A DNA stretch of 64,000 nucleotides. Source: Streptomyces sp. PCS3-D2 (GTDB lineage Bacteria > Actinomycetota > Actinomycetes > Streptomycetales > Streptomycetaceae). Below are positions 1 through 64,000 of the stretch, in pieces (within the stretch, counting starts at the first letter, position 1; each line of letters opens with the position of its first letter). The notes under the pieces were generated by a model, which worked only from the letters and a program-made list of their open reading frames with translations, made no database searches and was not told the DNA's origin. The translations under genes were made by a program, and so were the position numbers. The DNA is taken from assembly GCF_000612545.2 (NCBI RefSeq), contig NZ_CP097800.1, positions 6,044,501 through 6,108,500 of the forward strand. Reading direction: 5' to 3'.

Positions 1-744
1 CCGCGAATCCGGGAACGCCCTGCCGATCTCGGCGAAATCGCCGTCATCCAGTGCGACGTCCTCGTATGCGGTCCACTCCCCCTCCTGGCGGGACCCCTGA
101 TACCCCTCCGAAAGATTCACCTTCACCACACACTCGTACATGCGCAAGGGGGGCTTCGGAATTCGATACTCCGCGAGATGGAAAGCGGTGCAGACGGAAA
201 ACCCCACATTGATCATCAGTACCTGTCCGCCCTCCCAGCACAGCTTTCCCAGGGGTGACTCCTCACCCAGGTGGCTTTCCAGGCGGTGCCCGTCGCAGAG
301 CCGCTCCGCGTCCGCGCCGAGCGCGGCGAAAGAGGTCTGCGGGTGGGAGCTGCGTGCGGCGCCCGGTGCGGTGCGGACGGCCTCGGCGAGCGAGCCCATG
401 CCCTGGCTGGGGGTGCTCGCCGGGTCGAAGGCGGGCATCCGCTCGACGAAGGCCCGCACCTCGGCCTCGTCCATCCCGGCGATCCGCTCCAGGTGGGCGT
501 CGGAGGTTCGGGAATTCTGCGGGGTGAACGCGGGCACGACCAGGGTCCCGCGCGGGCCCAGGACGCCCGTCAGGGCGTCGCGCAGCTGCTCGGCGCGCAG
601 CCCGGTCCCGCGCAGCGAGGCGTGGACCAGGAGCTGCATCCCCGGCCGTACGCCGAGCAGCCGCAGCTGCACCGCGAGCTGGAGGGTGCCCGCGGCCCGG
701 CGGCCCCGCCCCGGTCCGGACGGGGCGGGGGAGTGGCCGCTCAT
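1..744 (-). CDS. AAC(3)-family N-acetyltransferase, partial at left edge
   Basis: The gene starts with ATG at 744, overlapping the fxsB stop by ATGA, and stays open for 248 codons to the window edge, so its C-terminus is missing. Translation shows the antibiotic N-acetyltransferase fold signatures: LLVHASL near residue 38, GTLVVPAFTP near 66, SSHPQTSFAALG near 133, and a GEESPLGKL then GGQVLMINVGF stretch near 160-180. The family transfers acetyl from acetyl-CoA to the 3-amino group of aminoglycosides, but many chromosomal members have other or unknown acceptors. Translational coupling to a RiPP maturase makes a peptide or cofactor-linked substrate as likely as resistance; that is inference. 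The family call is secure, the substrate is not known. Confidence 0.88.
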   Translation of the reverse strand, partial: MSGHSPAPSGPGRGRRAAGTLQLAVQLRLLGVRPGMQLLVHASLRGTGLRAEQLRDALTGVLGPRGTLVVPAFTPQNSRTSDAHLERIAGMDEAEVRAFVERMPAFDPASTPSQGMGSLAEAVRTAPGAARSSHPQTSFAALGADAERLCDGHRLESHLGEESPLGKLCWEGGQVLMINVGFSVCTAFHLAEYRIPKPPLRMYECVVKVNLSEGYQGSRQEGEWTAYEDVALDDGDFAEIGRAFPDSR

Positions 745-2993
745 GCGTCGACCGCCTTCAGCTCGTAGCGCAGCTCGGCCACCAGCTGTTTGCCGGTGAC
801 CGTCAGCTCGGCCGCGGCCGAGAGCCGGTCCAGGGCCTCGTGGATGAGGTCCGAGCCGCCCGGCTCGGGCCCCGCGGTGGCCCGCCGGTACGCCTCCACC
901 GCCACCCGCTCGTGCACGTCCGCCAGCAGCCGTGACACGGGTACCGGGCGCGACCGCCACGGCGACGGGTGCTGCCACTCCCCGTCCAGCGCGTACAGGT
1001 CGGTCACCTCGGTCAGGGCGCGCAGCCGGGTCCGCCGCCGTCCGGTCAGCAGCGCGAGCGCGGTCTCCCGTACGCCCGCCGCGTACGGCACCCCGAGCGC
1101 CCCCGGCCCGTGCCGGCCGGCCTCGCCCCAGCCGCCGGCCCGCGGGCCGCCCGCGAGCGGGGTGAGCGTGGTCAGCCCGACCGCCGCCGCCCGGGCGAAA
1201 CCGGGCACCGCCTTGTGCAGCAGCGCCCAGGCCCGGTCGAGCCGACCGCGCCACTCCTCGGTCTCGCCCGCGCCGAGCCGGAGCCGGGGCGGGCGGGGGA
1301 AGCAGTTGCGGTAGGGGTCGAGGTCCTCCAGCGCCACCGGCGCCGCGCCCGGGCCGGGAGACCAGGTGCGTACGGGCTGCCAGCGGGCGTCGCCCGCCGC
1401 CGGTCCGAAGCGGTGCTCGGAGCGGCCGTCCCGGGCGGCGTAGCCGTCGTCGGTGACGCGCAGGGAGGCCCGGCCCTCGGTGCCCGGCTCCCCGAGCCGC
1501 AGCAGGCCGAGCGTCGGCAGGTACACCTCGCCGTCCCGGTAGGCCACCTCGGCCGGCAGGTCCAGCCCGCCGCGCAGCACGGCCGCGGCGGCCAGCGCGG
1601 TGAGCCTGCGGGCCGCCTCCGCACCGCCGGGCCGGCCGTCGCGCGCGGCGTCCAGCGACGCTAGCACCCAGGTCCGGGTGTACGGGTGGTCCAGTACGGC
1701 GTCCAGCGCGTCGGCGCCCGTCTCCCCGGCCCGCTCCACGGCGGCCACGAGCTCCCAGGCGTGCGCCCATGCGGGGTCGCCGGCCAGGTCCGTGTTCAAC
1801 CGGGCCAGCAGGATCCGGGTCAGCTCCTCCTGGGAGCGGGTCAGTTCGGCCGGGTCGGACAGCTGCGGGGCGGTCTCCCGGTGCGCCGTGCGGCCCTCGA
1901 CCCCGTCGACCAGTTCGCGCAGGTCGGTGCAGTACACGGAGGGGTTGTCGAAGCCGTTGGGGTCGCGGTAGCGGTGGGTGTAGAGGCCGCCGCCGCACGA
2001 ACGTACGACGGGGCAGCCGCGGCACGACTCGCTGACGCCCGCCAGGCCCAGCTGCCGGGCGCGGACCCCGGGATGGGCCGCGACCTGGTCGAGAGCGTGG
2101 TCGAAGACGTTGAACCCGGTGGCCGCGGCCCCCTCGAAGGCGCTCTTGAGGGAGTCCACCTGTTCCAGGGTGCCGTCGGTCTCGACGACGACGAGGTCGG
2201 TGGGGGCGAGGCCGAGCGACTCGGTGAGGCTGGGTCCGCCGCGCAGCGTGGACAGGAGGGACTCGAAGAGGCGGACGGGGACCGGGCGGCCCAGCCGCTC
2301 CCAGTGGTCGAAGACCCGCAGGAGCCAGCGGGCGTAGGCGTCCGGGGCGTCGTCGGGCCGGGCGGGCGGCGTTTCCCAGGTGGCGTGCGGGAGGAGGAAG
2401 TCCACGCGTGGGGGTTCGAGTTCGACCAGCGCGTCGAGCACGGCGACGGGGTCGTTGGCCACGTCCACGGTGCAGAGCAGGCCTTGGTAGAGGTGGCGGT
2501 AGGGCGCGGAGCGCAGCAGACCCACGGCCGCGAGGACCAGCGGATGGCTCGTCCGGCCGTCCGCGAAGCGGCGGTGGCGGTCGTTGGCGGCGCGGTCGCC
2601 GTCGAGGGAGACTCCGACCCGGACGCCGTACTCGGCGAAGAGGTCGAGGTATCGGGTGCTGAGCTGGAGCCCGTTGGTGTGGATGCGCAGGTCGAGTGCG
2701 GCGATCCCGGTGAGCGCCCGGCTGAACTCCTCGCAGACGAGTCGGAGCCGGGCCGTGCCCGCCAACAGGGGTTCCCCTCCGTGGAGAATCACCGTGACGG
2801 AGGGGAGAGCATGGTCACGGGCATGTTCGGCGAGCCTCGACGCGGTCTGTGAAACAACCTCCGGCGAGATCACTTTCGGCCGGGCTCGCCAGCTCTGATC
2901 TGCGTGTTCGTAGACATAGCAATGATCACAAGCAAGATCGCATCTGCTGTGAACTTTCAGGACGATCTCGCGAAATGCGATCAGGCCGGTCAT
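741..2993 (-). CDS. fxsB: FxsB-type radical SAM/SPASM cyclophane-forming peptide maturase with degenerate HExxH-like C-terminal domain
   Basis: This 750-residue enzyme should cleave S-adenosylmethionine at a [4Fe-4S] cluster and crosslink the FxsA C-terminus. The radical SAM motif is C18, C22, C25 (CDLACDHC), followed by the HGGEPL loop near residue 71. A SPASM region with auxiliary-cluster cysteines lies around 320-355 (SCRGCP, RSCGGG, YCTDL). The last third (about 560-750) resembles the fused peptide beta-hydroxylase domain of FxsBH proteins, but where HExxH is expected the sequence reads TGRRR, so this domain is probably catalytically dead and may serve as a scaffold or substrate binder. 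Start ATG at 2993 has a weak ribosome site and lies 28 nt after the fxsA stop, consistent with one transcript. Confidence 0.92.
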   Translation of the reverse strand: MTGLIAFREIVLKVHSRCDLACDHCYVYEHADQSWRARPKVISPEVVSQTASRLAEHARDHALPSVTVILHGGEPLLAGTARLRLVCEEFSRALTGIAALDLRIHTNGLQLSTRYLDLFAEYGVRVGVSLDGDRAANDRHRRFADGRTSHPLVLAAVGLLRSAPYRHLYQGLLCTVDVANDPVAVLDALVELEPPRVDFLLPHATWETPPARPDDAPDAYARWLLRVFDHWERLGRPVPVRLFESLLSTLRGGPSLTESLGLAPTDLVVVETDGTLEQVDSLKSAFEGAAATGFNVFDHALDQVAAHPGVRARQLGLAGVSESCRGCPVVRSCGGGLYTHRYRDPNGFDNPSVYCTDLRELVDGVEGRTAHRETAPQLSDPAELTRSQEELTRILLARLNTDLAGDPAWAHAWELVAAVERAGETGADALDAVLDHPYTRTWVLASLDAARDGRPGGAEAARRLTALAAAAVLRGGLDLPAEVAYRDGEVYLPTLGLLRLGEPGTEGRASLRVTDDGYAARDGRSEHRFGPAAGDARWQPVRTWSPGPGAAPVALEDLDPYRNCFPRPPRLRLGAGETEEWRGRLDRAWALLHKAVPGFARAAAVGLTTLTPLAGGPRAGGWGEAGRHGPGALGVPYAAGVRETALALLTGRRRTRLRALTEVTDLYALDGEWQHPSPWRSRPVPVSRLLADVHERVAVEAYRRATAGPEPGGSDLIHEALDRLSAAAELTVTGKQLVAELRYELKAVDA

Positions 2994-3021
2994 TTGGCCA
3001 GTCTAGAGCTCTCGCTCCGCC

Positions 3022-3186
3022 TCAGAGTGCGGAGTTGAAGATCGGTGCCTGAACCGGACGGCCGGATTCTGCCGGGAGCACGCGATCGAGCGTCGCGACC
3101 GCGGACGCGGTTTCGATGTCGATCTTGGCGAGCGGGACCCGGCGGGCCTTGACCGTGCTGGTCGGGGGGGTTGCGGAAGTGTTCAC
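3022..3186 (-). CDS. fxsA: FxSxx-COOH RiPP precursor peptide
   Basis: This 54-residue peptide ends in F-N-S-A-L, the terminal FxSxx signature of peptides matured by FxsB; the expected product is a three-residue cyclophane joining the Phe ring to the Ser beta carbon (family knowledge). The leader contains ARRVPLAKID and TLDRVLP, typical of the family. The frame opens further upstream to 3297, but the GTG at 3186 is preferred: GAGGA sits 7 nt before it, the in-frame ATG at 3222 has no ribosome site, and the longer reading would include the conserved promoter block at 3250-3335. The maturase follows 28 nt downstream. The mature product and its activity are unknown. Confidence 0.85.
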   Translation of the reverse strand: MNTSATPPTSTVKARRVPLAKIDIETASAVATLDRVLPAESGRPVQAPIFNSAL

Positions 3187-3249
3187 GACACCGTCCTCGG
3201 GGAAGCCATAGGGAATGGGCATGTGAATGACAAACAGCGGCGTGCTGCC

Positions 3250-3335
3250 GTCAAGCGTGGACTTTACTAGGCCACACCCCATTGGCAACCGAGACATGAC
3301 GCCTGGTCAACCGTTCTATAGCGAGTGAGGCGTAT
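3250..3335 (-). promoter_or_regulatory. Promoter/operator block upstream of fxsA (copy A)
   Basis: Reading on the minus strand, this block carries CGGTTGACCA, then CATG, GGTTGCCAATGG, GTGTGGCC and finally AAAGTCC about 70 nt before the fxsA GTG. The same order of elements occurs in copy B (3857-3935). In the best 33-nt stretch 25 positions match, and an identical TCAACCGTTC follows on the plus strand after a one-base indel. The TTGxxA-like and CTxxTAAAGT-like elements could be a -35/-10 pair or regulator half sites; no regulator gene lies beside them. Confidence 0.6.
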
Positions 3336-3479
3336 TTCCCGAGGTGGCTTGTTCGGCCGTTCGCCGGACGGCAAGATCCAATTCTTCCGGCGGTGGAACC
3401 GGCAGGGGTTCGCGCCGGGCCGGACAGGGCTTCCGGGCGGGCCCGGCGCCGGGCGGGAACCACCCGTGACCTGGGCATT

Positions 3480-3797
3480 TCAGGAGGCGGTCGAAGTCCT
3501 GGCCGGCCCGGAGGCGGTGGTCACCGGCCCCGACGCGGGGTCAGGAGCCGCCGCGATGCCCGTCGAGGCCGCGGAGACCGCCCGGCCCGAGGGCCGGGGT
3601 TCGGCTGCGGCCGGCTGCCTGCCGTCGCCGCCGAACAGCAGAATGAGGACCGTGACGACCGCGGTGCCGGCGCCGATCGCGCCCACGAGGTCGCCCTTGG
3701 GTGCGGTGCCGGACCGCGAATGCTTGTGGACGGCGTACCCGACGAGGAGTCCGGCGCCGAGTACCGCCATGCCGATGTCGTCGATGTGCAGGATCAT
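3480..3797 (-). CDS. Small membrane protein of unknown function
   Basis: I do not recognise this 105-residue protein. It has two likely membrane segments, one near residues 8-24 (IGMAVLGAGLLVGYAVH) and one near 37-58 (LVGAIGAGTAVVTVLILLFG), separated by a short basic loop, then an alanine/proline/serine-rich tail of about 45 residues that looks disordered. ATG at 3797 is preceded by GGAAGG 8 nt upstream. Its upstream DNA is a near copy of the fxsA promoter block and both genes point the same way, so they are probably co-regulated. A role in export of, or immunity to, the FxsA product is a guess from context only. Confidence 0.6.
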   Translation of the reverse strand: MILHIDDIGMAVLGAGLLVGYAVHKHSRSGTAPKGDLVGAIGAGTAVVTVLILLFGGDGRQPAAAEPRPSGRAVSAASTGIAAAPDPASGPVTTASGPARTSTAS

Positions 3798-3856
3798 GGG
3801 AGTGGCCTTCCAGGCTGGTGGAGTTCCGCCATGTCGAGCCGCATGCCGGCTCGGGG

Positions 3857-3935
3857 TAGGCGGACTTTAGAGGGCCTCACGCCACTTGCAACCTGATGCA
3901 TGGCGGCTGATCAACCGTTCGACGGCGAGCGCGGC
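3857..3935 (-). promoter_or_regulatory. Promoter/operator block upstream of the 105-aa membrane gene (copy B)
   Basis: Near duplicate of the block in front of fxsA. Minus-strand elements in order are CGAACGGTTGATCA, CATG, GGTTGCAAGTGG, CGTGAGGCC and TAAAGTCC, ending about 64 nt before the ATG at 3797. The distance to the start is close to that in front of the revised fxsA start, which supports that start. Confidence 0.6.
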
Positions 3936-3974
3936 CACGTGCCCCTCGGAGGGGCCTGTGAGGGTGAACTGCCC

Positions 3975-4877
3975 TCAGGCGGGCTGCTGTTCGCTCAGCT
4001 CCGGTGCGGGGAGGTCGCGCAGCAGCCAGTTGAGCACGTCGGGCAGTGCGCGCAGGGCCGCGAAGTGGGCGGCGGTCGGCTCGATCGTGGCGGTGGCCCC
4101 GGGGATCCGGCGCGCCAGCCAGCGGGAGTGACCCACGGGGGAGAACACGTCGAGCTCCCCGTGCCAGATCAGTACCGGACAGCGGATGTCGGCCGGGTCG
4201 AAGCCCCAGGACCGGCTGGAGGCGAGGACGTCGTCGATCCAGCCGTACGCCGAACGGCGCAGCCCCTCACGGTAGTTCCGCAGCAGCATCGACCGCAGCC
4301 CGGCGTCCGAGACGATCATGCGATCGTTGGCGGTCAGTTCCCGGCGCAGTTCGTCCAGCAGCCGCCCCGGGTCCTTGCGGATGCCGGCGGCGCGCGGGAT
4401 CAGCCGGGCGGCCAGTTCCTCGGGGTCGGCGAAGGCGGTGGTGTACTCCTTGACGTTCGACGCCGCCATCCCGGCGAACCAGTCCAGGTCCTCCGCGTCC
4501 CGGGGAGCCAGCCCGACCATGGCCGCGGTGCGGGTGACCCGCTCCGGCAGCAGGGCGGCGCAGGCGAGGGCGCCGGCGGCGCCCCCGGAGCGGCCCGCCA
4601 CGGCGAACCTGTCCAGACCGAAGGCGTCGGCCACGGCGGCCACGTCGTGGGCCACGTCGGCGACGGTGCGGCCCGGATGACGGTCGGAGCCGCCGTAGCC
4701 CGGTCTGTCATAGGCGATGAGCTGCATCCGGCGCTGGTAGAGGACCATGCCCCGGGGGGCCGGTCCCAGGCGGCTGCCGGGCATGCCGTGGAGCAGGAAG
4801 ACGGGTCTGCCGTCCGGATCGCCCCAGCGCTCCACGGTCAGAGCGCGCCCGTCCGCTGTGCGCACCTGATCGCGCAC
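3975..4877 (-). CDS. Alpha/beta hydrolase
   Basis: A 300-residue serine hydrolase of the alpha/beta fold, probably cytoplasmic because no signal peptide is visible. It shows the oxyanion loop LLHGMPG near residue 28, a nucleophile elbow GRSGG near 95, an acidic residue in WHGELDVFSP near 237, and a late histidine in TAAHF near 272. The closing PAPELSEQQPA is a non-conserved tail. It resembles the proline-iminopeptidase/epoxide-hydrolase-like hydrolases common in Streptomyces, but the substrate cannot be told. It sits behind the small membrane gene in the same direction with a 177-nt gap holding promoter copy B, so it is probably transcribed separately. Confidence 0.85.
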   Translation of the reverse strand: MRDQVRTADGRALTVERWGDPDGRPVFLLHGMPGSRLGPAPRGMVLYQRRMQLIAYDRPGYGGSDRHPGRTVADVAHDVAAVADAFGLDRFAVAGRSGGAAGALACAALLPERVTRTAAMVGLAPRDAEDLDWFAGMAASNVKEYTTAFADPEELAARLIPRAAGIRKDPGRLLDELRRELTANDRMIVSDAGLRSMLLRNYREGLRRSAYGWIDDVLASSRSWGFDPADIRCPVLIWHGELDVFSPVGHSRWLARRIPGATATIEPTAAHFAALRALPDVLNWLLRDLPAPELSEQQPA

Positions 4878-5206
4878 GCGCTCCCTCCCTCACGATCGGT
4901 GTGGGTCGTCATGCCGATTGTGCTCGCTGGGGGAGGAGTGCGGTAGGGCGCACTTCGGGGGTGGTTCTTGTGGAGGTTCCCGGGTGCGTGCGCCGTCGTC
5001 CGGTGGGGTTCGCGCTGCGGGAGCGCTCCGGCCGGAGGCGGCCGGAGGGGCGGGGTCGGCCCGGAGGGGCGGAGGCGGCCGGGGCGGCGGCCCGTGCCCG
5101 CGGGGCGGTTCGGTCCGGTCGGGGGCGTGGTGGAGGGGCGGTGCCCGGTCGGACGATCGATCCCCGCCCGGTGGCACCGCGCACCGGCTCGTCGGCGCCG
5201 GCGGCC
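4878..5206. other. Non-coding stretch without recognised gene
   Basis: This 329-nt, very GC-rich stretch separates the alpha/beta hydrolase start from the end of the YhgE/Pip-like gene. Open frames cross it in several phases but have arginine/proline/alanine-rich shadow composition and no ribosome site. It should contain the hydrolase promoter; no clear repeat or operator was seen. Confidence 0.5.
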
Positions 5207-6247
5207 TCACTGTCGGTCGAGGCCCACCGGGGAGCCCGGACGGCCTCGGCGGAGGGCCGCGCAGGCCAGGGTGACCGCCGAGCCGACCGCCGCCCAGGCG
5301 GCCAGCACCAGCATCGGCCCGCCGGCGCCGTTGCCGCGGAAGTACGTGATGGAGCGGGCGGCATACGTACCGGCGCCCGGTGGCAGGGCCGGCCCGATGG
5401 TGCTCCAGAACGGCGGCAGCAGCGGGTAGGGGTAGGCACCGCCCGCGCTCGGGTTGCCGAGCACCACGACCAGCAGGATGGCCAGGCCGATGCCGACCAC
5501 CCCCGCCAGCCCCTGGAGGGCGAGGGTGATCGCGCCGACCGCGAAGACGACCAGGGTGCCGAGCCCCCACAGGCCCCAGATGCTGCCGGGCAGTGCGTCC
5601 AGGACCGGGCCGGCGATGACCGTGCCGAGCAGTCCGGCGGCGATCGCGTACGCGAGCAGCGCGCCGAGCCGGATCACGGCGCGGTGTGTGTTGGCGGGCC
5701 GCGCACCGGCGCTGATCGCGAGGATCGCGGCGCACAGGTAGCCGCCCACGCACCAGCCGATGACGAGGTAGAAGGAGCTCAGGCCGCGACTGTCGCCCTT
5801 GGCGGCCGGGGCCACGTCGGTGACTCGCACGGTCCGCCCCTGGGCCCGTTCGGCGGCGCCCACGACCTCTTCCAGGGCCTGGGACAGCGAGGCTCCGGCG
5901 CCCGAGGCGACCAGCAGCCGGTCGGTCCGGCCGGCCGGGTCGATGATCAGCGCGCCGTCGACGTCCCGGTCCCGTACCCCGGCGAGCGCTGCTGCCTCGT
6001 CCTCGACGACCCGGGGGGCGAGCGGGTCTCCGGGCAGGGCGCCGAGCTGCTGCGCGGACCGCTCGGCCACCGGCGCGGCAGGCGCGGTCACCGCGATGGG
6101 GATCTCGCTGGGCCTGGGATGGTGGAAGGCCCCGATGTACGAGGTGATGAAGGCGAGCTGGAGCACCAGCACACCCAGGACGAGCAGCGCCGCCCGGGTG
6201 GTCACGGCGTCCTTGATCTCGGCGAGGAAACCTTGGGACGGGGTCAT
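5207..6247 (-). CDS. YhgE/Pip-like (ABC-2-type) membrane protein
   Basis: A 346-residue integral membrane protein. A first transmembrane helix (about 20-42) is followed by an extracytoplasmic domain of about 110 residues (roughly 43-155), then about five further helices (from SFYLVIGWCVGGYLCAA at about 160 to the end). This topology is that of the YhgE/Pip and DUF3533 families related to ABC-2 permeases, which take part in envelope processes, export and phage entry. It has no ATPase partner beside it. Start ATG at 6247 is divergent from dnaE2, and the 163 nt between them carry a LexA box, so the two could respond together, though the box lies closer to the dnaE2 side. Confidence 0.75.
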   Translation of the reverse strand: MTPSQGFLAEIKDAVTTRAALLVLGVLVLQLAFITSYIGAFHHPRPSEIPIAVTAPAAPVAERSAQQLGALPGDPLAPRVVEDEAAALAGVRDRDVDGALIIDPAGRTDRLLVASGAGASLSQALEEVVGAAERAQGRTVRVTDVAPAAKGDSRGLSSFYLVIGWCVGGYLCAAILAISAGARPANTHRAVIRLGALLAYAIAAGLLGTVIAGPVLDALPGSIWGLWGLGTLVVFAVGAITLALQGLAGVVGIGLAILLVVVLGNPSAGGAYPYPLLPPFWSTIGPALPPGAGTYAARSITYFRGNGAGGPMLVLAAWAAVGSAVTLACAALRRGRPGSPVGLDRQ

Positions 6248-6325
6248 GTCTCACACGCTCGGCGTGCGGGGGACGGGCCGCAGCAGGGGCGGGCCGAACG
6301 GATGACACACCCCCACCCAGGTGCT

Positions 6326-6339
6326 CGAACAAGTGTTTC
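6326..6339 (+). promoter_or_regulatory. LexA-binding SOS box
   Basis: CGAACAAGTGTTTC matches the Gram-positive/actinobacterial SOS consensus CGAACRNRYGTTYC at every position. It lies 72 nt before the GTG start of dnaE2, where LexA would block transcription until DNA damage. Confidence 0.88.
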
Positions 6340-6410
6340 GCACGGATATTCGATTTGCTCTATGGTGGAGAGCGGGGGTGGTGTTCGACGAGCGAAGCAG
6401 GAGGCCGCGG

Positions 6411-9400
6411 GTGCCTGGTTTTACGCATCTGCACACCGTTTCGGGGTTCTCCGTGCGCTACGGAGGCTCGCACCCGGAACGGCTGGCGGAGCGTGCCGCC
6501 GGGCGGGGTATGGACGCCCTCGCCCTGACCGACCGCGACACCCTCGCGGGCGCGGTCCGGTTCGCGAAGGCGTGTGCCGGCGTGGGCATCCGGCCGCTGT
6601 TCGGCGCGGACCTGGGGGTGGCCCCCGCCGCCCCCTCCGCGGCGGGCCCGGCCGGGCCGGGGGGCTCGACCGTGTCCGCCGCGGGCGGCGGTCCGGGTGA
6701 GGCCTCGTATCGGCGGCGCACCCCCGTCAAAGGTGGGGCCTTCCTGGACGAGTCCGCAGCCCGGGCCGTCTTCCTGGCCCGGGACGGGGCCGCCGGCTGG
6801 GCCGAGCTGTGCCGGATGGTCACCGCCGCCCACGCCGGGGCCGCCGAGGTGCCGCTCGTCCCCTGGGACGCCCTGCGCGGGGAGGGCGTCTTCGTCCTGC
6901 TCGGGCCCGGCTCCGACGTGGGGAGGGCACTCGCGGCGGGCCGCCCCGATCGTGCCGCCCGGCTGCTCGCACCCTGGCGGGAGGTCTACGGCGACTCCCT
7001 GCGCCTGGAGGCCGTGCACCACGGCCGTACCGGCACCGGCCCCGGCTCGCTGCGGCTGGCCGCCCGTACCGTCGGCTTCGCCGCCGAGCAGGGCGTCCCG
7101 GCCGTGCTCACGAACGCCGTCCGCTACGCCGACCCCGGCCAGGGGCCGGTCGCCGACATCCTCGACGCGGCCCGCCGCCTGGTGCCCGTCGACCCCCGTG
7201 GCCCCCTCGACACCGGCGAGCGCTGGCTCAAGGCCCCCGCCGCCATGGCGGAGGCCGCGGACCTGATCGCCCGGGCCGCCGGTCTCGGCCCCGCAGACGC
7301 CCGACGCCTGCTCGCGCAGACCCGGCACACCGCGGAGGCCTGCTCCGTGGACCCCGAGGACGACCTCGGCATCGGCTCCGTGCACTTCCCCGAGGCCCGC
7401 CTCGTCGGCGCCGCCCACCGCAGCGCCCAGCGGGTCCTCACCTCCAGGGCCTCCGCCGGCATGGTGCTGCGCGGCTACGCGGGCGACCCCGCCTACTGGG
7501 AGCGGATGCACCACGAGCTCGACATCATCGCCCACCACGGCTTCGCCTCCTACTTCCTGACGGTCGCCCAGGTGGTGGACGACGTGCGGGAGATGGGCAT
7601 CCGGGTGGCGGCCCGCGGCTCCGGCGCCGGCTCACTCGTCAACCACCTGCTCGGGATCGCGCACGCCGACCCCGTCGAGCACGGCCTGCTGATGGAGCGC
7701 TTCCTGTCCAAGCGGCGGCGCGTCCTGCCGGACATCGACATCGACGTGGAGTCCGCCCGCAGGCTGGAGGTCTACCGGCGGATCATCGACCGGTTCGGTG
7801 CCGAGCGCGTCGCCACCGTCTCCATGCCCGAGACCTACCGGGTCCGTCACGCCGTCCGCGACGTCGGCGCCGCCCTGTCCATGGACCCGGCCGTCGTCGA
7901 CCGGCTCGCCAAGGCCTTCCCGCACATCCGGGCCCGCGACGCCCGCGCCGCGCTGGAGGAGCTGCCCGAACTGCGCGACGTGCGCGGGCAGTCGTACGGG
8001 CGGCTGTGGGAGCTCGTCGAATCGCTGGACGCGCTGCCGCGCGGGATCGCCATGCACCCGTGCGGGGTGCTGCTCTCCGACGCCTCGCTGCTCGCCCGCA
8101 CGCCGGTGGTCCCCACCAGCGGGGAGGGCTTTCCGATGTCCCAGTTCGACAAGGACGACGTGGAGGAGCTCGGGCTGCTCAAGCTGGACGTGCTGGGGGT
8201 GCGGATGCAGTCCGCGATGGCGCACGCGGTCGCGGAGATCCGGCGCGGCACGGGGGAGGAACTCGACCTGGACGACCCGGTGCAGGTGCCGCCGGGCGAC
8301 TGGGCCGCGTACGAGCTGATCCGCTCGGCCGAGACGCTGGGCTGCTTCCAGATCGAATCACCGGGCCAGCGGGACCTGGTGGGGCGGCTCCAGCCGTCGA
8401 CCTTCCACGACCTGGTCGTCGACATCTCCCTCTTCCGCCCGGGACCGGTGGCCGCCGACATGGTGCGGCCCTTCATCGAGGCCCGGCACGGACGGGCCCC
8501 GGTGCGCTTCCCGCACCCGGACCTGGCCGACGCGCTGCGCGAGACGTACGGGGTGGTGGTCTTCCACGAGCAGATCATCGAGATCGTGGACGTCATGACC
8601 GGCTGCGGCAGGGACGAGGCCGACCGGGTGCGGCGCGGTCTGTCCGACCCGCCGTCACAGGCGCGGATCAAGGTCTGGTTCGCGGCGAAGGCGACCGAAC
8701 GCGGCTATCCGGTGGAGGTGATCGCCCGTACCTGGGAGATCGTGGAGGCCTTCGGGTCGTACGGCTTCTGCAAGGCGCACGCGGTGGCCTTCGCCGTGCC
8801 CACCTACCAGTCGGCGTGGTTGAAGGCGCACCACCCGGCCGCCTTCTACGCCGGGCTGCTGACGCACGATCCGGGGATGTACCCGAAGCGGCTGCTGCTG
8901 GCGGACGCGCGGCGGCGGGGCGTGCCGGTGCTGCCGCTGGACGTGAACCGGTCGGCGGCCGCCCACCGTATCGAACTGGTGTCCGAGGAGGGTGGTGTGT
9001 GGGGGCTGCGGCTCGGGCTCGCCGACGTCCGCGGCATCAGCGGGGCCGAAGCGGCCCGGATCGAGTCCGGGCAGCCGTACGCCTCCCTGCGCGACTTCTG
9101 GGACCGGGCCCGTCCGGGGCGCCCGGTCGCCGAACGGCTGGCCCAGGTGGGCGCCCTGGACTCGTTCGGCGCCAACCGGCGCGATCTGCTGCTCCACGTG
9201 ACGGAACTGCACGGCGCGCAGCGGGCCGCCGGTGCACGCGGCTCCCAGCTCCCGCTGGAGGGCGGCCGGTCCACGGCCTCCGTCGGGCTGCCCGACCTGA
9301 CCGACGCGGAACGGCTCAGCGCCGAGCTCGGCGTCCTCGGCATGGACACCTCACGGCACCTGATGGGCGACCACCATGCCTTCCTGGCCGAGCTGGGAGT

Positions 9401-9956
9401 GATCCCGGCCCGCCGGCTGCGGGAGACCGAGCACGGGCGGACCGTACTGGTCGCGGGCGCCAAGGCGGCCACCCAGACCCCGCCGATCCGGTCCGGGAAG
9501 CGGGTCATCTTCACGACCCTCGACGACGGCACGGGCCTGGTCGACCTGGCCTTCTTCGACGACAGCCACGAACGGTGCGCGCACACCGTCTTCCACTCCT
9601 TCCTGCTGCTGGTGCGAGGTGTCGTGCAGCGCAGGGGCCCGCACAGCCTGAGTGTGGTCGGGGCGGCCGCGTGGAACCTGGCGGAGCTGGTGGAACTGCG
9701 GTCGGCGGGCGGCCTGGACGCGGTCGCCGCACGTCTGGCCGAGCCGACCGGCGGTCCCTCTGGCGGCCCCTCCGGCGAACCGGCCGCCGCGGGCCGGAAC
9801 GCCGCCGACGGGGAGCCGGCCGCGAAGGAGCCCGGGCGCACGATCCGCATGTCCACGGGATACGAGATGAACCCCTGGGCCGATCTCCGGCCGCCGGGCA
9901 CCGGCCCCGCGACCGGCCGCAGGCTGTGGCACTCCAGCCCGGGGAGCGCGGGATGA
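6411..9956 (+). CDS. dnaE2: Error-prone DNA polymerase III alpha subunit DnaE2
   Basis: A C-family polymerase of 1181 residues for SOS translesion synthesis and induced mutagenesis. GTG at 6411 is chosen because AGGAGG lies 6 nt before it and the PHP domain then begins at once (FTHLHTVSGFS); an ATG-like start at 6321 would place the SOS box inside the gene. The PHP domain occupies about residues 1-300. The polymerase core contains GSGAGSLVNH and the catalytic PDIDID at about 440, with the second acidic region in SLFRPGP. A helix-hairpin-helix and an OB-fold region (GLVDLAFFD) follow near 1040. The last about 90 residues are low-complexity. It overlaps the next gene by ATGA, so the pair forms an operon under LexA. 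Confidence 0.95.
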   Translation: MPGFTHLHTVSGFSVRYGGSHPERLAERAAGRGMDALALTDRDTLAGAVRFAKACAGVGIRPLFGADLGVAPAAPSAAGPAGPGGSTVSAAGGGPGEASYRRRTPVKGGAFLDESAARAVFLARDGAAGWAELCRMVTAAHAGAAEVPLVPWDALRGEGVFVLLGPGSDVGRALAAGRPDRAARLLAPWREVYGDSLRLEAVHHGRTGTGPGSLRLAARTVGFAAEQGVPAVLTNAVRYADPGQGPVADILDAARRLVPVDPRGPLDTGERWLKAPAAMAEAADLIARAAGLGPADARRLLAQTRHTAEACSVDPEDDLGIGSVHFPEARLVGAAHRSAQRVLTSRASAGMVLRGYAGDPAYWERMHHELDIIAHHGFASYFLTVAQVVDDVREMGIRVAARGSGAGSLVNHLLGIAHADPVEHGLLMERFLSKRRRVLPDIDIDVESARRLEVYRRIIDRFGAERVATVSMPETYRVRHAVRDVGAALSMDPAVVDRLAKAFPHIRARDARAALEELPELRDVRGQSYGRLWELVESLDALPRGIAMHPCGVLLSDASLLARTPVVPTSGEGFPMSQFDKDDVEELGLLKLDVLGVRMQSAMAHAVAEIRRGTGEELDLDDPVQVPPGDWAAYELIRSAETLGCFQIESPGQRDLVGRLQPSTFHDLVVDISLFRPGPVAADMVRPFIEARHGRAPVRFPHPDLADALRETYGVVVFHEQIIEIVDVMTGCGRDEADRVRRGLSDPPSQARIKVWFAAKATERGYPVEVIARTWEIVEAFGSYGFCKAHAVAFAVPTYQSAWLKAHHPAAFYAGLLTHDPGMYPKRLLLADARRRGVPVLPLDVNRSAAAHRIELVSEEGGVWGLRLGLADVRGISGAEAARIESGQPYASLRDFWDRARPGRPVAERLAQVGALDSFGANRRDLLLHVTELHGAQRAAGARGSQLPLEGGRSTASVGLPDLTDAERLSAELGVLGMDTSRHLMGDHHAFLAELGVIPARRLRETEHGRTVLVAGAKAATQTPPIRSGKRVIFTTLDDGTGLVDLAFFDDSHERCAHTVFHSFLLLVRGVVQRRGPHSLSVVGAAAWNLAELVELRSAGGLDAVAARLAEPTGGPSGGPSGEPAAAGRNAADGEPAAKEPGRTIRMSTGYEMNPWADLRPPGTGPATGRRLWHSSPGSAG

Positions 9957-10957
9957 GCGCCACCGGGAAGACCGTGATGTGCCTGCGGCTGCGCCCCGCC
10001 GGCGGAGGACCGCTCGGGGCCGGGGAGTACGCCGGGGTGCTCGCGCTGCTCGGCGGGATCACCCCGGCCGTGCAGGCCCTGCCGCCCGACACCGCCCTCG
10101 CCGACGTCCGGGGCGCGCTGCGCTACTTCGGCTGCGACGCCCGCCGGTTGGCCGCCCTGATCCGGGTCCGGGCCCTCGCCCTGCACGGGGTGGACGCCGC
10201 CGTCGGCGTGGCCGGCAACCCCATGCTGGCCCGTGCGGCGGCCCGCGAGGCCCGGCCCGGCGGGACCCTGGTGCTCCCCGAAGACCCGGCCGCCGTGCGG
10301 GACTTCCTGGCGGACAAGCCCGTCACGGCACTCGACGGGGTCGGCGCCGGGGCTGCCCGCACCCTGTGTTCCTACGGCCTCGACTCCGTCGGCCGGGTCG
10401 CCGCGGCCCCGCCCGCAGCCCTGCGGCGGATCCTCGGCGCCCGGCTCGGCCGCGAGGTGCACGAGCGCGCCCTCGGGATCGACCGGACCCCCGTCCGGCC
10501 GGGCTCGGCCGCCCGGACCCTCGCCGCCGAGCGGCTCTTCGACCGGGACGAGCTGGATCCCGCACGGCATCGGCGGGCCCTCCTCTCGCTGACGGAGGAG
10601 CTCGGCGCGAAGCTTCGTACACAAGAGGACGGGCGGGTGTGCCGCGTCCTGACGCTCGGCGTCCGCTGCGCCGACCGCACCACGCTCACCCGGACCCGCA
10701 CCCTGGCCGAGCCCACCGCGCACTCGGCCGCCCTGACCGCCGCGGCCTACGCCCTCTACGGCGGCCTCGGCCTGCAACGGGCCCGGGTCCGCGCGCTGTC
10801 CCTGCGGGTCGAGGGCCTGATCCCGGCCGAACGGGCCGTGCAGCAGCTCAGTCTCGACCCCGAGGACGAGAAGGCCCGCCGCCTGGAGGCCGTCACGGAC
10901 CGGGTCCGTACGCGGTTCGGACCACACGCCATTGCCCGCGGCACGCTGGCCGCCTGA
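9953..10957 (+). CDS. Y-family DNA polymerase-like protein (ImuB/DinP-like) lacking catalytic acids
   Basis: A 334-residue protein coupled to dnaE2 by an ATGA overlap. From about residue 100 it aligns with the thumb and little-finger regions of DinB-type polymerases (LDGVGAGAARTL helix-hairpin-helix, LGREVHERALGID, and a C-terminal clamp-like region ending in QQLSLDP). The catalytic palm is short: no DxDxFF/Y motif is present at the N-terminus (VMCLRLRP instead), and the usual SIDEAFLD reads PPDTALADVRG. That pattern fits ImuB-type adaptors, which are polymerase-dead and bridge DnaE2 to the sliding clamp. The QLSL near the C-terminus could be a clamp-binding motif. No imuA homologue is visible here. 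Confidence 0.85.
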   Translation: MSATGKTVMCLRLRPAGGGPLGAGEYAGVLALLGGITPAVQALPPDTALADVRGALRYFGCDARRLAALIRVRALALHGVDAAVGVAGNPMLARAAAREARPGGTLVLPEDPAAVRDFLADKPVTALDGVGAGAARTLCSYGLDSVGRVAAAPPAALRRILGARLGREVHERALGIDRTPVRPGSAARTLAAERLFDRDELDPARHRRALLSLTEELGAKLRTQEDGRVCRVLTLGVRCADRTTLTRTRTLAEPTAHSAALTAAAYALYGGLGLQRARVRALSLRVEGLIPAERAVQQLSLDPEDEKARRLEAVTDRVRTRFGPHAIARGTLAA

Positions 10958-11046
10958 CGGATGGTCGGACGACACACCAGTTTTTACCGACGCGTAACTT
11001 CCCTGTTTTGCTACTGGCCCGTAATTTAGCGGCAGCAGCCCCCCTT

Positions 11047-11060
11047 GTGATCCGGATCAC
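11047..11060 (+). promoter_or_regulatory. CRP-like palindrome upstream of secreted lipase
   Basis: GTGATCCGGATCAC is a perfect 14-nt palindrome. With its flanking bases (TGTGA, N6, TCACG) it resembles a CRP/FNR-family site. It lies 53 nt before the lipase ATG. No regulator is adjacent. Confidence 0.45.
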
Positions 11061-11112
11061 GGGACGAATCCCCACGCTCATCCCCTTGAGTCGACCGCAA
11101 GGAGATCACACG

Positions 11113-11973
11113 ATGCTGCCCTGGAGACGCCTGCTCCGCCCGCTGGCCGTCCTCGTCCTCACCGCCGCCGCGCTCGTCGCCCCCACCGGCGCGGCGCAGG
11201 CCGCGTCCGCCCCCAGCAGTGGCTGGAACAACTGGTCCTGCAAGCCGTCCGCAGCCCACCCGCGCCCCGTCGTCCTCGTCCACGGAACCTTCGGCAACTC
11301 CTGGGACAACTGGCTCGGGCTCGCCCCCTACCTCGTGCACCGCGGGTACTGCGTCTACTCGCTCGACTACGGCCAGCTGCCCGGCGTGCCCCTCTTCAAC
11401 GGGCTCGGCCCCATCGACAAGTCCGCCGAACAGCTCGACGTCTTCGTGGACAAGGTGCTCGCCGCGACCGGCGCCCCCAAGACCGACATCATCGGGCACT
11501 CCCAGGGCGGCATGATGCCGCGCTACTACCTGAAGTTCCTCGGGGGCGCGCAGAAGGTCAACGCCCTGGTCGGGCTCGCCCCCGACAACCACGGCACCAC
11601 CCTGCTCGGTTTCACCAAGCTCCTCCCGTACTTCCCCGGGGCCGGCGACCTGATCAGCAGCGCGACCCCCGGCCTCGCCGACCAGATCGCCGGCTCCGCC
11701 TTCCTGCAGAAGCTCAACGAGGGCGGGGACACCGTGCCCGGGGTCAGGTACACGGTGATCGCCACCAAGTACGACGAGGTGGTGACGCCGTACCGGAGCG
11801 GCTTCTTGGAGGGGCCGAACGTACGCAACGTCGTGCTCCAGGACCTGTGCTTCCTGGACCTCTCGGAGCACGTCACCATCGGGCTCACCGACCGGATCGC
11901 CTGGCACGAGGCGCTCAACGCCCTCGACCCGGCCAACGCCGAACGGACCACCTGCGCCTCGGTGTTCGACTGA
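11113..11973 (+). CDS. Secreted lipase/esterase (lipase class 2-like, alpha/beta hydrolase)
   Basis: A 286-residue exported hydrolase that should cleave triacylglycerols or other esters outside the cell. An arginine-containing N-terminus and hydrophobic core with cleavage near AQA-AS (about residue 30) form the signal peptide. VVLVHGTFGN (about 52-61) supplies the oxyanion loop, GHSQGG (about 131) holds the nucleophile serine, and the catalytic histidine is probably in SEHVTIG near the end. Four cysteines (WSCKP, GYCVY, DLCFL, TTCAS) could form two disulfides. AAGGAG lies about 8 nt before ATG. A CRP-like palindrome lies upstream. It is convergent with the LPMO gene, 43 nt apart. Confidence 0.9.
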   Translation: MLPWRRLLRPLAVLVLTAAALVAPTGAAQAASAPSSGWNNWSCKPSAAHPRPVVLVHGTFGNSWDNWLGLAPYLVHRGYCVYSLDYGQLPGVPLFNGLGPIDKSAEQLDVFVDKVLAATGAPKTDIIGHSQGGMMPRYYLKFLGGAQKVNALVGLAPDNHGTTLLGFTKLLPYFPGAGDLISSATPGLADQIAGSAFLQKLNEGGDTVPGVRYTVIATKYDEVVTPYRSGFLEGPNVRNVVLQDLCFLDLSEHVTIGLTDRIAWHEALNALDPANAERTTCASVFD

Positions 11974-12016
11974 CACCGGGTGCGGGCGGTCCGCTCGGGG
12001 GACCGGTCCGATTCGG

Positions 12017-13087
12017 CTAGCGCCCGTGGCGGCCCGCCGTCGTCGCACGGCGGCGGGCCACCGCGAACAGCACGGCCGCACCGGCGACCAGGGCGCCGGC
12101 CCCGGCGATCGCGATGGACGGGGTGGCGCTGTTGCCGCCGGTCTCGGCCAGGTTGCCACCCGCCGAGGAGCCCGAGCCCGCCGGGTCCACGGAGCTCGCG
12201 GAGGCGGGCGAGGACGTGGACGGGAGGGGCGCGCCGGCCGCGCCGTTCGTCTTCGGGTCGTTGTCGCCGTGGCCGTTGTGCTCCACCGAGGACTTGCCGG
12301 CGCCGTCGGAGATCTGCTCGTCGGTCGGGGCGGAGGGCTTGTCGGACGGCTTCGACCCGTTGCCGTTCCCGTCGCCGGACCCGTCGCCGGACCCGTTGCC
12401 GGTGCTGGGCCGGGTGCTCGGCGCGGCCCCCGTACCGCCGTTGTCCTTGCCGAAGACCACGTCGGAGCAGGTGTAGAAGGCCTCCGGGCTGTCGGAGCGC
12501 TGCCAGATGCTGTAGATCAGGTGCCGGCCGGACTTGTTCGGGACGGTCCCGGAGAACACGTAGTCGCCGCTCTGCATGCCCGGGTCGGTGGCCTTCGCGA
12601 ACGGCGCGGGCTCCAGGTCGGACCACTTCAGCGGCTTCGACGGGTCGTAGCCGTCCTTCGTCACATACAGCTCGAAGCTGCCCTTGTGCGGAGCCGTGCC
12701 CTTGTAGCGGAAGGTGTGGGCGCCGGCGGACATCGGGCTGGCCGGCCAGTCGCCGCGGGCGAGGTCCAGGCCCCGGTACTTGTCGTTGCCGGCTGAGCAC
12801 AGCCGGCCGTTCGGGATCAGCGTCCGGTGGTTCCCGGCCGCGTTGGCGATGTTGACGGCGTTCCAGTCGTAGAACGCCTGGGTCCCGCTCGCGGCGACGG
12901 CCGCCTTGCACGCCGCCGACTTCGGTGACTCCGGTCCCTCCGCGTAGCATGCCGCGACCCGGCTGACCGGGTCGGTCATCGAGCCGTGGGCGGCCGCGGG
13001 AACGGCGGCGTACGCGGCCAGCGCGAGCGGGGCGAGACCGGCGGCGGCGATGCGGATCGGCGTCACGGTACGGCGGCGTGCGGGCAT
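12017..13087 (-). CDS. Sortase-anchored AA10 lytic polysaccharide monooxygenase
   Basis: A 356-residue copper enzyme that should oxidatively cleave chitin or cellulose. ATG at 13087 is chosen over 13108 because AAGGAG stands 8 nt before it. After the signal peptide the mature protein should begin HGSMTDPVSR, giving the N-terminal histidine of the copper brace; the second brace histidine is probably in TAPHKGS. Cysteines CYAEG, AACKA, LCSAG and TCSD fit the conserved disulfides. The catalytic domain (to about residue 220) is followed by a Gly/Asn/Ser/Pro linker of about 100 residues, then the class E-type sortase signal LAETG, a hydrophobic span and RRR. It is therefore predicted to be tethered to the cell wall. 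Confidence 0.92.
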   Translation of the reverse strand: MPARRRTVTPIRIAAAGLAPLALAAYAAVPAAAHGSMTDPVSRVAACYAEGPESPKSAACKAAVAASGTQAFYDWNAVNIANAAGNHRTLIPNGRLCSAGNDKYRGLDLARGDWPASPMSAGAHTFRYKGTAPHKGSFELYVTKDGYDPSKPLKWSDLEPAPFAKATDPGMQSGDYVFSGTVPNKSGRHLIYSIWQRSDSPEAFYTCSDVVFGKDNGGTGAAPSTRPSTGNGSGDGSGDGNGNGSKPSDKPSAPTDEQISDGAGKSSVEHNGHGDNDPKTNGAAGAPLPSTSSPASASSVDPAGSGSSAGGNLAETGGNSATPSIAIAGAGALVAGAAVLFAVARRRATTAGRHGR

Positions 13088-13244
13088 GAGCGGGTCTCCT
13101 TCGGGCAAGACGGGGGTGCGCCTGCGGAAGCGGGCTCGGCGGCGCCGCCCCCCGGCGGCGCCACGACCGGCCCTTCCTGTCCTGGCCCCGCCAAGCTAGC
13201 CCCCGGACCACGCCTTTTCGTCGGACCGGACCCCCAGGAGGGGA

Positions 13245-13265
13245 TCCTTAGGCTCCGCTTAAGGA
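13245..13265. terminator. Weak hairpin in the intergenic region
   Basis: TCCTTA (13245-13250) pairs with TAAGGA (13260-13265) across a 9-nt loop, between the LPMO start and the DUF402 stop. It could end the DUF402 transcript. There is no U-run, so this is a weak call. Confidence 0.25.
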
Positions 13266-13288
13266 GGGGGAAAGAGCCGCATCAGGAA

Positions 13289-13314
13289 GGGCCCCGTCCA
13301 AGGGCCCCGTCCAA
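13289..13314. repeat. 13-bp tandem duplication
   Basis: GGGCCCCGTCCAA occurs twice head to tail and a third partial copy (CGGCCCC) follows, just after the DUF402 stop. It has no visible coding or regulatory meaning. Confidence 0.6.
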
Positions 13315-13342
13315 CGGCCCCGGCCCACGCGAGGCCACCGCC

Positions 13343-13825
13343 CTACCGCAGGAGCGAAGCGAGCCCGGACCCGGAGCGGGCCAGTTCCTCCAGGGCGTCC
13401 AGGGCGCGGACGGCCTGGCTCGCCGCCTCCGGGTCGCTCGTCGCGAGCCCGCTCTCGGCGAACTCGTCCTCGTCCAGCCGCAGGACGGTTGTCCCGTCCG
13501 CCGAGACCCACAGGTCGAGGTCCAGGTCCTCCACGAGGATCTCCCCGCTCTGGATGTGGACCGGACGGGTCACGTCGCAGTACCAGCCCTTCAGGACGCC
13601 GTCGCCCGTGCGGACCTCCTTGACCGCGTACCAGCGGGTCCGCCAGAAGTGTTCGACGAACACGTCGCCCGGTTCGAAGCGGACGAAGCCGAAGTCCCGT
13701 ACGCCCGGGGCGGCCCAGGGGGCCCGCACGGAGATGCGGTCGCCGTCGTCGGCGACCCGCGTCGCCGGATAGCGGATCTTGGTCCGGCCCGCCTTGGTCA
13801 GGACGACGGTCAGCTGTTCGGTCAC
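13343..13825 (-). CDS. DUF402 family protein
   Basis: This 160-residue protein contains the DUF402 fold: FVEHFWRTRWYAVKEV, then GVLKGWYCDVTRPVHI, and the acidic DLDLDLWVSADG and LDEDEFAESG motifs that bind metal in family members. The family is linked to nucleoside di/triphosphate phosphatase-like and FomD-like activities, but the Streptomyces members are mostly uncharacterised. The start is uncertain: GTG at 13825 gives a compact N-terminus (VTEQLTVVLTK) with AGGAGG 11 nt upstream, while another GTG at 13885 would add 20 residues. It is divergent from the GntR gene. Confidence 0.8.
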   Translation of the reverse strand: MTEQLTVVLTKAGRTKIRYPATRVADDGDRISVRAPWAAPGVRDFGFVRFEPGDVFVEHFWRTRWYAVKEVRTGDGVLKGWYCDVTRPVHIQSGEILVEDLDLDLWVSADGTTVLRLDEDEFAESGLATSDPEAASQAVRALDALEELARSGSGLASLLR

Positions 13826-14009
13826 GGTGTCCCCGGCCTCCTCGTGCAGTGCGTCTCGGTCGCGTAGATCTCGTACCCGAACCACCGGCTCGGCGCCCGG
13901 AGGCTGTCCGGACGGAGATCGCGGATCGACCCGGTCATGCGGCAGACGCTACGGGCGGCACCCCGCCCGGCGCCTCCCAATTGACCGGCGATGGTGGACA
14001 ATCACCCCC

Positions 14010-14399
14010 GTGAGCTCGACGAACCTGAAGATCACCATCGACGGCTCGGCCGGGTCGGCCGCCCCGTACGAACAGCTGCGCGCGCAGATCGCCGCCCGGG
14101 CCCGGTCCGGGAAGCTGCCGGCCGGCTTCAAACTGCCGACGGTACGGGGGCTGGCGGAGGACCTGGGGCTGGCCGCCAACACCGTCGCCAAGGCCTACCG
14201 GGCACTGGAGGCCGACGGGGTGATCGAAACGCGGGGCCGCAACGGGACCTTCGTCGCGGCGGCGGGGGAGGGCGCGGCGCGCGAGGCCGCCTCCGCTGCG
14301 CAGGCGTTCGCGGAGCGGGTGCACCGGCTGGGGCTGACGGAGGCCGAGGCGGTCTCCGCCGCCACCGAAGCCCTCCGGGCCCGGTACGCCGCGCAGTAG
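14010..14399 (+). CDS. Short GntR-family (YtrA-like) transcriptional regulator
   Basis: A 129-residue regulator made almost only of the winged helix (APYEQLRAQI, LPTVRGLAEDLGLAANTVAKAYRALEA split over the helix-turn-helix at about 27-62, VIETRGRNGTFV) plus a short dimerising helical tail, as in the YtrA subfamily. The GTG at 14010 is chosen because the domain begins there. There is no ribosome site, but a GACAAT -10-like hexamer ends 7 nt before it, so the mRNA is probably leaderless. YtrA-type regulators often control ABC transporters; none is adjacent, so the target is unknown. Confidence 0.87.
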   Translation: MSSTNLKITIDGSAGSAAPYEQLRAQIAARARSGKLPAGFKLPTVRGLAEDLGLAANTVAKAYRALEADGVIETRGRNGTFVAAAGEGAAREAASAAQAFAERVHRLGLTEAEAVSAATEALRARYAAQ

Positions 14400-14480
14400 C
14401 CGCCCTCGCCCAAGCCCTCGGGGAAGCCCGGCCGGACCGGGGGCGGCCCCGCAGCGGACGGCCCGCTCACCGCCGGAGGC

Positions 14481-15584
14481 TTACAGGTACAGCCCCGCCT
14501 CCGAATGGGGCTGCGGGGGCAGCACCGCGGCCGGGCCCGCGCCACGGCGCAGGGCGAACAGTTCGGCCAGGGTGGCGCCCTCGCGGGAGACCCCCTCGTC
14601 GGTGCCCAGCCAGTCCACCGCCTCACGGTGGGTCAGCCGCCCGACCTCGATGCGGGCCAGGCAGCGCCCGGGGCGGACCACCGCCGGGTGGAGACGTTCC
14701 AGGTCCTCGTTGGTCGTCACGCCGACGAGGACGTTGCGGCCCTGCCCGAGCAGTCCGTCCGTCAGGTTCAGCAGCCGCGACAGGGCCTGGCCCGCCGTGT
14801 GCCGGGCCTCGCCGCGGATCAGTTCGTCGCAGTCCTCCAGCAGCAGGAGCCGCCAGCGGCCCTTCGCGGTGCCCTCGTCCTCGCCGATCGCGATGTCCAT
14901 CAGGTAGCCGACGTCGTTGAACAGCCGCTCCGGGTCCAGGACGCAGTCCACCTGGCACCAGTCCCGCCACGACCGGGCCAGCGTGCGCAGGGCCGAGGTC
15001 TTGCCCGTGCCCGGCGGCCCGTGCAGCAGGAGCAGCCGCCCGGCGATGTCGTCCGGGGTCACCTTCATCAGCCGGTCCATGGCTCCGGCGACCGGCGCGG
15101 TGTAGTTGGGCCGTACCTCCGCCCAGGTCCCTGCGGCGATCTGGCGGGTCGTCCGGTACGGGCCGCGGCGCGGCGAGACGTACCAGAAGCCCATCGTGAC
15201 GTTCTCCGGCTGGGGTTCCGGCTCGTCCTGTACGTTCTCGGTGGCCTCGCCGAGCACGCTGGAGGCGAGTTCGTCGCTGACCGCCGTCACGGTCACGTCC
15301 GCGCCCCGGCTCCACCGGGAGACGAGCATGGTCCAGCCCTTGCCCTCGGCGAGGGTGGCGCTGCGGTCGCTGTCGCGCGCCGAGCGCAGCACGGTGGCCT
15401 CCGGCGGCAGGAGGGTCGCCTCCGCCTTGACCCGTTCGATCGACACGCTGTGCGAGTAGGGCTGCTCGCCCGAGGCGAACCGGCCGAGGAACAGCGCGTC
15501 GACGACGTCCGACGGTGAATCGCTGTCGTCGACGTTGAGCCGGATCGGCAGCGCGTCATGCGGGTTGGCTGGCATGGCGCCCAT
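14481..15584 (-). CDS. AAA-family ATPase with DUF5925-like N-terminal region
   Basis: A protein of about 367 residues. The N-terminal half (about 1-170) is the DUF5925-like region found in actinobacterial AAA proteins (NVDDSDSPSDVVDALFLGRF, ESV-type strand repeats, GFWYVSPRRGPYR). The ATPase core shows Walker A GPPGTGKT near 195, Walker B LLLLEDCDE near 245, a sensor region VGVTTNEDLE, and HPAVVRPGRC with the likely arginine finger. Its partner and substrate are unknown. The start is placed at ATG 15584 (MGAMPANP); 15575 is equally possible and neither has a clear ribosome site. It is divergent from the SGNH lipase. Confidence 0.8.
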   Translation of the reverse strand: MGAMPANPHDALPIRLNVDDSDSPSDVVDALFLGRFASGEQPYSHSVSIERVKAEATLLPPEATVLRSARDSDRSATLAEGKGWTMLVSRWSRGADVTVTAVSDELASSVLGEATENVQDEPEPQPENVTMGFWYVSPRRGPYRTTRQIAAGTWAEVRPNYTAPVAGAMDRLMKVTPDDIAGRLLLLHGPPGTGKTSALRTLARSWRDWCQVDCVLDPERLFNDVGYLMDIAIGEDEGTAKGRWRLLLLEDCDELIRGEARHTAGQALSRLLNLTDGLLGQGRNVLVGVTTNEDLERLHPAVVRPGRCLARIEVGRLTHREAVDWLGTDEGVSREGATLAELFALRRGAGPAAVLPPQPHSEAGLYL

Positions 15585-15774
15585 GATCCGGCACGAGGTG
15601 CCCGCGTGCACGCGTGTTTCGCCGGATCGGGTGCCAAGTTCCCTCTTCAAACGCGGGACGGGTGAAGATTCCGGCCGCAACTCCACTCCGAACATTCTTG
15701 GCATGGACACTTCCGGCGACTCCCGGCTGCTTGTACCAACGACTCAGGAGCAACCCCCACAAGGAGCCGCACAC

Positions 15775-16584
15775 ATGAGCATGAGAATGTCGCGCTTCGC
15801 TGCCCTGACCTCCTCCCTCTTACTCGCCGCGGGCGCCGTGCTGTTCGGCGCCGGCCAGGCGGCCGCCGCCCAGGCCGACTTCGGCTACGTCGCCCTCGGC
15901 GACTCGTACTCCTCCGGACTCGGTGCCGGCAACTACGACGGTGCGAGCGGCAACTGCAAGCGCACCAACCGCGCCTACCCCGCCCTCTGGGCCGCGGCCC
16001 ACTCCCCGCAGACCTTCGCCTTCACCGCCTGCTCGGGCGCCCGTACCGGTGATGTGCTCTCGGGTCAGCTCGGCCCGCTGAACTCCGGGACCGACCTGGT
16101 CAGCATCACCATCGGCGGCAACGACGCCGGATTCTCCGACGTCATGACGACCTGTGTGCTCCAGTCCGAATCCACGTGCGTCAACCGGGTGAACCAGGCC
16201 AAGGCCTACGTGGACTCCACCCTTCCCGGACTGCTCGACCGCGTCTACGACGCCATCGACAGCCGGGCTCCCTCCGCCCGCGTCGTCGTCCTCGGCTATC
16301 CCCGCTTCTACAAGCTGAACGGCACCTGCATCGCCGGTCTGACCGAGGGCGAGCGCACCGCCATCAACGGCGCGGCCGACCACCTCAACGCCGCCATCGC
16401 CAAGCGCGCCGCGAGCCACGGCTTCACCTTCGCCTCGGTCGTCGGCTCCTTCACGGGCCACGAGATCTGCTCCGGCAGCCCGTGGCTGCACAGCGTCAAC
16501 TGGCTGAACATCCCCGAGTCCTACCACCCGACCGCCGCCGGACAGTCCGGCGGCTACCTGCCCGTCCTCACCAACGCCGCCTGA
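15775..16584 (+). CDS. Secreted SGNH-family lipase/esterase with a TTA codon
   Basis: A 269-residue exported GDSL/SGNH hydrolase similar to the characterised S. coelicolor SCO1725 lipase (from memory). After the signal peptide (cleavage near AAA-QAD, about residue 33), block I is GDSYSSG, block III is IGGNDAGF, and block V is ESYHPTAAGQ with the catalytic histidine. Six cysteines should form three disulfides. AAGGAG stands about 8 nt before ATG. Codon 16, within the signal peptide, is TTA (15820-15822), so translation should depend on the bldA leucine tRNA and be favoured in development. Its last 31 bp overlap the convergent kinase gene. Confidence 0.93.
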   Translation: MSMRMSRFAALTSSLLLAAGAVLFGAGQAAAAQADFGYVALGDSYSSGLGAGNYDGASGNCKRTNRAYPALWAAAHSPQTFAFTACSGARTGDVLSGQLGPLNSGTDLVSITIGGNDAGFSDVMTTCVLQSESTCVNRVNQAKAYVDSTLPGLLDRVYDAIDSRAPSARVVVLGYPRFYKLNGTCIAGLTEGERTAINGAADHLNAAIAKRAASHGFTFASVVGSFTGHEICSGSPWLHSVNWLNIPESYHPTAAGQSGGYLPVLTNAA

Positions 16585-18263
16585 TCCGGCAGACCGGCCT
16601 CCGGTGTCGCCGCGGCGCTCGGCGTCGGCGACACCGGAGACGGGCTCGCGCCGGGCGAGGAGGCCCCGCCCGACGGCGTCGCCTTCTCGCACGTCACGGA
16701 GGTCGCCACCCAGGAGGTGGCGACCTCCGCCGGGCCCCGCACCTCCAGCCGCACCGCGTCCTCGAAGACCCCGTCGGGCAGGTGGGTGAACTCGGTGTGC
16801 TCCAGCCGCCGGCTCTTCGGCCCGGCGGCCTCGTACGTGACGGACTGCCAGCCGGGCCCGGAGCTCCGCCCGCTCCGCGTGGCCCAGCGGTACTCCAGCA
16901 CCACCGGGACCCGCTCCACCTCGACGGTCGCGCTGAAGGCGGGCGCCTGCCCCGGGGGCGGCGGGCAGTTCCCGGTGTACGCGGTGCGCACCGCGTCGAC
17001 GTACACCGACACGTGCCCGTCCGCGCTCGGCGAAGCCGGAGCCGGGGACGATGCGGGCGCGGAGGCCGGCGCCGTCCCCGTGGAAGCCGTGGCGGGAGCC
17101 CCGGCGGTGGTGGCCGGGCCCGTCGGGGCACCCCCGTTCCCACCGCCGCCGCCCGTGTCCCCGAGGTCCTTCAGCAGGACCCAGCCCAGCGCGGCCAGGG
17201 CGAGCAGCAGCAGGGCGATCCCGGCGACGAGCACCGGTCCGGCCGCGCCCCCGCCTCCGCCCGCACCCCCGGCCGCGTCCCCGCCCGCACCCCCGGCCGC
17301 CGGAGTCCGGCCGGGTGCGGGGGGCGGTGCGGGCCGGGGCCCGTACGGCCCGCCGCCCTGTGGTTCGTGCCCGAGGCGGGCCGTCGGCATCGCCGGGGTG
17401 GGCCCCGACACCGGTCCGCCGGAGGCCCGTACGGTTCCGCCCGCGCCCACCACCCGCAGCATCCGGGCCGCCTCCGCCGCGTCCAGTCGCTGCGCCGGAT
17501 CCTTGCGCAGCAGCCCCGCCAGTACGGGCTCCAGCGGACCGGCCCGGCGTGCCGGGGGCGGATCCCCGTCCACCACGGCCCGCAGCGTGTCCAGTGCGGT
17601 TGCCTGTCGGAACGGCGAGACCCCCTCGACGCAGGTGTAGAGCATGACGCCGAGCGACCACAGGTCCGACCCCGGACCGGGTTCGCGGCCCAACGCCCTT
17701 TCCGGGGCGAGGAACTCGGGGGAGCCGACCACCTCGCCCGTCATGGTGATGGCGGAGGAGCCCTCCAGGCTCGCGATCCCGAAGTCGCCGAGCACCACCC
17801 GGCCGTCGTTGGCGACCAGTACGTTGGCCGGCTTCACGTCCCGGTGCAGCACCCCCGCGTCGTGCGCCGACCGCAGGGCGGCGAGGACCTGCTCGCCGAT
17901 GTGGGCGGCGCGCTGCGGGGTCATCGGCCCCTCCGCCTCCAATACGTCGGCCAGCGAGAGCCCGCGCACCAGCTCCATCACGATCCAGGGGCGGCCGTCC
18001 TCGGAGGCGACGTCGTAGACCGTGACCACTCCGCGGTGCGAGACCCTGGCGGCGGCCCAGGCCTCCCGCTCCAGGCGCCGGTACATACGGGCGAGTTCGG
18101 CGGGGTCCAGCCCGGCCGGTGCGCGGACCTCCTTGACGGCCACGTCTCGGGCGAGCACCTCGTCCCGGGCCCGCCACACCACGCCCATGCCGCCGTGGCC
18201 GATCTGCTCCAGCAGTCGGTAGCGGCCCGCGACGACATGATCGGAGTTGGATTCCTCACTCAC
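16554..18263 (-). CDS. Membrane Ser/Thr protein kinase (PknB-like, Hanks type)
   Basis: A 569-residue receptor-like kinase. The cytoplasmic kinase domain (about 14-275) has the glycine loop GHGGMGVVW, K44 in VAVKEV, the catalytic loop HRDVKPAN, the DFGIA magnesium motif and SPEFLAPE. A Gly/Pro/Ala-rich juxtamembrane region leads to one transmembrane helix (about 345-367). The extracellular part of about 200 residues starts with an Ala/Ser/Pro linker and then a sensor-like domain rich in beta strands with two cysteines (NCPPP, TSVTCEK); no PASTA repeats are present. Start is GTG at 18263 behind a G-rich ribosome site. The gene ends within the lipase tail on the other strand. Confidence 0.93.
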   Translation of the reverse strand: MSEESNSDHVVAGRYRLLEQIGHGGMGVVWRARDEVLARDVAVKEVRAPAGLDPAELARMYRRLEREAWAAARVSHRGVVTVYDVASEDGRPWIVMELVRGLSLADVLEAEGPMTPQRAAHIGEQVLAALRSAHDAGVLHRDVKPANVLVANDGRVVLGDFGIASLEGSSAITMTGEVVGSPEFLAPERALGREPGPGSDLWSLGVMLYTCVEGVSPFRQATALDTLRAVVDGDPPPARRAGPLEPVLAGLLRKDPAQRLDAAEAARMLRVVGAGGTVRASGGPVSGPTPAMPTARLGHEPQGGGPYGPRPAPPPAPGRTPAAGGAGGDAAGGAGGGGGAAGPVLVAGIALLLLALAALGWVLLKDLGDTGGGGGNGGAPTGPATTAGAPATASTGTAPASAPASSPAPASPSADGHVSVYVDAVRTAYTGNCPPPPGQAPAFSATVEVERVPVVLEYRWATRSGRSSGPGWQSVTYEAAGPKSRRLEHTEFTHLPDGVFEDAVRLEVRGPAEVATSWVATSVTCEKATPSGGASSPGASPSPVSPTPSAAATPEAGLPDQAALVRTGR

Positions 18264-18409
18264 GCGAGCCCCCCGAATGCTTCCGTGCGCCCATGCGTCA
18301 TCGTCCGGTCACTCCAAGTTAGCGCAGTGTGCGTGAAGTGGCCCCTGTCGTGACGAGACTCGTGCCGGGCTCTTCCGGAGCGTGATGTCCGTACCGGATC
18401 ATGCGCGGA

Positions 18410-18446
18410 GAGTAACGGGCAACTCCGCTGAGTAATCGTCAACTCC
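18410..18446. promoter_or_regulatory. Two 17-bp direct repeats with 20-bp period
   Basis: GAGTAACGGGCAACTCC (18410-18426) and GAGTAATCGTCAACTCC (18430-18446) differ at three positions. They start exactly 20 bp apart, so they sit on nearly the same face of the helix. They lie between the divergent kinase (start 18263) and the small gene at 18554, and look like tandem sites for an unknown regulator. Confidence 0.5.
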
Positions 18447-18553
18447 CCCTCGTGGCAGGGGTAATTCACACCACCGGGATACCCGGGGGCAATGCGGGGA
18501 CGATAGGGTTAACCTGCCCGGGCCGGGTGCCCTCGTACGGGTGGGGAGAGATC

Positions 18554-18823
18554 ATGGAACAGATAGCAATGCGCAGCAGGCCGCCACGCGTGCCTGCCAT
18601 CACCTGCGGCAGCAGTGCGACCAGCTCGCGCCTCGACCGCCATCTCGCCGTGCTGGGCGGACCCGCCGTCCCGCACCGGGAGGCCGCGGAGGCGACCCTG
18701 CTGATGCGCGAACTCACCTCCCGCGACCATACGCACCGTCTGCGGAGCCGGAGCGCGCGCGTCTCGCTCTTCGCGCCGCTGCGCCGCCTGCGTCGCACGC
18801 TCTTCGGCAGCCGCCGCTCGTAA
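18554..18823 (+). CDS. Small basic hypothetical protein
   Basis: I do not recognise this 89-residue protein. It is arginine-rich, with no signal peptide and no membrane segment; the middle (LDRHLAVLGGPAVPHREAAEATLLMRELTSRDH) could form helices, split here only by description, and the tail ends RRTLFGSRRS. A GGGGAGAG ribosome site stands close before ATG, and a TAGGGT -10-like hexamer lies at 18504-18509. Codon positions look normal for a high-GC gene. It could be a small regulator or a conserved actinobacterial orphan. Confidence 0.5.
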   Translation: MEQIAMRSRPPRVPAITCGSSATSSRLDRHLAVLGGPAVPHREAAEATLLMRELTSRDHTHRLRSRSARVSLFAPLRRLRRTLFGSRRS

Positions 18824-18875
18824 CAGCCCTCGCACCCGCGGTCGTTCGCCCTTCCGGGCTCCGGCCGCCCCGGCC

Positions 18876-20072
18876 CTAAGCGATCACACCGTCCCGGCGC
18901 AGTTCCGAGATCCGTGCGCCCGCCATCCCCAGGGCGCGCAACAGGTCGTCGGTGTGCTCACCCAGCGCGGGCACCGCACCCATGTGCGGTGCCGCGCCGC
19001 CCGGCAGCCCGATCGGCGGCAGTAGCGCACGCAGCGGACCGACCGGCGATCCCACCTCCCGCCACCGGCCCCGGGCCGCGAGCTGCGGATGCCCGGCCAG
19101 CTGTGCCACCGAGTTCAGCCGCGCACAGGCGATTCCCGCCGCCTCCAGCCGGTCGATCGCCTCGTCCGCGCCCAGTCGGCCCAGTGCCTGCGCCACCACC
19201 GCGTCGGTCCTCTCCCGGTTCGCGGTGCGCGCCGTATTCGTCGCGTACGCCGGATCCTCGGCCAACTCGGCCCGGTCCAGCACCTGCCGCGCCAGACGCC
19301 GCCACTCGCGGTCGTTCTGCACGGACAGCAGCACCCGGTCCCCGTCCGCCGTCGGGTAGGCGTCGTACGGGGCGATCACCGCGTGTGCGAGCCCCGTGCG
19401 CACGGGCTGCTCCCCGCCGTGCATCGTGTGGTGCAGCGGGTGCCCCATCCATTCGGCGAGCGCGTCCAGCATCGACACCTCCACCCGGCCGCCGCGCCCG
19501 GTGGCGCCGCGGCGCAGCAGCGCGGCCAGCACCCCCGAGAAGGCGTACATGGCGGCCGCGATGTCGGCCGCCGGGATGCCCGCCTTGACCGGCTGCTCCG
19601 GAGTGCCGGTCACCGACACCAGCCCCGCCTCGCACTGCACGAGCATGTCGTAGGCGCGCTTGTGGGCGTAAGGGCCTTCTGCGCCGTAGCCGGACACGTC
19701 CACGGCGACCAGCCGCGGATAGCGGTCGCACAGCGCGGCCGAGTCGAGCCCGAGGCGGGCGGCGGCCCCCTGGGCGAGGTTCTGCACGAAGACGTCCGCG
19801 TCGGCCAGCAGCCCGTGCAGCACCTCGCGGCCACGCGGGTCCTTCAGGTCGAGCGCGATCGACTCCTTGCCGCGGTTCGCCCACACGAAGTGCGAGGCGA
19901 GGCCGTGTGCGGTGGTGTCGTAGCCGCGGGCGAAGTCGCCGCCGTCGGGACGCTCGACCTTGATCACCCTGGCGCCGAGGTCGGCGAGCTGGCGGGTGGC
20001 GAAGGGGGCCGAGACGGCCTGCTCGACGGCGACGACGGTGATGCCGTCCAGGGGCAGCGGTTCGGTGCTCAT
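18876..20072 (-). CDS. Class III (CaiB/BaiF family) CoA-transferase
   Basis: A 398-residue cytosolic enzyme that moves CoA between carboxylic acids through a covalent aspartyl intermediate. Family marks are PLDGITVVAVEQAVSAP at the N-terminus, LGARVIKVERPDGGD, WANRGKESIALDLKDP, the likely catalytic Asp142 in AYDMLVQCEAGL, and the late GEHTDDLLRALG. The length is normal. It is probably monocistronic: the next gene upstream on this strand is the ABC permease, whose stop lies 97 nt before this gene's start codon region with no coupling. Donor and acceptor acids cannot be deduced, though the window is rich in acyl-CoA enzymes. Confidence 0.92.
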   Translation of the reverse strand: MSTEPLPLDGITVVAVEQAVSAPFATRQLADLGARVIKVERPDGGDFARGYDTTAHGLASHFVWANRGKESIALDLKDPRGREVLHGLLADADVFVQNLAQGAAARLGLDSAALCDRYPRLVAVDVSGYGAEGPYAHKRAYDMLVQCEAGLVSVTGTPEQPVKAGIPAADIAAAMYAFSGVLAALLRRGATGRGGRVEVSMLDALAEWMGHPLHHTMHGGEQPVRTGLAHAVIAPYDAYPTADGDRVLLSVQNDREWRRLARQVLDRAELAEDPAYATNTARTANRERTDAVVAQALGRLGADEAIDRLEAAGIACARLNSVAQLAGHPQLAARGRWREVGSPVGPLRALLPPIGLPGGAAPHMGAVPALGEHTDDLLRALGMAGARISELRRDGVIA

Positions 20073-20168
20073 GAAGCCCTGCCTACCTGGTCGGACGGGG
20101 GTCTGTCACCACCCGGCGGGCGATGTGTGCCGCTGAACGTCCGGGGCGGTCCTTCGTGAGGGCCCGTG

Positions 20169-20957
20169 TCAGGCTCCGCCGCGGGCGAACCGGCGGGTGG
20201 CCGCGGGTACGGACACGGCGAGGAGCAGCGCCGACCACAGCAGTGCCGCGGCCACCGGATGCGCGGCCGGCCAGGCGGCGTCCGCCCCGGCCCGCCCCCC
20301 GGTGTTCCCGCACAGCTCGCGCACGGCGGTGGCGACGGCGCTGATGGGGTTCCATTCGGCGACCGTGCGCAGCCATCCGGGCAGGCCGGCGGTCGGCAGG
20401 TAGGCGCTGGAGAGCATCGGCAGGACGAAGGTGGCGCTGCCCAGCTGGCCCGCCGCCTCCTCGCTGCGGCTCAGCAAGCCCAGGTACGTGCCCGTCCAGG
20501 CGGCGGCGAAGCGGAACAGCAGGAGCACGCCCAGGGCCCCCAGTGCGCCGGGCAGGCCGTTCTCGGTTCGCCAGCCCATCGCCAGCCCCACCAGCATCAG
20601 CGGCACCATCGACCCGGCCGTGGTGAGCAGGTCGGCCGCGGTCTGCCCGAGCGGCACGGCGCAGCGGCTCATCGGCAGGGTCCGAAAGCGGTCCGTCACC
20701 CCGCGGTGGGCGTCCTGGGCGGCCGTGAACATGCCGGTCATCAGGCCGTTCGCGGCTGTGGCGGCGAGCAGCCCCGGCACCAGGAACTCCCGGTACTCGG
20801 AGCCCGGCATGGCGAGCGCGCTGCCGAAGACGTAGCCGAAGAAGAGCAGCATCGTGAGCGGCATGGTCTGGGTGAGGACCAGGAGCGCCGGTGCGTGCCG
20901 GGCCTTCTGCAACTGGCGGACGAGGACGGCCCCGCCGTCGGACAGCAGCGTGCTCAT
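20169..20957 (-). CDS. ABC-2-type exporter permease (DrrB-like)
   Basis: A 262-residue membrane subunit with about six transmembrane helices and the ABC-2 signatures FRTLPMSRCAVPLG and SSAYLPTAGLPGWLRTVAEWNPI. It follows the ATPase gene with an ATGA overlap (20954-20957), forming a two-gene drug-type exporter of the DrrAB class. The substrate is unknown; such pairs commonly export antibiotics or lipids and are often under the control of an adjacent TetR regulator, as here. Confidence 0.92.
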   Translation of the reverse strand: MSTLLSDGGAVLVRQLQKARHAPALLVLTQTMPLTMLLFFGYVFGSALAMPGSEYREFLVPGLLAATAANGLMTGMFTAAQDAHRGVTDRFRTLPMSRCAVPLGQTAADLLTTAGSMVPLMLVGLAMGWRTENGLPGALGALGVLLLFRFAAAWTGTYLGLLSRSEEAAGQLGSATFVLPMLSSAYLPTAGLPGWLRTVAEWNPISAVATAVRELCGNTGGRAGADAAWPAAHPVAAALLWSALLLAVSVPAATRRFARGGA

Positions 20958-21943
20958 GCGGCGGCCTCCTGCTCCCGGCGGGCGGTGCCGGTCACGGCGG
21001 GGGATCGGGTGAGGCGCAGGAACACCTCATCGAGGGTGGGCGGGCGCAGGCGCGCGTCGGTGACCGGGACGCCGGCGTCGTCGAGCGCGCGGATGATCCG
21101 CGGCAGGGTGATGCCGGCGTCGAGGACGGTCACGGCCACGGTCAGCCGTTCCTCGTCCAGCGCGGGCCGGCCGCCGGTGAGCCGGTCGAGTACCCCGGCT
21201 GCGCCGGCGAGTTCCTCCCGCGCGGTGACGGCGACCTCGGCGCGGGAGCCGATCCGCGCCTTGAGTCGGGCGGGAGTGCCGCCCGCGAGGGCCCGGCCCT
21301 CGGCGACCACCACGACGTCGTCGGCCAGCCGGTCGGCCTCCTCCAGGTACTGGGTGGTGAGCAGTACCGTCGTGCCCTCTTCGGTGAGTGCGCGCACCGC
21401 CGCCCAGATGTGCTCGCGGGCCGCCGGGTCCAGGCCGGTGGAGGGCTCGTCGAGGAAGAGCACCCGGGGCCGGGTGACGAGTCCGGCGGCCAGGTCCAGG
21501 CGCCGCCGCATGCCCCCGGACCAGGTGGAGACCACCCGGTCGGCGGCCTCGCCGAGCCCGAAGCGCTCCAGCAGCGCGTCGGCGCGGGAGCGGACCGTGG
21601 AGCCCCGCAGCCCGGCGAGCCGCGCGAACAGCCGGAGGTTCTCCCGGCCCGTCAGGTCCCCGTCCACGGAGGCGTACTGGCCGGTCACGCCGATGGTGCG
21701 GCGGACGGCCGCCGGGTCCCGGGCGACGTCGTGGCCGGCGACGCGGGCGCGGCCGCCGGTGGGTGCGGTGAGGGTGGTGAGGATCCGGACGGCGGTGGTC
21801 TTGCCGGCGCCGTTGGGCCCGAGGAGTCCGCAGACCGAGCCCTCGGGAACGGCGAGGTCGAGGCCGCGCAGGGCGTGGATCCGCCCGTAGCTCTTCTCCA
21901 GACCTTCACTAAGTACAGCGTACGTAGTCGTCATGTGCGTCAC
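20954..21943 (-). CDS. ABC exporter ATP-binding protein (DrrA-like)
   Basis: A protein of 329 residues (326 if the inner ATG at 21934 is used). Walker A is GPNGAGKTT, the signature motif is WSGGMRRRLDLA, Walker B is RVLFLDEP, and the H-loop sits in TTQYLEEADRL. The DrrA-type C-terminal domain (about 225-310) ends in PTLDEVFLRLTR. The start lies inside a cluster of operators: one inverted repeat is 10 nt upstream and a second operator-like copy lies within the first codons, so a bound TetR would block both initiation and early elongation. The gene is divergent from that TetR gene and coupled to the permease. Confidence 0.93.
   Translation of the reverse strand: MTHMTTTYAVLSEGLEKSYGRIHALRGLDLAVPEGSVCGLLGPNGAGKTTAVRILTTLTAPTGGRARVAGHDVARDPAAVRRTIGVTGQYASVDGDLTGRENLRLFARLAGLRGSTVRSRADALLERFGLGEAADRVVSTWSGGMRRRLDLAAGLVTRPRVLFLDEPSTGLDPAAREHIWAAVRALTEEGTTVLLTTQYLEEADRLADDVVVVAEGRALAGGTPARLKARIGSRAEVAVTAREELAGAAGVLDRLTGGRPALDEERLTVAVTVLDAGITLPRIIRALDDAGVPVTDARLRPPTLDEVFLRLTRSPAVTGTARREQEAAA
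21913..21926. promoter_or_regulatory. Second TetR operator-like copy inside the exporter gene start
   Basis: GTACAGCGTACGTA repeats the core GTACGGCGTACGTA of the main operator with one mismatch. The centres are 44 bp apart, about four helical turns, which would let two dimers bind on one face. Confidence 0.55.
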
Positions 21944-21952
21944 CGTACCGCA

Positions 21953-21971
21953 TTACGTACGGCGTACGTAA
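21953..21971. promoter_or_regulatory. TetR operator between exporter and regulator
   Basis: TTACGTAC-GGC-GTACGTAA is a perfect inverted repeat with 8-nt arms. It is centred between the divergent ABC exporter and TetR starts. Confidence 0.78.
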
Positions 21972-22007
21972 CTAAGATGGTGTCGAGACGACGAGGTGAT
22001 CTGAGCG

Positions 22008-22733
22008 ATGACAGCCGGCGGGCGACCCGCTGAACCCGAAGTGATCTGGTCCCGCCCGCAGCGGGCCGGCCGCGGCCCCAGGCCCGCGCACAGCCGCGAG
22101 TCGATCGCGGCCGAAGCCGTGCGGATCGCCGACGCCGAGGGGATCGACGCGGTCTCCATGCGGCGCGTCGCCGCGGGCATCGGCGCGGGGACCATGTCCC
22201 TCTACAACTACGTGCCGCGCAAGGAGGAGCTCTACGAGCTCATGGTCGACGCAGTCAGCGGGGAGTACGCGTTCACCGCGCCGACCGGCGACTGGCGGGC
22301 CGACCTGCTGGCCCTGGCCCGCCAGACGCGGGCGCTGATGCACCGCCATCCGTGGCTGCCGCGCCTGCTGACCCCCCTGTACGGCTTCAGCCCCAACGCC
22401 CTGCGCTACCTGGAGCACAGCCTGGAGTGCCTGGCTCCGCTGGCGGCGCCCGACGGGGAGAAGCTGGAACTCGTCGCCGCCGTCAACGGCAGCGTCGCGA
22501 CCTACGTGGCGGGCGAGCTGGCACTGGCCGAGCGGGCCCGCGCGTTGCCCTGGAGCGAGGCCGAGGAACAGGCCGTACGGACGGCCTGGCTCGGCTCCCG
22601 GCTCGCCACGGGGGAGTATCCGAGGCTGGCGGCGGCCGTCTCGGGCAGCGGTCCGGTCCCGGGAGCGGGCCTGGACATGGACGCGGTCTTCGACCGTTCG
22701 GTGACCCGGCTGCTGGGCGCCTGGGCGGCGTAG
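22008..22733 (+). CDS. TetR-family repressor of the adjacent exporter
   Basis: A 241-residue regulator with an extended N-terminus, a helix-turn-helix (about 28-75: ESIAAEAVRIADAEG, SMRRVAAGIGAGTMSLYNYV) and a TetR C-terminal ligand domain of the TetR_C_1 type. It is divergent from the DrrAB-like exporter, and a perfect inverted repeat lies in the shared promoter, so it very probably represses both the exporter and itself until a ligand binds. The ribosome site is GAGGTGATC before ATG. The ligand is unknown and may be the exported compound. Confidence 0.92.
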   Translation: MTAGGRPAEPEVIWSRPQRAGRGPRPAHSRESIAAEAVRIADAEGIDAVSMRRVAAGIGAGTMSLYNYVPRKEELYELMVDAVSGEYAFTAPTGDWRADLLALARQTRALMHRHPWLPRLLTPLYGFSPNALRYLEHSLECLAPLAAPDGEKLELVAAVNGSVATYVAGELALAERARALPWSEAEEQAVRTAWLGSRLATGEYPRLAAAVSGSGPVPGAGLDMDAVFDRSVTRLLGAWAA

Positions 22734-22858
22734 GCCGCGTCCCGCGGATCAGCGCACCGTCCGCCGTCCGGGCTTCCGGCGGCCCCGCGGTCCGGCGAGC
22801 CCGCGGTCCGGCGGCCCCGCGGTCCGGCGCCGGCCCGCCGTACGCGGCGCCCGGCCGG

Positions 22859-24028
22859 TCACAGCAGGGCGAACTGGCCGCCCGGGCCCTCCTCCTGGTG
22901 GTCCAGTACCGAGGCGGGGCGCCGGCTCCAGGCCGGCGGCGGCAGCACCCCGGCCGCGTGCAGTTCCGCGGCCGACAGGCCCGGACCGGGCTCGAAAGCC
23001 GCCCGCTCCGGCGCCAGCTCGGCCAACAGCGCCAGCGTCGTCACCAGCGCGAGCAGCTCGGAGGTCCAGTTCTGCGGCCACTCGGCGGGGCCCAGCGCCG
23101 CCAGCCCGTCGGCCTCCGGTCCGCGGTGCGCCGTGCGTGCGGCGAACCAGCTCTCCAGCACCCGCACGCCCTGCACCTCGTACTCCCACGCCCCGGCCGG
23201 AACGGGCGAGACCGCCCCACCGCCCAGCCCGAGCGTCTCGCTCTCCGCGTCGTACGAGAGCTCGCGCGGCCACCCCCCGACCGCCGACCGCACGTACGGG
23301 CGGCGCCCACCGGGCAGTCGGGGCGCCTCCCCGCCGCGCGCCCCGCGCAGCTGGACGGTGAGCAGCCGGTGACCCAGCTCCAGCCCGGCCCGCCAGCGCC
23401 CGGGGTCGGCCGCGAGCGGGACCTCGTACCCCCGCGGACCGGGACGGCCGGCCGCCAGGATCCAGCACAGGACGTCCTCGGGGGTCACCCAGCCGCCGTG
23501 GCGCTCGCCCAGCAGCGGCAGCAGGCCGGGGGCGAGGTTGGGTTCGGCACCGCCCGGGCGCCGGTGCAGCGGACGGATCGGGCCGACCCGGCCGACCGGA
23601 AGGTGCGCGGTGACCAGCAGGTCGGAGATGCCGATGAGGAACAGCTGGTGCTCGTCGCGGACCCGCCAGAGCTCCGGCCGGGCGGTGTCGATGAGCCGCT
23701 GGTCGGGCAGGAGCCACTGCTCGTCGAAGGGCTCGCGCAGCACCCGTACGGGGTCGGGGCAGGGCCCGGGCGCATCGGCGAAGCGTGCAGTGGCCGCCGA
23801 TCGCTGCCCCGGCAGCGCGGCCGCCGAGGTGGCGGGGGTGCGGCTGCGACTCGGCCGGAACAAGCGGTCCCGCTCGGCCCCTTCGGAGTCCGCCAGGAGG
23901 GCCCAGCGGGTGCGCAGGGCCGCCGGATCGGGTGCGGTCACCCAGTCGCGGCCCAGGCGCAGGCTGCCCACGGCCCAGGGCATCAGATCGTCCAGCAGCG
24001 GGTCCGGCTGCGGTGTGTCAGCGCTCAC
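22859..24028 (-). CDS. Orphan type ISP restriction/modification specificity-domain protein
   Basis: A 389-residue protein resembling the C-terminal target-recognition part of single-chain type ISP restriction enzymes: PFDEQWLLPDQRLIDTARPE, then LWRVRDEHQLFLI, VTPEDVLCWILAA, AWEYEVQGVRVLESWF and EWPQNWTSELLALVTTL occur in the family order. No nuclease, helicase or methyltransferase motif (no Walker box, no NPPY) is present, and no such gene is adjacent. Streptomyces proteins of this length are often auto-named type ISP enzymes. It may be a domesticated remnant or a DNA-binding protein of other use. The N-terminal 100 residues are not recognised. Confidence 0.65.
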   Translation of the reverse strand: MSADTPQPDPLLDDLMPWAVGSLRLGRDWVTAPDPAALRTRWALLADSEGAERDRLFRPSRSRTPATSAAALPGQRSAATARFADAPGPCPDPVRVLREPFDEQWLLPDQRLIDTARPELWRVRDEHQLFLIGISDLLVTAHLPVGRVGPIRPLHRRPGGAEPNLAPGLLPLLGERHGGWVTPEDVLCWILAAGRPGPRGYEVPLAADPGRWRAGLELGHRLLTVQLRGARGGEAPRLPGGRRPYVRSAVGGWPRELSYDAESETLGLGGGAVSPVPAGAWEYEVQGVRVLESWFAARTAHRGPEADGLAALGPAEWPQNWTSELLALVTTLALLAELAPERAAFEPGPGLSAAELHAAGVLPPPAWSRRPASVLDHQEEGPGGQFALL

Positions 24029-24130
24029 GCCGCCGATGGTAGCGACGGGCTCCGATGGCCGGGCCGCGTCGAGGCCGAAGAGCTACGCTCCTTATGTGTG
24101 GGTACGTGCGGTAGGTACCGTCCGGACGGT

Positions 24131-24157
24131 GTCGACCGAGTCGACCGAGTCGACCGA
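24131..24157. repeat. Three 9-bp tandem repeats
   Basis: GTCGACCGA is repeated three times without change, directly before the ribosome site of the 53-residue gene. Copy number could vary between strains and would shift promoter spacing. Confidence 0.7.
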
Positions 24158-24167
24158 GGAGACGGCC

Positions 24168-24329
24168 ATGAGCCAGTACGACGAATACTCGACCCCGTCC
24201 CAGGCCGAGGGCGAACGCCTCGACGAGGACATGGACGAGGCGCAGCGCAGGCAGCGCCACCCCCAGACGATGCGCACCACGCCGTCCCAGGCGGAGGGCG
24301 AGCGCACCGCCGACGACGAGAAGAAGTGA
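24168..24329 (+). CDS. Small acidic protein with internal repeat
   Basis: This 53-residue protein is not recognised. It contains TPSQAEGER twice (about residues 9-17 and 38-46), each followed by an acidic D/E stretch, with EAQRRQRHPQ between. It has no cysteine and no hydrophobic segment and is probably disordered. GAGGAG stands 7 nt before ATG, a good ribosome site. It is convergent with the GntR gene across a GC-rich hairpin. Codon use is normal, so it is likely real. Confidence 0.65.
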   Translation: MSQYDEYSTPSQAEGERLDEDMDEAQRRQRHPQTMRTTPSQAEGERTADDEKK

Positions 24330-24346
24330 CGGCACGGCGGCCGGGA

Positions 24347-24366
24347 GCGGCGCGGGTGCGCGCCGC
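24347..24366. terminator. GC-rich hairpin between convergent genes
   Basis: GCGGCGCG (24347-24354) pairs with CGCGCCGC (24359-24366) around a GGTG loop. Outer bases ACGGCG and CGCCGT can extend the stem. It lies between the small acidic gene and the GntR stop and could terminate both strands; there is no U-tract, as is usual in Streptomyces. Confidence 0.5.
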
Positions 24367-24372
24367 CGCCGT

Positions 24373-25122
24373 TCAGTGCGCGTCGACCGTCACCGTGAAG
24401 GAGAACCGGTCGCCCCGGTAACGGATCCGCGCCACGTCCACCACCCGCCCGTCCTCGCCGTAGGTGACGCCCGTGTAGTGCAGGATCGGACTGAGCAGCG
24501 GGACCTGGAGCAGTTCGGCCGTCTCCGGGTCCGCGAGCCGGGCCTCCACGGTGTCCGTGATCCGGCTGATGCGCACCCCCACGACGTCCCGCAGCACCTT
24601 CGTCATCGGCCAGCGCTCCAGATCGGTGACGTCGACCGCCTCGGCGAACTCCGGCAGGACCGCGTTCTCCGCCCAGTTGGTCGGCTCGCCGCTCTCGCGG
24701 TCGCGTCGCAGACGCCGGAACGTCACCACCTCGGAGGTGTCGGGAAAGTGGTCCAGCAGCTCCCCGGCCACAGGCGTGCGCCCGTGGCCGAGGACGGTGG
24801 TGCGCTCGCCCGACTGCTGGGCCACGATCGCGTCGACCGAGCCCAGCAGCCGGACCGGTGTGCTGCGCAGCGCGCCCGCCTCGATGAAGGTGCCGCGCCG
24901 CCGGTGCCGGCTGATCAGGCCCTCGCCCTCCAGTTCCTTGAGGGCCTGCCGCATGGTCAGCACGCTCACCCCGTAGTGCTCGGCCAGCTGCTCCTCGGTG
25001 GGCAGGCGCAGGGAGGCGTCCGGGGTGCGCCCCAGTATCGAGGCGCGCAGTGACTGCGAGACCTGGTACCAGAGGGGGAGCTTCCGGTTCAGGACCAGCG
25101 AGTCGGGGGCGAAGGCGGTCAC
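24373..25122 (-). CDS. GntR/HutC-family transcriptional regulator
   Basis: A 249-residue regulator. The winged helix (about 14-83) includes LPTEEQLAEHYGVSVLTMRQ and GLISRHRRRGTFIE. The UTRA effector-binding domain (about 95-245) has the family ends EVVTFRRLRRDR and ILHYTGVTYGEDGRVVDVARIRYRGD, described here in parts. It lies 64 nt after the homogentisate dioxygenase stop on the same strand and may be cotranscribed with it, which makes control of aromatic amino-acid breakdown plausible. The effector is unknown. ATG at 25122 begins MTAFAPDSLVLNRKLPLWYQV, normal for the family. Confidence 0.88.
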   Translation of the reverse strand: MTAFAPDSLVLNRKLPLWYQVSQSLRASILGRTPDASLRLPTEEQLAEHYGVSVLTMRQALKELEGEGLISRHRRRGTFIEAGALRSTPVRLLGSVDAIVAQQSGERTTVLGHGRTPVAGELLDHFPDTSEVVTFRRLRRDRESGEPTNWAENAVLPEFAEAVDVTDLERWPMTKVLRDVVGVRISRITDTVEARLADPETAELLQVPLLSPILHYTGVTYGEDGRVVDVARIRYRGDRFSFTVTVDAH

Positions 25123-25186
25123 GGGTGGATCTCCGAACGGCTGGACGGTGGCGACGTGCGGCGCATTGCAGGGTAGGCGGCGCAGG

Positions 25187-26515
25187 TCAGGCGCGGAAGT
25201 GGCGTTGCAGACCCTGCCACACGTCGTCGTACCCGCGCTGGAGGTGGTCGGCGGCGGTGGCCTGGGCGGTGGCGGTGATCGGCCAGCGGGTCTCGAACAT
25301 GAAGGCCAGGCCGTCGTCGATCTTCTGCGGCTTCAGCTCGGCCGCGCTGGCCTTGTCGAAGGTCTCGTGGTCGGGGCCGTGCGCGGACATCATGTTGTGC
25401 AGCGAGCCTCCGCCGGGGACGAAGCCTTCCGCCTTGGCGTCGTAGGCACCCTTGATCAGGCCCATGTACTCGCTCATCACGTTGCGGTGGAAGTAGGGCG
25501 GGCGGAAGGTGTCCTCGCCGACCAGCCAGCGTGGAGCGAAGACCACGAAGTCCACGCCCGCCAGGCCCGGGGTGTCCGAGGGCGAGGTCAGGACGGTGAA
25601 GATCGACGGGTCCGGGTGGTCGTAGCTGATCGTGCCCAGGACGTTGAAACGGCGCAGGTCGTAGACGTACGGGACGTGCGTGCCGTACCAGGCGACCACG
25701 TCGAGCGGGGAGTGGCCGTAGACGGCCGACCAGAGGTTGCCGCAGAACTTGTTGACCACCTCCGTGGGCCGCTCGACGTCCTCGTACGCGGCCACCGGGG
25801 CCCGGAAGTCGCGCGCGGCGGCGAGGCCGTTGGCGCCGATCGGGCCGAGGTCGGGCAGGACGAAGGGCTGGCCGTAGTTCTCGCAGACGTATCCGCGGGC
25901 GTCGCCGTCCAGCAGCTCGACGCGGAAGCGGACGCCGCGCGGGATGAGCGCGACCTCACCGGGGCCCGCGGAGAGCAGGCCCAGTTCGGTGCGCAGGAGC
26001 AGGCCGCCGCGCTCGGGAACGATCAGCAGCTCTCCGTCGGAGTCGCTGAACACCCGGTCCGTCATCGACGCGTTGGCGGCGTAGAGGTGGACGGCCATGC
26101 CGGTGCGCTGGGCCGCGTCGCCGTTGCCGCCGAGGGTCCACAGGCCGGCCAGGAAGTCGGTGCCGGGGGCCGGGTCGGGCAGCGGGTTCCAGCGCAGCCG
26201 GTTCGGGTCCGCGGGCGCCTCGGTGAAGGGGGCCGTGCGCAGGGTGCCGTTGTCGATCCGGGTGAAGGGCGGGTGCGCGGCCGAGGGGCGGATCCGGTAG
26301 AGCCAGGAGCGACGGTTGTGGCTGCGGGGCTCGGTGAAGGCGCTGCCGCTGAGCTGCTCGGCGTACAGGCCCAGGGGTGCGCGCTGGGGCGAGTTGCGGC
26401 CGAGCGGCAGTGCGCCGGGGACGGCTTCGGAGCTGTGTTCGTTGCCGAAGCCGGTGAGGTACTCCAGTGCCCCGGCCGTCTTCCGGGCCTGCTCGCTGCC
26501 GGCCTGCTCGCTCAT
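25187..26515 (-). CDS. hmgA: Homogentisate 1,2-dioxygenase
   Basis: A 442-residue Fe(II) enzyme that opens the homogentisate ring to maleylacetoacetate in tyrosine and phenylalanine catabolism. The N-terminal [15 protein letters not shown] and the conserved [28 protein letters not shown] and [16 protein letters not shown] blocks identify it; iron ligands are expected in HRNVMSE and HGPDHE. ATG at 26515 is chosen because the length then equals the family norm and GGGAGC stands before it; longer readings run into the promoter. Promoter elements and an inverted repeat lie at 26540-26581. The maleylacetoacetate isomerase and fumarylacetoacetase genes are not adjacent. Confidence 0.96.
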
Positions 26516-26539
26516 GTGCTGCTCCCGCTCCGTCGAAGT

Positions 26540-26581
26540 AATCCTATGGTCGACAGTAGGATTCAGCGGCCCGCGCGTCAA
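26540..26581 (-). promoter_or_regulatory. hmgA promoter with overlapping operator
   Basis: On the minus strand, TTGACG (26581-26576), a 17-nt spacer and TACTGT (26558-26553) form a sigma-70-type promoter. The inverted repeat AATCCTA/TAGGATT (26540-26546 and 26557-26563, 10-nt spacer) covers the -10, as expected for a repressor site. Confidence 0.6.
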
Positions 26582-26732
26582 CGGCGCCCCGTCGGCATCC
26601 GCCGAGAGCCCGGGATCGGGGCGGGAGGAAACGGCAGGATCCGGGAGGAAGGGCTGCGGGGCGGCCGGCCCGGGGTGCGGATTCAGTCCCGGGGGGATCA
26701 CAAAAGATGAACATTGCTCTACTCTCACGCGC

Positions 26733-28913
26733 ATGTCGTGGACCCGCAGGTTTCCTGCCGTGCCGGCGGCGCTCCTCGCCGCCCTCCTCGCCCTCCTGTC
26801 CCTCTTCGCCGCCGCGCCCGCCGCCCGTGCGCACGAAGAGCGCCCGGTCACCTTCCCGGACGGCTCCGGATCCGTTCCGGAATACCGCGAGACCGACCCC
26901 GACCTCATCGTCTGCAAGACCGACCGGCCGGCCTTCGAACGCCGGATATCCGCCTTCCCCGAGGCGCTCAGACAGCGCAACCTCGCCCTGTACGAGCGCT
27001 GCGCGGCGAGCGGGTACCGGCACCTCCAGGAGGCCGTCGACGCCGTGGACCGGCCCGGGATGAACATCGCGATCCTCCCCGGCCTGTACGAGGAGGAGCC
27101 CTCACTGCCCCAGCCGACGGGGGAGTGCGCCGCGCTTGAAGCACCGGACTCCGCGCTCGGCTACCAGATCCTGTCGTACGAGCAGCAGGTGCGGTGCCGG
27201 CACAACCAGAACCTCGTCGCCGTCCTCGGCAAGAGGAACCTGCAGATCGAGGGCACCGGCGCGACCCGCCTGGACGTGGTGATCGACGCCAAGTACCAGA
27301 AGCTGAACGCCATCCGCGCCGACAGGTCCGACGGCGTCTACTTCCGCAACTTCACCGCCCAGCGCACCACCTTCAACTCGCTGTACGTCCTCGCCGCCGA
27401 CGGCTTCGTCATCGACGACGTGCTCACCCGCTGGAACGACGAGTACGGCTTCCTGACCTTCGCCAGCGACCACGGGCTGTACAAGAACTGCGAGTCCTAC
27501 GGGAACGGCGACTCGGGCATCTACCCCGGCAGCGCCTCTAACATCAACGACGGCCGCGGCTACGAGGTCCCCCGCTACTCCATCGAGATCACGGGCTGCC
27601 GCAGCCATCACAACATGGTCGGCTACTCGGGCACCGCGGGCGACTCGGTGTGGGTGCACGACAACGAATTCGACCAGAACATGGGCGGCGCCTCGATGGA
27701 CAGCGCCTTCCCCGGCCACCCCGGACTCCCGCAGAACCACGCCAAGTTCGAGCGGAACCTGATCCACGACAACAACCAGGACTACTACCGCCACGTCGCC
27801 GACGGCACCTGCGCCAAACCGCCCATCGAGCGCGGCTACGAGCGCGGCGTCGTCTGCCCCCAGATCTCCATGCCGCCGGGCACCGGCATCATCACCGCCG
27901 GCGGCAACTGGAACCTCTACGAGGGCAACTGGGTGTACGGGCACGAGCGCGCCGGCTTCTTCCTCAGTGCCGTCCCCGCCTTCATCCGCGGCGAGGAGGC
28001 CTGGTCGAAGCAGACGGACACCTCCCACCACAACCGGTACGCAGGCAACGTCCTCGGCAAGGACCGGTCCGGCGCCTCGCGCCCCAACGGCATGGACGTC
28101 TGGTGGGACGGCCAGGGCAGCGGCAACTGCTGGCAGGACGGACCCGACGGCTCCACCCCCGGCACGGTCCCGCGGTGCGGCGAGCGACGGGGCGACGTCA
28201 CGGGGGCGTCGGCCCGCCTGGTCGGCGAGCCGGTCAAACTGATCCAGCTCCTCGTCTGCGCGGACTACAACGTCCAGGCGCGCGAACTGCCGGCCGGCTG
28301 CGACTGGTACGGGGCGCGCGGACTGGAGCGGGTGGAGACCCAGCTCGCCCTGGGTGTGGCGGCGGTACTGCTGCTCGTCGGCGGGGTCCTGTGGTGGCGC
28401 CGCCTGCGCGGCTCCCGCCTGGGCGCCGCGGCCACGCTGCTCGGCCTGGCCGGACTGGCCCTCGACGTGGCCGGCTCGACCATGACCCTGACCTCCACCT
28501 TCGTCCCGGCCCTCGCCCTCCTGCTGCTCGGCCTCTGGTGGACGGGGGCCGGCCTGGTGCTGCGGTCCGGCCGCCCCTGGCTGGCGCGCCTGACCCTGCT
28601 GCTGGCCGGACTGACGCTGCTGGACGCCTTCGACAAGGCGGTCCTGATGATTCCGTGGACCCCGCTGAGCCCCGCCTGGGTGAGGGCCCTGGTCGCCGTG
28701 GTCTGGGTCCTGTGGGCGGTCGCGGCCTCCGCCCGGCCGGGTGCCGCCCCGGCCCACCCCGCCGGTCCGGGCGACGCCCCCGACGGCGACCGCGCCCCGG
28801 TCCCGCCCGGCCCTGCCCCGGCCCTGCGCGAGGGCGCGGCGGCCGAGGCGGTTCCGGGAGCCCCCGGAGCCGGGGAGGCCCGGACGCCCCGGGCCGCAGG
28901 AGGCCGGCCGTGA
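26733..28913 (+). CDS. Secreted right-handed beta-helix protein with C-terminal membrane helices
   Basis: A 726-residue protein. A signal peptide (about 1-33, ending ARAHEER) is followed by an extracytoplasmic parallel beta-helix domain (about 90-480) with pectate-lyase-like or NosD-like turns such as [34 protein letters not shown] and [19 protein letters not shown], here cited in pieces. About four to five transmembrane helices occupy 545-680, then a Pro/Ala-rich tail. No carbohydrate-lyase catalytic set can be claimed. ATG at 26733 has no ribosome site, but a TACTCT hexamer lies 7 nt before it, so it may be leaderless. GTGA overlap couples it to the lipoprotein gene. Confidence 0.82.
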
Positions 28914-29860
28914 CCGACCGGACCGACGAGGGGCTCGACGGCCGCGCCCGGTGCGACGCGTGTCGTGCGCCGCACCGCCCGGCCCGCGGGCCGCGCCGAA
29001 CCGCCCGCACCGCGGCCCTGCTCGCCCTCGCCCTGCTCCTCGCGGGCGGCGCGGCGACGGGCTGCGGCGGGCGGGCCACCACCCACCACAAGCCCGGCAC
29101 CAGCCACGAGCAGGCCTCCGGCAGCGTCGGTACCCTGCTCGCCGCCGCCGACGCGGCCGGCCACACGCTCCGTGAGGTCCCGGCCGAGGGGGCTCCGGAC
29201 GTCCGACTTGCCCTCCGCCCCGATTCCGAGGACGGCTGGAACCTTCAGCTGACCGTGAACAACTTCCGCTTCACCCCCGACAGCACCGGCGGCGCCGCCC
29301 TCCCGGGCGCCGGTCACGCCCACCTGGAGCTCGACGGACGCAAGATCGCCAGGTTGTACGGCCCCTGGTTCCACCTGCCCGCGGCCCAGGTCCCCGAGGG
29401 CGCGCACACCCTGACCGTCCGCCTCTACGCGGACGACCACACGGCCTGGGCGGTCGCCGGCAAACCCGTCGAGGCCGCGGCCCGGCTCACCGCCCCGCCG
29501 CCGGGCGCGTCCGGCGGCCACCACCACGGTCAACCCCCCGGGCCGCCACCCCAGCAGCCGCCGTCACCCCAGCCGCCGACACCGGGCCCGGAGCAGCCGG
29601 ACCGCACGGTCACCATCACCGTCCGCGGCGGCAAGGTCAGCCCCGCCCCGGCCCGCACCGAGCTGCGGCGCGGCGAACGCGTCGCCCTGCGCGTCACCAG
29701 CGACCGCGCGGACACCCTCCACGTCCACGGCTACGACAAGGAACTCGCCCTGCCGGCAGGCCAGGAGGCCACCCTGATCCTGACGGCCGACCGCACGGGC
29801 CTCTTCGAGGTCGAGACCCACGAGACCGGCCTCGTCCTGACCCAACTCCTCGTCCGATGA
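28910..29860 (+). CDS. Lipoprotein with cupredoxin-like C-terminal domain
   Basis: A 316-residue lipoprotein. The lipobox Cys is C52 (AGGAATGC) after a long basic N-terminus with a CxxC pair (CDAC). The first domain (about 75-195) includes GHAHLELDGRKIARLYGPWFH and ADDHTAWAVAGKPV, rich in His. After a Pro/His linker the second domain (about 235-316) resembles a cupredoxin (TITVRGGKVSPAP, LHVHGYDKELALPAGQ, FEVETHETG), but the usual copper-ligand cysteine is absent. Surface copper or metal handling is inferred. GTG at 28910 overlaps the preceding stop and has AGGAGG upstream. Confidence 0.78.
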   Translation: MTDRTDEGLDGRARCDACRAPHRPARGPRRTARTAALLALALLLAGGAATGCGGRATTHHKPGTSHEQASGSVGTLLAAADAAGHTLREVPAEGAPDVRLALRPDSEDGWNLQLTVNNFRFTPDSTGGAALPGAGHAHLELDGRKIARLYGPWFHLPAAQVPEGAHTLTVRLYADDHTAWAVAGKPVEAAARLTAPPPGASGGHHHGQPPGPPPQQPPSPQPPTPGPEQPDRTVTITVRGGKVSPAPARTELRRGERVALRVTSDRADTLHVHGYDKELALPAGQEATLILTADRTGLFEVETHETGLVLTQLLVR

Positions 29861-30081
29861 CGGCCCGCCACGCCCCGCCCGCGGCCCGCGCCCTACTCGC
29901 CGCCCGTTCCGTATCCGCCGTCGACGTCCCGGCCCTGCCGACCGCGCCCGCACCGGCACCCGCACCGGCACCCGCGCCCGCACCCGGGCCCGGGCCCGCA
30001 CCCGGGTGCGGTCGAGGTCCTGGTCGCGGGCCGCAAGGCCGAACCGTCGGCGGTACGCGGTGCCCGGCGGTCCGACGGTGA
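29857..30081 (+). CDS. Possible small Ala-Pro-rich linking ORF
   Basis: A 74-codon frame whose ATG overlaps the lipoprotein stop (ATGA) and whose stop overlaps the GTG of the next gene (GTGA), so it joins its neighbours with the spacing of coupled genes. The product is low complexity with AP repeats (about residues 29-48) and an arginine-rich end. It may be a real coupling peptide, or simply an open frame across a decayed N-terminus. There is no homology I can name. Confidence 0.3.
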   Translation: MTARHAPPAARALLAARSVSAVDVPALPTAPAPAPAPAPAPAPGPGPAPGCGRGPGRGPQGRTVGGTRCPAVRR

Positions 30082-31415
30082 GCCCGGCTCCCTTCGGCCA
30101 CGGCCGGGACGTGATCCTTCACCCGGCCGAGCCGTTCACCGTGCTCGCGCACGGCATCGGATCCCGGCACGATCTGCCGATCTCTCCCTTCTACGCGTTC
30201 GCCGGGGCCTTCGCCGCGCTATTCGTCTCCTTCCTCGCGCTCGGCCTGCTCTGGTCCACCTCCCGCTTCCGCGGCGAGCGCTCGGGCCTCGCCCTGCCCG
30301 CCGCCCTCCAGCGGGCGGCCGCCGCACCGGCCACCCGGACCGCCCTGCGCGGGCTCGGACTCGCCGCCGCGCTCCTCGTCCTGCTGCACCTCCTCCTCGG
30401 TCCCGACGACCCCGCGCGCAACCCCGCTCCCGGTGCCGTCTACGTCCTCCTCTGGGTCGGACTCGTACCCGCCTCCCTCCTCCTCGGCCCCGTATGGCGC
30501 CTGCTCAACCCGCTGCGCACCCTGCACCGCCTGCTCTCCCTGGCCCTGCGCCGCCCCCGTACCGGCCGCCACCCCCTTCCCACCCGGCTGGGGCTGTGGC
30601 CCGCCGCCGCCGGACTGTTCGGCTTCACCTGGCTCGAACTCGTCTCGCCCGATCCCGCATCCACCACCACCCTCCTGATCGCGCTCACCGCCTACACCAC
30701 CGCCCAACTGCTGCTCGCCGCCCGGTACGGCGAGAGCTGGTTCGCCGAGGGAGATGCCTTCGAGGCGTACTCCACCCTCCTCGCCCGCCTCTCCCCCCTC
30801 GGCCGCCGAAGCGACGGCCGTCTCGTCCTCCGCAACCCCTTTCACGGACTCGACGCGACGCCGGAGCGGCCGGGACTCCTCGCCACCGTCTGTGTCCTCC
30901 TCGGATCCACCGCCTACGACGGCTTCTCCGACAGCCCCTCGTGGATCAACACCCTCCAGACCTCCCCCCTCGGCCACACCCCCGCGGCCACACTCGGACT
31001 GCTCGGCTCCATCGCCCTCGTCGCCACCCTCTACTGCCTGTGCGCGATGGCCACCCGTCTCGTCAGCGGTCCGCACCCCGGCCCGCTGACGGCCTTCGCC
31101 CACTCACTCGTCCCGATCGCCCTCGGCTATCTCATCGCCCATTACTTCTCCCTTCTGGTAGTCGAAGGATCACGCACGGTAAGCATGGCATTCGGCACTG
31201 ACAACGTCCCGGAACCCGTCCCGCCCTTGGGCCCCGGGGGTCTCGCCGTCCTCCAGGTCGTCGCCGTCGTCGCCGGCCACGTCCTCGGCGTCATCGCCGC
31301 CCACGACCGTTCGGTGCGCCTCTTCCCGCCGGCGAAAGCCGTGGCTGGACAGCTGCCGCTGCTCGCCTTGATGATCGTTTACACGATCGGGGGCCTCGGC
31401 CTCCTGTTGAACTGA
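30078..31415 (+). CDS. Multi-pass membrane protein of the family auto-named fenitrothion hydrolase
   Basis: A 445-residue protein with about ten to eleven transmembrane helices. It begins with a periplasm-facing segment (TVLAHGIGSRHDLPISPFY), then helices at about 40-62, 95-112 and 120-142, PVWRLLNPLRTLHRLL, a loop with GESWFAEGDAFEAYSTLLARLSPLG cited as part of the family core, and later helices to the C-terminus. The automatic name is not supported by any catalytic motif I can see. GTG at 30078 gives the family N-terminus. It probably works with the upstream lipoprotein and beta-helix protein. Confidence 0.75.
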   Translation: MSPAPFGHGRDVILHPAEPFTVLAHGIGSRHDLPISPFYAFAGAFAALFVSFLALGLLWSTSRFRGERSGLALPAALQRAAAAPATRTALRGLGLAAALLVLLHLLLGPDDPARNPAPGAVYVLLWVGLVPASLLLGPVWRLLNPLRTLHRLLSLALRRPRTGRHPLPTRLGLWPAAAGLFGFTWLELVSPDPASTTTLLIALTAYTTAQLLLAARYGESWFAEGDAFEAYSTLLARLSPLGRRSDGRLVLRNPFHGLDATPERPGLLATVCVLLGSTAYDGFSDSPSWINTLQTSPLGHTPAATLGLLGSIALVATLYCLCAMATRLVSGPHPGPLTAFAHSLVPIALGYLIAHYFSLLVVEGSRTVSMAFGTDNVPEPVPPLGPGGLAVLQVVAVVAGHVLGVIAAHDRSVRLFPPAKAVAGQLPLLALMIVYTIGGLGLLLN

Positions 31416-31447
31416 GGCCCCCGCCGGGCCCGGAAGCGAGGAGCGGC

Positions 31448-32071
31448 ATGATGGACCACGTGCCTCCCGCCCACTCCCTGCGCCGTACGCCGATCCAGCA
31501 GCGCAGCGCCGACCGGCTCGCCCGGATCCTCGACGCCTGCGCCGAGCTGCTGGACGAGACCGGGTACGAGAACCTCAGTACCCGAGCCGTCGCCCTGCGC
31601 GCCGGCGTGCCGATCGGATCCGTCTACCGCTTCTTCGGCAACAAACGGGCCATGGCCATCGCCCTCGCCCACCGCAATCTGGACCGTTACGCCGACGGCA
31701 TAGCGAACCGACTCAGCAGCCTCCCCGCCACCGACTGGCGACCGGTCGTGGACGCCGTACTGGACGAGTACCTGGCGATGAAGCGCAGTGTGCCCGGCTT
31801 CGCGCTCGTCGACTTCGGTGTGCCGGCGCCGCCGGTCGGGGAGCCCGAACCGGATCCCAACCACCAGGTCGCCGACCGCCTGACCGAACTGCTCTGCGGA
31901 CACCTGGGCCTCACCCCCGACGCCGCACTGGAGCGGGCCGTCCTCGTCGCCGTCGAAGCCACCGACGCCCTCATCCAACTGGCCTTCCGGGCCGACCCGG
32001 CGGGGGACCCGGGGATCGTCGACGAGACCCGCGCGATGATGCACGCCTACCTGGCCCGAGTGCTGGGCTGA
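31448..32071 (+). CDS. TetR-family regulator
   Basis: A 207-residue regulator. The DNA-binding domain is at about 18-68 (SADRLARILDACAELLDETG, STRAVALRAGVPIGSVYRFF, GNKRAMAIAL). The C-terminal domain ends VAVEATDALIQLAFRADPAGD and belongs to a group seen near fatty-acid and membrane genes. It lies 32 nt after the membrane gene in the same direction and so may belong to that operon. A TetR-like site (32262-32277) lies 190 nt downstream in front of the molybdopterin oxidoreductase, so that gene is a candidate target. The ligand is unknown. Confidence 0.88.
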   Translation: MMDHVPPAHSLRRTPIQQRSADRLARILDACAELLDETGYENLSTRAVALRAGVPIGSVYRFFGNKRAMAIALAHRNLDRYADGIANRLSSLPATDWRPVVDAVLDEYLAMKRSVPGFALVDFGVPAPPVGEPEPDPNHQVADRLTELLCGHLGLTPDAALERAVLVAVEATDALIQLAFRADPAGDPGIVDETRAMMHAYLARVLG

Positions 32072-32261
32072 GCCCGCCCGGGCGTCCCACCTCCCCGGCC
32101 CCGGCGTCCTGCCTTCCCGGCCCGGCGCCTCCACCCGCCTCCGCGTGCCGTCCCGGCTTCCGGGGTGCCGCCCCGCCCCCGGGGGCCGTTCACGGCCCCG
32201 CCCGCATGCGCGCCGGCCGGCCGCGTGGCACGCGAACCAGGTCCGTTCCCTCGCCACCGTG

Positions 32262-32277
32262 CCTACCGGTCGGTATG
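32262..32277. promoter_or_regulatory. TetR-like operator before the molybdopterin oxidoreductase
   Basis: On the minus strand the site reads CATACCGACCGGTAGG. It differs by one base from the 13-mer CATACCGACTGGT found at 47324 and 54635. It lies 50 nt before the ATG at 32327. Confidence 0.5.
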
Positions 32278-32326
32278 CTCGGTGTTCCCCGCATCCCGTG
32301 CCGCAGCCTGCCGCCCTGGAGGGCCC

Positions 32327-34525
32327 ATGCCCCGCACCGCCCTGCGCATCTGCCCCCTCTGTGAAGCCACCTGCGGCCTCACCCTCACCATCGAGGGCAC
32401 CGCGGTCACCGGTGCCCGCGGCGACCGCGAGGACGTCTTCAGCCGCGGCTTCATCTGTCCCAAGGGCGCCGCCTTCGGCCAGATCGACGCCGACCCCGAC
32501 CGCCTGCGCACCCCCCTCGTCCGCCGCGACGGGCAGCTCCGGGAGGCCACCTGGGAGGAGGCCTACGATGCCGTCGCCGCCGCCGTACCCCGCCTCGCCG
32601 GGGAGCACGGGCCCCAGTCCGTCGGCGTGGTCCTCGGCAACCCGAACGTGCACACCATGGCCGGCGCCCTCTACCCGCCGCTGCTCCTGAAGGCCCTCGG
32701 CACCCGCAACCTGTTCACCGCCAGCACGCTCGACCAGATGCCCAAGCACGTCTCCAGCGGCTTCCTCTTCGGCGACCCCCTGGCCATCCCGGTCCCCGAC
32801 CTCGACCGGACGGACTTCCTGCTCCTCCTGGGCGCCAATCCGGTCGAGTCCAACGGCTCGCTCTGTACGGCCCCCGACTTCCCCGGCCGCCTCAAGGCCC
32901 TGCGCGCCAGGGGCGGCACCCTGGTCGTCGTCGACCCGCGCCGCACCCGGACCGCCGCACTCGCCGACCGCCATCTCGCGCCGCGCCCCGGCACCGACGC
33001 ACTCCTGCTCGCCGCCCTCGCGCGCACCCTGCTCGTCGAGACGTCCGCCACCCCCGGGCCGCTCGGGGAACACCTCGAAGGACTCGGGGAACTCGGCGCA
33101 GCTCTCGGGAGTTTCACCCCCGAGGCCGTCGCACCCGCCTGCGACCTCACGGCCGACGAGATCCGCGGCCTCGCCCGCGAGCTCGCCGCCGCACCCACCG
33201 CCGCCGTCTACGGACGGATCGGCAGCTGCACCGTCGAACACGGCACGCTCGCCAGCTGGCTGGTCGACGTACTGAACATCCTCACCGGCAACCTCGACCG
33301 GCCCGGCGGGGTCCTCTTCCCGCTCTCCGCCACCGACCGCGCCCCCGGGCCGGCCGGCCCCGGAAAGGGGTTCGCGGTCGGCCGCTGGCACAGCCGGGTC
33401 AGCGGACATCCCGAGGCCAAGAGCGAACTGCCCATCGCCGCTCTGGCCGAGGAGATCGAGACACCGGGGGAGGGACGGATCCGCACCCTGATCGCCATCG
33501 CCGCCAATCCCGTCCTCTCCGCACCCGACGGCGACCGCCTCGACCGGGCGCTGGCCGGCCTCGACTTCATGCTCTCGGTCGACCCGTACCTGAACGAGAC
33601 CTCCCGCCATGCCCACGTCGTGCTCCCGCCACCACCGCCTGCGCAGAGCGCGCACTTCGACTTCGCCTTCAACGCCTTCGCCGTACGCAACCAGGCCCGC
33701 TACTCACCGCCCGCGGTCCCGCTGGAGGAGGGGCGGATGGACGAGTGCGAGATCCACGCGCGCCTGATCCTCGCGGTGTCGGGGCTGCACGGAGCCCCGC
33801 CGGCAGCCGTCGACGAGCGCGTCATCTCCGACGCGCTCGCCCGCGCCGCCGCGGACGCCCGCTCGCCACTGCACGGCACCGACCCGTCCGCGCAGGCGGG
33901 CAGGCTGACCGGACGTACGGGCCCGGAGCGGCGGCTGGACATGATGCTGCGCCTCGGGCCGTACGGGCTCGGCCTCGACGACCTGCTCAAGGCGCCGCAC
34001 GGCATCGACCTGGGCCCGCTGCGGCCCCGGCTCCGGGAGGTGCTGAAGACGCGCAGCGGCAAGGTCGAGCTGCTCCCGGAGCCGATCGCGGCCGAGCTCC
34101 CCACGCTGCGCGCGGCGCTCGCCGACCGCCCCGCCGCCCTGGTCCTCGTGGGCCGCCGCCACTTGCGGTCCAACAACAGCTGGCTGCACAACGTCCCGGC
34201 CCTCACCGGAGGTTCCAACCGGTGCACCCTCCAGGTCCACCCGCAGGACGCGGCGCGGCTGGGTCTCACCCACGGAGGCCGGGCCAGGGTCGCCGGCGAC
34301 GGCGGGAGCCTGGAGGTCCCCGTCGAGGTCACCGACGCCGTCCGCACGGGAGTGGTGAGCCTCCCGCACGGGTGGGGCCACGACCGCTCGGGCGCCCGGC
34401 TCGGCGTCGCCTCCGCCGTCCCGGGCGCCAACGTCAACCAGCTGCTCGACGGGACCCGGATCGACCGCCTCTCCGGCACGGCCGTACTCAACGCCTTCCC
34501 CGTAGAGCTGACACCTCTGCCCTGA
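32327..34525 (+). CDS. Molybdopterin-dependent oxidoreductase (formate/nitrate-type catalytic subunit)
   Basis: A 732-residue bis-MGD enzyme. The N-terminal [4Fe-4S] motif is CPLCEATC followed by GFICPKG, with four cysteines in the right order. The GDPLAIPVPDL and LLLGANPVESNGS regions bind the pterin, and the C-terminal molydopterin-binding domain has LRSNNSWLHNVPAL and HGWGHDRSGA. The metal ligand position is not certain; no selenocysteine codon is seen. There is no Tat signal, so it is cytosolic. It stands alone without electron-transfer subunits, which leaves the substrate open. GGAGGG precedes ATG 32327. It is followed by the citrate-type transporter after 73 nt. Confidence 0.9.
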   Translation: MPRTALRICPLCEATCGLTLTIEGTAVTGARGDREDVFSRGFICPKGAAFGQIDADPDRLRTPLVRRDGQLREATWEEAYDAVAAAVPRLAGEHGPQSVGVVLGNPNVHTMAGALYPPLLLKALGTRNLFTASTLDQMPKHVSSGFLFGDPLAIPVPDLDRTDFLLLLGANPVESNGSLCTAPDFPGRLKALRARGGTLVVVDPRRTRTAALADRHLAPRPGTDALLLAALARTLLVETSATPGPLGEHLEGLGELGAALGSFTPEAVAPACDLTADEIRGLARELAAAPTAAVYGRIGSCTVEHGTLASWLVDVLNILTGNLDRPGGVLFPLSATDRAPGPAGPGKGFAVGRWHSRVSGHPEAKSELPIAALAEEIETPGEGRIRTLIAIAANPVLSAPDGDRLDRALAGLDFMLSVDPYLNETSRHAHVVLPPPPPAQSAHFDFAFNAFAVRNQARYSPPAVPLEEGRMDECEIHARLILAVSGLHGAPPAAVDERVISDALARAAADARSPLHGTDPSAQAGRLTGRTGPERRLDMMLRLGPYGLGLDDLLKAPHGIDLGPLRPRLREVLKTRSGKVELLPEPIAAELPTLRAALADRPAALVLVGRRHLRSNNSWLHNVPALTGGSNRCTLQVHPQDAARLGLTHGGRARVAGDGGSLEVPVEVTDAVRTGVVSLPHGWGHDRSGARLGVASAVPGANVNQLLDGTRIDRLSGTAVLNAFPVELTPLP

Positions 34526-34598
34526 GCTGGGGTTTTGCTCATACTGCTCACGCGCTGACGTCTTGTTGGCCACAGGGGGCGGCTCCTACCGTCCCCCC

Positions 34599-36146
34599 AT
34601 GCTGACCTTCCTCGGCTTCGCCATGATCGCGACCTTCCTGGTCCTGATCATGATGAAGAAAATGTCGCCCATCGCGGCGCTCGTCCTCATCTCCGCACTG
34701 TTCTGCGTGTTCGCGGGGAAGGGCGCACACCTCGGTGACTACGTCATCGAAGGCGTCGGCAAGCTGGCACCGACCGCCGCCATGCTGATGTTCGCCATCG
34801 TCTACTTCGGCCTGATGATCGACGTCGGACTCTTCGACCCGATCGTCAGAGGCATCCTGCGCTTCTGTGGGGCCGATCCGTTGCGCGTCGTGGTCGGCAC
34901 GGCCGTTCTCGCCGCGATCGTCTCCCTCGACGGCGACGGATCGACCACCTTCATGATCACCGTCTCGGCCCTGTATCCGCTCTACAAGCGGCTGGGTCTC
35001 AGCCTGGTCGTCATGACGGGCGTCGCGGCCACGGCCAACGGCGTCATGAACACCCTGCCCTGGGGCGGCCCCACGGCCCGCGCGGCCACAGCCCTCCAGC
35101 TCGATGCCGCCGACATCTTCGTCCCGATGATCCCGGCCCTCGCGGTGGGCCTGCTCTTCGTGTTCGCCCTGGCGTACGTCCTCGGGCTGAAGGAACGCCG
35201 CCGCGTCGGAGTGCTCGCGCTTCCCGGCCGGGAGGCTCCCGGGGGTGTCGGGGGCCCCGCGGACGCCCGCGAGGACCTGGTCGGTGCCGCGGCCGGAAGC
35301 GCCGCCGGGCCGGTCCCCGTCGGACCCGCGGTGCCGGGCGCGGCCACCCGGCCTGCGTCCGCCGCCGACCCCGTGTCCGCCGGCGGAAACGCCGACTCAG
35401 CGCAAGCTCCCGCCCCCGACACGGGCCCCGGGACCTCCCTCGGTTCCATTCCCGGTTCCGTTCCCGCCTCCCTGCCCGGCGCCACGCCCGGGGACGAGGA
35501 CGGCTTCCGGGGCCTCGACCCCGACCGGCCCACCCTGCGCCCCCGCCTCTACTGGTTCAATGCCGGCCTGACCCTTGCCCTCCTCACCGCGATGATCATG
35601 GAGTGGCTGCCCATCCCGGTGCTGTTCCTGCTCGGCGCCGCCCTCGCTCTCACGGTCAACTTCCCGCACATGCCCGACCAGAAGGCCCGGATCGCCGCCC
35701 ACGCCGACAACGTCCTCAACGTCGCCGGCATGGTCTTCGCAGCCGCCGTCTTCACCGGGGTCCTCAGCGGCACCGGCATGGTCGAGCACATGGCCGACTG
35801 GCTCGTCGGCGCCGTCCCCGAGGGCATGGGCCCGCACATGGCGCTGGTCACCGGCCTGCTCAGCCTGCCGCTCACCTACTTCATGTCCAATGACGGCTTC
35901 TACTTCGGGGTCCTGCCCGTCCTGGCCGAGGCCGGCGCCGCCCACGGGGTCTCCGCGGTCGAGATCGCCCGTGCGTCCCTCGTCGGCCAGGCACTGCACA
36001 TGTCGAGCCCACTGGTTCCCGCCGTCTACGTCCTGGTCGGCATGGCCAAGGTCGAATTCGGCGACCACACCCGCTTCACCGTGAAGGGGGCGGCCCTCAC
36101 CTCGCTCGCCGTCCTCACGGCGGCGATGCTTTTCGGCATCATCTGA
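34599..36146 (+). CDS. CitMHS-family metal-citrate transporter
   Basis: A 515-residue secondary transporter of the CitMHS family, which imports citrate complexed with divalent or ferric metal together with protons. Family marks are FVLIMMKKMSPIAALVLI, SLDGDGSTTFMITVSALYPLYKR, NTLPWGGPTARAATAL and, in the second half, LPLTYFMSNDGFYFGVLPVL. From memory, the S. coelicolor member of this region (SCO1710) transports metal-citrate. Between the halves an insertion of about 110 Gly/Pro/Ala-rich residues (about 208-318) replaces the usual shorter loop and is probably cytoplasmic and disordered. The start ATG 34599 removes a non-conserved extension. Membrane helices number about eleven to twelve. Confidence 0.92.
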   Translation: MLTFLGFAMIATFLVLIMMKKMSPIAALVLISALFCVFAGKGAHLGDYVIEGVGKLAPTAAMLMFAIVYFGLMIDVGLFDPIVRGILRFCGADPLRVVVGTAVLAAIVSLDGDGSTTFMITVSALYPLYKRLGLSLVVMTGVAATANGVMNTLPWGGPTARAATALQLDAADIFVPMIPALAVGLLFVFALAYVLGLKERRRVGVLALPGREAPGGVGGPADAREDLVGAAAGSAAGPVPVGPAVPGAATRPASAADPVSAGGNADSAQAPAPDTGPGTSLGSIPGSVPASLPGATPGDEDGFRGLDPDRPTLRPRLYWFNAGLTLALLTAMIMEWLPIPVLFLLGAALALTVNFPHMPDQKARIAAHADNVLNVAGMVFAAAVFTGVLSGTGMVEHMADWLVGAVPEGMGPHMALVTGLLSLPLTYFMSNDGFYFGVLPVLAEAGAAHGVSAVEIARASLVGQALHMSSPLVPAVYVLVGMAKVEFGDHTRFTVKGAALTSLAVLTAAMLFGII

Positions 36147-36242
36147 CCCTTGCCGCCTCCGCCCGGCGAAACCGCCGCCGCCCGTTTGTAGGGTGGCGGG
36201 GAGGTCGGATCCACGCGCACGCGCGCACTCGGGAGGAATGCC

Positions 36243-37655
36243 ATGAAGGCCCAGGACGGGATGTACATCGACGGCGCATGGCGGCCTGCCGTCGGGACCG
36301 GCCGGATCGACGTCGTCAACCCGGCCGACGGCCAGGTCATCGCCCAGGTCCCGGCCGGCACCGAAGAGGACGTGGACGCGGCCGTGCGCGCCGCCCGCGC
36401 GGCCCTGCCCCTCTGGTCGGCCACGCCTCCCGCCGAGCGGGCCGCCCTGATCGGCGCGCTCCGTGACGCGCTCCAGGCCCGCAAGGCCGAGCTGACCGAG
36501 ACCGTCACCTCCGAACTCGGCGCCCCGCTGCCCTTCGCCAAGGCCGTCCACGTCGGTTCGTCGATCGCCGTGGTCTCCACCTACGTCGAGCTCGCCGCCT
36601 CGTACTCCTTCGAGGAGCGCATCGGGAACTCCACCGTCCTCATGGAGCCGGTCGGTGTGGTCGGGGCCATCACGCCCTGGAACTATCCGCTGTACCAGGT
36701 CGTTGCAAAGGTGGCGCCCGCTCTCGCCGCCGGCTGCACCCTCGTCCTGAAGCCGGCGGAGGACACCCCGCTGACCGCGCAGCTCTTCGCCGAAGCCGTG
36801 CACGAGGCGGGGATCCCGGCCGGAGTCTTCAACCTGGTGACCGGCACCGGCCCCGTCGCCGGCCAGGCCCTGGCCGCCCACGAGGGAGTCGACTTCGTCT
36901 CGTTCACCGGCTCGACCGCCGTCGGCAAGCAGGTCGGCGCCACGGCCGGCGCCGCCGTCAAGCGCGTCGCCCTCGAACTGGGCGGCAAGTCGGCGAACGT
37001 CATCCTGCCCGGGGCCGACCTGCCCAGGGCCGTCGCGGCGGGCGTCGGCCACGTCATGAACAACACCGGCCAGAGCTGCAACGCGCTCACCCGGATGCTC
37101 GTCCACCGGGACCAGTACGAGGAGGCCGTCTCGCTCGCGGTCGCCGCCGTGGCCGACCACCCCACCGGCGACCCGCGCGCGGCGGGCACCCGCGTCGGCC
37201 CCGTCGTCAACGCCAAGCAGTACGAGCGCGTCCGCGGTTTCATCGCCAAGGGCGTGGAGGAGGGCGCGCGCCTGGTCGCGGGCGGACCGGAAGCGCCGCA
37301 CGAGCAGGGCTACTTCATCTCCCCGACCGTGTTCGCCGACGTCACCCCCGACATGGCCATCGCCCAGGAGGAGATCTTCGGCCCCGTGCTGTCGATTCTG
37401 GCCTACGAGGACGAGGAGGAGGCCCTGCGCATCGCCAACGGCACCGTCTACGGCCTGGGCGGCGCCGTCTGGGCAGCGGACGAGGAGACCGCCGCCGCCT
37501 TCGCTCGCCGCATGGACACCGGGCAGGTGGACATCAACGGCGGGCGCTACAACATCCTCGCGCCCTTCGGCGGTCACAAGCAGTCGGGTGTCGGCCGCGA
37601 GCTGGGCCCGCACGGCCTGGCCGAGTACCTCCAGACCAAGTCCCTGCAGTTCTGA
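36243..37655 (+). CDS. NAD(P)-dependent aldehyde dehydrogenase
   Basis: A 470-residue ALDH superfamily enzyme that oxidises an aldehyde to the acid. Conserved motifs are GAITPWNYPLYQ (nucleotide fold), LKPAEDTPLTA, SFTGSTAVGK, the glutamate in LELGGKSAN, and the catalytic Cys279 in NNTGQSCNALTRM; the C-terminal PFGGHKQSGVGRELG is also typical. GGGAGG stands before ATG 36243. The alcohol dehydrogenase gene follows in the same direction after 110 nt, so the two may oxidise an alcohol to an acid in sequence. The substrate is not determinable. Confidence 0.95.
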   Translation: MKAQDGMYIDGAWRPAVGTGRIDVVNPADGQVIAQVPAGTEEDVDAAVRAARAALPLWSATPPAERAALIGALRDALQARKAELTETVTSELGAPLPFAKAVHVGSSIAVVSTYVELAASYSFEERIGNSTVLMEPVGVVGAITPWNYPLYQVVAKVAPALAAGCTLVLKPAEDTPLTAQLFAEAVHEAGIPAGVFNLVTGTGPVAGQALAAHEGVDFVSFTGSTAVGKQVGATAGAAVKRVALELGGKSANVILPGADLPRAVAAGVGHVMNNTGQSCNALTRMLVHRDQYEEAVSLAVAAVADHPTGDPRAAGTRVGPVVNAKQYERVRGFIAKGVEEGARLVAGGPEAPHEQGYFISPTVFADVTPDMAIAQEEIFGPVLSILAYEDEEEALRIANGTVYGLGGAVWAADEETAAAFARRMDTGQVDINGGRYNILAPFGGHKQSGVGRELGPHGLAEYLQTKSLQF

Positions 37656-37663
37656 GCCGCAGC

Positions 37664-37690
37664 ACCCGCGCCACCCGCGCCACCCGCGCC
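37664..37690. repeat. Three 9-bp tandem repeats
   Basis: ACCCGCGCC occurs three times in a row in the spacer between the aldehyde and alcohol dehydrogenase genes. It looks like a short slipped-strand expansion. Confidence 0.65.
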
Positions 37691-37765
37691 GGCCGCAGCA
37701 CCCGCCCCGCCTGCGCCGTGCGCAGTCCCGCATCCGCCCCAGCACCGAAAGTCGAGACGACGCCC

Positions 37766-38845
37766 ATGGTCCGCGCCGCCATCCTGCCCGCCGTCGGAGC
37801 ACCGCTGGAGACCAGGGAGATCGTGCTGCCCGATCCCGGTCCCGGGCAGGTCCGCGTCAGATTGGCCGCGGCCGGCGTCTGCCACTCCGACCTGTCGCTC
37901 TCCGACGGCACCATGCGGGTCCCGGTGCCCGCCGTCCTCGGCCACGAGGGCGCGGGCACGGTCCTCGCCGTCGGGGAGGGCGTCACCCACGTCGCTCCCG
38001 GCGACGGCGTCGTGCTCAACTGGGCTCCGTCGTGCGGGAAGTGCCACCATTGCGGCATCGGCGAGGTCTGGCTCTGCGCGACCGCACTCGCCGGGGTCGG
38101 GGACGTCCACGCGCACGACGCCGCGGGCGTCGCACTGCATCCCGGGCTGAACGTGGCCGCGTTCGCCGAGGAGACCGTCGTCGCGGCCAACTGCGTGCTG
38201 CCCGCACCCGCGGGCATCCCGCTCGCCGAGGCCGCCCTGCTCGGTTGCGCCGTCCTCACCGGCTACGGGGCCGTCCACCACAGCGCCCAGGTCCGTCCGG
38301 GCGAGTCGGTCGCCGTCTTCGGCGTCGGCGGAGTCGGCCTGGCCGCGCTCCAGGCCGCGCGGATCGCGCAGGCGGGCCGGGTCGTCGCCGTCGACGTGTC
38401 ACCGGCCAAGGAGGAGCTGGCACGCGCGGCCGGAGCCACCGAGTTCGTGCTCGCCTCGGACACCACGGCCCAGCAGATCCGTGCGCTCACGGGCGGGCAC
38501 GGTGCGGACGTCGCCGTCGAGTGCGTCGGCCGGGCCGAGACCATCCGCGGGGCCTGGGAGTCGACCCGCCGCGGCGGTCGCACCACGGTCGTCGGCATCG
38601 GCGGCAAGGAACAGCGGGTCACCTTCCACGCGCTGGAGATCTTCCACTTCGCCCGCACCCTCACCGGTTGCGTCTACGGCAACAGCGACCCGGCGCGCGA
38701 CCTCCCGGTGATCGCCGAGCACGTCCGCGCGGGCCGCTTCGACCTGGGCGCCATGGTGACCGACCGGATCACCCTCGACGACATTCCGGCCGCGTTCGAT
38801 GCCATGCTCGCGGGCACGGGCGGTCGCTCGCTCGTCGTCTTCTAG
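37766..38845 (+). CDS. Zinc-dependent alcohol dehydrogenase (MDR class III-like)
   Basis: A 359-residue medium-chain dehydrogenase. Catalytic zinc ligands lie in GVCHSD (Cys39, approximately) and GHEGAG (His near 61), with a further Cys in LGCAVLTGYGA. The structural-zinc lobe shows SCGKCHHCGIGEVWLC, four cysteines. The nucleotide fold is VFGVGGVGLAALQAAR with a D in VAVDVS suggesting NAD preference. The family also includes S-(hydroxymethyl)mycothiol-type enzymes, but the substrate is unproven. ATG 37766 is chosen for the typical MVRAAIL start. It pairs with the upstream aldehyde dehydrogenase. Confidence 0.93.
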   Translation: MVRAAILPAVGAPLETREIVLPDPGPGQVRVRLAAAGVCHSDLSLSDGTMRVPVPAVLGHEGAGTVLAVGEGVTHVAPGDGVVLNWAPSCGKCHHCGIGEVWLCATALAGVGDVHAHDAAGVALHPGLNVAAFAEETVVAANCVLPAPAGIPLAEAALLGCAVLTGYGAVHHSAQVRPGESVAVFGVGGVGLAALQAARIAQAGRVVAVDVSPAKEELARAAGATEFVLASDTTAQQIRALTGGHGADVAVECVGRAETIRGAWESTRRGGRTTVVGIGGKEQRVTFHALEIFHFARTLTGCVYGNSDPARDLPVIAEHVRAGRFDLGAMVTDRITLDDIPAAFDAMLAGTGGRSLVVF

Positions 38846-38957
38846 GCGCGGACCAGCCAGAGCGCGGACGCGCGACCCTCCGCGCCGGGCCCTGCCGTCT
38901 GTCGCCGGTCCTGCCGTCTGCCGCCGGGCCCTGCTGGCCGCCGCGCCCGAGCGGGAG

Positions 38958-39608
38958 TCAGCCGCCGCGGCTCGCCTGCGTCAGCGCCTCGTACTGCAGG
39001 GCCAGTCCGTCCAGCAGTGCCTGCAGGCCCGTCTCGAACGCGCCCTCGTCCACCTCGCGCTGCCGCTCGGCCAGCAGGTGCGCCTGGCCCAGGTGCGGGT
39101 AGTCGGCCGGGTCGTAGGCCGCGCGGTCGTCCACGAAGCCCCGGGCGAAGGACCCCACCGCCGAGCCCAGGATGAAGTACCGCATGAGCGCGCCGATCCG
39201 GGTGGCCTGCGCAGCCGGCCACCCCGCTTCCGTCATGGCGCCGAATACGGCGTCCGCGACCCGCAGCCCGGCCGGACGGCGCCCGGGCCCGCGTGCCAGC
39301 ACCGGCACGATGTGGGGATGGTCCGCGAGGGCGTCCCGGTACGAATGCGCCCACGCCTGCAGGGACGCCCGCCAGTCGGTCCCCCCGTCGAACATCGACA
39401 GGTCGACCCGCGAGCTCACCGCGTCGGCCACCGCGTCCAGGATCTCGTCCTTGGTGCGGAAGTGGTTGTAGAGGGAGGGGCCGCTGACCCCGAGGGCGGC
39501 CGCCAGCCGCCGGGTCGACACCGCCTCCAGCCCCTCCGCGTCGACCAGCGCCCCGGCCGCCTCGACGATCCGGTCCCGGCTGAGAAGGGGCTTGCGCGGT
39601 CTGGCCAT
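38958..39608 (-). CDS. TetR-family regulator divergent from an acyl-CoA dehydrogenase
   Basis: A 216-residue regulator starting MARPRKPLLSRDRIVEAAG at ATG 39608. The helix-turn-helix is STRRLAAALGVSGPSLYNHFRTK (quoted as a region, about 31-53). The C-terminal half is of the TetR_C type with LMRYFILGSAVGSFARGFVDD. The 82-nt spacer to the divergent acyl-CoA dehydrogenase holds an inverted repeat (39638-39654), so this protein probably represses itself and that gene. Ligands of similar regulators are often acyl-CoAs. Confidence 0.88.
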   Translation of the reverse strand: MARPRKPLLSRDRIVEAAGALVDAEGLEAVSTRRLAAALGVSGPSLYNHFRTKDEILDAVADAVSSRVDLSMFDGGTDWRASLQAWAHSYRDALADHPHIVPVLARGPGRRPAGLRVADAVFGAMTEAGWPAAQATRIGALMRYFILGSAVGSFARGFVDDRAAYDPADYPHLGQAHLLAERQREVDEGAFETGLQALLDGLALQYEALTQASRGG

Positions 39609-39637
39609 GCGCCACATAGTAAAGCCTGCCCACCGAA

Positions 39638-39654
39638 AACTACCGGTGCTAGTT
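39638..39654. promoter_or_regulatory. Candidate TetR operator in divergent promoter
   Basis: AACTA and TAGTT arms flank a CCGGTGC core, giving AACTACCGGTGCTAGTT, between the TetR gene (start 39608) and the acyl-CoA dehydrogenase (start 39691). Confidence 0.5.
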
Positions 39655-39690
39655 AAAGCGCCGGCCGCCACCCGCCCGGAGGAGGTCCCG

Positions 39691-40842
39691 GTGAACCTGG
39701 AGCTCAGCGAGGAGCAGAGCGCCGTACGCCGTCTCGCCCGCGAGTTCACCGAGCGCGAGATCGTCCCCCACGCCGCCGAGTGGGACCGTGCCGAGAGCGT
39801 GGACCGGGCCATCGTGAAGAAGCTGGGCGCGCTCGGGTTCCTCGGCCTGACCGTCCCCGAGGAGTACGGAGGCTCGGGCGGCGACCACCTCTCCTACGCC
39901 CTCGTCACCGAGGAACTGGGCCGCGGTGACTCCGCGGTGCGCGGTATCGTCTCCGTCTCCCTCGGCCTGGTCGCCAAGACCGTCGCTGCCTGGGGCACCG
40001 AGGAACAGAAGCGGACCTGGCTGCCCGGCCTGTGCTCCGGCGACGCACTCGGCTGCTTCGGGCTGACCGAGCCCGGTACCGGTTCCGACGCCGCGAACCT
40101 CACCACCCGGGCCGTGCGCGAGGGCGACTCGTACGTCCTGCACGGGACCAAGACGTTCATCAGCAACGGCACCTGGGCCGACGTCGTGATCCTCTTCGCC
40201 CGCACCGGCGAGGAGCCGGGCCACCGCGGCGTCTGCGCCTTTCTCGTCCCCACCGGCACGCCCGGGCTGACGCGCCGCGAGATCCGCGGCAAGCTCGGCC
40301 TGCGCGGCCAGGCCACCTCCGAACTGGTCCTCGACGGCGTCCGCGTGCCCGCCTCCGCGATGCTCGGCCCGGCGGACAAGGGCTTCTCGGTGGCCATGTC
40401 GGCACTTGCCAAGGGCCGCATGTCGGTCGCCGCGGGCTGCGTCGGTATCGCGCAGGCCGCACTGGACGCGGCCGTCTCGTACGCCGCTCACCGCGAGCAG
40501 TTCGGCAAACCCATCGCCCACCACCAGCTGGTCCAGGAGCTCATCGCCGACATCTCGGTCGATGTGGACGCGGCTCGGCTGCTGACCTGGCGTGTCGCCG
40601 ACCTCGTCGACCGAGGGCGGCCCTTCGCCACCGAGTCCTCCACCGCGAAGCTCTTCGCCTCCGAGGCTGCCGTGCGTGCCGCGGGCAACGCCCTCCAGGT
40701 GCACGGCGGTTACGGCTACATCGACGAGTACCCGACCGGCAAGCTGCTCCGTGACGCCCGCGTGGCGACCCTGTACGAGGGCACCAGCCAGATCCAGAAA
40801 CTCCTCATCGGACGTGCCCGCACCGGGGTTTCCGCCTTCTGA
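39691..40842 (+). CDS. Acyl-CoA dehydrogenase
   Basis: A 383-residue FAD enzyme forming the alpha-beta double bond of acyl-CoA. Motifs are GFLGLTVPEEYGGSG, CFGLTEPGTGSDAANL, KTFISNGTWADV, and RKIA-type C-terminal QFGKPIAHHQLVQELIADI. The catalytic base is expected near YEGTSQIQKLLIGR. GTG 39691 is chosen because GGAGGAGG stands just before it and ELSEEQSAVRRLAREF begins the domain; an upstream in-frame ATG would run across the operator. It is divergent from a TetR gene that likely controls it. Chain-length preference is unknown. Confidence 0.94.
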   Translation: MNLELSEEQSAVRRLAREFTEREIVPHAAEWDRAESVDRAIVKKLGALGFLGLTVPEEYGGSGGDHLSYALVTEELGRGDSAVRGIVSVSLGLVAKTVAAWGTEEQKRTWLPGLCSGDALGCFGLTEPGTGSDAANLTTRAVREGDSYVLHGTKTFISNGTWADVVILFARTGEEPGHRGVCAFLVPTGTPGLTRREIRGKLGLRGQATSELVLDGVRVPASAMLGPADKGFSVAMSALAKGRMSVAAGCVGIAQAALDAAVSYAAHREQFGKPIAHHQLVQELIADISVDVDAARLLTWRVADLVDRGRPFATESSTAKLFASEAAVRAAGNALQVHGGYGYIDEYPTGKLLRDARVATLYEGTSQIQKLLIGRARTGVSAF

Positions 40843-40922
40843 GTCGCCCGCGGGCCCGGCTGAGTATCCGCATGAGTATGTGCGCGGATGTGCTCTCCAG
40901 CGGCCGGCCCGATGCTCGACGC

Positions 40923-41210
40923 ATGAACGAGACACCGGTCAAGCAGCAGAGCACGGGGGCGTACTACGGACAGGCCGTCGCCTCCTTCGCCGTCGCCCTC
41001 GTGGCCGTGGCCGTGGGGATCTACCGCCTGGAGGCGGACGGCTGGGTCCGCGCCTTCCTCGGGATCGCGGTCCTCTACCTCACCACCTCGGCCTTCACGC
41101 TCGCCAAGGTGATCCGCGACCGCCAGGAGGTCACACAGATCGTCAGCCGCGTGGACCAGGCAAGAATGGAGAAGATGATGGCCGAGTACGACCCCTTCGC
41201 TCCAAAGTAA
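40923..41210 (+). CDS. YiaA/YiaB-type two-helix membrane protein
   Basis: A 95-residue protein with two transmembrane helices (about 19-38 and 43-63: YYGQAVASFAVALVAVAVGIY and FLGIAVLYLTTSAFTLAKVI, shown as short regions). The conserved TSAFTLAKVIRDRQE turn matches the YiaA/B two-helix domain. The cytoplasmic tail is charged. The function of the family is not known. ATG 40923 starts the domain properly; an earlier ATG at 40872 would add a non-conserved extension. Confidence 0.82.
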   Translation: MNETPVKQQSTGAYYGQAVASFAVALVAVAVGIYRLEADGWVRAFLGIAVLYLTTSAFTLAKVIRDRQEVTQIVSRVDQARMEKMMAEYDPFAPK

Positions 41211-41264
41211 CCGAAATTACCGAAATATCCGAAGCGGCCGAAGTGGCCGAGGTGGCCGAGACGG
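41211..41264. repeat. Degenerate 9-bp tandem repeat array
   Basis: Six units with consensus CCGAA/GNNNG follow the YiaA/B stop directly (CCGAAATTA, CCGAAATAT, CCGAAGCGG, CCGAAGTGG, CCGAGGTGG, CCGAGACGG). The first units are unusually AT-rich for this genome. Confidence 0.6.
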
Positions 41265-41297
41265 CTGCACGGGCCGGACCGGCGGGCGCGAACGACC

Positions 41298-41311
41298 TAA
41301 GCGCTTGCTCA
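41298..41311. promoter_or_regulatory. TetR operator, copy 1 (before TetR 41361)
   Basis: TAAGCGCTTGCTCA, an imperfect palindrome, lies 50 nt before the TetR start. The identical 14-mer occurs before the MaoC gene at 42564. Confidence 0.65.
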
Positions 41312-41360
41312 CCTTCCGTGTAGGGTGTTCACTTCCGAACGGTGAAGAGGTGAGTGGGCG

Positions 41361-41999
41361 ATGGACAGCGCGGAGGACACGGCCGACGGCTACCGGCCGT
41401 GGTCCGAGGTCACCCCGGACGCCGCACGGCGGCTGCTCGTCGCCGCCGTCGCCGCCTTCGCCGAGCGCGGTTACCACGCCACCACCACGCGTGACATCGC
41501 GGGCCGCGCCGGCATGAGCCCGGCCGCGCTCTACATCCACTACAAGACCAAAGAGGAACTGCTCCACCGGATCAGCCGCATCGGGCACGACAAGGCGCTG
41601 GAGATCCTCACCACCGCCGCCGACGGCCCGGGCTGCGCCGCCGAGCGCCTCGACGCCGCCGTGCGGTCCTTCGTGCGGTGGCACGCCGCGCACCACACCA
41701 CCGCTCGCGTGGTCCAGTACGAGCTCGACGCCCTGGCTCCCGAGCACCGCTCCGAGATCGTGGCGCTGCGGCGGCAGAGCGACGCCGCCGTGCGCCGCAT
41801 CCTGGCCGACGGTGTCGCGGCGGGGGAGTTCGCCGTCCCCGACGTGCCGGGCACGACCCTCGCCGTGCTGTCGCTGTGCATCGACGTGGCCCGCTGGTTC
41901 AACACGGAGGGACGCCGGACGCCCGACGAGGTCGGCGCACTCTACGCCGACCTCGTCCTGCGCATGGTCGGCGCGCGGCCGGACCCCCGGGTGCGGTAG
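41361..41999 (+). CDS. TetR-family regulator of the MaoC gene
   Basis: A 212-residue regulator with a canonical helix-turn-helix (about 22-70: DAARRLLVAAVAAFAERGY, TTTRDIAGRAGMSPAALYIHY). The C-terminal half (SLCIDVARWFNTEGRRTPDEVGALYADL, cited as a region) resembles the KstR2-like group that binds acyl-CoAs. It is followed by the convergent MaoC gene. An identical 14-nt motif precedes both this gene and MaoC, so autoregulation and control of MaoC are likely. ATG 41361 has GAAGAGGTG upstream. Confidence 0.9.
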   Translation: MDSAEDTADGYRPWSEVTPDAARRLLVAAVAAFAERGYHATTTRDIAGRAGMSPAALYIHYKTKEELLHRISRIGHDKALEILTTAADGPGCAAERLDAAVRSFVRWHAAHHTTARVVQYELDALAPEHRSEIVALRRQSDAAVRRILADGVAAGEFAVPDVPGTTLAVLSLCIDVARWFNTEGRRTPDEVGALYADLVLRMVGARPDPRVR

Positions 42000-42064
42000 A
42001 CCCGCCGAGCCGTGGACCCGCCAGGGGTGAACCCTGCAAGCGGCAGCCCCGACGGGCGCGGTCC

Positions 42065-42526
42065 TCAGAAGTAGTAGCGTGACACCGACTCCGCGACGCA
42101 CACCGGCTTCTCGCCGCCCTCGCGTTCCACGGTCACCGTGGCGGTGACCTGTACGCCGCCGCCGGCCTCGGCGACCTCCGTGATCACGGCGGTGGCGCGC
42201 AGCCGTGAGCCGACCGGCACCGTCGCCGGGAAACGCACCTTGTTCGTACCGTAGTTGAGGCCCATCCGCATGCCGTCGACCCGCATCAGCTGGGGAACCA
42301 GGCTGGGCAGCAGGGACAGCGTCAGATAGCCGTGCGCGATCGTGGAACCGAAGGGTCCGGTCGCCGCGCGCTCCGGGTCCACGTGGATCCACTGGTGGTC
42401 GCCGGTCGCGTCCGCGAAAAGGTCGATCCGCTTCTGGTCCACCTCCAGCCACCCGCTCGGGCCGAGCCGTTCGCCGATCCCGGCGCGCAGCTCGTCGGCG
42501 GACGTGAAGACCCTCGGCTCGGCCAT
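42065..42526 (-). CDS. MaoC-like (R)-specific enoyl-CoA hydratase
   Basis: A 153-residue hotdog-fold enzyme that hydrates enoyl-CoA. The hydratase-2 motif is DLFADATGDHQWIHVDPERA with catalytic Asp and His (about residues 37 and 42), followed by FGSTIAHGYLTLSLLPSL. The length is that of single-domain MaoC proteins. ATG 42526 is the only good start. The upstream 14-mer operator shared with the TetR gene at 41361 suggests induction by an acyl-CoA ligand of that regulator. It fits beta-oxidation or a related pathway with the nearby acyl-CoA dehydrogenases. Confidence 0.93.
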   Translation of the reverse strand: MAEPRVFTSADELRAGIGERLGPSGWLEVDQKRIDLFADATGDHQWIHVDPERAATGPFGSTIAHGYLTLSLLPSLVPQLMRVDGMRMGLNYGTNKVRFPATVPVGSRLRATAVITEVAEAGGGVQVTATVTVEREGGEKPVCVAESVSRYYF

Positions 42527-42563
42527 GCCTGTTCCTGTCTCTCGCGGACCACTGACGGACGAA

Positions 42564-42577
42564 TAAGCGCTTGCTCA
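42564..42577. promoter_or_regulatory. TetR operator, copy 2 (before MaoC)
   Basis: TAAGCGCTTGCTCA, identical to copy 1, lies 38 nt before the MaoC start on the minus strand. Confidence 0.65.
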
Positions 42578-42630
42578 GCATGCTGGGACCGCATGTGTAT
42601 GTCAACGGACCTCCGACTACCCTCGGCCGG

Positions 42631-43074
42631 GTGCCGCAGATTCCCGAGAAAATCCACGAACTCACCGTCGGCCAGCTGTCCGCCCGGAGCGGCGCCGCCG
42701 TCTCCGCGCTCCGCTTCTACGAGGCCAAGGGGCTGATCAGCAGCCGTCGCACCGCCGGCAACCAGCGCCGCTACACCCGTGACGCGCTGCGCCGGGTGGC
42801 CTTCGTCCGTGCGGCCCAGCGGGTGGGCATCCCGCTCGCCAGCATCCGCGAGGCGCTCGCGCAGCTCCCCGAGGAGCGCACCCCCAACCGTGAGGACTGG
42901 GCCCGCCTGTCCGAGGCCTGGCGCGCCGAGCTCGACGGAAGGATCGGTCGACTCACCCGCCTGCGCGACCACCTGACGGACTGCATCGGCTGCGGCTGCC
43001 TCTCGATGGAGACCTGCGCCCTGTCCAACCCCGACGACGTCTTCGGCGAACGGCTCACCGGCTCGCGGCTCTGA
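42631..43074 (+). CDS. soxR: SoxR redox-sensing MerR-family regulator
   Basis: A 147-residue activator that senses redox-active compounds through a [2Fe-2S] cluster. The MerR helix-turn-helix is ELTVGQLSARSGAAVSALRFYEA (about 10-32), followed by the long dimer helix and the cluster motif CIGCGCLSMETC with the four-cysteine spacing C-x2-C-x-C-x5-C. In Streptomyces SoxR responds to endogenous pigments such as actinorhodin and controls a few oxidoreductase and exporter genes (knowledge of the family). GTG 42631 starts the domain; a TACCCT hexamer 11 nt upstream and the lack of a ribosome site suggest a leaderless or short-leader mRNA. Confidence 0.95.
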   Translation: MPQIPEKIHELTVGQLSARSGAAVSALRFYEAKGLISSRRTAGNQRRYTRDALRRVAFVRAAQRVGIPLASIREALAQLPEERTPNREDWARLSEAWRAELDGRIGRLTRLRDHLTDCIGCGCLSMETCALSNPDDVFGERLTGSRL

Positions 43075-43099
43075 GGTGCCCGCCGCCGGCCCGGCCCCC

Positions 43100-43936
43100 T
43101 CAAGGAGCGTGGTCCGGCGCTGTGAGCCCGGCCTGGTCGGCAGGGCGCCCGCCAGGGGCATGTGGTTCCGGGCCGTGGTTTCTTGGCAGCAACTCCCTGG
43201 CCGCCGACACCAGTTCGGCATTCGACCGGGCCGGCCGCCCGTCCGGCAGGTGGAGGACGTCCCCTACGCCGGTACGTGCAGCCGTACCGCACCGGGCAGC
43301 CAGCCGCAGCGCCGGCCACGAGGCGCCGTCCCGGCCGAACAGCAGGAGCGTCTCCGGGGGCAGTCCGCGCAGACCGGCCGGCAGGGCGGGCCCGGTCGCC
43401 GGCCCGTCCTGATGCCCCGAGGTGATCTCGGCCACCACCCGGACCCCGCCCCCGCGGCCGCCCGGGCTCCGTGCCAGCCAGGCCCGCAGCCGCTCCAGCG
43501 GCTCCGGACCGGCCCGCAGGCCCAGCGGGGCCACCGCGTCCACCCCGACGCCCCGCGCCAGCAGCGCCTCGGCGAGCCCGGCGGCCCCCGGGTCCGCGAA
43601 GTGGACCACCGCCCGGTCCGGCAGCACCGTCCAGGCGCCGACCCGCGCCAGCCGCTCCGCCGGATCCGCCTCGGCCGCGATCCCCGCCGGCACCGCCAGC
43701 GGTACGCCCACCCCCGCGCCCCGCAGTGCCTCCAACACCGGCCCGACCACCCGAGGCGAGAGACTCTCCCGCCCGCACGGCGTCCGCGGGTGCACGAGCA
43801 CCTCGCCCGCCCCGGCGGCGACCGCCCGCACCGCCGACTCCGTCAGATCCTGCGGCGACATGGGCACGGCAGGGCCGTCACCGGCGCAGCGCGAGCCGTT
43901 CAGTGCCACCACGGCAGGCCGACCCCCACCCCTCAC
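43100..43936 (-). CDS. BKACE/3-keto-5-aminohexanoate cleavage-like protein with altered metal site
   Basis: A 278-residue TIM-barrel protein of the beta-keto acid cleavage enzyme family, starting GTG 43936 and overlapping the preceding stop (GTGA). Family marks are AVVALNGSRC, SAVRAVAAGAGEVLVHPRTPCGRESLSP in parts, and the closing LPDGRPARSNAELV. The zinc site looks changed: the usual HxH pair reads L-V-H in EVLVHPR, and the conserved R-x-G-x-E-D reads R-T-G-V-G-D, losing the glutamate ligand. Catalysis of the classical acetyl-CoA-dependent cleavage is therefore doubtful. It is coupled to a zinc-ribbon-like protein of unknown role. Confidence 0.78.
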   Translation of the reverse strand: MRGGGRPAVVALNGSRCAGDGPAVPMSPQDLTESAVRAVAAGAGEVLVHPRTPCGRESLSPRVVGPVLEALRGAGVGVPLAVPAGIAAEADPAERLARVGAWTVLPDRAVVHFADPGAAGLAEALLARGVGVDAVAPLGLRAGPEPLERLRAWLARSPGGRGGGVRVVAEITSGHQDGPATGPALPAGLRGLPPETLLLFGRDGASWPALRLAARCGTAARTGVGDVLHLPDGRPARSNAELVSAARELLPRNHGPEPHAPGGRPADQAGLTAPDHAP

Positions 43937-44514
43937 GCGGCGTCCGTCGCAGGGAGGTCCGCCAGGGCCGGTCTGGGCACCACGATGCCGCAGCCCGCGC
44001 ACACCGGCCCGTCCCAGGCCAGAGCCCCCTCCCAGGGGCCCATCGGGCGCATCTCGGGCCACCGCAGTTCGGTGTCCCCGCAGACCGGACACGCCGTTCC
44101 CGGCTCCGACTCCAGCGCCCGGACCAGCCGCCGCAGCACCTCGCCCAGCGGCCCCTCCGGCCGCACCCCCGGGTCCGCGCAGCGCACCACCGCGTCCCCG
44201 CTTCCGCCCCACGCCCACTCCGGCCGGCGCAACCCGTGGTGCTTCTCCCGCCGCCGTCGCTCCGCGAACTGGCGCTCGTACTCCAGCCAGACCGTCCGCG
44301 CGTCCTCCAACTCCTCCAGCGCGGCCACCAGCCGCAGCGGATCCGCCCCGCGGTCCTCGGGGGCGATGCCGTGCCGGTCGCACAGGTGCCACCACGTGGC
44401 CCGGTGCCCGTAGGGTGCGAACCGCTCCAGACAGCGACGCAGCGAGTGGCGCCGCAGGGCCCGGTCATTGCGCGCGTCGCGCACCTGATAGGCCAGACTC
44501 CGGAATCCCGCCAT
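43933..44514 (-). CDS. Hypothetical protein with C-terminal zinc-ribbon-like motif
   Basis: I do not recognise this 193-residue protein. The N-terminal half is helical and basic (AGFRSLAYQVRDARNDRALRR, HSLRRCLERFAPYG), with LEELEDARTVWLEYERQFAERRRR as a likely coiled coil near 60-85. The C-terminal half has CPVCGD and CAGCGI, two CxxC pairs about 30 residues apart that could hold a zinc ion. The gene overlaps the BKACE-like gene by GTGA and is followed, upstream, by a 95-nt spacer to the hydrolase gene. GGAGG stands about 10 nt before ATG 44514. Confidence 0.65.
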   Translation of the reverse strand: MAGFRSLAYQVRDARNDRALRRHSLRRCLERFAPYGHRATWWHLCDRHGIAPEDRGADPLRLVAALEELEDARTVWLEYERQFAERRRREKHHGLRRPEWAWGGSGDAVVRCADPGVRPEGPLGEVLRRLVRALESEPGTACPVCGDTELRWPEMRPMGPWEGALAWDGPVCAGCGIVVPRPALADLPATDAA

Positions 44515-44609
44515 CACACCATCACCTCCGCCGATGTGCCCAACATGCCCGGTCGGCGGTGGGCGCATGCGGGGGCGGACGAGGCGTGCGGGTGGCACAT
44601 GGCCGGAAC

Positions 44610-45923
44610 TCAGCGCCCCATGCGCCCCGCCGACACCACCACCCGGGCCAGTTCCTCGTGGCAGATGTCGCTGTGCGCCCCCGAGGGCGCGCCGCCGCGC
44701 CGAACCACGGAGCCCGCGTCCACGCTGACGCAACCGTCCGCGGGCAGCCCCTCGCGCAGGACGGTGGCGAGGCTCAGCCGGGGCGCTCCCGGCACCGCCC
44801 GGACCCCGTCGTGCCCGATCGCGCCCCACCGCTCGTCGAAACCGAGCAGACCGGCCGAATCGCCTGCCATCCGGGACGCCAGCGGATAGAAGACCCGGAG
44901 CGCCGAGTCGTGCGGGGAATGGCAGGCGACCACCGGCCCGTCGACCTTGCGGTGGAGGCCGCGCAGGGCTCCGCCGCGCCTTCTGTCGTGCGGCAGCCGA
45001 TCGGCGAACGCGTAGTGGGAGAAGGCCCCCTGGAGCAGGGTCACGGACCTGACGTACCGGGCCCCGTCCGGCACCGCGCGCAGCGAGAAGGACACCACGC
45101 GAGCCCCGAAGCTGTGTCCGACCAGATGGAACCGCAGGGCCGGGCGGGCCGCGGCCAGTTCGGCCAGGACCGGGCCCAGCCCCCGCTCGCCGACCACACC
45201 GGCCCTCTTCTTCATCGTGTAGTAGGTGGCCTGTCGCAGCAGTTCCTTGGCGCCGCCCCACAGCCCGCGCAGGCCGCCGCCGATGGTCAGGCCCGGCCCG
45301 CCGGTGCCGGCGGCCGCGGCGCCGGCCCGGGCCAGGGCGTGCGAGAGGGCCCGGCAGACCTCCAGCACGTCGTCCGCGAAGATCGCCGGTACCGCAGGAG
45401 CCGTCACCGCGTGCACCCCGTCGAGGCCGGCCAGCTCCCTGACCAGCGCGCCGAACTCGATGAGCGCCACCGCCGATTCCGGCTGCTCCGCCAGCAGTTC
45501 CGCCAACCGGTCCAGCTCCGTGCGCCGTCCGGGCCAGAACTCCCCGAGCGCCTGCCGGGTGAGAGGGTCCAGCGCGCAGCCGTAGGTCGGCTCCGCGAGG
45601 GCGCCGGCCGCCTCGAAGTCGGGTATCGGCTCGTCGGAGAACCGCATCGAGGGCCACACGACACCCACGTACCCCAGCCGTACCCCCTGCCCCACCAGGG
45701 CGGGGAAGGGTGCGAAGAACCGGTCGTAGAGCCGGGTGGCCGTGGACCGGTCGCTGTTCCAGCCGTGCGCGAAGACCAGAACGTCCGTCGCCTCCATCCG
45801 GGACACCGTCCCCTGCGCGGCGCGGTCCACGTCACCCTCGGAGTCGAAGGTCAGCTCCGCGTACGGCCCCACTCCGATCCCGGTTCCCGCTCCGAAGCCG
45901 AATCCGCCACCGATGTCCGTCAT
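44610..45923 (-). CDS. Alpha/beta hydrolase-fold protein, uncharacterised
   Basis: A protein of about 437 residues. VLVFAHGWNSDRSTATRLYDRFF (region near 50) has the HGW oxyanion loop and FHLVGHSFGARVVSF (near 255) the G-H-S-F-G nucleophile elbow. A histidine in ACHSPHDSALR or GAHSDICHEE may complete the triad. Between them is an insertion of about 150 residues. There is no signal peptide; the glycine-rich start (DIGGGFGFGAGTGIGVG) is odd. ATG 45923 is preferred over GTG 45938 because AAGGGGG stands 5 nt before it. Long relatives are poorly described; lipase or esterase activity is only inferred. Confidence 0.72.
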   Translation of the reverse strand: MTDIGGGFGFGAGTGIGVGPYAELTFDSEGDVDRAAQGTVSRMEATDVLVFAHGWNSDRSTATRLYDRFFAPFPALVGQGVRLGYVGVVWPSMRFSDEPIPDFEAAGALAEPTYGCALDPLTRQALGEFWPGRRTELDRLAELLAEQPESAVALIEFGALVRELAGLDGVHAVTAPAVPAIFADDVLEVCRALSHALARAGAAAAGTGGPGLTIGGGLRGLWGGAKELLRQATYYTMKKRAGVVGERGLGPVLAELAAARPALRFHLVGHSFGARVVSFSLRAVPDGARYVRSVTLLQGAFSHYAFADRLPHDRRRGGALRGLHRKVDGPVVACHSPHDSALRVFYPLASRMAGDSAGLLGFDERWGAIGHDGVRAVPGAPRLSLATVLREGLPADGCVSVDAGSVVRRGGAPSGAHSDICHEELARVVVSAGRMGR

Positions 45924-46006
45924 GACGTCCCCCTTCACGCCGTGCCTCCGGTGCGGTCAGCATCCCGCTGCGGTGCCCGTCCGGCCAGCCCTCCGGCGCG
46001 GCCGGT

Positions 46007-47287
46007 TCAGGAGTAGAGCAGGTACTGCGCGCGCACCGCCTCGAAGCGGGCCAGCCCGGCCGTCCAGTCGCCCGCGACCTCCGCCACCCCGGCGCCCGCG
46101 TCCACCAGCCTGCGCACCCGGTCCGAGCCGGTCAGCCGGTCGATCCAGTGGTCCGCGCGCCAGCCGAAACCGCTCCACACCCGGCGAGCGGTCACCAGCA
46201 GCCCGATACCGGACCGTACCGGGTCGAAGGCCTCCCGGTCGTGCACGATCAGCCGGACCCCGCCGCACAGCTTCCCCGCGTGCTTGGAGAACGCCGGGGT
46301 GAAGTACGCCTCCCGGAACCACACGCCGGGTAGCCCCAGCCCGTTCGCCGCCTCCGCCCACCTCCGGTCGATGCCCTCCGCCCCCAGGACCTCGAAGGGC
46401 GTGGTCGTCCCTCGCCCCTCCGAGAGGTTCGTCCCCTCGAACAGGCAGGTGCCGGCGTACGCGAGGGCCGTGTCCGGTGTCGGCATGTTCGGGCTCGGCG
46501 GCACCCAGGGCAGTCCGGTCTCCCCGAAGAAGGATCCGCGCCGCCACCCGGACATCGCCACCGTCTTCAGCCGCACCGGTCCGGCGGGGGCCGGACCGGC
46601 GGCCAGGAACTCGCCGTTGAAGAGCCGGGCCAGCTCCGCCGCCGTCATCCCGTGGGCGAGGGCGATCGGCTCCCGGCCCACGAAGCTCGCGTACGGCCGC
46701 TCCAGCACCGGGCCCGCGGCCCGCAGGCCGCCCACCGGGTTCGGCCGGTCCAGGACCACCACCGTCCGGTCCGCGAGGGCGGCCGCCCGCATGCAGTCGT
46801 AGAGGGTCCAGATGTAGGTGTAGAAGCGGGCCCCGACGTCCTGGATGTCGAAGACGACGGTGTCGACCCCGGCCGCCGCGAACACGTCGGCGAGTTGCTG
46901 CCCGCTCTTGCCGTACGTGTCGTACACGGGCAGCCCGGTCGCCGGGTCCCGCGAGGCTCCCTCGGAGTTCCCGGCCTGCGCCGTCCCGCGGAAGCCGTGT
47001 TCGGGCCCGAACACCGCAACGAGGTCGACCCGGTCGTCCGCGTGCAGCACGTCCACCAGGTGGCGTGCGTCGGGGGTGATCCCGGTCGGGTTCGTGACCA
47101 CCCCGACCTTCTGCCCGGCCAGGAGGGCGTACCCGCCTGCCGCGAGCCGCTCGAAGCCGGTGCGCACCCGTCCCGCCGCCCGCGGCGCGGCGGACCCGCC
47201 GGTCCCCGCCGTGCCCAGGGCGCCCGCAGCACCCGCCGATCCCACGGCTCCGGCCAGCCCCAGCACCCCGCGTCGCGACAGCGTCAT
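46007..47287 (-). CDS. Tat-exported DUF1343 protein (NamZ-like exo-N-acetylmuramidase, GH171)
   Basis: A 426-residue exported protein. The start TLSRRGVLGLAGAVG is a twin-arginine signal, followed by an Ala/Gly-rich h-region to about residue 37. The DUF1343 core shows VGVVTNPTGITPDARH, FGPEHGFRGTAQAG, TYGKSGQQLADVF, VVLDRPNPVGG, and SEGRGTTTPFEVLGAEGID. The family member NamZ of Bacillus releases N-acetylmuramic acid from the non-reducing end of muropeptide glycans, so a role in cell-wall recycling is expected. It is divergent from the SDR gene, with a TetR-like site between them. Confidence 0.9.
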   Translation of the reverse strand: MTLSRRGVLGLAGAVGSAGAAGALGTAGTGGSAAPRAAGRVRTGFERLAAGGYALLAGQKVGVVTNPTGITPDARHLVDVLHADDRVDLVAVFGPEHGFRGTAQAGNSEGASRDPATGLPVYDTYGKSGQQLADVFAAAGVDTVVFDIQDVGARFYTYIWTLYDCMRAAALADRTVVVLDRPNPVGGLRAAGPVLERPYASFVGREPIALAHGMTAAELARLFNGEFLAAGPAPAGPVRLKTVAMSGWRRGSFFGETGLPWVPPSPNMPTPDTALAYAGTCLFEGTNLSEGRGTTTPFEVLGAEGIDRRWAEAANGLGLPGVWFREAYFTPAFSKHAGKLCGGVRLIVHDREAFDPVRSGIGLLVTARRVWSGFGWRADHWIDRLTGSDRVRRLVDAGAGVAEVAGDWTAGLARFEAVRAQYLLYS

Positions 47288-47323
47288 CCGGCCACGCTAG
47301 GCACCGAGCCCCTTCCGCCTCGA

Positions 47324-47343
47324 CATACCGACTGGTTAGTCTG
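47324..47343. promoter_or_regulatory. TetR-like operator before SDR/acyl-CoA ligase genes
   Basis: CATACCGACTGGTTAGTCTG lies 40 nt before the SDR start. Its first 13 bases are identical to the minus-strand start of the site at 54616-54635. Confidence 0.6.
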
Positions 47344-47382
47344 CCCGGATCCGCAAACCCGCCGCATGAGAGGTGTGATCCC

Positions 47383-48147
47383 GTGAGCGCGTACCAGGAC
47401 CAGCGAGTCGTCGTCACCGGCGCGGGCGGCGGCATCGGCGCCGCGCTCGCCCACCGCTTCGCGGCCGAAGGCGCCACGGTGGTCGTCAACGACCTCGACC
47501 CCGCCAAGGCCGCGGCCGTCGCGGGCGCCATCGGCGCCCGGGCGATCCCCGTGCCCGGCGACGCCTCGCAGGTCGCGGCCGAGGCCCGCGAAGCGCTCGG
47601 CGGGACGATCGACGTCTACTGCGCCAACGCCGGACTCGCCGCGGGCGGCGGCGCGGACGCCGACGATGCCGTCTGGGAAGCCGCCTGGAACGTCAACGTG
47701 ATGGCCCACGTCCGCGCCGCCCGGCTGCTGCTGCCCGACTGGCTGGAGCGGGGGAGCGGCCGCTTCGTCTCCACCGTCTCGGCCGCGGGACTGCTCAGCA
47801 TGATCGGAGCCGCCCCGTACAGTGTCACCAAGCACGGTGCGCTCGCCTTCGCGGAATGGCTCTCGCTGACCTACCGGCACCGCGGTGTCCAGGTCCATGC
47901 CGTCTGTCCGCAAGGAGTGCGCACCGACATGCTGACCGCCGCGGGCTCGGCGGGCGAACTCGTCCTCGCGCCGACCGCGATCGAGCCGGAAGCGGTCGCG
48001 GACGCGCTGTTCGACGGCATGGAGAAGGGCCGTTTCTTGATCCTCCCGCACCCCGAGGTCGCCGACCACCACGCTGCCCGCGCCACCGACCCGGACCGCT
48101 GGCTGAGCCGCATGAACCACCTCCAGCAGACATGGGAGACCAGGTGA
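47383..48147 (+). CDS. Short-chain dehydrogenase/reductase (SDR)
   Basis: A 254-residue NAD(P)-dependent oxidoreductase. The cofactor motif is VTGAGGGIGAALAHRFA, followed by NDLDPAKAAAV (acidic residue, favouring NAD) and YCANAGLAAG. The catalytic set is Ser in STVSAAGLLS and Tyr-Lys in PYSVTKHGALAF. The PQGVRTDM loop closes the site. GTG 47383 has GAGAGG before it. It overlaps the acyl-CoA ligase gene by GTGA and shares an operator motif with the APH/ACAD operon at 54547, so it probably oxidises a hydroxyacyl intermediate; this is inferred. Confidence 0.93.
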   Translation: MSAYQDQRVVVTGAGGGIGAALAHRFAAEGATVVVNDLDPAKAAAVAGAIGARAIPVPGDASQVAAEAREALGGTIDVYCANAGLAAGGGADADDAVWEAAWNVNVMAHVRAARLLLPDWLERGSGRFVSTVSAAGLLSMIGAAPYSVTKHGALAFAEWLSLTYRHRGVQVHAVCPQGVRTDMLTAAGSAGELVLAPTAIEPEAVADALFDGMEKGRFLILPHPEVADHHAARATDPDRWLSRMNHLQQTWETR

Positions 48148-49949
48148 CCCCCGCCGCCGGCCCGACTCCGATCCCGCCCCCCGCCTCCGCCTCCCGGCCC
48201 TGGCGCGGACTGCTCTCCCCGGCCCAGCTGGCGCCCGTCGCACCACCGCCCACCGTCCTGCACGCCTTCCGGGAGGCCGTGGCCCGCGCTCCCGAACGCA
48301 CCGCGCTCGCCTACTTCGACGGCCGGGTCGGCTACGCCGAGGCCGATGCGCTCTCCGACTCGATCGCGGGCCACCTCGCGGCGCGGGGCGTCCGCCGCGG
48401 TGACCGGGTCGCGGTCATGCTCCAGAACACCCCGCACTTCGTGCTCGCCGTCCTCGGCGCCTGGAAGGCCGGGGCGGTCGTGGTGCCCCTCAACCCCATG
48501 TACAAGGCCGGCGAGGTCGGCCACGCCCTGCACGACTCCGGGGCCGCCGCGCTGGTGTGCGACGACCGTGCCTGGACGGCGTACCTTCGCCGGGCGGTGC
48601 GGGGCAGCGCCGTGCGGTGCGTGCTGACCACCTCGGCCCGGGACTTCCAGACCAGGAACGACCCGCGCGTCTTCGGCCCCGCACCGGTCACCGGCACCGC
48701 CGCGACCCCGGGCCCCGACCGTCCGCTCCTGCCCGCACAAGCGGTCGCGCCGGACCCGGTGTCCGGCGGTGAGCTGCCCGCCGCTGCGGACACCGCGGAT
48801 CCCCTCGCGGACGCCGCCGGTCCCGTCGCCGCGGACCTCGCCACCGTGGCCCGTGGCGGCCGGCCCGCTCCGCACGGCCCGGACCTCACCGCCGCGGACA
48901 CCGCCCTCATCAGCTACACCTCCGGCACCAGCGGCACCCCCAAGGGCGCCATGAACCCGCACGGCGCCCTCACCTACAACGCCGTACGGCAGGTCACCTC
49001 CCACCCCATCGCCGAGGGAGCCGGCTACTTCGCCCTCGCACCCCTCTTCCACATCACCGGCATGGTCTGCGAGCTCGCCGCCTGCTTCGTCAACGCCGGC
49101 ACCCTCGTCCTGGCCCACCGCTTCGACGCCGGCGCCGTCCTCGACGCCTTCCTGGAACACCGGCCCGCCTACACCGTCGGCCCGGCCACCGCCTTCATGG
49201 CCCTCGCCGCCCACCCCGCCGCCACCCCGGGCCACTTCGCCTCCTTCCAGGTGGTCTCCTCCGGTGGCGCGCCGCTCCCGCCCGCACTCGTCGAACGCCT
49301 CCGCGCCGCCTTCGGGTTCTACCTCCGCAACGGCTACGGCCTCACCGAGTGCACCGCCCCCTGCGCCAGCGTGCCCGTGCACCTCGAAGCGCCGGTCGAT
49401 CCAGCCTCCGGGACCCTCTCCGTGGGCCTGCCCGGCACCGACACGCTCGTACGGATCCTCGGAGAGCACGGGGACGAGCTGCCCCTCGGCGAGACCGGAG
49501 AGATCGCCGTCCGCGGCCCCCAGGTCGTACCCGGCTACTGGGGCCTGCCCGCGGAATCCGCCGAGGCCTTCCCGGACGGCGAACTGCGCACCGGGGACGT
49601 CGGCTTCATGGACCCGGACGGCTGGCTCTACGTGGTCGACCGCAAGAACGACATGATCAACGCGTCCGGCTTCAAGGTCTGGCCCCGCGAGGTCGAGGAC
49701 GTGCTCTACACCCACCCCGCCGTGCGCGAGGCCGCCGTGGTCGGCGTCCCCGACCCCTACCGCGGGGAGAGCGTCAAGGCCTACGTGAGCCTGCGCCCGG
49801 GGGCCTCGACCGAGCCCGACGAGCTGTCCGCGTACTGTGCCGCACGCATCGCCGCGTACAAATACCCGCGCCAGGTCGAGATCCTGCCTGTCCTTCCGAA
49901 GACGACCAGTGGCAAGATCCTGCGACGCGAACTGCGCGATCGCGGCTGA
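48144..49949 (+). CDS. Acyl-CoA synthetase (AMP-forming, ANL superfamily)
   Basis: A 601-residue ligase that activates a carboxylic acid to acyl-CoA through an acyl-adenylate. The A3 phosphate loop is YTSGTSGTPKGAMNPH, A5 is NGYGLTECTAP, A7 is RTGDVGFMDPDG with A8 RKNDMINASGFKVWPREVE, and the catalytic lysine is in KTTSGKILRR. A Pro/Ala-rich insertion of about 75 residues (about 175-250) precedes the A3 loop and is not usual. GTG 48144 overlaps the SDR stop; ATG 48132 is an alternative. The length is a little above the family norm because of the insertion. It belongs to the SDR operon. Confidence 0.93.
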   Translation: MTPAAGPTPIPPPASASRPWRGLLSPAQLAPVAPPPTVLHAFREAVARAPERTALAYFDGRVGYAEADALSDSIAGHLAARGVRRGDRVAVMLQNTPHFVLAVLGAWKAGAVVVPLNPMYKAGEVGHALHDSGAAALVCDDRAWTAYLRRAVRGSAVRCVLTTSARDFQTRNDPRVFGPAPVTGTAATPGPDRPLLPAQAVAPDPVSGGELPAAADTADPLADAAGPVAADLATVARGGRPAPHGPDLTAADTALISYTSGTSGTPKGAMNPHGALTYNAVRQVTSHPIAEGAGYFALAPLFHITGMVCELAACFVNAGTLVLAHRFDAGAVLDAFLEHRPAYTVGPATAFMALAAHPAATPGHFASFQVVSSGGAPLPPALVERLRAAFGFYLRNGYGLTECTAPCASVPVHLEAPVDPASGTLSVGLPGTDTLVRILGEHGDELPLGETGEIAVRGPQVVPGYWGLPAESAEAFPDGELRTGDVGFMDPDGWLYVVDRKNDMINASGFKVWPREVEDVLYTHPAVREAAVVGVPDPYRGESVKAYVSLRPGASTEPDELSAYCAARIAAYKYPRQVEILPVLPKTTSGKILRRELRDRG

Positions 49950-49972
49950 AAACAGTCGGACGGTCGTACAGC

Positions 49973-49987
49973 TGGTCGCAGCGACCA
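49973..49987. promoter_or_regulatory. Perfect inverted repeat before TetR 50018
   Basis: TGGTCGC-A-GCGACCA is a perfect 7-nt-arm inverted repeat 30 nt before the TetR start. It could be an autoregulatory operator or a small hairpin. Confidence 0.4.
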
Positions 49988-50017
49988 GGCAGGAACGAGA
50001 AAAGGAAGGTCAGCAGC

Positions 50018-50623
50018 ATGGCGGCCAGGACCACGGAACCCGCAGGCACCCACGAAGCCCCGGTACCGCAGCGGCTGCTGGCCGTCGCCACCCGGCTGTT
50101 CGCCGAGCGCGGCTACGACCGCACCTCCGTCCAGGAGATCGTGGAGGCTGCCGGGGTCACCAAGGGCGCGCTCTACCACTACTTCGGGTCCAAGGACGAC
50201 CTGCTGCACGAGGTGTACGCGCGGATGCTGCGCCTCCAGCAGCAGCGCCTCGACGCGGTGGCCTCGTCCGACGCCCCCGTCGAGGAAAGGCTGCGGGCCG
50301 CGGCAGCCGACGTCGTCGTCACCACCATCGAGAACCTCGACGACGCCATGATCTTCTTCCGGTCGATGCACCAGCTCAGCCCGGAGAAGTTCAAGCAGGT
50401 ACGGGCGGAGCGCCGGCGCTACCACGAGCGCTTCCGGGCACTCATCGAGGAGGGTCAGCGGACCGGCGTGTTCTCCACCGCCACCCCCGCCGACCTGGTG
50501 GTGGACTACCACTTCGGCTCCGTGCACCACCTGTCCACCTGGTACCGGGCCGATGGTCCGCTCACACCGCAGCAGGTCGCCGACCACCTCGCGGACCTGC
50601 TGCTGAGGGCGCTGCGGCCCTGA
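50018..50623 (+). CDS. TetR-family regulator
   Basis: A 201-residue regulator at the end of the SDR/ligase group. The helix-turn-helix is PQRLLAVATRLFAERGYDRTSVQE in part and IVEAAGVTKGALYHYFGSK (about 15-62). The C-terminal domain (MHQLSPEKFKQVRAERRRYHERFRALIEE region) resembles the KstR2-like group that governs CoA-ester catabolism. AAAGGAAGG stands before ATG 50018. It is the best candidate for control of the CATACCGACYGGT sites, although an unrelated inverted repeat lies before its own start. Its last 62 bp overlap the convergent old yellow enzyme gene. Confidence 0.9.
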   Translation: MAARTTEPAGTHEAPVPQRLLAVATRLFAERGYDRTSVQEIVEAAGVTKGALYHYFGSKDDLLHEVYARMLRLQQQRLDAVASSDAPVEERLRAAAADVVVTTIENLDDAMIFFRSMHQLSPEKFKQVRAERRRYHERFRALIEEGQRTGVFSTATPADLVVDYHFGSVHHLSTWYRADGPLTPQQVADHLADLLLRALRP

Positions 50624-51713
50624 TCCCCGAGGCGTCCAGCGCGGGATAGTCGGTGTACCCTTCGGCGCCCTGGACGTACATGAAGAACTCCGGCCGGAGC
50701 GCGTTGAGCGGAGCACCCCCGCGCAGCCGTTCCACGAGGTCGGGGTTGGCGAGGAAGCCCCGGCCCAGCGCGATCAGGTCGGCGCCCGCGGCCAGCAGCC
50801 GCTCGCCCCTGCGCATTCCGGCGTCGGTCGCCACCTCCTCGCGGGTCAGTGCCGGGTTGGCGATCAGCGTGCCCGGCCAGGCGCGGCGGATCCCGCCGAA
50901 GAGGGGAGCGGCCGGGTCGGCGTACACCTGGTGCAGATAGACCGGGCCGAGCTGCGCCAGTGCCTCGACCAGCGCCGGGTAGAGAGCCTCGGTGTCGCCC
51001 TCCTCGATGCCGTTGACGCCGAGTCCCGGCGAGATGCGGACGCCGACCCGGTCCGCCCCGACGGCCCCGATCACCGCCCGCACCACCTCGACGGTGAAGC
51101 GGATGCGGCCTTCGGCGGACCCGCCCCACCGGTCGGTGCGCCGGTTGGTGTTCCGTGCGAGGAACTGGTGGAGCAGGTGGCCGTTGGCGGAGTGCACCTC
51201 CACCCCGGCGAACCCGGCGTCGACGGCGTTGCGCGCCGCCTTCGCGAAGTCGGCCACGGTGGCCCTGATGTCCTCGTCCGTCATCTCCCGGGGCGTCAGC
51301 GCGTCCTGGAGCCCGCCGGGGGTGTGCAGCTGCTCGGGGAAGCGTACGGCCGACGGGGCCAGCGGGACGTGCCCGCTGGTGTCCGGGTGGCCGACCCGGC
51401 CGCCGTGCTGGAGCTGGAGGAACATCCGCCCGCCTGCCGTGTGCACCGCGCCGGTGACCCGGCGCCAGCCGGCGATCTGCGCCGGGGTGTGGATGCCGGG
51501 GATGTGCGGATAGGTCTGGCCGACGGCGTTCGGTGCGGCGGCCTCGGCGATGATCAGGCCGGCCGAGGCGCGCTGCGCGTAGTACGTGGCCATGAGGGCG
51601 CCGGGGACCCCGTCGGCGCCGGCGCGATTGCGCGTCAGCGGGGCCATCACGAGGCGGTTGGGGAGCTCCAGCCCGCCGAGTCGGGCGGGGGCGAAAAGTG
51701 TCTTCTGCGTCAT
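50562..51713 (-). CDS. Old yellow enzyme-family alkene reductase
   Basis: A 383-residue FMN-dependent reductase of activated C=C bonds. Motifs are LFAPARLGGLELPNRLVMAPLTRNRA in part, QLQHGGRVGHPD, the substrate-binding HSANGHLLHQFL, NRRTDRWGGSAEGR, and LIALGRGFLANPDLVERLRGG. ATG 51713 begins MTQKTLFAPARLGG; longer readings cross the promoter. The promoter at 51722-51752 has a 19-bp spacer of MerR type with the -10 only 9 nt before ATG, so the mRNA is probably leaderless. It is divergent from the MerR gene and likely activated by it under electrophile or redox stress. The last 20 residues extend past the usual end into the convergent TetR gene. Confidence 0.93.
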   Translation of the reverse strand: MTQKTLFAPARLGGLELPNRLVMAPLTRNRAGADGVPGALMATYYAQRASAGLIIAEAAAPNAVGQTYPHIPGIHTPAQIAGWRRVTGAVHTAGGRMFLQLQHGGRVGHPDTSGHVPLAPSAVRFPEQLHTPGGLQDALTPREMTDEDIRATVADFAKAARNAVDAGFAGVEVHSANGHLLHQFLARNTNRRTDRWGGSAEGRIRFTVEVVRAVIGAVGADRVGVRISPGLGVNGIEEGDTEALYPALVEALAQLGPVYLHQVYADPAAPLFGGIRRAWPGTLIANPALTREEVATDAGMRRGERLLAAGADLIALGRGFLANPDLVERLRGGAPLNALRPEFFMYVQGAEGYTDYPALDASGIRAAAPSAAGPRGGRRPAAV

Positions 51714-51721
51714 GCCGGGTA

Positions 51722-51752
51722 CCGTAAAACCTGACACTGGTGTCAGGTTCAA
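51722..51752 (-). promoter_or_regulatory. MerR-type promoter of the alkene reductase
   Basis: On the minus strand TTGAAC (51752-51747), exactly 19 bp, and TTACGG (51727-51722) form the overlong spacer that MerR proteins remodel. The spacer is filled by a perfect palindrome with arms AACCTGACAC and GTGTCAGGTT (51728-51737, 51740-51749). Confidence 0.8.
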
Positions 51753-51766
51753 GGCCTGGGGGGACC

Positions 51767-52138
51767 GTGCGGATCGGAGAACTGGCGGCGCGCACCGGCG
51801 TGGGCGAGCGCTCGCTGCGCTACTACGAGGCACAGGGCCTGCTGGCCGCCGACCGCACGCCCGGCGGGCACCGGGACTTCCCCGAGCGGGCGGTGGACCG
51901 GGTCATCCGCATCCAGGAGCTCTACGCGGCCGGCCTCAACAGCACGAAGATCGGGCAGATCCTCCCCTGCATGCGGGACGAGGACGGCGGCCCGTCGGTG
52001 CGTGCGACCCCTGCGCTGGTGGCCGAGCTCGCTGCCGAACGGGAGCGGATCGACCGGATGATCGGCGAGCTGATCCGCTCCCGCGACGTGCTGGACGAGG
52101 TGATCTCCGCGGCGGCGGGCCGCGTCACGGCCCGCTGA
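51767..52138 (+). CDS. MerR-family regulator
   Basis: A 123-residue regulator. The winged helix is RIGELAARTGVGERSLRYYEAQ (as a region, about 2-23) with GLLAADRTPGGHRDFPE following; the dimer helix runs from about 75 to the end. No cysteines or histidines suited to metal binding appear at the C-terminus apart from one Cys in ILPCMRDEDGG, so it may sense electrophiles or another small ligand through that cysteine. GTG 51767 begins the domain. It is divergent from the alkene reductase, with the palindromic MerR operator between them. Confidence 0.9.
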   Translation: MRIGELAARTGVGERSLRYYEAQGLLAADRTPGGHRDFPERAVDRVIRIQELYAAGLNSTKIGQILPCMRDEDGGPSVRATPALVAELAAERERIDRMIGELIRSRDVLDEVISAAAGRVTAR

Positions 52139-52272
52139 GGCCGGTGCGCGGGCCGCGGCGCGGGCCGGTGCGCACGCCGCGCCCGGCCCGGCCACGATCC
52201 GGCCGGCCCGGGGCCCGGGCGGGTGGCGGGCCGGCGCGTGGAGGCCCTGCTGCGCCCGGGGCCGGCCCGAGG

Positions 52273-53487
52273 CTAGAGGTACCGCTTCAGTTCGCGGCGG
52301 GCCAGGGAGCGCTGGTGCACCTCGTCCGGACCGTCGGCCAGGCGCAGGGTGCGGGCCGCGGCCCACAGCTCGGCCAGGGGGAAGTCCTGGCTCACCCCGC
52401 CCGCGCCGTGCAGCTGCACCGCGTCGTCCAGGATCCGTACCACCGCCCGCGGGGTCGCGATCTTGATGGCCTGGATCTCGGTGTGGGCGCCCCGGTTCCC
52501 GACCGTGTCCATCAGCCAGGCCGTCTTGAGCACCAGCAGCCGCAACTGCTCCACCGCGACCCGCGCGTCGGCGATCCAGTTCTGCACGACGCCCTGCGCG
52601 GCCAGCGGCTTGCCGAAGGCCGTCCGCTCCACCGCCCGCCGGCACATCAGCTCGATGGCCCGCTCCGCCATCCCGATCAGCCGCATGCAGTGGTGGATGC
52701 GTCCCGGGCCGAGCCGCGCCTGGGCGATGGCGAAGCCGCCGCCCTCCTCCCCGATCAGGTTCGCCGCGGGGATCCGTACCCCGTCGAACACCACTTCGGC
52801 GTGGCCGCCGTGGTCGTGGTCCTCGTACCCGTACACCGTCATGGCCCGCCGCACTTCGACCCCCGGGGTGTCCCGGGGGACCAGGACCATCGACTGCTGA
52901 CGGCGCGGATCGGCGCCGTCCGGGTCGGTCTTGCCCATCACGATGAAGATCTTGCAGTCCGGGTTCATGGCGCCGGAGATGAACCACTTGCGGCCCGTGA
53001 CCACATACGCGTCACCGTCCCGTTCGATCCGGGTCTCGATGTTCGTCGCGTCCGAGGAGGCCACCTCGGGCTCCGTCATCGCGAAGGCGGAGCGGATCGC
53101 GCCTTCCAGCAGGGGCTCCAGCCACTGCTTCTTCTGCTCCTCGCTCCCGAACTGCGCCAGCAGCTCCATGTTCCCGGTGTCGGGGGCCGCGCAGTTGGTC
53201 GCAGTGGGCGCCAGGTGCGGGCTGCGGCCGGTGATCTCCGCCAGCGGTGCGTACTGGAGGTTGGTCAGCCCCGCACCGTACTCCGGGTCCGGGAGGAAGA
53301 GATTCCACAGGCCCTGGCGGCGCGCCTCGGCCTTCAGCTCACCGAGGACGGCCGGGGTGTCCCAGGGCGAGGCCAACCGTGCGCGCTGCTCGGCGGCGAC
53401 GGCTTCCGCCGGGTGGACGTACTCCTCCATGAACGCGAGCAGCCGCTCGCGGAGTTCCTCGGTCCGGTCGTCGAATGCGAAATCCAT
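52273..53487 (-). CDS. Acyl-CoA dehydrogenase (ACAD10/11-like)
   Basis: A 404-residue FAD enzyme of the ACAD10/11 branch: WDTPAVLGELKAEARRQGLWNLFLPD in part, APDTGNMELLAQFGSEEQK, AMTEPEVASSDATNIET, GRKWFISGAMNPDCKIFIVMGKTDP in part, and the C-terminal LADGPDEVHQRSLARREL. It lies 10 nt behind the APH-like kinase gene in one operon. In animals the two domains are fused (ACAD11), and in Pseudomonas LvaA/LvaC-type pairs they work on 4-hydroxyacyl-CoA through a phosphorylated intermediate. The same job is therefore likely here (family knowledge plus context). Confidence 0.93.
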   Translation of the reverse strand: MDFAFDDRTEELRERLLAFMEEYVHPAEAVAAEQRARLASPWDTPAVLGELKAEARRQGLWNLFLPDPEYGAGLTNLQYAPLAEITGRSPHLAPTATNCAAPDTGNMELLAQFGSEEQKKQWLEPLLEGAIRSAFAMTEPEVASSDATNIETRIERDGDAYVVTGRKWFISGAMNPDCKIFIVMGKTDPDGADPRRQQSMVLVPRDTPGVEVRRAMTVYGYEDHDHGGHAEVVFDGVRIPAANLIGEEGGGFAIAQARLGPGRIHHCMRLIGMAERAIELMCRRAVERTAFGKPLAAQGVVQNWIADARVAVEQLRLLVLKTAWLMDTVGNRGAHTEIQAIKIATPRAVVRILDDAVQLHGAGGVSQDFPLAELWAAARTLRLADGPDEVHQRSLARRELKRYL

Positions 53488-53497
53488 GCGGGGTGCC

Positions 53498-54547
53498 TCA
53501 GCCTTCCTGCAGTTCCTGGAGGGTGGTCAGTCCGTGCTCGATGAAGACCGGAACCAGCTCGCCGATCCGGTCGAAGCCCGCGCCGACGGTCTGCCCGAGC
53601 GTGTAGCGGTAGTGGATGCCCTCGAGGATCACCGCGAGCTTGAACCAGGCGAAGGCCGTGTACCAGGCGATGGCCCCGGTGTCCCGCCCGGAGCGCGCGG
53701 CGTACCGCTCGACCAGTTCCGCGGGAGCCGGGTGGCCGGGGGCTCCGCTCGTCGTGCTGACGGGGGATCCGGCCAGTCCCAGATCGGAGCTGTACATCAC
53801 CAGCAGCCCGAGGTCGGTCAGCGGATCGCCGAGCGTGGACATCTCCCAGTCCAGCACCGCCCGGATCGTGTCGGTGCCGGACGGGGTCCCGTCGATCAGC
53901 ACGTTGTCCAGGCGGTAGTCCCCGTGCACCACGGTCGGGGCGGGGGAGCCGGGCAGCCTGCGGCCCAGCGCGCCGTGCAGCTCGTCGATCCCGGCGAGCT
54001 CACGCCCCCGCGAGGCCGCGAGCTGCTTGCCCCAGCGGCGCAGCTGCCGGTCGAGGAAACCCTCCGGCCGGCCGAAGTCGCCCAGGCCCACCGCCTCCGG
54101 ATCCACCGCGTGCAGGTCGACCAGCGTGTCCACCAGTCCGAGCACCGCCCGCCGGGTCCGCTCCGGGCCGATGGCGGCGAGTTCGCCGGCCGTGCGGTAC
54201 GGCACCCCGTCCACGTACTCCATGACGTAGAACGGCGCCCCGAGCACCTCCTCGTCCTCGCACAGCAGCACCGGCTCCGGGACCGGCACGGCCGTTCCGT
54301 GCAGCGCCGCGATGACCCGGTGCTCGCGGCGCATGTCGTGGGCGGTGGCCAGCACATGGCCGAGCGGCGGCCGGCGCACCACCCAGCGGCCGGTCCCGTC
54401 GGTGATCTCGTACGTGAGATTCGACCGGCCTCCCTCGATCAGCCGGCCGCGCAGCGCAGCGGCCGCGAGTCCCGGTCGGACCCGGTCGAGATGGCCGCGC
54501 AGCCGCTCCAGATCCAGGCCTGGCGGGTCGGCCGGGGCTGAGGTCAT
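53498..54547 (-). CDS. APH-like hydroxyacyl-CoA kinase (ACAD11 N-domain-like)
   Basis: A 349-residue protein of the aminoglycoside phosphotransferase/choline kinase fold. GGRSNLTYEI near 40 is the nucleotide loop, VVRRPPLGHVL carries the ATP lysine equivalent, the catalytic loop is VHGDYRLDNVLID (HGDxxxxN) and AVLDWEMSTLGDPLTDLG holds the metal-binding Asp. These sequences are those of the ACAD10/11-associated kinases rather than resistance enzymes, and the next gene is the matching dehydrogenase. Predicted role: phosphorylation of the hydroxyl group of 4-hydroxyacyl-CoA. GGAGG precedes ATG 54547, and an inverted repeat operator lies 69 nt upstream. Confidence 0.9.
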   Translation of the reverse strand: MTSAPADPPGLDLERLRGHLDRVRPGLAAAALRGRLIEGGRSNLTYEITDGTGRWVVRRPPLGHVLATAHDMRREHRVIAALHGTAVPVPEPVLLCEDEEVLGAPFYVMEYVDGVPYRTAGELAAIGPERTRRAVLGLVDTLVDLHAVDPEAVGLGDFGRPEGFLDRQLRRWGKQLAASRGRELAGIDELHGALGRRLPGSPAPTVVHGDYRLDNVLIDGTPSGTDTIRAVLDWEMSTLGDPLTDLGLLVMYSSDLGLAGSPVSTTSGAPGHPAPAELVERYAARSGRDTGAIAWYTAFAWFKLAVILEGIHYRYTLGQTVGAGFDRIGELVPVFIEHGLTTLQELQEG

Positions 54548-54615
54548 GTGCGCACCTCCGTGCGGAGAGTCGGTGGGGACGTGCGGTGGTGCGTCGGCGC
54601 ACCATCGCAGGCAAT

Positions 54616-54635
54616 CATGCCGACCAGTCGGTATG
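54616..54635. promoter_or_regulatory. TetR-like operator before the APH/ACAD operon
   Basis: CATGCCGACCAGTCGGTATG is an inverted repeat with 9-nt arms, one mismatch and a CA centre. On the minus strand it begins with the 13-mer CATACCGACTGGT found at 47324. Confidence 0.65.
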
Positions 54636-54688
54636 CCGTCCAGTGGGCGGGCCGGAGGATCGACTCCGGCCCGCCGGACTCGCCGGAC

Positions 54689-55600
54689 TCACGCGTGGCA
54701 CAGGATCGGCGTACCGCCGTTCATCACCGTCATGTCCGCGAGCACCGCCGGTATGTCCAGCGGCGCACCCTCCGGCTCCCCGGCCAGCTCCGCGTAGGCC
54801 CGGTGCACGTTGGCCACCAGCCGCTCGCTCTCCCGCCAGGCCGCGAACTCGCCGAGGTCGGCCTGCCGGGCCACCTCCAGCGGGGTCAGCCCCCCGGCCC
54901 GCCCCTCCCGGGAGACTTCGGCCACGTACCGCAGGTAGCGCTCGGTGGAGTCGTAGGACGACGGGTCCGTCAGCGGTCCGTGGCCCGGTACGACGGTCTC
55001 CGCGTCCAGTGACCGCAGCAGCTCCAGGGCCCGCAGGGAGCCGGCGAGCGAGCCCATCGCAAGGAACGGCGTGCCCCCGGCGAAGACCAGGTCCCCGGTG
55101 AAGACCACCCGGTGCTCGGGCACCCACACGACCGAGTCCCCGGTGGTGTGCGCGACCCCCGGGTGGACGACCCGCACCTCGGTCGAGCCCACGTGCACGG
55201 TCGCCCGGTCGCTGTAGGTCAGGTCGGGGGCGGTGATGTCTATCGCCCCGAAGTCCGTCGCCGGCCAGATCATCTCCAGCTGGTGGCCCGCGGCGAGCTG
55301 CTCGGCCCGAGCGGCGTCGTGCCCGAGGATCAGCGCCCCGGGGGTGAAGACGCAGTTGCCGTAGGTGTGGTCGCCGTGGTGGTGGGTGTTCACCACCGTC
55401 CGGGGGAGCGGCACCCCGGCCGCCGCGATCGCGTCACGCAGCGCCAGTGCGCGCCGCTCGGTGGCGGCGGTGTCGATGAGCAGGGTCCGGCCGCCGTCGC
55501 TGACGAAGCCGGCGTTGTTCAGGCACCATCCTCCGTCGGGCTGCACGTAGGCGTACACCCCCGGTGCGGGCTGGACGAGGTACGGGTCGTCGACGGGCAT
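54689..55600 (-). CDS. MBL-fold metallo-hydrolase
   Basis: A 303-residue metallo-beta-lactamase-fold hydrolase. The zinc motif is NTHHHGDHTYGN (HxHxDH form), with further ligands His in GVAHTTGD, Asp in VFTGDLVF and His in VPGHGPL. GWCLNNAGFVSDGGRTLLIDT is typical of the quinoprotein-relay or hydrolase-like members of unknown substrate. ATG 55600 has GGGGAGAG before it; ATG 55639 would add 13 residues. No signal peptide is visible. It lies in line with the APH/ACAD operon but on the far side of its promoter region, so it is a separate unit. Confidence 0.88.
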   Translation of the reverse strand: MPVDDPYLVQPAPGVYAYVQPDGGWCLNNAGFVSDGGRTLLIDTAATERRALALRDAIAAAGVPLPRTVVNTHHHGDHTYGNCVFTPGALILGHDAARAEQLAAGHQLEMIWPATDFGAIDITAPDLTYSDRATVHVGSTEVRVVHPGVAHTTGDSVVWVPEHRVVFTGDLVFAGGTPFLAMGSLAGSLRALELLRSLDAETVVPGHGPLTDPSSYDSTERYLRYVAEVSREGRAGGLTPLEVARQADLGEFAAWRESERLVANVHRAYAELAGEPEGAPLDIPAVLADMTVMNGGTPILCHA

Positions 55601-55731
55601 CTGCGCTCTCCCCGGGTCGCTTTGACGGACGGTCGGCATCCTGTCAGTCGTCGCCGCACGGGGGGAGGGCGGGTGCCGCCACCGGTCACCCCTGGTGGGC
55701 CGGGGGAGCGGGCCGGTGACGGCCTCGCAGA

Positions 55732-56028
55732 TCAGTGGTCGTCGTAGTGCCCGTCGTGTGCGGCGTGGCGGTGTCCGTCGTGCAGGTAGTCGACGTGGTC
55801 GCCGTGCTGGACCGTGTCGTGCCCGCAGCCCGTGCCGTGGGTGTGGGCGTGGCCCTCGTGCGCGGTGTGCCCGGTCGGCTCGCACTCGTCCCAGTGCCCC
55901 GAGTGCTCCCGGTGCAGGTGGCCGTCGTGCGCGTAGTCGACGTGGTCGCCGTGCGGGACCGCCCGGTGGCCGCAGTCCGCGCCGTGGGCGTGCTGGTGCG
56001 TGGGGTGTTCGTGGTGGAGGGTCGTCAT
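55732..56028 (-). CDS. Histidine-rich repeat protein (putative metal binder)
   Basis: A 98-residue cytosolic protein in which more than a quarter of residues are histidine, with many Asp/Gly. It consists of two related units of about 40 residues: HAHGADCGHRAVPHGDHVDY with AHDGHLHREHSGHWDE, and HTHGTGCGHDTVQHGDHVDY with LHDGHRHAAHDGHYDD. Each unit has one cysteine in a DCGH/GCGH turn. Zinc, nickel or copper storage or delivery is the natural guess; no transporter or metalloregulator is adjacent. It is not homologous to a family I can name with certainty. Confidence 0.78.
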   Translation of the reverse strand: MTTLHHEHPTHQHAHGADCGHRAVPHGDHVDYAHDGHLHREHSGHWDECEPTGHTAHEGHAHTHGTGCGHDTVQHGDHVDYLHDGHRHAAHDGHYDDH

Positions 56029-56111
56029 GGCGCCGAGACTAGTGCGAATGGTCGGCTGTCACCTGTTGTGTCCCGCTTGATCGGGGGAAGTGTGATGATG
56101 GGGCCGACGGC

Positions 56112-56429
56112 TCAGAGGATGACCGCCACCGCGAACGCCGCCAGCGCCACCGTGCACGCCACCACGGACAGCGCCGACCCGGGGTCCAGCACCCGCGGCC
56201 GGCCGGTGGCCAAGGCCCGGATCCTGCGGTGCGCCACCCACAGGAACGCCAGCCAGACCAACACGATCAACGCGGCCCCGGCCAGTTCCGACGGCGACCC
56301 CGGCCCGCGCAGCGCCTGCCGCAGGGCCAGCACCGCCACCACCGAGGACGCCAGCGTCGTACGCCGCCACGCCAGCCGGGTCCGCTCGGGCTGGAGCCCG
56401 GCGTCGCGATCCACCCCCGGGACGCTCAC
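56112..56429 (-). CDS. DUF202 membrane protein
   Basis: A 105-residue protein with three likely helices (about 29-43, 48-66 and 83-105). The motif ERTRLAWRRTTLASSVVAVLALRQ, cited in part, is the DUF202 signature, shared with the next gene upstream. It overlaps that gene's stop by ATGA. Function unknown; the two probably form a complex in the membrane. Confidence 0.88.
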   Translation of the reverse strand: MSVPGVDRDAGLQPERTRLAWRRTTLASSVVAVLALRQALRGPGSPSELAGAALIVLVWLAFLWVAHRRIRALATGRPRVLDPGSALSVVACTVALAAFAVAVIL

Positions 56430-56824
56430 CGCCCGGACGTCCAGCCCAGCAGCACGACCACCACCATCGCCACCGCGACCAGCCCCACGCCCAGGCTCAG
56501 CACCACCGGGAACCGCGACAGCGGCAGGTCCTCGTGCCGCCGCATCGCCCGCTCGCAGCGCACCCAGTGGTTCACCGCCCGCAGCGCGCAGGCCGCGCCG
56601 ACCGCGAGGAGCGCGAAGGCCATGCCCACGCGCACCCCCCAGCGCAGGTCGGGCAGGAACTGGTCGACGGCGAAACCGCCGCCGACCAGCGCCAGGGCGG
56701 TCCGGATCCAGGCGAGGAACGTGCGCTCGTTGGCCAGCGAGAAGCGGTAGTCGGGGGTGTCGCCCTCATCCTTCAGCCGCGACGGTGCGAACCACAGGCG
56801 TACGTCCTTGACGAAGTCGATCAC
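56426..56824 (-). CDS. YidH-type DUF202 membrane protein
   Basis: A 132-residue protein. After a soluble N-terminus (LWFAPSRLKDEGDTPDYRFSLANERTFLAWIRTALA, shown for the SLANERTFLAWIRT DUF202 motif) three helices follow at about 38-55, 63-82 and 108-127. Its ATGA overlap with the second DUF202 gene shows translational coupling, a common arrangement. Function unknown. It lies just 9 nt from the NUDIX gene stop on the same strand, so NUDIX-yidH-DUF202 may be one transcript. Confidence 0.9.
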   Translation of the reverse strand: MIDFVKDVRLWFAPSRLKDEGDTPDYRFSLANERTFLAWIRTALALVGGGFAVDQFLPDLRWGVRVGMAFALLAVGAACALRAVNHWVRCERAMRRHEDLPLSRFPVVLSLGVGLVAVAMVVVVLLGWTSGR

Positions 56825-56833
56825 CGGATCAAT

Positions 56834-57355
56834 CTACTGGCGGGAGCCGCGATACGCCCGCAGCCGCCGGTAGGCCTCCAACCCGTCCGGCACCCAGGGC
56901 CACTGCCCGCTCCCGATCCGCCGGTCCAGCTCCTCCCGCGTCAGGAAGGAGTGCCAGGCCACCTCCGAGCCCTGCGGGGCCACCGGCAGCTCGCACCGCA
57001 CCTCGTGCACGGACGACCACCAAGCCCCGCCCGGGCCCTCGTACAGGAACCTGAACAGCGGTTCCGGCTGTGCCAGCCCCCGCACCCCGAGCTCCTCCTC
57101 GGCCTCCCGCAGCGCGGCCTCGGCGTAGCTCTCGCCGGCGCCCACCACCCCGCCCACGAACATGTCGTAGTGCGAGGGGAAGACGAGCTTCGAAGCGGTC
57201 CGCCGGTGCACGAAGATCCGCTCCTCCGCGTCCCTGGCCAGCACGAACACACAGCGGTGGATCAGGCCGCGGGCGTACACCTCGCCCCGCGGGGCCTGCC
57301 CGAGGACCCGGTCGTCCCGGTCCACCACGTCCAGTACTTCATCAGCGGCACTCAC
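56834..57355 (-). CDS. NUDIX hydrolase (YfcD-like)
   Basis: A 173-residue hydrolase of nucleoside-diphosphate-linked or related phosphate compounds. The NUDIX box runs from GGVVGAGESYAEAALREA to EEELGV with the catalytic REAEEELG. The N-terminal EVLDVVDRDDRVLGQAPRGEVY and LIHRCVFVLARDAEERIFVHRR, cited in parts, match the YfcD/isopentenyl-isomerase-like branch. GTG 57355 begins VSAADEVLDV; ATG further upstream would run over the divergent promoter. It is divergent from the flavoprotein gene, 84 nt away. The substrate is unknown. Confidence 0.9.
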   Translation of the reverse strand: MSAADEVLDVVDRDDRVLGQAPRGEVYARGLIHRCVFVLARDAEERIFVHRRTASKLVFPSHYDMFVGGVVGAGESYAEAALREAEEELGVRGLAQPEPLFRFLYEGPGGAWWSSVHEVRCELPVAPQGSEVAWHSFLTREELDRRIGSGQWPWVPDGLEAYRRLRAYRGSRQ

Positions 57356-57439
57356 GGGCCCATCCAACCACCGCTGTTGACTGGTTACCGCTCCGTAGCA
57401 AAGGATCTGCCCCACCATCGACGGAGGACGGGTGTCCGC

Positions 57440-59095
57440 ATGACGTACGACGCAGACGTGATCGTGATCGGAGCCGGGCTCGCGGGCCTGGTGGCCACCG
57501 CCGAGCTCGTCGACGCGGGCCGCAAGGTGGTCCTGCTCGACCAGGAGCCGGAACAGTCCATCGGGGGCCAGGCGCACTGGTCCTTCGGCGGGATGTTCCT
57601 CGTGGACTCGCCCGAGCAGCGCCGGATGCGGATCAGGGACAGTCGGGACCTCGCCCTCCAGGACTGGCTCGGCACCGCCGGGTTCGACCGCGAGGAGGAC
57701 GCCTGGCCGCGCCGCTGGGCCGGGGCCTACGTCGACTTCGCGGCCGGGGAGAAGCGCCGCTGGCTGCACGCGCGGGGAGTCCGCTTCTTCCCCGTCGTCG
57801 GCTGGGCCGAGCGCGGCGGCTACGACGCGGACGGCCACGGCAACTCCGTCCCGCGCTTCCACATCACCTGGGGCACCGGGCCCGGGCTGGTGGAGCCGTT
57901 CGAGCGGCGGGTCCGGGAGGGTGTGGCCCGCGGCCTGGTCCGGCTGGCGTTCCGCCACCGGGTGACCGGTCTGGCCGCCACCGCCGGCGCCCTGGACACC
58001 GTGACCGGGGAGATCCTCGAACCCTCCGACGCCGCGCGAGGCACCGCCAGCAGCCGCGAGGCCGCCGGAACCTTCTCCCTGCGGGCCCAGGCCGTGATCG
58101 TCACCAGCGGCGGCATCGGCGGCAACCACGACCTCGTGCGCGCGCAGTGGCCTGCCCGGCTCGGCACTCCGCCCGCACGGATGCTCTCCGGCGTACCCGC
58201 GCACGTCGACGGCCTCATGCTGGGGATCGCGGAGGCGGCGGGCGCCAGCCACATCAACAAGGACCGGATGTGGCACTACACCGAGGGCATCCGGAACTGG
58301 GACCCGATCTGGGCCCGGCACGGGATCCGCATCCTCCCCGGCCCGTCCCCGCTCTGGCTGGACGCCACGGGCAGACGGCTGCCCGTACCGCTCTTCCCGG
58401 GCTTCGACACCCTCGGCACGCTCGACCACATCATGCGGACGGGCCACGACCACACCTGGTTCGTGCTCAACGAGCGCATCATCGGGAAGGAGTTCGCCCT
58501 CTCCGGCTCCGAGCAGAACCCCGACCTCACCGGCCGGTCGGTGCGCGGCGTCATCACCCGCGCGCGCCAGGCCGTACCCGGCCCGGTCAGGGCCTTCATG
58601 GAGCACGGCGCCGACTTCGTCGTCGAACGCGACCTGTCCGCCCTGGTGCGCGGCATGAACGCGGTCACCGGGGAGGACCTCCTCGACGAGGCCGCCGTGC
58701 GGCGCGCGATCACGGCCCGCGACCGGGAGGTCGCCAACCCCTTCACCAAGGATCTCCAGGTGACGGCGATCCGCGGGGCCCGCCGGTACCTCGGCGACAA
58801 GCTGATCCGCACCGCCGCCCCGCACCGGATCCTCGACCCGAAGGCCGGCCCGCTGATCGCGGTACGGCTCTCCATCCTGACCCGCAAGTCCCTGGGCGGC
58901 CTGGAGACCGACCTCTCCTCGCGGGTCCTGACCGGGACGGGCGAGCCGCTCCCCGGCCTCTACGCCGCGGGCGAGGCGGCCGGCTTCGGCGGCGGCGGGG
59001 TGCACGGCTACCGGGCCCTGGAGGGCACCTTCCTCGGCGGGTGCGTCTTCTCGGGCCGTGCCGCGGGCCGGGCCGCGGCACGGGCGGTGGGCTGA
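57440..59095 (+). CDS. FAD-dependent dehydrogenase (fumarate reductase/KstD-like flavoprotein)
   Basis: A 551-residue flavoprotein. The dinucleotide motif is VIVIGAGLAGLVATAEL with the acidic VVLLDQE, and a second flavin contact is GGQAHWSFGGMFLVD. VIVTSGGIGGNHDLVR marks the FAD_binding_2 fold, and the C-terminal LYAAGEAAGFGGGGVHGYRALEGTFLGGCVFSGR is typical of FAD-binding dehydrogenases of this group, quoted for its GYRALEG part. The substrate is not known; ketosteroid-type or unsaturated acid reduction are possible. ATG 57440 fits the usual MTYDADVIVIGAG start. It is cytosolic, with no Tat signal. Confidence 0.9.
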   Translation: MTYDADVIVIGAGLAGLVATAELVDAGRKVVLLDQEPEQSIGGQAHWSFGGMFLVDSPEQRRMRIRDSRDLALQDWLGTAGFDREEDAWPRRWAGAYVDFAAGEKRRWLHARGVRFFPVVGWAERGGYDADGHGNSVPRFHITWGTGPGLVEPFERRVREGVARGLVRLAFRHRVTGLAATAGALDTVTGEILEPSDAARGTASSREAAGTFSLRAQAVIVTSGGIGGNHDLVRAQWPARLGTPPARMLSGVPAHVDGLMLGIAEAAGASHINKDRMWHYTEGIRNWDPIWARHGIRILPGPSPLWLDATGRRLPVPLFPGFDTLGTLDHIMRTGHDHTWFVLNERIIGKEFALSGSEQNPDLTGRSVRGVITRARQAVPGPVRAFMEHGADFVVERDLSALVRGMNAVTGEDLLDEAAVRRAITARDREVANPFTKDLQVTAIRGARRYLGDKLIRTAAPHRILDPKAGPLIAVRLSILTRKSLGGLETDLSSRVLTGTGEPLPGLYAAGEAAGFGGGGVHGYRALEGTFLGGCVFSGRAAGRAAARAVG

Positions 59096-59182
59096 GGCCG
59101 GCTCCCGCGCGGGAGGGCTGCCGAGGCCGACTCCCACCGCCGTGCTCGGCAGCCGCGCCAGACAGCTCGTGTGCCGGGAGCG

Positions 59183-59608
59183 TCAGGGCAGCCGTTCGGC
59201 GACCCGGAACCGTTCCGCGACCACGAGGGTGTCGTCGTCGACCGTGAACCCCGGGTCGCCGATCACCGTGCGCACCGGCTCGCTGTGCCAGAACTCCTCG
59301 TGCGCCGTACGCCATTCGGCCACCGACGTGTACCCCTCTCCCTCGTCGAGAGCGTGCCCCATCCCCACGTCGGCGAGCCGCAGCACCTCCACGGCCGTCA
59401 CCTCCACCACCGCCACCCCGCGCCCGCCGGAGTCGACCAGCAGCGACCGCGCGCCGGGCCGCGGTAGCGGCTCCCGTTCCGCCTCGTACTCCGCCAGCAG
59501 GCCGGTGGTGCTGGTCTTCGCCCCGCTCAGCACGGCCGCGACCAACTGGTCGCGCAACGGGCCGGGGAACCCGAGCAGGTACGGGGGAAGATCGTCATAT
59601 GCCGTCAT
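59183..59608 (-). CDS. ASCH-domain protein
   Basis: A 141-residue protein of the ASCH fold (related to PUA): LLGFPGPLRDQLVAAVLSGAKTSTTGLL at the N-terminus is the nucleic-acid-facing part, cited in segments, then VEVTAVEVLRLADVGMGHALDEGEG and WHSEPVRTVIGDPGFTVDDDTLVVAERFR in order. The lysine and threonine of GAKTSTTG correspond to conserved ASCH residues. Related proteins hydrolyse N4-acetylcytidine or bind RNA, but the activity here is unproven. It is convergent with the flavoprotein gene. Confidence 0.9.
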   Translation of the reverse strand: MTAYDDLPPYLLGFPGPLRDQLVAAVLSGAKTSTTGLLAEYEAEREPLPRPGARSLLVDSGGRGVAVVEVTAVEVLRLADVGMGHALDEGEGYTSVAEWRTAHEEFWHSEPVRTVIGDPGFTVDDDTLVVAERFRVAERLP

Positions 59609-59988
59609 ACGGCCACCCTAGGGTGCCTCCCGTCGCCGGCCGGAACGAATATCGTCGGCCCAACTGGCACGATCGCCACAGCAGTTGAAACCCGCCACGC
59701 ACTGGACCGGACCTTGACTCGGAGCTGCGCGTAACGGTTTGCTGTGCGTGATCACCGGAGTGCTCAACGGAGTTCCGACGAAATTCCGCCCGCGCGCCGG
59801 AGACTCCGAGCAACGCCACCGCAGTCCTCCGCAGTCCTCCGCAGTCCTCCGGAGCCCCACGGGGCTCCACCGGCACGACCCCCCGACCTCACCGGTCGGC
59901 CGCCCCGACCGTGCGTGCCCCTTGCGCGCGGGGGAGGCCCCGCCGCCCCGACCCCCGTCCGCCCGCGTCCTGGAGGGAAATCCCGCGG
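59609..59988. other. Intergenic region with short tandem repeats
   Basis: The 380-nt spacer between the divergent ASCH gene and the 315-aa gene contains a less GC-rich first part (59640-59760) that should hold the promoters, and the three 10-bp repeats at 59821-59850. Frames across it are low-complexity and lack ribosome sites; no gene is called. Confidence 0.5.
59821..59850. repeat. Three perfect 10-bp tandem repeats
   Basis: GCAGTCCTCC is repeated three times without change, about 140 nt before the next gene. A fourth weak copy may follow (GGAGCC...). Confidence 0.75.
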
Positions 59989-60936
59989 ATGTCCCCGCCT
60001 CCGCCGCCCCTCGGCCGCACCCGCAAGCGGGACGCCCAGCTCTTCGACCCGGCCCTCTGCGATGCCGAACTCATCGACGTGCGTTCCCAGTTCACTCAGG
60101 GGCGGTGGGCCAGGGTCCGTTCCCTCCTCGTCGGCACCGGCGACGACTGGGACCGCAGGGGCCACCGCGTCGTCGTCCTCGCCCAGACCCCGGCGGCCAC
60201 CGCATGGGCCCGCGAGTGGCTGCTCGCCGAACCGGACAGCGCCGACGCCGCCACCCTCCTCGCCTGCGCCGCCGTCTTCACCGCCCTGCGCCACAAGGGC
60301 ACCCCGGCCGAGGCCGAGGAAGCCTGCCGCCGTGCCGCCGTGCTGCTTCCCGACGACCCCACCCCCTGGCTCGGGCTGCTCCTGCTCTCCCGGACCTTCG
60401 GCAGCGAGGAGGAGTTCAGCCGCCACTTCGACCAGGTCCGGGCCCGTCACCCCGAGCACCACCACGCCCACCACCTGATGGTGGCGAAGCTGGCCGAACG
60501 CACCCTCGCGCCCGGCCAGGATCCGCTCCACGAGGTCTACGACTTCGCCGCCTGGGCCGCCGAGGAGTCCCCGGCGGACTCCCCGCTGGCCGTGCTCCCC
60601 GTCGTCGCGCACGCCGAGCGCTACCGGGTGCTCGCCGCCGGCCGCGGCCACACGGCCGAATCGGCCGCCGCACACTGGGAGGGCCGCCGCGCCCGCCAGG
60701 TGCTGCGCTCGGCCTTCGACTGGTGGCTGGAGTGGGAGCGCGACGACCACCCCCGCAACCGGGTCGACCTCAACTTCCTCGCCCACGCCAAACTCTGCGA
60801 AGGCCGCCCGGCCGAGGCCGCCGCGCTCTTCCACCGCATCGGCAGCCATGCCACCCGAGCCCCCTGGTCCTATCCCGACCGCGACCCCCACAAGGCCTTC
60901 CTCGCAGCGCGCAACGTGGCGCTCGGCACCGCCTGA
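59989..60936 (+). CDS. Uncharacterised helical (TPR-like) protein
   Basis: I cannot name this 315-residue cytosolic protein with certainty. It is mostly helical and its sequence WAREWLLAEPDSADAATLLACAAVF, AEAEEACRRAAVLLPDDPTPWLGLLLL and the later VDLNFLAHAKLCEGRPAEAAALFHRIG (quoted by region) suggest TPR-like pairs of helices near 80-140 and 270-300. The N-terminus is proline-rich. ATG 59989 has GGAGGG about 11 nt before it. It is followed by an amino-acid permease in the same direction after 88 nt. Confidence 0.7.
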   Translation: MSPPPPPLGRTRKRDAQLFDPALCDAELIDVRSQFTQGRWARVRSLLVGTGDDWDRRGHRVVVLAQTPAATAWAREWLLAEPDSADAATLLACAAVFTALRHKGTPAEAEEACRRAAVLLPDDPTPWLGLLLLSRTFGSEEEFSRHFDQVRARHPEHHHAHHLMVAKLAERTLAPGQDPLHEVYDFAAWAAEESPADSPLAVLPVVAHAERYRVLAAGRGHTAESAAAHWEGRRARQVLRSAFDWWLEWERDDHPRNRVDLNFLAHAKLCEGRPAEAAALFHRIGSHATRAPWSYPDRDPHKAFLAARNVALGTA

Positions 60937-61024
60937 CCCGTCACGGTCCCCCGCGGCCCCGGCCCGGCCGTCCGCCTCCCCCCACCCGCCCCCGAAAGAA
61001 CCGCGCCCCCGAAAGGACGCCGCC

Positions 61025-62569
61025 ATGCCGACGGGCAGATCCACCACGCTCCAGGAACCGGCCGAGATACGCACGTACAAGGGCCAGGACCGCGCACTGC
61101 GCGCCGACCGCCTCGGCACGGCCGGCCTGCTGCTCTCCGTACTCGCCGCGAGTGCCCCCCTGATGGTCGTCGCGGGTGTCATGCCCACGACTTTCGGGCT
61201 GATGGGCGTGGTCGGCCAGCCCCTGCTCTTCGTGATCCTGGGCCTCGTCCTTGCGCTGTTCAGCGTCGGCTACGCCGAGATGAGCCGCCACGTCCACAAC
61301 GCCGGCGCCTTCTACGCCTACATCGCCCGCGGCCTGGGCCCCACCGCCGGTGCCGCCGCCTCGCTCGTCGCCCTCGTCGCGTACAGCGCCATGCAGGTCG
61401 GCGTCTACGGCATCCTCGGCTTCGAGATCTCCGGCCTCTTCGCGACCTACCTGGACATCGAGCTCGCGTGGTGGATCCCGGCCCTGCTCGCGGTCGCCGT
61501 CACCGGCGCCCTCGGCTGGCTCAAGATCGACCTCAATGCCAAGGTCCTCGGCGTCCTCCTCCTGATCGAGTGCGCCCTCGTCGTCATCTTCGACGCCGCC
61601 GCCCTCGCCGAGCCGGGGCCCGAAGGCCTCTCGCTCCACGCGTTCAATCCCGAGACCCTCAGCGGGCCCGGCCTCGGCACCGCCCTGTGCTTCTGCATCG
61701 CCGCCTTCGTCGGGTTCGAGCAGTCCCCGGTGTACGCCGAGGAGACCAGCCGGCCGCACATCGTCGTCTCCCGCGTGATGTTCCTCGCGGTCGGCTTCGT
61801 CGCCCTCTTCTTCGCCTTCAGCGCCTGGGCCCTCACCGTCGCCACCGGCCCCCGCGAGGTCGTCGGGACCGCGGCCGAAGCCGGCCCCGGCCTGCTCTTC
61901 CAGCTCACCGAGGCGCGGCTCGGCACCGCCTTCACCGACGTCCTGCACGTCCTCTTCGTGACCGGCATGTTCGCCGCCATGCTCAGCTTCCACAACGTCG
62001 TCGCCCGCTACGCCTTCGCCATGGGCCGCGAGGGCCTCCTCCCCGCAGCCTTCGGCCGTACCAACGCGGGCACCGGTGCGCCCGCCACCGGCTCGCTCCT
62101 GCAGACCGGCATCGCGACCCTGGTCGTCCTCGCCTTCGCGGTCACCGACGACCTCCCGGCCGGCGACCCCACCGCACCCGTCCTGCACCTGTTCACCTGG
62201 ATGGGCAGTGTCGGGGCCCTCGGTGTGACGCTCCTCATGGCCGCCGCCTCCGTCGCCGTGATCGCCTTCTTCGTCCGCCGCGGCACCGCGGGCGCCCAGG
62301 TCTGGCGGCTCGTCGCGGCCGCCGGCGCCGGCCTCGCCCTGCTCGCCATCGCCGTCTACACCGTCAAGGACTTCGGCGTCCTGGTCGGCGCCGAGGAGGG
62401 CTCGGCGCTCAGCTGGGTCCTGCCGGGCATCATCGGGGCCGCCGTCGTGGTCGGCCTGCTGTACGGAGTCCTCCTGCGCCGCAGCCGCCCCGAGGTCCAC
62501 GCCCGGATCGGCCTCGGCAACGAAGCCTTCCGCCTCGACCAGGCGGCTGAGGGCACACCCGGCGACTGA
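61025..62569 (+). CDS. APC-family amino-acid permease
   Basis: A 514-residue secondary transporter with about 12 to 13 transmembrane helices. The family N-terminus RLGTAGLLLSVLAASAPLMVVAG and the NAGAFYAYIARGLGPTAGAAASL motif, both cited as regions, match the APC superfamily (ethanolamine/amino-acid transporters). The GFEQSPVYAEETSRPH motif in the middle is the substrate-side helix loop. GAAAGGA precedes ATG 61025. The substrate is unknown; polyamine, amino acid or ethanolamine uptake are possible. A hairpin follows about 20 nt after the stop. Confidence 0.92.
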   Translation: MPTGRSTTLQEPAEIRTYKGQDRALRADRLGTAGLLLSVLAASAPLMVVAGVMPTTFGLMGVVGQPLLFVILGLVLALFSVGYAEMSRHVHNAGAFYAYIARGLGPTAGAAASLVALVAYSAMQVGVYGILGFEISGLFATYLDIELAWWIPALLAVAVTGALGWLKIDLNAKVLGVLLLIECALVVIFDAAALAEPGPEGLSLHAFNPETLSGPGLGTALCFCIAAFVGFEQSPVYAEETSRPHIVVSRVMFLAVGFVALFFAFSAWALTVATGPREVVGTAAEAGPGLLFQLTEARLGTAFTDVLHVLFVTGMFAAMLSFHNVVARYAFAMGREGLLPAAFGRTNAGTGAPATGSLLQTGIATLVVLAFAVTDDLPAGDPTAPVLHLFTWMGSVGALGVTLLMAAASVAVIAFFVRRGTAGAQVWRLVAAAGAGLALLAIAVYTVKDFGVLVGAEEGSALSWVLPGIIGAAVVVGLLYGVLLRRSRPEVHARIGLGNEAFRLDQAAEGTPGD

Positions 62570-62589
62570 CCTCTTTTTCCAGCCTCTAT

Positions 62590-62629
62590 GAAGCCCCTGG
62601 CGCCCGTTTCCAAGGTCGTCGGGGGCTTC
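62590..62629 (+). terminator. Long-loop hairpin after the APC permease
   Basis: GAAGCCCC (62590-62597) pairs with GGGGCTTC (62622-62629) across a 24-nt loop. A short T-run (CTCTTTTT) lies just before it. It probably ends the permease transcript. Confidence 0.45.
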
Positions 62630-62778
62630 CGCATGCAGGGGGTGATTTTGGTGGCGGGCCCGGCCTCGTGGTCTCCTATGGCGATCAAATCACCCGGAAG
62701 CCACCACAGGGGACACCACCCAGCTCCCCTGCGAGGCCGTCCGGGCTGCCTGTCCCACCCACGAAGGCGACGTCATAC

Positions 62779-64000
62779 ATGACCGACCGCACCATGACCG
62801 AGGCACCCGCCCCGGCGTCCTCCCGCCATGTCGACGCCGGTGACGAGGGGTACAGCAAGGACCTCAAGTCCCGCCACATCAACATGATCGCGATCGGCGG
62901 AGCGATAGGCACCGGCCTGTTCCTCGGCGCCGGCGGCCGCCTCGCCGGTGCCGGCCCCTCCCTCGCGATCGCTTACGCGGTGTGCGGCGTCTTCGCCTTC
63001 TTCGTGGTCCGCGCCCTCGGCGAGCTCGTCCTCTACCGGCCCTCCTCGGGCGCCTTCGTCTCCTACGCCCGTGAGTTCATGGGCGAGAAGGGCGCCTACA
63101 CCGCCGGCTGGCTGTACTTCCTGAACTGGTCCACCACCACCGTGGCCGACATCACAGCCGCCGCCGTGTTCGCCCACTACTGGTCCGCGTTCACCGACGT
63201 CCCCCAGTGGGTCCTCGCGTTCATCGCGCTCGCCATCGTCCTCACCGCCAACCTGATCTCGGTGAAGTACTTCGGCGAGATGGAGTTCTGGTTCTCCATC
63301 GTCAAGGTCAGCGCCCTGGTGATCTTCATGCTGGTGGCCATCTACCTGGTCGCCACCAGCCACCCGATCGACGGCCACACCCCCGGCCTCACGACGATCA
63401 CCGACAGCGGGGGCCTCTTCCCCTCCGGCGTGCTGCCGATGCTCCTAGTGGTCCAGGGCGTCGTCTTCGCGTACGCCTCCGTCGAGCTGTGCGGCGTCGC
63501 CGCGGGCGAGACCGAGAACCCGGAGAAGATCATGCCGAAGGCGATCAACTCCATCATGTGGCGCGTCGGCGTCTTCTACGTCGGCTCGGTCGTGCTGCTG
63601 GCCCTGCTGCTCCCGTACACCGCCTACTCCGCCGACCAGTCCCCGTTCGTCACCGTCTTCGACAAGCTCGGCATCCCGGGCACCGCCGGCATCATGAACC
63701 TGGTCGTCCTCACCGCGGCCCTCTCCTCGCTGAACTCGGGCCTGTACTCGACCGGCCGCATCCTGCGCTCGATGGCCCTGTCCGGCTCGGCCCCGAAGTT
63801 CACCGGCGTCATGAACAAGGGCAAGGTCCCCTACGGGGGTGTCCTGTTCACCGCCGCCTTCGGCGTCGCGGGCGTCGGCCTGAACTACTGGATGCCCGGC
63901 GAGGCCTTCGAAATCGTCCTCAACCTCGCCTCCATCGGCATCCTGGGCACCTGGGGCATGGTCATGCTCTGTTCGCTCTTCTTCTGGCGCCGCTCGCAGA
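62779..64000 (+). CDS. AnsP/GabP-type amino-acid permease, partial at right edge
   Basis: The first 407 residues of an APC-family amino-acid:proton symporter. After a soluble N-terminus with SKDLKSRHINMIAIGGAIGTGLFLGAGGRLAGAGP (region), the sequence shows the AAT subfamily marks GAIGTGLFLG, SSGAFVSYAREFMGEKGAYTAGWLYFLNW in parts, and SVKYFGEMEFWFSIVKV, typical of L-asparagine permease-like proteins. About ten membrane helices are inside the window; the C-terminus lies beyond it. ATG 62779 is chosen because the domain follows at normal distance. It is preceded by 209 nt of non-coding DNA with the previous hairpin. The substrate assignment is tentative. Confidence 0.92.
   Translation, partial: MTDRTMTEAPAPASSRHVDAGDEGYSKDLKSRHINMIAIGGAIGTGLFLGAGGRLAGAGPSLAIAYAVCGVFAFFVVRALGELVLYRPSSGAFVSYAREFMGEKGAYTAGWLYFLNWSTTTVADITAAAVFAHYWSAFTDVPQWVLAFIALAIVLTANLISVKYFGEMEFWFSIVKVSALVIFMLVAIYLVATSHPIDGHTPGLTTITDSGGLFPSGVLPMLLVVQGVVFAYASVELCGVAAGETENPEKIMPKAINSIMWRVGVFYVGSVVLLALLLPYTAYSADQSPFVTVFDKLGIPGTAGIMNLVVLTAALSSLNSGLYSTGRILRSMALSGSAPKFTGVMNKGKVPYGGVLFTAAFGVAGVGLNYWMPGEAFEIVLNLASIGILGTWGMVMLCSLFFWRRSQ

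Follow-up and report, generated by a model that had tools for sequence, protein, structure and literature searches.

The window, the whole 64,000-nucleotide stretch of Streptomyces sp. PCS3-D2 that was analyzed, contains at its start three genes on the minus strand in the order fxsA, fxsB and an AAC(3)-family acetyltransferase gene, as read from the open reading frames and the sequence, with the following features:

3022..3186, minus strand: fxsA, precursor peptide of 54 aa with a GTG start at 3186 and the C-terminus APIFNSAL (sequence, conservation in relatives)
3025..3039, minus strand: C-terminal F-N-S-A-L codons, with the predicted Phe-x-Ser crosslink (sequence)
741..2993, minus strand: fxsB, 750-aa radical SAM/SPASM maturase with a C-terminal dead HExxH domain (TIGR04269, NF040587, PDB 9gm3)
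1896..2975, minus strand: radical SAM/SPASM domain, FxsB residues 7-366 (profile match)
759..1874, minus strand: dead HExxH domain, a former alpha-KG beta-hydroxylase, FxsB residues 374-745 (NF040587; PDB 22nu, E 4e-25)
1032..1046, minus strand: TGRRR replacing HEFQH, i.e., H to T, E to G and H to R (alignments)
741..744, minus strand: ATGA, shared by the fxsB stop and the AAC start codon (sequence)
1..744, minus strand: AAC(3)-type (Antibiotic_NAT) acetyltransferase gene, 3′ end 99 bases past the window (PF02522, catalytic and subfamily motifs)

Our analysis confirmed the three components that an earlier note on this DNA had named, i.e., a precursor ending in FNSAL, a radical SAM/SPASM maturase and an AAC(3)-family gene, as well as the ATGA said to join the last two. 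The 28 bases between fxsA and fxsB, and the 4-base overlap between fxsB and the AAC gene, support a single predicted transcript. The same note's description of a three-gene unit holds for the order of these genes, but not for the extent of the unit, with fxsC, fxsT and SLATT genes continuing on the same strand after the AAC gene, outside the window (in the stretch L006). The products of the first two score over the cut-offs of their models (FxsC, 236.8 bits with NF040588 and 209.8 bits with TIGR04276; FxsT, 1055.1 bits with NF040586), and the presence of fxsC, fxsT and SLATT genes beyond the window identifies the locus as a standalone FxSxx system, a form described by Kaur et al. 2020 (PMC7159879). 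A PADLOC search with six proteins matched only the ATPase part of FxsT (PDC-M28B, 3.5e-23) and FxsB (pVip, 2.1e-8).

The locus resembles the FxSxx-COOH cyclophane RiPP systems (TIGR04268/TIGR04269, FxsC, FxSxx_TPR) in that its FxsB, FxsC and FxsT all score over the cut-offs, and in that its FxsA has the FxSxx end, with a TIGR04268 score just under the cut-off (26.5 bits for the longer open reading frame, against 28); the FxsA call therefore rests on motif, position and conservation. The stop codon of fxsA, at 3024-3022, directly follows FNSAL. The same ending also precedes fxsB in relatives, although the FxsA calls there were themselves based on an F-x-S ending. We chose the GTG at 3186 over a longer open reading frame starting with ATG (3297) because relatives are conserved from approximately VNTSAT onward.

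FxsB scores 580.8 bits with TIGR04269 (cut-off, 370), and its C-terminus scores 421.5 bits with NF040587 (cut-off, 225). The first half of the protein matches ChlB (PDB 9gm3, E 1e-75), which has the same two-domain layout, and the second half matches PDB 22nu, an entry titled "radical SAM core domain-containing protein." Unlike the two-domain radical SAM/HExxH enzymes described in the available part of PMC12636437, the FxsB encoded here has lost the HExxH ligands: TGRRR, starting at residue 650, takes the place of HEFQH in the alignment with the solved 22nu domain. The earlier note had read this motif correctly; it is no oddity, however, since the NCBIfam name of NF040587, "FxsBH, inactivated beta-hydroxylase extension form," already covers the dead form, and this FxsB, over the cut-off and with HExxH lost, is a member of it. 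Because the metal motif is lost, the domain should no longer hydroxylate, and it probably has a binding or folding role.

We take IPR026335 to be the FxsB family. MscB, a triceptide maturase of IPR026335, crosslinks Phe C4 of residue i with Ser C-beta of residue i+2, according to the part of PMC11002830 available, which names no AAC partner for MscB, unlike the system studied here. By analogy with MscB, FxsB would form the same Phe C4-Ser C-beta bond within the FNS near the C-terminus of FxsA.

The window start cuts the AAC gene, and its complete form (L006:10744-9902) encodes 280 aa, of which residues 39-276 match PF02522 at 230.3 bits (cut-off, 25). The catalytic sequence TAFHLAE (TxFHxAE; family motif TxPhiHPhiAE) is intact and is accompanied by a subfamily motif, TPQNSRTS (TxxNSxTS). 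Across aligned fxsB-linked AACs, the catalytic His is kept in 68 of 69, with the catalytic Glu replaced by Asp in 7 of 69 and by Gln in 1. Among proteins of solved structure, the AAC is closest to FrbF, YokD and BA2930, all stated to lack aminoglycoside activity in the part of PMC8956665 available. The best match is the phosphonate N-acetyltransferase FrbF (PDB 3sma, E 3.8e-42), which differs in that its aligned stretch lacks TxxNSxTS and in that it acts in phosphonate biosynthesis.

The earlier note regarded the AAC as an unexpected third partner, proposed a neighborhood search and named a lack of conserved AAC(3)-fxsB linkage as grounds for refutation; our survey gave the opposite outcome, with the linkage widespread and the AAC a regular part of the system. 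Among the matches listed for 150 genomes, an AAC lies within 4.5 kb downstream of fxsB at 69 of 79 FxsB places scoring at least 525 bits, and pairing by hand placed an AAC next to fxsB in 24 of the 45 genomes in which NF040587 scored over its cut-off; the loci share ancestry, and these linkage counts, like the motif counts below, are not counts of independent events. This conserved linkage rejects the AAC as a chance neighbor of fxsB. We found no report of the linkage in the open-access literature, and our search of open-access papers on FxsB, FxsA and FxsT returned nothing relevant besides PMC7159879. As far as the main text of that paper was available, it does not mention AAC(3), whereas in the present system an AAC belongs to the regular gene set and the HExxH domain is dead.

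In the stretches examined, five small fxsB-AAC operons lack fxsC, fxsT and a fused HExxH domain; four of them (L201-L204) encode a multi-core FxsA, and the fifth (L234) encodes a single-core FxsA ending in FSSCI. A pairing of the AAC with FxsC/FxsT only is disfavored by these operons, and a pairing with the HExxH domain is rejected, in that the AAC occurs with intact, dead and unfused HExxH. The FxsC/FxsT/SLATT module does adjoin in most loci examined, as expected if the AAC belongs to this conflict module and its substrate is a small molecule or another protein and not the peptide, but we consider this reading quite unlikely: the five operons keep the AAC with fxsC and fxsT missing from the stretches examined, and at L213, L215, L216 and L221 FxsC- and FxsT-like genes stand beside an fxsB without an AAC. 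Several other fxsB types also showed no AAC in the flanks examined.

The TxxNSxTS motif is present in the AACs of 72 of 75 fxsB-linked loci (near-copies included). In one large clade the AAC stands alone, elsewhere in the genome. The S. griseus/anulatus-type clade has an AAC with the motif elsewhere, and simple loss is rejected for this clade. The sequences are best described as "present elsewhere" and not as "moved out of the operon," since our tree places the S. griseus/anulatus-type AACs in a sister lineage together with the AAC of L234 (L185). A dead-HExxH fxsB without a neighboring AAC was accompanied by a TxxNSxTS AAC elsewhere in 21 of 21 genomes, and in a further 7 of 7. None of 31 genomes without a fused-type fxsB contained such an AAC, with other AACs present in 10; FxsB matches occurred in 6 of the 31 (5 over the cut-off, at most 460.5 bits), none of the fused type. 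When 396 genomes were drawn from the phylum, the motif occurred in five, the same five with an fxsB above 560 bits. Two genomes are known to break the pattern: G037, in which a high-scoring fxsB is accompanied by no AAC at E 1e-15, and G083, which has AACs without TxxNSxTS.

Tree building showed that the four multi-core FxsB proteins form a clade at 100% support, and the five AACs of the multi-core loci a clade at 98% support (87% in a second tree). In this second tree, support for the branch joining the fxsB-associated AACs is only 85%, and the linked AACs of L205 and L207 fall outside it. The resistance enzymes AAC(3)-VIa, -IIe and -IVa lie apart from the fxsB-linked group, with -VIa and -IIe used as the outgroup in the second tree. 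This position, together with a score of 147.9 bits against the AAC_3 equivalog model NF033082 (cut-off, 270) and the ties of the AAC to fxsB through linkage and motif co-occurrence, makes an aminoglycoside resistance gene sitting in the operon by chance very improbable, despite the Antibiotic_NAT fold and intact catalytic motif on which such a reading would draw.

Conserved linkage, operons free of fxsC and fxsT and the co-occurrence of TxxNSxTS with fxsB show a close partnership, and are the grounds on which we propose that the AAC is dedicated to the peptide and its maturase. This pattern suggests that the AAC serves the peptide/maturase system and not aminoglycoside resistance. We therefore favor, with some confidence, an FxS cyclophane system in which the AAC most likely acetylates the FxsA-derived peptide, using acetyl-CoA and its His/Glu pair. 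The earlier note's proposal that the AAC modifies the peptide rather than conferring resistance is thus backed as far as service to the peptide goes, by the fxsA-fxsB-AAC operons without fxsC/fxsT, with acetylation as the predicted activity.

The same substrate could be acetylated for the opposite purpose, with the AAC silencing the mature peptide in its producer. MccE acetylates microcin C as self-immunity, the Antibiotic_NAT family is known for detoxification, and an immunity gene can act from elsewhere, which fits the AACs located away from the operon. The peptide has also been proposed as a toxin or signal in the available part of PMC7159879. The overlap of AAC and maturase genes (ATGA here, 4 bases in L201), however, fits tailoring at least equally, and the peptide is not known to be toxic; we regard self-immunity as unlikely, if less so than the other alternatives.

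Counting against acetylation of the peptide, 62 AAC-linked FxsA sequences, compared with 49 without a neighboring AAC, showed no single conserved amine and no core residue clearly tracking with the presence of the AAC. Acetylation of a core Lys is disfavored as a general function, with Lys in the last 8 residues of only 2 of 62 AAC-linked FxsA sequences, though widening the count to the last 12 residues gives 13 of 62 (against 1 of 49 without a neighboring AAC), some of which may undergo Lys acetylation; no Lys was present in the multi-core repeats read. The pfl RiPP cluster, in the part of PMC12636437 available, also combines an acetyltransferase, PflB, with HExxH chemistry and no conserved Lys, and its authors favor N-terminal acylation following leader removal; PflB, however, has a GNAT fold and not Antibiotic_NAT, and the precursor and enzymes are different. 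In FxsA the acceptor would be the N-terminal amine exposed once the leader is removed or, failing that, the crosslinked serine through its beta-hydroxyl; we identified no leader peptidase. Together with FxsC and FxsT, a STAND/TPR protein, the finished peptide would probably act in a conflict or signaling system.

More broadly, it is an evenly balanced proposition that the TxxNSxTS-marked Antibiotic_NAT subfamily is dedicated to acetylating FxS cyclophane peptides, both single-core and tandem multi-core. Such enzymes would be a tailoring or immunity class that arose from the "aminoglycoside resistance" fold, and their target may be the benzylic hydroxyl on the crosslinked serine. The annotation "AAC(3) family N-acetyltransferase" next to fxsB probably does not mark a resistance gene, and recognition of the subfamily by one motif would correct both such annotations and counts of the resistome. 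Should the peptide prove to be the substrate, an unexplored modification would be added to an actinobacterial RiPP/conflict system, for which the three-gene operons offer a minimal system and the tandem multi-core precursors are attractive substrates in their own right.

The fxsA-fxsB-AAC(3) locus described in the earlier note, with its FNSAL precursor end, ATGA junction and TGRRR maturase motif, is present in the window sequence, on the minus strand:

3186-3022, minus strand: fxsA (FxSxx precursor), GTG start, C-terminus APIFNSAL
2993-741, minus strand: fxsB (radical SAM/SPASM maturase), TIGR04269 580.8 bits
From 744, past the window edge, minus strand: AAC(3)-type acetyltransferase gene (AAC; PF02522), ATGA junction with fxsB

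The first two genes are separated by 28 bases. For fxsA the predicted GTG start at 3186 is preferred to a longer ATG open reading frame (to 3297), as agreement among close relatives begins at about VNTSAT. The FxsB C-terminus scores 421.5 bits against NF040587, "FxsBH, inactivated beta-hydroxylase extension form", and the closest named relatives of this maturase are in Streptomyces amritsarensis (96% identity) and S. virginiae (95%). The AAC is the sole PF02522 match in the 7.6 Mb genome, which also has two more FxsB genes (C1:4418958-4420034 and C1:2560607-2561701). Upstream of fxsA lie a small predicted ORF (3480-3797, minus) and an alpha/beta hydrolase gene (3975-4877, minus). Past the window, in the extended locus L006, the AAC (280 aa) is followed, in order, by:

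L006: FxsC, 471 aa, NF040588 and TIGR04276 above cut-off
L006: FxsT, 1333 aa, NF040586 1055 bits, with KGGVGR-type ATPase, TIR, NB-ARC and TPR matches
L006: SLATT protein, 302 aa, SLATT_3/SLATT_1 domain matches

The window locus is a standalone FxSxx peptide-processing system with a STAND protein, as in Kaur et al. 2020 (PMC7159879); the main text of that paper, however, makes no mention of an AAC(3) in the standalone system, whereas the window locus has one.

A genome-neighbourhood search, as the earlier note proposed, found AAC(3) genes beside FxsB to be a conserved linkage. Of 297 genomes from the family, 45 match NF040587 above cut-off, and hand pairing with the PF02522 places gives a downstream, same-strand AAC (up to ~0.8 kb past the matched domain) in 24 of these and none in 21. 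In a draw of 150 genomes, part of it searched for AACs at E 1e-25, 79 FxsB places among the matches listed score at least 525 bits, mostly fused to the C-terminal domain as judged by open-frame length, and 69 of them are followed by an AAC within 4.5 kb. Among the ten others, G136, G024, G076 and G144 carry elsewhere in the genome an AAC with the motif TxxNSxTS, derived from columns with conservation of at least 95% among linked AACs (those adjoining fxsB); the AAC of G003 is in the cluster itself but at its far end, past fxsT (L217); G050, G019 and G086 have one at a different fxsB; G037 has none at E 1e-15; and the AACs of G083 all lack the motif. The remaining 71 listed FxsB (<525 bits; 61 in genomes searched with PF02522) have an AAC match at 14: in several cases the gene is an additional fxsB close to a fused one, L205-L207 and G074 account for four, and in three, L202-L204, a standalone fxsB directly adjoins an AAC. 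We conclude that the association is real and conserved.

The motif is carried by 72 linked loci out of 75, a count that takes in near-copies; L072 and L075 are one-position variants, and the AAC of L172 (12193-12925) looks broken, with stops and two frames. It is absent from the three resistance enzymes and ten other unlinked Streptomycetaceae AACs compared, and by position should lie in the variable, substrate-binding region described for the Antibiotic_NAT family (PMC8956665). All 21 genomes whose fxsB with a degenerate HExxH domain lacks a neighbouring AAC have a motif AAC elsewhere, as do 7 of 7 further such genomes reached via loci; the genomes of L123 and L124, each a change of its own in the FxsB tree, are among these seven. 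In nine genomes, G272 left out, an elsewhere-AAC on the same contig lies ~0.47-0.69 Mb from fxsB; in G076 the distance is 5.4 Mb. G272 has a degenerate fxs locus, with a truncated FxsT and no FxsC found, and both its motif AACs adjoin other fxsB genes. L222-L233, L235 and L236 contain motif AACs from genomes whose fxs operon, with a degenerate HExxH domain, has no AAC, and no fxsB was found near them in four annotated stretches (L222, L223, L225, L228). Of 31 genomes lacking fused-type fxsB, 25 give no FxsB match at 1e-60, 5 a lower-scoring one (≤460.5 bits) and 1 a partial one; an AAC is present in 10 of the 31 and the motif in none. Among 396 actinobacterial genomes drawn evenly, 24 have an AAC at E 1e-25 and 5 the motif, the same five with FxsB above 560 bits; six others of this draw, with lower-scoring FxsB, have no motif. 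Maturase and dead domain both belong to known kinds; a dedicated AAC subfamily beside fxsB is, as far as our literature searches go, undescribed.

On a tree rooted with AAC(3)-VIa and -IIe, a branch supported at 85% sets apart the elsewhere AACs and those associated with fxsB, save L205, L207 and, as a minor case, L244; the elsewhere AACs group at 93% with L185, the AAC adjoining fxsB in L234. The closest solved structures to the window AAC are FrbF, YokD and BA2930, described as without aminoglycoside activity (PMC8956665). The catalytic His is conserved in 68 of 69 linked AAC rows and the Glu in 61 (otherwise seven Asp, one Gln).

In the maturase, TGRRR (residue 650 on) stands where PDB 22nu has HEFQH in the alignment, which leaves none of the residues H, E and H in place. 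Over 141 loci, HExxH is found in one clade only and is degenerate in all others. A tree of 116 dereplicated FxsB gives two changes for the HExxH state and three for the AAC state, four rows with no fxsC found being left out of the AAC scoring; all 49 FxsB rows without a neighbouring AAC also lack HExxH. The AACs beside intact-HExxH FxsB in L082, L085, L087, L090 and L093 read HLAD, with Asp replacing the catalytic Glu.

Four operons combine an AAC, an FxsB without the fused HExxH domain and a precursor of 3 to 7 tandem FNSY or FSSY/FSSH units:

L201:4127-4471: multi-core FxsA
L202:10989-11459, minus strand: multi-core FxsA
L203:9764-10240, minus strand: multi-core FxsA
L204:5146-5535: multi-core FxsA

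The 10-18 kb stretches around them showed neither FxsC nor FxsT, a negative limited for L201 by its position 3 kb from the end of a linear record. L201 lies on a plasmid of Streptomycetaceae bacterium NBC_01309 and has a 4-base fxsB/AAC overlap; upstream of its fxsB-AAC pair, L203 carries another AAC belonging to the same group (12719-11964); and in L204 a HExxH-domain match apart from FxsB (2-940; 107 bits), clipped by the stretch edge, lies ~4 kb upstream of the operon. L234 has a single-core FxsA (FSSCI) and an FxsB that clusters with the fused type, and fxsB and the AAC are its only called genes matching the system. Since the AAC is kept in L201-L204 and L234 with no FxsC or FxsT found, the gene content indicates that it goes with the peptide and maturase rather than the conflict module. 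As far as our literature searches go, three-gene multi-core operons are undescribed.

MscB, under IPR026335, is described as joining Phe C4 to Ser C-beta (PMC11002830), and FxsB should, by analogy, turn the FNS of FxsA into a three-residue cyclophane with the serine beta-hydroxyl left free. A Lys side chain is unlikely to be a general acetyl acceptor, since Lys occurs within the last 8 residues in 2 of 62 linked FxsA and within the last 12 in 13, and is absent from the multi-core repeats. The candidates are the FxS serine, whose constancy in these counts is partly by construction, as an F-x-S ending was what identified FxsA genes, and the freed N-terminus. The pfl acetyltransferase differs in being a GNAT, for which the study authors favour the N-terminus (PMC12636437). 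The AAC would probably acetylate the FxsA peptide after crosslinking, or once the leader is removed, and the sequence is compatible with a role in either tailoring or self-immunity.
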